This document shows, in pieces, positions 1-6,102 of a DNA stretch of 6,102 bases. The translations under genes and the position numbers were made by a program. Under the pieces are notes generated by a model. That model made no database searches. It saw nothing but the letters and a program-made list of their open reading frames with translations, and had not been told where the DNA came from. This DNA comes from an uncultured bacterium. Its GTDB lineage: Bacteria; Verrucomicrobiota; Kiritimatiellia; RFP12; UBA1067. Positions within the stretch are counted from its first letter, which is position 1. Each line of letters opens with the position of its first letter. The DNA lies in NCBI GenBank assembly GCA_902779075.1, contig CACZAK010000257.1:1-6102 (forward strand). The letters are read 5' to 3'.

Positions 1-37
1 TTCGAGAAGCGGTGGCTCTCGATCCGCCCGACCGCCG

Positions 38-74
38 AACATTGCAAAGTCGGTCAGACCTACTTTGCAATGTT
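38..74. repeat. Near-perfect 37-base palindrome
   Basis: The arms AACATTGCAAAGT (38-50) and ACTTTGCAATGTT (62-74) are exact reverse complements over 13 bases. The centre continues the symmetry: after one mismatch, GGTC (52-55) faces GACC (57-60) around a single A. There is no T-run on either side, so a simple terminator is not supported. It could be a transposable-element end, a protein-binding operator or a dispersed hairpin repeat. The symmetry is read directly; the function is unknown. Confidence 0.75.
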
Positions 75-106
75 TCCATTTCAGCGAACGACGCACTTGG
101 AATTTG

Positions 107-161
107 GGGGACAGTCCCCATGAAACGCCGGAAAATCAAGGGTTTCGCGGGGCCTGTCCCC
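107..161. repeat. Pair of GGGGAC-GTCCCC palindromes
   Basis: GGGGACAGTCCCC occupies 107-119 and GGGGCCTGTCCCC occupies 149-161, 42 bases apart. The second differs from the reverse complement of the first at one base. From memory, short GGGGACTGTCCCC elements recur around small Y1-type (REP-associated) transposases in many bacterial genomes. No transposase is present in this window, so that link is inference only. Confidence 0.5.
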
Positions 162-168
162 ACCGCTT

Positions 169-192
169 CCTTCCGCGGCACTTCCGCCGCGG
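169..192 (-). repeat. CGCGGC-N6-GCCGCG hairpin repeat, copy 1, at the operon end
   Basis: CCGCGGC (173-179) and GCCGCGG (186-192) form a perfect seven-base-pair stem with a six-base loop. Its first stem base directly follows the lipoprotein stop codon (193-195). Over 24 positions it matches copy 2 (1271-1293 plus one base) at 21, including an identical run of 15. Its position suggests a 3'-end or transcript-stabilising role, but no T-run follows, so a factor-independent terminator is not established. Confidence 0.6.
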
Positions 193-507
193 TCACTTGT
201 CCTGGTGCTTGGCGCAGAATCGGCTGCCGGAAGCGGCAGACGCCGCACAGCGCTTCCCGTCGTCGGAAATGTAGGCACAAGTCTCCGCCGACTTCGCCGT
301 AGACGACTGCGCTGCGTGCTGGCGGCAATAGAGCTTGCCGGGCGCCGCCTTGCGCTTGCACCTGTTGCCGGACTTCGTAACGGAATGGCACTGGACGCGC
401 TGCGCCACCGCCACGACGTCGTTCGTAGACAAGACGACCTTTGTCTCGTCTCCCGCGCACGCAGACAACGCGACCGTAGACGCCATCAGGAATATAACGC
501 CTCTCAT
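193..507 (-). CDS. Small lipoprotein with two Cys3His (zinc-finger-like) motifs
   Basis: This encodes a 104-residue protein. It starts with a short basic end and a hydrophobic stretch leading to a lipobox, Leu14-Ser15-Ala16-Cys17, so it should be exported, lipidated and anchored to a membrane. The mature part holds two copies of one motif with identical spacing, C-x9-C-x10-C-x2-H: Cys40, Cys50, Cys61, His64 and Cys77, Cys87, Cys98, His101. Both carry the G-x-R-C signature seen in small phage and bacterial zinc-binding proteins (DUF5763-like, from memory). The ATG at 507 is chosen because GGGAGG (515-520) lies seven bases upstream and the signal sequence begins there; a longer frame reaches 747 but lies in the transporter gene. 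It starts two bases after the transporter stop, so the two are translated from one message. Zinc binding is inferred from the residues, and the biological role is unknown. Confidence 0.8.
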   Translation of the reverse strand: MRGVIFLMASTVALSACAGDETKVVLSTNDVVAVAQRVQCHSVTKSGNRCKRKAAPGKLYCRQHAAQSSTAKSAETCAYISDDGKRCAASAASGSRFCAKHQDK

Positions 508-509
508 TT

Positions 510-1436
510 CTACGCCTCCCTTCTCATGTTCGCGATCGCCACGCCGCCGAGAATAAGAACTCCGCCGGCGACCGAAAGCCAAGTAAGCCGCTCCTTCAGG
601 AACAACGCCGCAAAAGCCACGCCGACGACTGGCGTGAGATAAAGGCCAATCGTTGTCCGCACCATGCCGATGACCCTGCACGCGCGACTCCAGAGGACGA
701 AGCATGCAGCGGACGCCAGAACGCCGAGAAAGCCCAGGTTGACCCAATTCCAGAACGAGGCAAAGCGGTCAAGGTTCGCGTCGGCGTCAATAGTGACGGA
801 ATACGATCCATCGAGCGCGACAAATCCGGAAGGCGTAACGCCCCAAACAGCCAACGGAAGCATCATAAGTAGCGCCCAGCCGAACGACTTCCTGACGGCT
901 ACAATCGGCTCCACGCCAAGTCGGTTCGCCTTCTCGATGAGGACGGAGTAGATGCCCCAACTTACCATCGCGCAGAGCGCCATCGCGTCGCCGAGCGGAC
1001 GCAGCTGGAAATTTACCACGCCGTTTAGTGCGACAAACGCGACGCCAACAACCGCCACTAGCGACCCGAAAATGAGCCGCGGCGAAAGCGAGCGGTCTGC
1101 TGTCAGCGCCCGCGCCATTATGGCCGTAACGACCGGCCCGAACGAGACGAGTATCGCGACGTTGCTGGCATTGGTGTAGTATATCGCGCAGTTCTCGAGA
1201 AACTGATAGGCAAACACACCCGTGAAACCCATCGCCGCGAACAGCCACCACGGAGCCGCCTGCCACCCGCCCTTCCGCGGCACTTTTGCCGCGCATGCGA
1301 GCGCCACCCACGCAAGAGCGAACCGCGCGATGTTGATCTCAAGCGCCGAGAACTCCTCCAGCAGCACCCGCGTCGAAGCAAACGTCACGCCCCAGACGAC
1401 TATTGCTATCGCCGCCGCTATCCAACCACCAGCCAT
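510..1436 (-). CDS. EamA/DMT-superfamily transporter (drug/metabolite exporter type)
   Basis: From the ATG at 1436 this is a 308-residue inner-membrane protein with about ten hydrophobic segments, the usual size and layout of the EamA family (two repeats of five helices). The N-terminal helix carries the family-typical VVWGVTFASTR sequence, followed by EINIARFALAW. The second half has the matching VSWGIYSVLIEKA and MVRTTIGLYLTPVVGVAFAALFL segments. Such proteins export small metabolites or drugs; the substrate cannot be read from sequence. Start choice is uncertain. ATG 1436 gives the normal short N-terminus before the first helix, but its GGAGG lies only two bases upstream. A GTG at 1475 adds 13 residues, lies ten bases after the res stop and has no clear ribosome binding site. 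A hairpin repeat (1271-1293) is translated within the loop after the second helix as KVPRKGG. The gene follows res and precedes the lipoprotein gene. Confidence 0.9.
   Translation of the reverse strand: MAGGWIAAAIAIVVWGVTFASTRVLLEEFSALEINIARFALAWVALACAAKVPRKGGWQAAPWWLFAAMGFTGVFAYQFLENCAIYYTNASNVAILVSFGPVVTAIMARALTADRSLSPRLIFGSLVAVVGVAFVALNGVVNFQLRPLGDAMALCAMVSWGIYSVLIEKANRLGVEPIVAVRKSFGWALLMMLPLAVWGVTPSGFVALDGSYSVTIDADANLDRFASFWNWVNLGFLGVLASAACFVLWSRACRVIGMVRTTIGLYLTPVVGVAFAALFLKERLTWLSVAGGVLILGGVAIANMRREA
1271..1293 (-). repeat. CGCGGC-N6-GCCGCG hairpin repeat, copy 2, inside the transporter gene
   Basis: CGCGGC (1276-1281) and GCCGCG (1288-1293) pair perfectly around a six-base loop. The copy shares an identical 15-base run with copy 1 (169-183) and has the same orientation relative to transcription. 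It falls in frame in a cytoplasmic or periplasmic loop of the transporter, where it encodes AAKVPRKGG, so the insertion or conservation is tolerated by the protein. Confidence 0.6.
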
Positions 1437-1485
1437 ATCCTCCCGCGAGCCTGCGAATGGCTTTATAGAAGACACCGCTACACGA

Positions 1486-3678
1486 TCATATCACGTCTGA
1501 CAGAATCTTCCAGCATGGGTCGGCCTTATTCTCCGTAAAACCGTCAGTTGCAATCAACAATTCATCATCCTCTTCGCTATAGCAGACGAATCCACCGCAG
1601 ACATGGTGCTTTTTGCAATATGCCTTTAGCGCATCCGCCTTCTTAGGCGCATAGATATCAATATTCTCGCTCGCGCCAGATGCATTGAAGTTACCCTTAA
1701 CCTCGACGATCCATGTCGTCCCCTCAATCATCACTATGTAATCTGGGTAGAAGAGCTTCTGCTTCCCCGCATTGTCTTGATAGACGATCGAGAAATATTC
1801 ATCTCCCTTGTCACCATTCCGATAAAACCATTCAACAGAGTGCTCCTTTTCGCACCATCGCTCAAATTTGATTTCACCTGTTGACCTTGGTCGTCCAGAC
1901 GAAAGACAGTCCTTGTAGACGTTCTTTGCAAAGACCTTCTGCGAACTAAGCGAAGCGTCGAACGTGAATATCCATTCACGAGGAAAGTGAAACTCCTTCT
2001 CGGCAATCTGGCTCGCCTTCACCGTCGAAGGAAGCTCGGCCGACATCGCCTCGCGAAAATCCTCCTTCAGCTTTTGCATGTTGTTGATCGCAAACGCATA
2101 GAGTTCCTTCGGCTTAAGCGAGACGAACTTCTTGTCATAGTCCGGCTTCTCCCCAAACAGCCGGGAGAAAATGCCGCGTACATCGTTATACGGCATCCCG
2201 CACCCGGCACCAACCTCACCAAGAGCATGCCGAAAATACTGCCCGTGCCTATGCGTGTCGAGTACGGTGCTGAACGAGACCTGCTGCATCGCGCCGTCAC
2301 TGAAAACGTCTTTCAGAACCGTAGCGTCTCCCGTAACGGTCTGGTTGATGATGTCTGCACTGAAGTCGTAGTGCGCCGGAGCAAGGCGTTTTTTGTTTTT
2401 CGAGGAATCGTCATCGAGCTTATACTTCTTGACGAAATGCGAAACTACAGCCGAAAGAGCCAGCAAGGGATCTCGCGTGTCCGTAACCATCGTGCGCTGC
2501 TCTGTCGTCAACTTGAATCCCCGATGCTCCGGCTTCAGGAATAGTTTTGTCGCATTCAACGCCCTTCCTCCGAGACTTTGCCGCGCTTCGCTCGTGAACT
2601 TCTCGTCGAGCGTATAGAGATAGCAGCTGTCAAGCGTGTCGTCCTCGTAATGACAAGCCTCAGGCATTCGGCGAATCCGACCCAAGGTCTGTATCTCGAA
2701 CGTCTCGTCCATGTTCTTGCGGAGCTTGACGAGGATATGCGCACGCGGACAGTCCCATCCAGTCGCAATTGCCTGTTTGATTATGACAACCTTTTGCTTC
2801 GACTCGTTCTCGCTTATGTCGTCCAAGTTCTCTTTAACGTTCGCAAGCCAGACTGCCAGCGTTCCCGCGGCTGTGTCGATTCCGTTCTTTCCGAGCCACG
2901 CCTCGACTTCTGCAAGCTGCGCGTCGGAGTTGTTCGGCATCTGCACCACGATGAGCGGATTGACCTTGCTTCCCTTCGCCACAAATGCCGCCTTGATTTC
3001 TTGTTGCTTTGCGAGAGCCTGTTCGAGAAGAAACTCGACCTCGTCCTTGTCCTTGAACTTCTTTCCGGACGGGAAGTCGGGATTGATCTGAATCAGCTTC
3101 TTGATGAGTCCTTCGGCTATGACATCCTCTTCCGTCACCTTCACCATTATCGCGCTAGGATTGTCAAGCGGCGTTGCCGAAGCCCAGACGATCTTGTCGG
3201 TCTTGAAGTACGAGATCACCTCGTCGGCCTTACCCGTGAAATTCTCGTGGCTTTCGTCGATCACAACCTTAAATCGGAGACCGGCCTCAAACGCCTTCTG
3301 CACCCATTCGAGGAAGTTCGTCCGCTCACTGTCCTTGAGCGCCACATTACCCTTCATCGTCAGCTTCTGCCAGTTGATGAACACGGCATCTCCGGCAGCG
3401 AAGCCAGACGTCATTACATCAGCGAGGTTCTTCGTCGATGCCCCATGACAGTACTTGTCCATCTTCGATTTGCTCTGCTCCTGCAGTTCGCCCTTGCCAG
3501 GCGTCAACCACACGAAAACGATGTTCGGATTCGCCTTCATGTAGTCGTGCATGAACGTAGTGAGTATTATGGTCTTGCCGCTACCCGTCGGACTCTTGAG
3601 CACGATGTCGCGACCACTTTTTCCCATTGCATCGTTGAGCTGGGCTATAGCGTCAATCTGGAAATTCTTTAGGTCCAT
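1486..3678 (-). CDS. res: Type III restriction enzyme Res subunit (helicase-nuclease)
   Basis: This 730-residue protein is the ATP-dependent cutting subunit of a type III restriction-modification system. It acts in the cytoplasm with Mod on unmethylated DNA. The N-terminal superfamily 2 helicase shows a Q-motif-like FQIDAIAQL (6-14), Walker A SPTGSGKT (29-36), the DEAH-type box DESH (141-144), SAT (167-169), a motif V region ATGWDCPRA (305-313) and motif VI QTLGRIRR (330-337). The C-terminus has a PD-(D/E)xK nuclease core: Pro645-Asp646 in FYPDYIV, then Glu659-Val-Lys661 in WIVEVKG, preceded by the family-like ERWCEKEHSVEWFYRNG (606-622). Length is on the short side for Res proteins (often nearer 900 or more), but all motifs are present, so it appears complete. 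The ATG at 3678 has AGGAGG (3685-3690) six bases upstream, inside the last codons of mod, whose stop lies one base away. This suggests coupled translation in fixed proportion. Confidence 0.94.
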   Translation of the reverse strand: MDLKNFQIDAIAQLNDAMGKSGRDIVLKSPTGSGKTIILTTFMHDYMKANPNIVFVWLTPGKGELQEQSKSKMDKYCHGASTKNLADVMTSGFAAGDAVFINWQKLTMKGNVALKDSERTNFLEWVQKAFEAGLRFKVVIDESHENFTGKADEVISYFKTDKIVWASATPLDNPSAIMVKVTEEDVIAEGLIKKLIQINPDFPSGKKFKDKDEVEFLLEQALAKQQEIKAAFVAKGSKVNPLIVVQMPNNSDAQLAEVEAWLGKNGIDTAAGTLAVWLANVKENLDDISENESKQKVVIIKQAIATGWDCPRAHILVKLRKNMDETFEIQTLGRIRRMPEACHYEDDTLDSCYLYTLDEKFTSEARQSLGGRALNATKLFLKPEHRGFKLTTEQRTMVTDTRDPLLALSAVVSHFVKKYKLDDDSSKNKKRLAPAHYDFSADIINQTVTGDATVLKDVFSDGAMQQVSFSTVLDTHRHGQYFRHALGEVGAGCGMPYNDVRGIFSRLFGEKPDYDKKFVSLKPKELYAFAINNMQKLKEDFREAMSAELPSTVKASQIAEKEFHFPREWIFTFDASLSSQKVFAKNVYKDCLSSGRPRSTGEIKFERWCEKEHSVEWFYRNGDKGDEYFSIVYQDNAGKQKLFYPDYIVMIEGTTWIVEVKGNFNASGASENIDIYAPKKADALKAYCKKHHVCGGFVCYSEEDDELLIATDGFTENKADPCWKILSDVI

Positions 3679-3679
3679 A

Positions 3680-5512
3680 TCATGCCTCCTGTTCAGAATA
3701 GTAGTACTGCGGTATAATTCTTATCTCGATTCCCATACGCTCAAGTTTCTGCCGAGCGGATTTCCCTATCAACACGTCGTGTCCGACATAAAGCACCCTC
3801 TTGCCTTCCATATTCTTGTCGATCGCAACGAACTTTTCAAACTCCTTGTCGGTGACGGCGATTGCAATTGTGCTGTCAGTCCTAAAGTCAATCGCGTTTT
3901 CAAGCTCCACCAACTCGCGGATGTGCTTCAATAGATCGTCTGCATAGTCGTAATACACCTTACCATCAATCGGAATGTAATCGACCTTGAAGTACTTCAC
4001 CGAAGCGGCATACTTGTCGCGCTCGATCACGCGCTTCAGCCGCTCGTACGTCACCTTCTCGCAGATTCCGTTTTCGTTGTTCGTGACGAGAATGAATTTC
4101 CGCGTCCCGCCATCTTCGGCATTCAGCTTCATCACAGCATGGCCCGTCGTTCCAGAACCGGCGAAGAAGTCTAGGACTACATCCGCATTTGCATGCGACA
4201 TCAATTCCTCAATCAAATCTACGGGTTTGGGATTTGAAAACATATCTTTTTTGCCGAAAATTTCAGTCAGCATCTTTGTCGCATCCCCTGTTTCACCTAC
4301 TTCATCATAATATATACTGCGAGACTTAATTTTCTTTATCTTGGTTAACGCGCCGTCTTCAGAATATATTTTTTCATACGGAACCCACCGCCCGTCTTTT
4401 TTCTCCCAATATATTAATCCACGCTTCTCCAAAACCTGCATTCGTTTTAGGCCCACCCTCCATCGGCCTGGAAGCCCGTCCGGTGCCTTGGGATACATAT
4501 TCTTCCCGTCTGGCGTTTTGATTGGAAACCACATTGTAAGTCGATCTTCTTTATGGGCAGAGCTTCCCCATTTTTCCAATTTCACAGCCTTAAATTTTCC
4601 ATCCTCATCTTCTTTATTAAACCCAGCATCTGCTTCGATCAACTCATCCATCCACTCGAATGAAACGCTTTTTCGATATACTAGCACATATTCATGTTCT
4701 GTAACAAAGAACTCCTCAGTTTGCCCACCACCAGATTTCTTGTGCCATATAATTTGTCCACAAAAATTATTCTCACCAAATATATCATCGCACAGGACCC
4801 GACAATTTGGTTGTTCGACATCATTCAACGAAATGAAGAGAACCCCTTTTTTTGAAAGCAACCTCCTTGCAATCTCCAAACGTTTCTTCATGAACGACAG
4901 CCACTTCGAATGGCGGAAGGTATCGGTCTTGTCGACATACGAATCGTTGTAGATGAAGTCCTTGTTGCCAGTGTTATAGGGCGGATCTATGTAGATGAGG
5001 TCAATCTTCCCGCGATGCGTTTTCTCCAGAAGCTTCAACGCGGCAAGGTTGTCGCCTTCGATGAGGAAATTCAGAGGAGAATCTTCATTTGCGCTCTTTG
5101 CGTTCTTTGCGGCTAAATATCTGTTCTTAACCTCCGTCAGCACAGGCAGGTTTTCCGCAAGCTCGACATCAATACGCTCGCGATGTTCCTCGAAGACAAG
5201 TCCGAACTTCTTGTCGCGCACCTCGCGCTCGACTTCGGCCGCAAAGCGAAGCAGACGAACGGCGTTCGTGTCGGAAGATTTTTCAAGAAACGATTTTATC
5301 TCCCCGATCTTGCCAATCAGTTCGTCTCGTCGCAGTTTGGAGAGATTGCCTGTCTGCGGCGCGCTCGGTGATCGCGCCCTACCGCTTTCACGTTGCTCTG
5401 TCTGCAGCGCAGCCGGTGTCTGCGCCCTACCGTTATTTGCCGCAACTGCTCTCTTCGCCATTCCCGCTCCAACCAGGAGCACGGCGACAATGGCAATCAG
5501 TGACTTCTTCAT
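3680..5512 (-). CDS. mod: Type III restriction-modification DNA methyltransferase (Mod), with an anomalous N-terminus
   Basis: This 610-residue protein should methylate adenine (N6) at a short asymmetric site and, with Res, form the restriction complex. The catalytic DPPYN (176-180) precedes the cofactor-binding FAGSG (450-454), the beta-class order used by type III Mods. Family-typical stretches flank it: AVRLLRFAAEV and KKFGLVFEEH (about 84-110), NFLIEGDNLAALKLLEKTH before DPPY, and HSKWLSFMKKRL after it. Residues about 218-438, the presumed target-recognition domain, come from AT-rich DNA. The first 25 residues look like a secretory signal peptide (MKK, hydrophobic core, AVAA), followed by two near-repeats, GRAQTPAALQT (28-38) and GRARSPSAPQT (44-54), before recognisable Mod sequence at about residue 60. 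Start 5512 is chosen for its ATG and AAAGGAG (5524-5530), 11 bases upstream. The frame stays open to a GTG at 5677 that lacks a good binding site, and I see no ATG, GTG or TTG between the repeats and the Mod core. Confidence 0.92.
   Translation of the reverse strand: MKKSLIAIVAVLLVGAGMAKRAVAANNGRAQTPAALQTEQRESGRARSPSAPQTGNLSKLRRDELIGKIGEIKSFLEKSSDTNAVRLLRFAAEVEREVRDKKFGLVFEEHRERIDVELAENLPVLTEVKNRYLAAKNAKSANEDSPLNFLIEGDNLAALKLLEKTHRGKIDLIYIDPPYNTGNKDFIYNDSYVDKTDTFRHSKWLSFMKKRLEIARRLLSKKGVLFISLNDVEQPNCRVLCDDIFGENNFCGQIIWHKKSGGGQTEEFFVTEHEYVLVYRKSVSFEWMDELIEADAGFNKEDEDGKFKAVKLEKWGSSAHKEDRLTMWFPIKTPDGKNMYPKAPDGLPGRWRVGLKRMQVLEKRGLIYWEKKDGRWVPYEKIYSEDGALTKIKKIKSRSIYYDEVGETGDATKMLTEIFGKKDMFSNPKPVDLIEELMSHANADVVLDFFAGSGTTGHAVMKLNAEDGGTRKFILVTNNENGICEKVTYERLKRVIERDKYAASVKYFKVDYIPIDGKVYYDYADDLLKHIRELVELENAIDFRTDSTIAIAVTDKEFEKFVAIDKNMEGKRVLYVGHDVLIGKSARQKLERMGIEIRIIPQYYYSEQEA
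4201..4865 (-). other. AT-rich segment of mod covering the target-recognition domain
   Basis: Counting by hand, 4201-4860 is about 41% GC, against about 55% in 4021-4200 and 48% in 4861-5040. The boundaries fall just after the helix that follows DPPY and just before FAGSG, so the low-GC block coincides with the specificity-determining part of a beta-class Mod. The reading frame is uninterrupted. The composition is measured; exchange of the domain by recombination is inference. Confidence 0.65.
5353..5432 (-). repeat. Two 32-base hairpin repeats translated in mod
   Basis: Copies at 5353-5384 and 5401-5432 are both exactly 32 bases and agree at 25. Each forms a six-base-pair stem in the same register: GGCGCG/CGCGCC in one and GCGCAG/CTGCGC in the other, where a G-C pair has become A-T on both sides. 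Each ends gccctaccg on the plus strand. In the mod frame they encode GRARSPSAPQT and GRAQTPAALQT. A related third copy lies at 5530-5562. Confidence 0.65.
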
Positions 5513-5523
5513 GCCCGTCGGCG

Positions 5524-5530
5524 CTCCTTT
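5524..5530 (-). promoter_or_regulatory. Ribosome binding site deciding the mod start
   Basis: AAAGGAG on the minus strand lies 11 bases before the ATG at 5512. It is the only strong Shine-Dalgarno match I see ahead of mod. It supports translation starting at the signal-peptide-like sequence rather than at the upstream GTG (5677) or ATG (5662). Confidence 0.55.
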
Positions 5531-5562
5531 CTGCGACGGCAAGGGGTCTCGCCGCCCTACCG
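5530..5562 (-). repeat. Third copy of the gccctaccg hairpin repeat
   Basis: This 33-base copy begins tctgcg and ends gccctaccg like the two copies inside mod, with a stem GACGGC (5535-5540) against GCCGCC (5551-5556) that has one G-U in RNA. It overlaps the start of the mod ribosome binding site by one base and could influence its accessibility. Confidence 0.5.
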
Positions 5563-5569
5563 AAACTTC

Positions 5570-5610
5570 CCCGCACCTCCGCGTGAGATTACGGTGCGGG
5601 CGAAATCTCA
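5570..5610 (-). promoter_or_regulatory. Potential H-type pseudoknot upstream of mod
   Basis: Two perfect inverted repeats interleave. TGAGATT (5610-5604) pairs with AATCTCA (5590-5584), and CCCGCACC (5600-5593) pairs with GGTGCGGG (5577-5570), all written on the minus strand. This gives stems of seven and eight base pairs with connecting loops of 3, 2 and 6 nt, the classical proportions of an H-type pseudoknot in minus-strand RNA. On the other strand a 3-nt loop would have to cross a full eight-pair stem, which is unfavourable. It ends about 58 bases before the mod start and could control translation. No known riboswitch was recognised. Confidence 0.45.
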
Positions 5611-5628
5611 TCCTGCGCATAACCGCCG

Positions 5629-5643
5629 CAAACACCCTGTTTG
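5629..5643. repeat. Short perfect hairpin CAAACA-CCC-TGTTTG
   Basis: A perfect six-base-pair inverted repeat with a three-base loop lies between the terminator and the pseudoknot. It may be part of the structured leader, or an operator. It is short enough to be coincidental. Confidence 0.3.
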
Positions 5644-5649
5644 TGCATG

Positions 5650-5680
5650 AAAAAGAGCGCATGTCCCATCCATGCACTCT
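5650..5680 (-). terminator. Intrinsic terminator or attenuator upstream of mod
   Basis: On the minus strand AGAGTGCATG (5680-5671) pairs with CATGCGCTCT (5663-5654) around a seven-base loop. The ten pairs include one U-G that exists only in minus-strand RNA. The stem runs into five U residues (5654-5650). The plus strand has a mismatch at that pair and no following T-run, so the element is directional. Three bases (5680-5678) are shared with the closing stem of the long hairpin, so the two structures compete at their junction. Confidence 0.6.
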
Positions 5681-5794
5681 CCCGTAGCCCTACCACAGGC
5701 CATCTCAGAATACACGGAGAGACAATGCGCCCAGCTGGACGCATCATCACTCACATGCCGTTCTGAGATGAAATAGTGGTAGTATTTCGGGAGA
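5678..5794 (-). repeat. Long interrupted inverted repeat, 24 perfect pairs
   Basis: Three nested perfect stems of 7, 7 and 10 base pairs are separated by small internal loops (5 by 5 and 5 by 4 bases), with a 50-base apical region carrying its own hairpin. The nested colinear pairing is too extensive to be chance. It could fold as RNA, extrude as a cruciform, or be a mobile-element remnant. Confidence 0.7.
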
Positions 5795-5882
5795 ACGACT
5801 TGTTAGCTTTGACGCTAAATCGACTTAAGCGCTCGGCGAGGCGAGAGCCCGTTTTCCGAACTATGACCCCGCGCCGCGGCAT
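5751..5882 (-). CDS. Possible 43-residue basic leader ORF
   Basis: An ATG at 5882 opens 43 codons ending in TGA at 5751-5753. The start lies about 14 bases after the predicted transcription start and has only a GAGG three bases upstream. The product is rich in Arg, Lys and Ser, has no recognisable domain, and its C-terminal half is encoded by one arm of the long hairpin. Structural RNA explains the region better; it is listed because translation of this frame could alter folding. Confidence 0.15.
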   Translation of the reverse strand: MPRRGVIVRKTGSRLAERLSRFSVKANKSFSRNTTTISSQNGM

Positions 5883-5896
5883 GCGCCTCGCGGGAT
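5866..5896 (-). repeat. GC-rich hairpin at the predicted transcript 5' end
   Basis: AUCCCGCG (5896-5889) pairs with CGCGGGGU (5873-5866), including one U-G in the minus-strand RNA. The apical part can form a further GGC-GCAU-GCC hairpin. It begins at the expected first transcribed base. Confidence 0.5.
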
Positions 5897-5902
5897 GAGA
5901 AT

Positions 5903-5929
5903 ATTATACCAAATTTCCGCCCCTGCAAA
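5903..5929 (-). promoter_or_regulatory. Extended -10 promoter facing mod
   Basis: The minus strand reads TGGTATAAT, a perfect -10 hexamer (5908-5903) with the TG extension (5911-5910). A weak -35 candidate TTTGCA (5929-5924) lies 15 bases upstream, which is short, but extended -10 promoters depend less on it. Transcription would start near 5896-5897. The -35 region is part of an inverted repeat CCCCT/AGGGG (5920-5924 with 5933-5937) that might serve as an operator. Confidence 0.6.
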
Positions 5930-5948
5930 CGGAGGGGAAACGAAATGG

Positions 5949-5970
5949 CCTCCGCGGCGGATTTGCCGCG
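5949..5970 (-). repeat. CGCGGC-N6-GCCGCG hairpin repeat, copy 3
   Basis: CGCGGC (5953-5958) and GCCGCG (5965-5970) pair around a six-base loop, in the same orientation as copies 1 and 2. It begins 27 bases after the stop of the upstream partial gene and is followed by a T-containing but not uniform stretch, so it may act as a weak terminator for that gene. Confidence 0.5.
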
Positions 5971-5997
5971 TCTAAATGAGAGTGCTGGGAGATGCCG

Positions 5998-6102
5998 CTA
6001 CACCCACTCGAGTTCGTTCTCCAGCTCCCAGAACGTCTTGCCGTCGATGAGCGGGATTCGAGTGAACTCCTCCATCACCTCGCGCACGGTCGGCTTGGTG
6101 AT
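5998..6102 (-). CDS. C-terminal fragment of an unrecognised protein
   Basis: The last 34 codons of a leftward gene enter from the right edge and end at TAG (5998-6000). The visible residues include KPTVREVMEEF and IPLIDGKTFWELENELEWV: an acidic, amphipathic end with normal codon use and no membrane segment. The start lies outside the window, and I do not recognise the family. The gene is codirectional with mod but separated from it by about 490 bases with a promoter, so it is probably a separate transcription unit. Confidence 0.55.
   Translation of the reverse strand: MTKPTVREVMEEFTRIPLIDGKTFWELENELEWV

Follow-up and report, generated by a model that had tools for sequence, protein, structure and literature searches.

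The 6,102-nucleotide stretch of gut-bacterial DNA analysed here (the window) carries a type III restriction-modification operon on its minus strand. It raises the question of whether the DNA just ahead of this operon encodes a structured RNA and, if so, what such an RNA would have to do with the restriction enzymes. An earlier note on this sequence had proposed an RNA running from an extended -10 promoter element, placed so that transcription starts at the base of a GC-rich hairpin, to an intrinsic terminator about 250 bases later. We identified the following elements in this region:

5903..5911, minus strand: extended -10 promoter element, TGGTATAAT
~5896 to ~5650, minus strand: transcript of ~247 nt, predicted from the promoter and the terminator
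5866..5896, minus strand: G+C-rich 5' hairpin of 8 and 3 pairs, pair probability ~0.8
5831..5861, minus strand: second hairpin, GTTCGG/CCGAGC, mean pair probability of the outer helix 0.86
5796..5822, minus strand: TTAGC/GCTAA hairpin
5678..5794, minus strand: long rod-like hairpin of 7, 7, 11, 5, 3 and 12 pairs with a four-base apical loop
5650..5680, minus strand: intrinsic terminator with a stem of up to 10 pairs (5680-5671/5663-5654, one of them G-U) and a U tract at 5654-5650

The promoter element is the sole TGnTATAAT of the window, both strands counted, and shuffles of the window contain 0.043 on average. The predicted start, with +1 placed seven bases past the -10, is 5896. This is the base of the first hairpin, whose CCCGCG follows two bases later, and the site chosen in the earlier note. 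There is no good -35 for TGGTATAAT, and a promoter scan of the window, which demands two hexamers, listed none. The promoter was judged by a sigma-70-like -10, and the promoter rules of the host class may differ. Ahead of the RNA region lies a minus-strand open frame that enters from outside the window and ends at a stop at 5998; its 34-residue end had no plasmid matches and one phage match, at E 3. We also observed a dispersed hairpin repeat, TCCGCGGC...GCCGCG, in three copies in the window (172-191, 1274-1293 and 5951-5970), the last of them just upstream of the RNA promoter.

On the minus strand, 5895-5646 is predicted to fold at -118.6 kcal/mol against -86.6 (sd 4.5) for shuffles (z -7.06), with 0/200 shuffles as low. 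Most distinctive is the rod (z -8.97 for the stretch 5672-5795), whose stems have mean pair probabilities of 0.98 to 1.00 and whose closing stem has 0.75, followed by the terminator (z -6.47 for 5684-5650). Taken alone, the 5' hairpin is not unusual (z -1.51) and the TTAGC/GCTAA hairpin is unremarkable (z -2.39). The nested rod stems of 7, 7 and 10 pairs described previously reappear in the fold, the third with one additional U-G pair, as do the TTAGC hairpin and the capped apical stem, here 12 pairs under the four-base loop. The terminator and its U tract likewise fall where they had been reported. In the best full-length structure, which contains 10 G-U pairs, the terminator stem has seven pairs, and three bases (5680-5678) are common to it and the closing stem of the rod. 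A terminator scan of the window did not list this site and found one other, with 0.6 expected, probably because G-U pairs extend the stem into the U tract.

The plus strand of the same region also folds well (-93.9 kcal/mol, z -4.42, 0/200 shuffles as low). The difference between the strands is -24.7 kcal/mol, against a shuffle mean of -12.9 (sd 4.9), and 2/200 shuffles show one as large. With more G and U on the minus strand, a degree of bias is to be expected. The bias beyond composition modestly supports selection on the RNA strand, as far as one sequence can, and it fits the earlier proposal of a minus-strand RNA. In a survey of 120-base tiles over the window (one tile every 60 bases, each against 30 shuffles), the top two tiles, 5701-5820 and 5641-5760, were both on the minus strand inside the RNA region. 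The next-best tiles lie at the window start (1-120, z -4.0, and 61-180, z -3.8). Tiles in that area give good folds on both strands; an 18-base, 94% inverted repeat and, by eye, a GGGGACAGTCCCC palindrome were noted there, at 38-74 and 100-160. Together, these analyses confirm the promoter-to-terminator element on the minus strand as a sequence and a predicted fold.

No Rfam family accounts for this element. Rfam 15 (4227 families) gave zero matches to the window at E <= 5, and a search of 5630-5930 alone at E <= 10 gave three chance-level matches scoring 17.5, 13.8 and 10.5 bits where the cut-offs are 190, 35 and 40. With none above its gathering cut-off, the result agrees with the earlier note, which recognized no known family. 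A tRNA or tmRNA identity was considered and none was found. As for coding potential, the two minus-strand frames at 5611-5802 and 5754-5903 share three five-residue words with none of ~5.8 billion proteins.

Among known RNAs, 6S RNA (RF00013; 6S-flavo, RF01685) is alike in being free-standing, of similar size and built around one long rod-like hairpin. 6S RNA carries a large internal bubble resembling an open promoter, whereas the rod predicted here is without a large central bubble, its largest internal loops being 5x5 and 4x3. The candidate also has extra 5' hairpins and is unmatched by the 6S covariance models. Attenuators and riboswitch leaders share the layout of a promoter, a structured RNA, an intrinsic terminator and a gene on the same strand, and here too the terminator arm has a weak alternative partner; the candidate differs in having neither a strong antiterminator nor a known family. 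RNAs have been described at restriction loci before: in the available text of PMC3874152, the type II systems EcoRI and Eco29kI have antisense RNAs that arise from reverse promoters and are antisense to the operon. These RNAs likewise belong to a restriction locus, whereas our candidate lies upstream of its operon and on the same strand. Acido-Lenti-1 (RF01687) and other computed bacterial motifs, as presented in the available text of PMC2864571, are likewise structured RNAs known from genome sequence, and the candidate matches none of those in Rfam at the thresholds given above.

Relatives of the RNA were sought in several collections. Neither blastn against phages and plasmids (E <= 1e-5) nor a search of viral contigs for four patterns, all exact or close to exact and one of them an exact 22-base stem, gave a match, and the same 22-base stem was absent from the genome collection. 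A gapped stem pattern hit three contigs sharing one identical phage sequence; the hit lies where a tape-measure-like gene begins and is unrelated. We also collected loci around relatives of the Mod protein. The best 80 of 590 from the genome collection include no title naming Kiritimatiellae or Verrucomicrobiota, and the best 80 of 412 in viral contigs reach a top segment identity of 43%. Across 164 loci (2.65 Mb), blastn with the RNA returned one 26-base match (E 0.057), regarded as chance, and two loci considered as possible relatives were dropped at 27-29% G+C. A set of 39 genomes around an Elusimicrobia genome had no RNA match and, being of a different phylum, is uninformative; viral contigs had no matches to a mod-start hairpin pattern or to the EamA protein encoded beyond the operon. 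These null searches say little on conservation, because the searched sets gave no way into Kiritimatiellae genomes.

We favor, at a probability of about 45%, a lineage-specific small RNA gene of no known family: a discrete, terminated RNA of ~247 nt that may be partly read through into the restriction genes. A promoter and terminator of its own are present as sequence signals. The same-strand position suits a leader of the operon equally well, so the operon itself needs to be considered. It comprises the following:

3680..5512, minus strand: type III DNA methyltransferase Mod (Pfam N6_N4_Mtase 3.2e-36; PADLOC MTase_III 1.7e-123)
1486..3678, minus strand: type III restriction subunit Res (Pfam ResIII 2.3e-14; PADLOC REase_III 9.3e-16)
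5570..5610, minus strand: possible H-type pseudoknot within the leader of mod, with perfect stems of 7 pairs (5610-5604/5590-5584) and 8 pairs (5600-5593/5577-5570) and loops of 3, 2 and 6

By both sets of domains, Mod and Res are adjacent and the RNA candidate lies upstream of a type III operon, as had been claimed; a gene for an EamA transporter comes after mod-res. The first mod ATG, at 5512, is 138 bases past the terminator, and on the minus strand from 5650 to 5462 there are zero hexamers within one mismatch of TATAAT. Mod may start there or at 5461, the position of a nearly invariant Met18. The segment before Met18 (5461-5512) is a hydrophobic, signal-peptide-like stretch in Mod and in its relatives P0006, P0007, P0008, P0016 and P0032; such a stretch would be odd for a cytosolic methyltransferase, and Met18 may be the true start. 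Besides this possible pseudoknot, no arrangement of the kind on the window's minus strand falls within the limits chosen, a count made without a shuffle control. Its stems alone are worth -15.4 kcal/mol (8 pairs) and -6.4 kcal/mol (7 pairs).

The top-ranked Mod relatives that carry an organism name are from Kiritimatiellae (P0032 and P0020, the latter 85% identical across 47% of the query), which makes this class the probable origin of the contig. In P0016, P0020 and P0026, the ends of Mod are nearly identical and the middle part differs, a pattern suggestive of target recognition domain exchange among strains. Repeats around GCCCTACCG occur at 5350-5384, 5398-5432 and 5545-5571. The first two are in frame within mod, where they encode GRARSPSAPQ- and GRAQTPAALQ-like stretches, and they look like a palindromic repeat inserted into coding sequence.

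The main rival to a separate small RNA gene is a leader or attenuator of mod-res, in which a signal (a ligand, a protein or something else) would decide between stopping at 5650 and continuing, by moving the terminator arms out of their own stem and onto the first hairpin region, or back. We regard this as possible, although we would bet against it. The RNA is on the mod-res strand, with the nearest mod ATG shortly beyond the terminator and no -10 within one mismatch between them. Folds of partial transcripts, computed for this one sequence and not calibrated on shuffles, offer the 5' arm other partners: when the RNA is cut at 5664 or 5660, the arm pairs with 5883-5888 in the first hairpin region, 3.6 kcal/mol better than when left free, and when it is cut at 5668, with 5829-5835. 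At full length, on the same kind of energies, the margin of the terminator over structures with that arm free is 3.0 kcal/mol, leaving an alternative near in energy. The pairing of the 3' arm with the upstream part is equalled in 9/300 shuffles, and the three bases shared by the rod closing stem and the terminator would be in keeping with such a switch. Against this, the best upstream duplex of the 5' arm is ordinary (75/300 shuffles as good), and the alternative pairing is worth 0.2-0.5 kcal/mol until 5668, with the terminator taking over by 5657. The riboswitch and leader families of Rfam gave no match, and comparable structure is absent upstream in the 37 distant mod loci described below. 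The folds thus hint weakly at an alternative to the terminator that is close in energy, with the terminator predicted to win unaided. We also considered a more ambitious version, a new Kiritimatiellae class of structured RNA controlling the type III operon from the leader, in which the rod, the back-pairing terminator arms and the pseudoknot at 5610-5570 would together set the amount of Mod and Res; this strikes us as improbable.

A separate proposal, that type III systems in general have an RNA partner, found no support. We compared the 350 bases before distant mod genes with control stretches, using 37 of 160 loci (24 genomic and 13 viral; 121 were unmatched in the first 60 Mod residues and 2 were without 350 upstream bases). 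Values of z <= -4 occurred in 2/37 loci versus 3/74 controls and z <= -3 in 4/37 versus 4/74; the mean z was -1.24 versus -0.62, with start points extrapolated from the alignment and controls being random rather than intergenic stretches. The window's own stretch scored -7.6 and -8.2 in two runs, and none of the 37 loci has a comparable upstream structure. A dedicated partner of this one system, acting either as a ligand of Mod or Res or as a regulator of their translation, is highly improbable in our judgment: the RNA adjoins mod-res, and position is the sole link to the enzymes. A duplex with the leader at 5531-5649 is matched by 3/200 shuffles, as one of five tests and not significant after correction, while pairing with the mod start region is ordinary (159/200 shuffles as good) and pairing with the res start region is equalled by 24/200. 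The region might instead be a palindrome at the level of DNA, for example a small transposable repeat that has decayed, and only resemble an RNA gene. The window does hold further palindromic repeats, and other tiles besides the RNA stretch fold well on both strands. We nevertheless consider this unlikely, since no second copy is present among the window repeats listed and the fetched loci, where the 26-base match is the best, the hairpin-end flanks show no target duplication by eye, the fold is strand-biased, and the promoter and terminator fit the ends of the element.

If the preferred reading of a separate small RNA gene is right, RNA polymerase would start at the extended -10 near 5896 on the minus strand, copy ~247 nt and mostly halt near 5650, at the terminator hairpin and its U tract. 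What results would be a stable RNA with short hairpins towards the 5' end and a single rod of ~117 nt. The rod would probably be its working part, binding protein or base-pairing. A fraction of the polymerases would pass the terminator and supply mod-res, and such read-through suits the locus because the minus strand offers no one-mismatch TATAAT hexamer between the terminator and Met18.

As the evidence stands, the locus holds one well-formed orphan candidate of a known kind of element. If it were true that the RNA controls the operon, this would be a type III system under the control of an RNA, of which the papers listed gave no example in their titles and the beginnings of their abstracts. 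Searches for small or noncoding RNA in Kiritimatiellae likewise showed none of this kind by title or abstract, which makes this candidate a useful starting point for that class.
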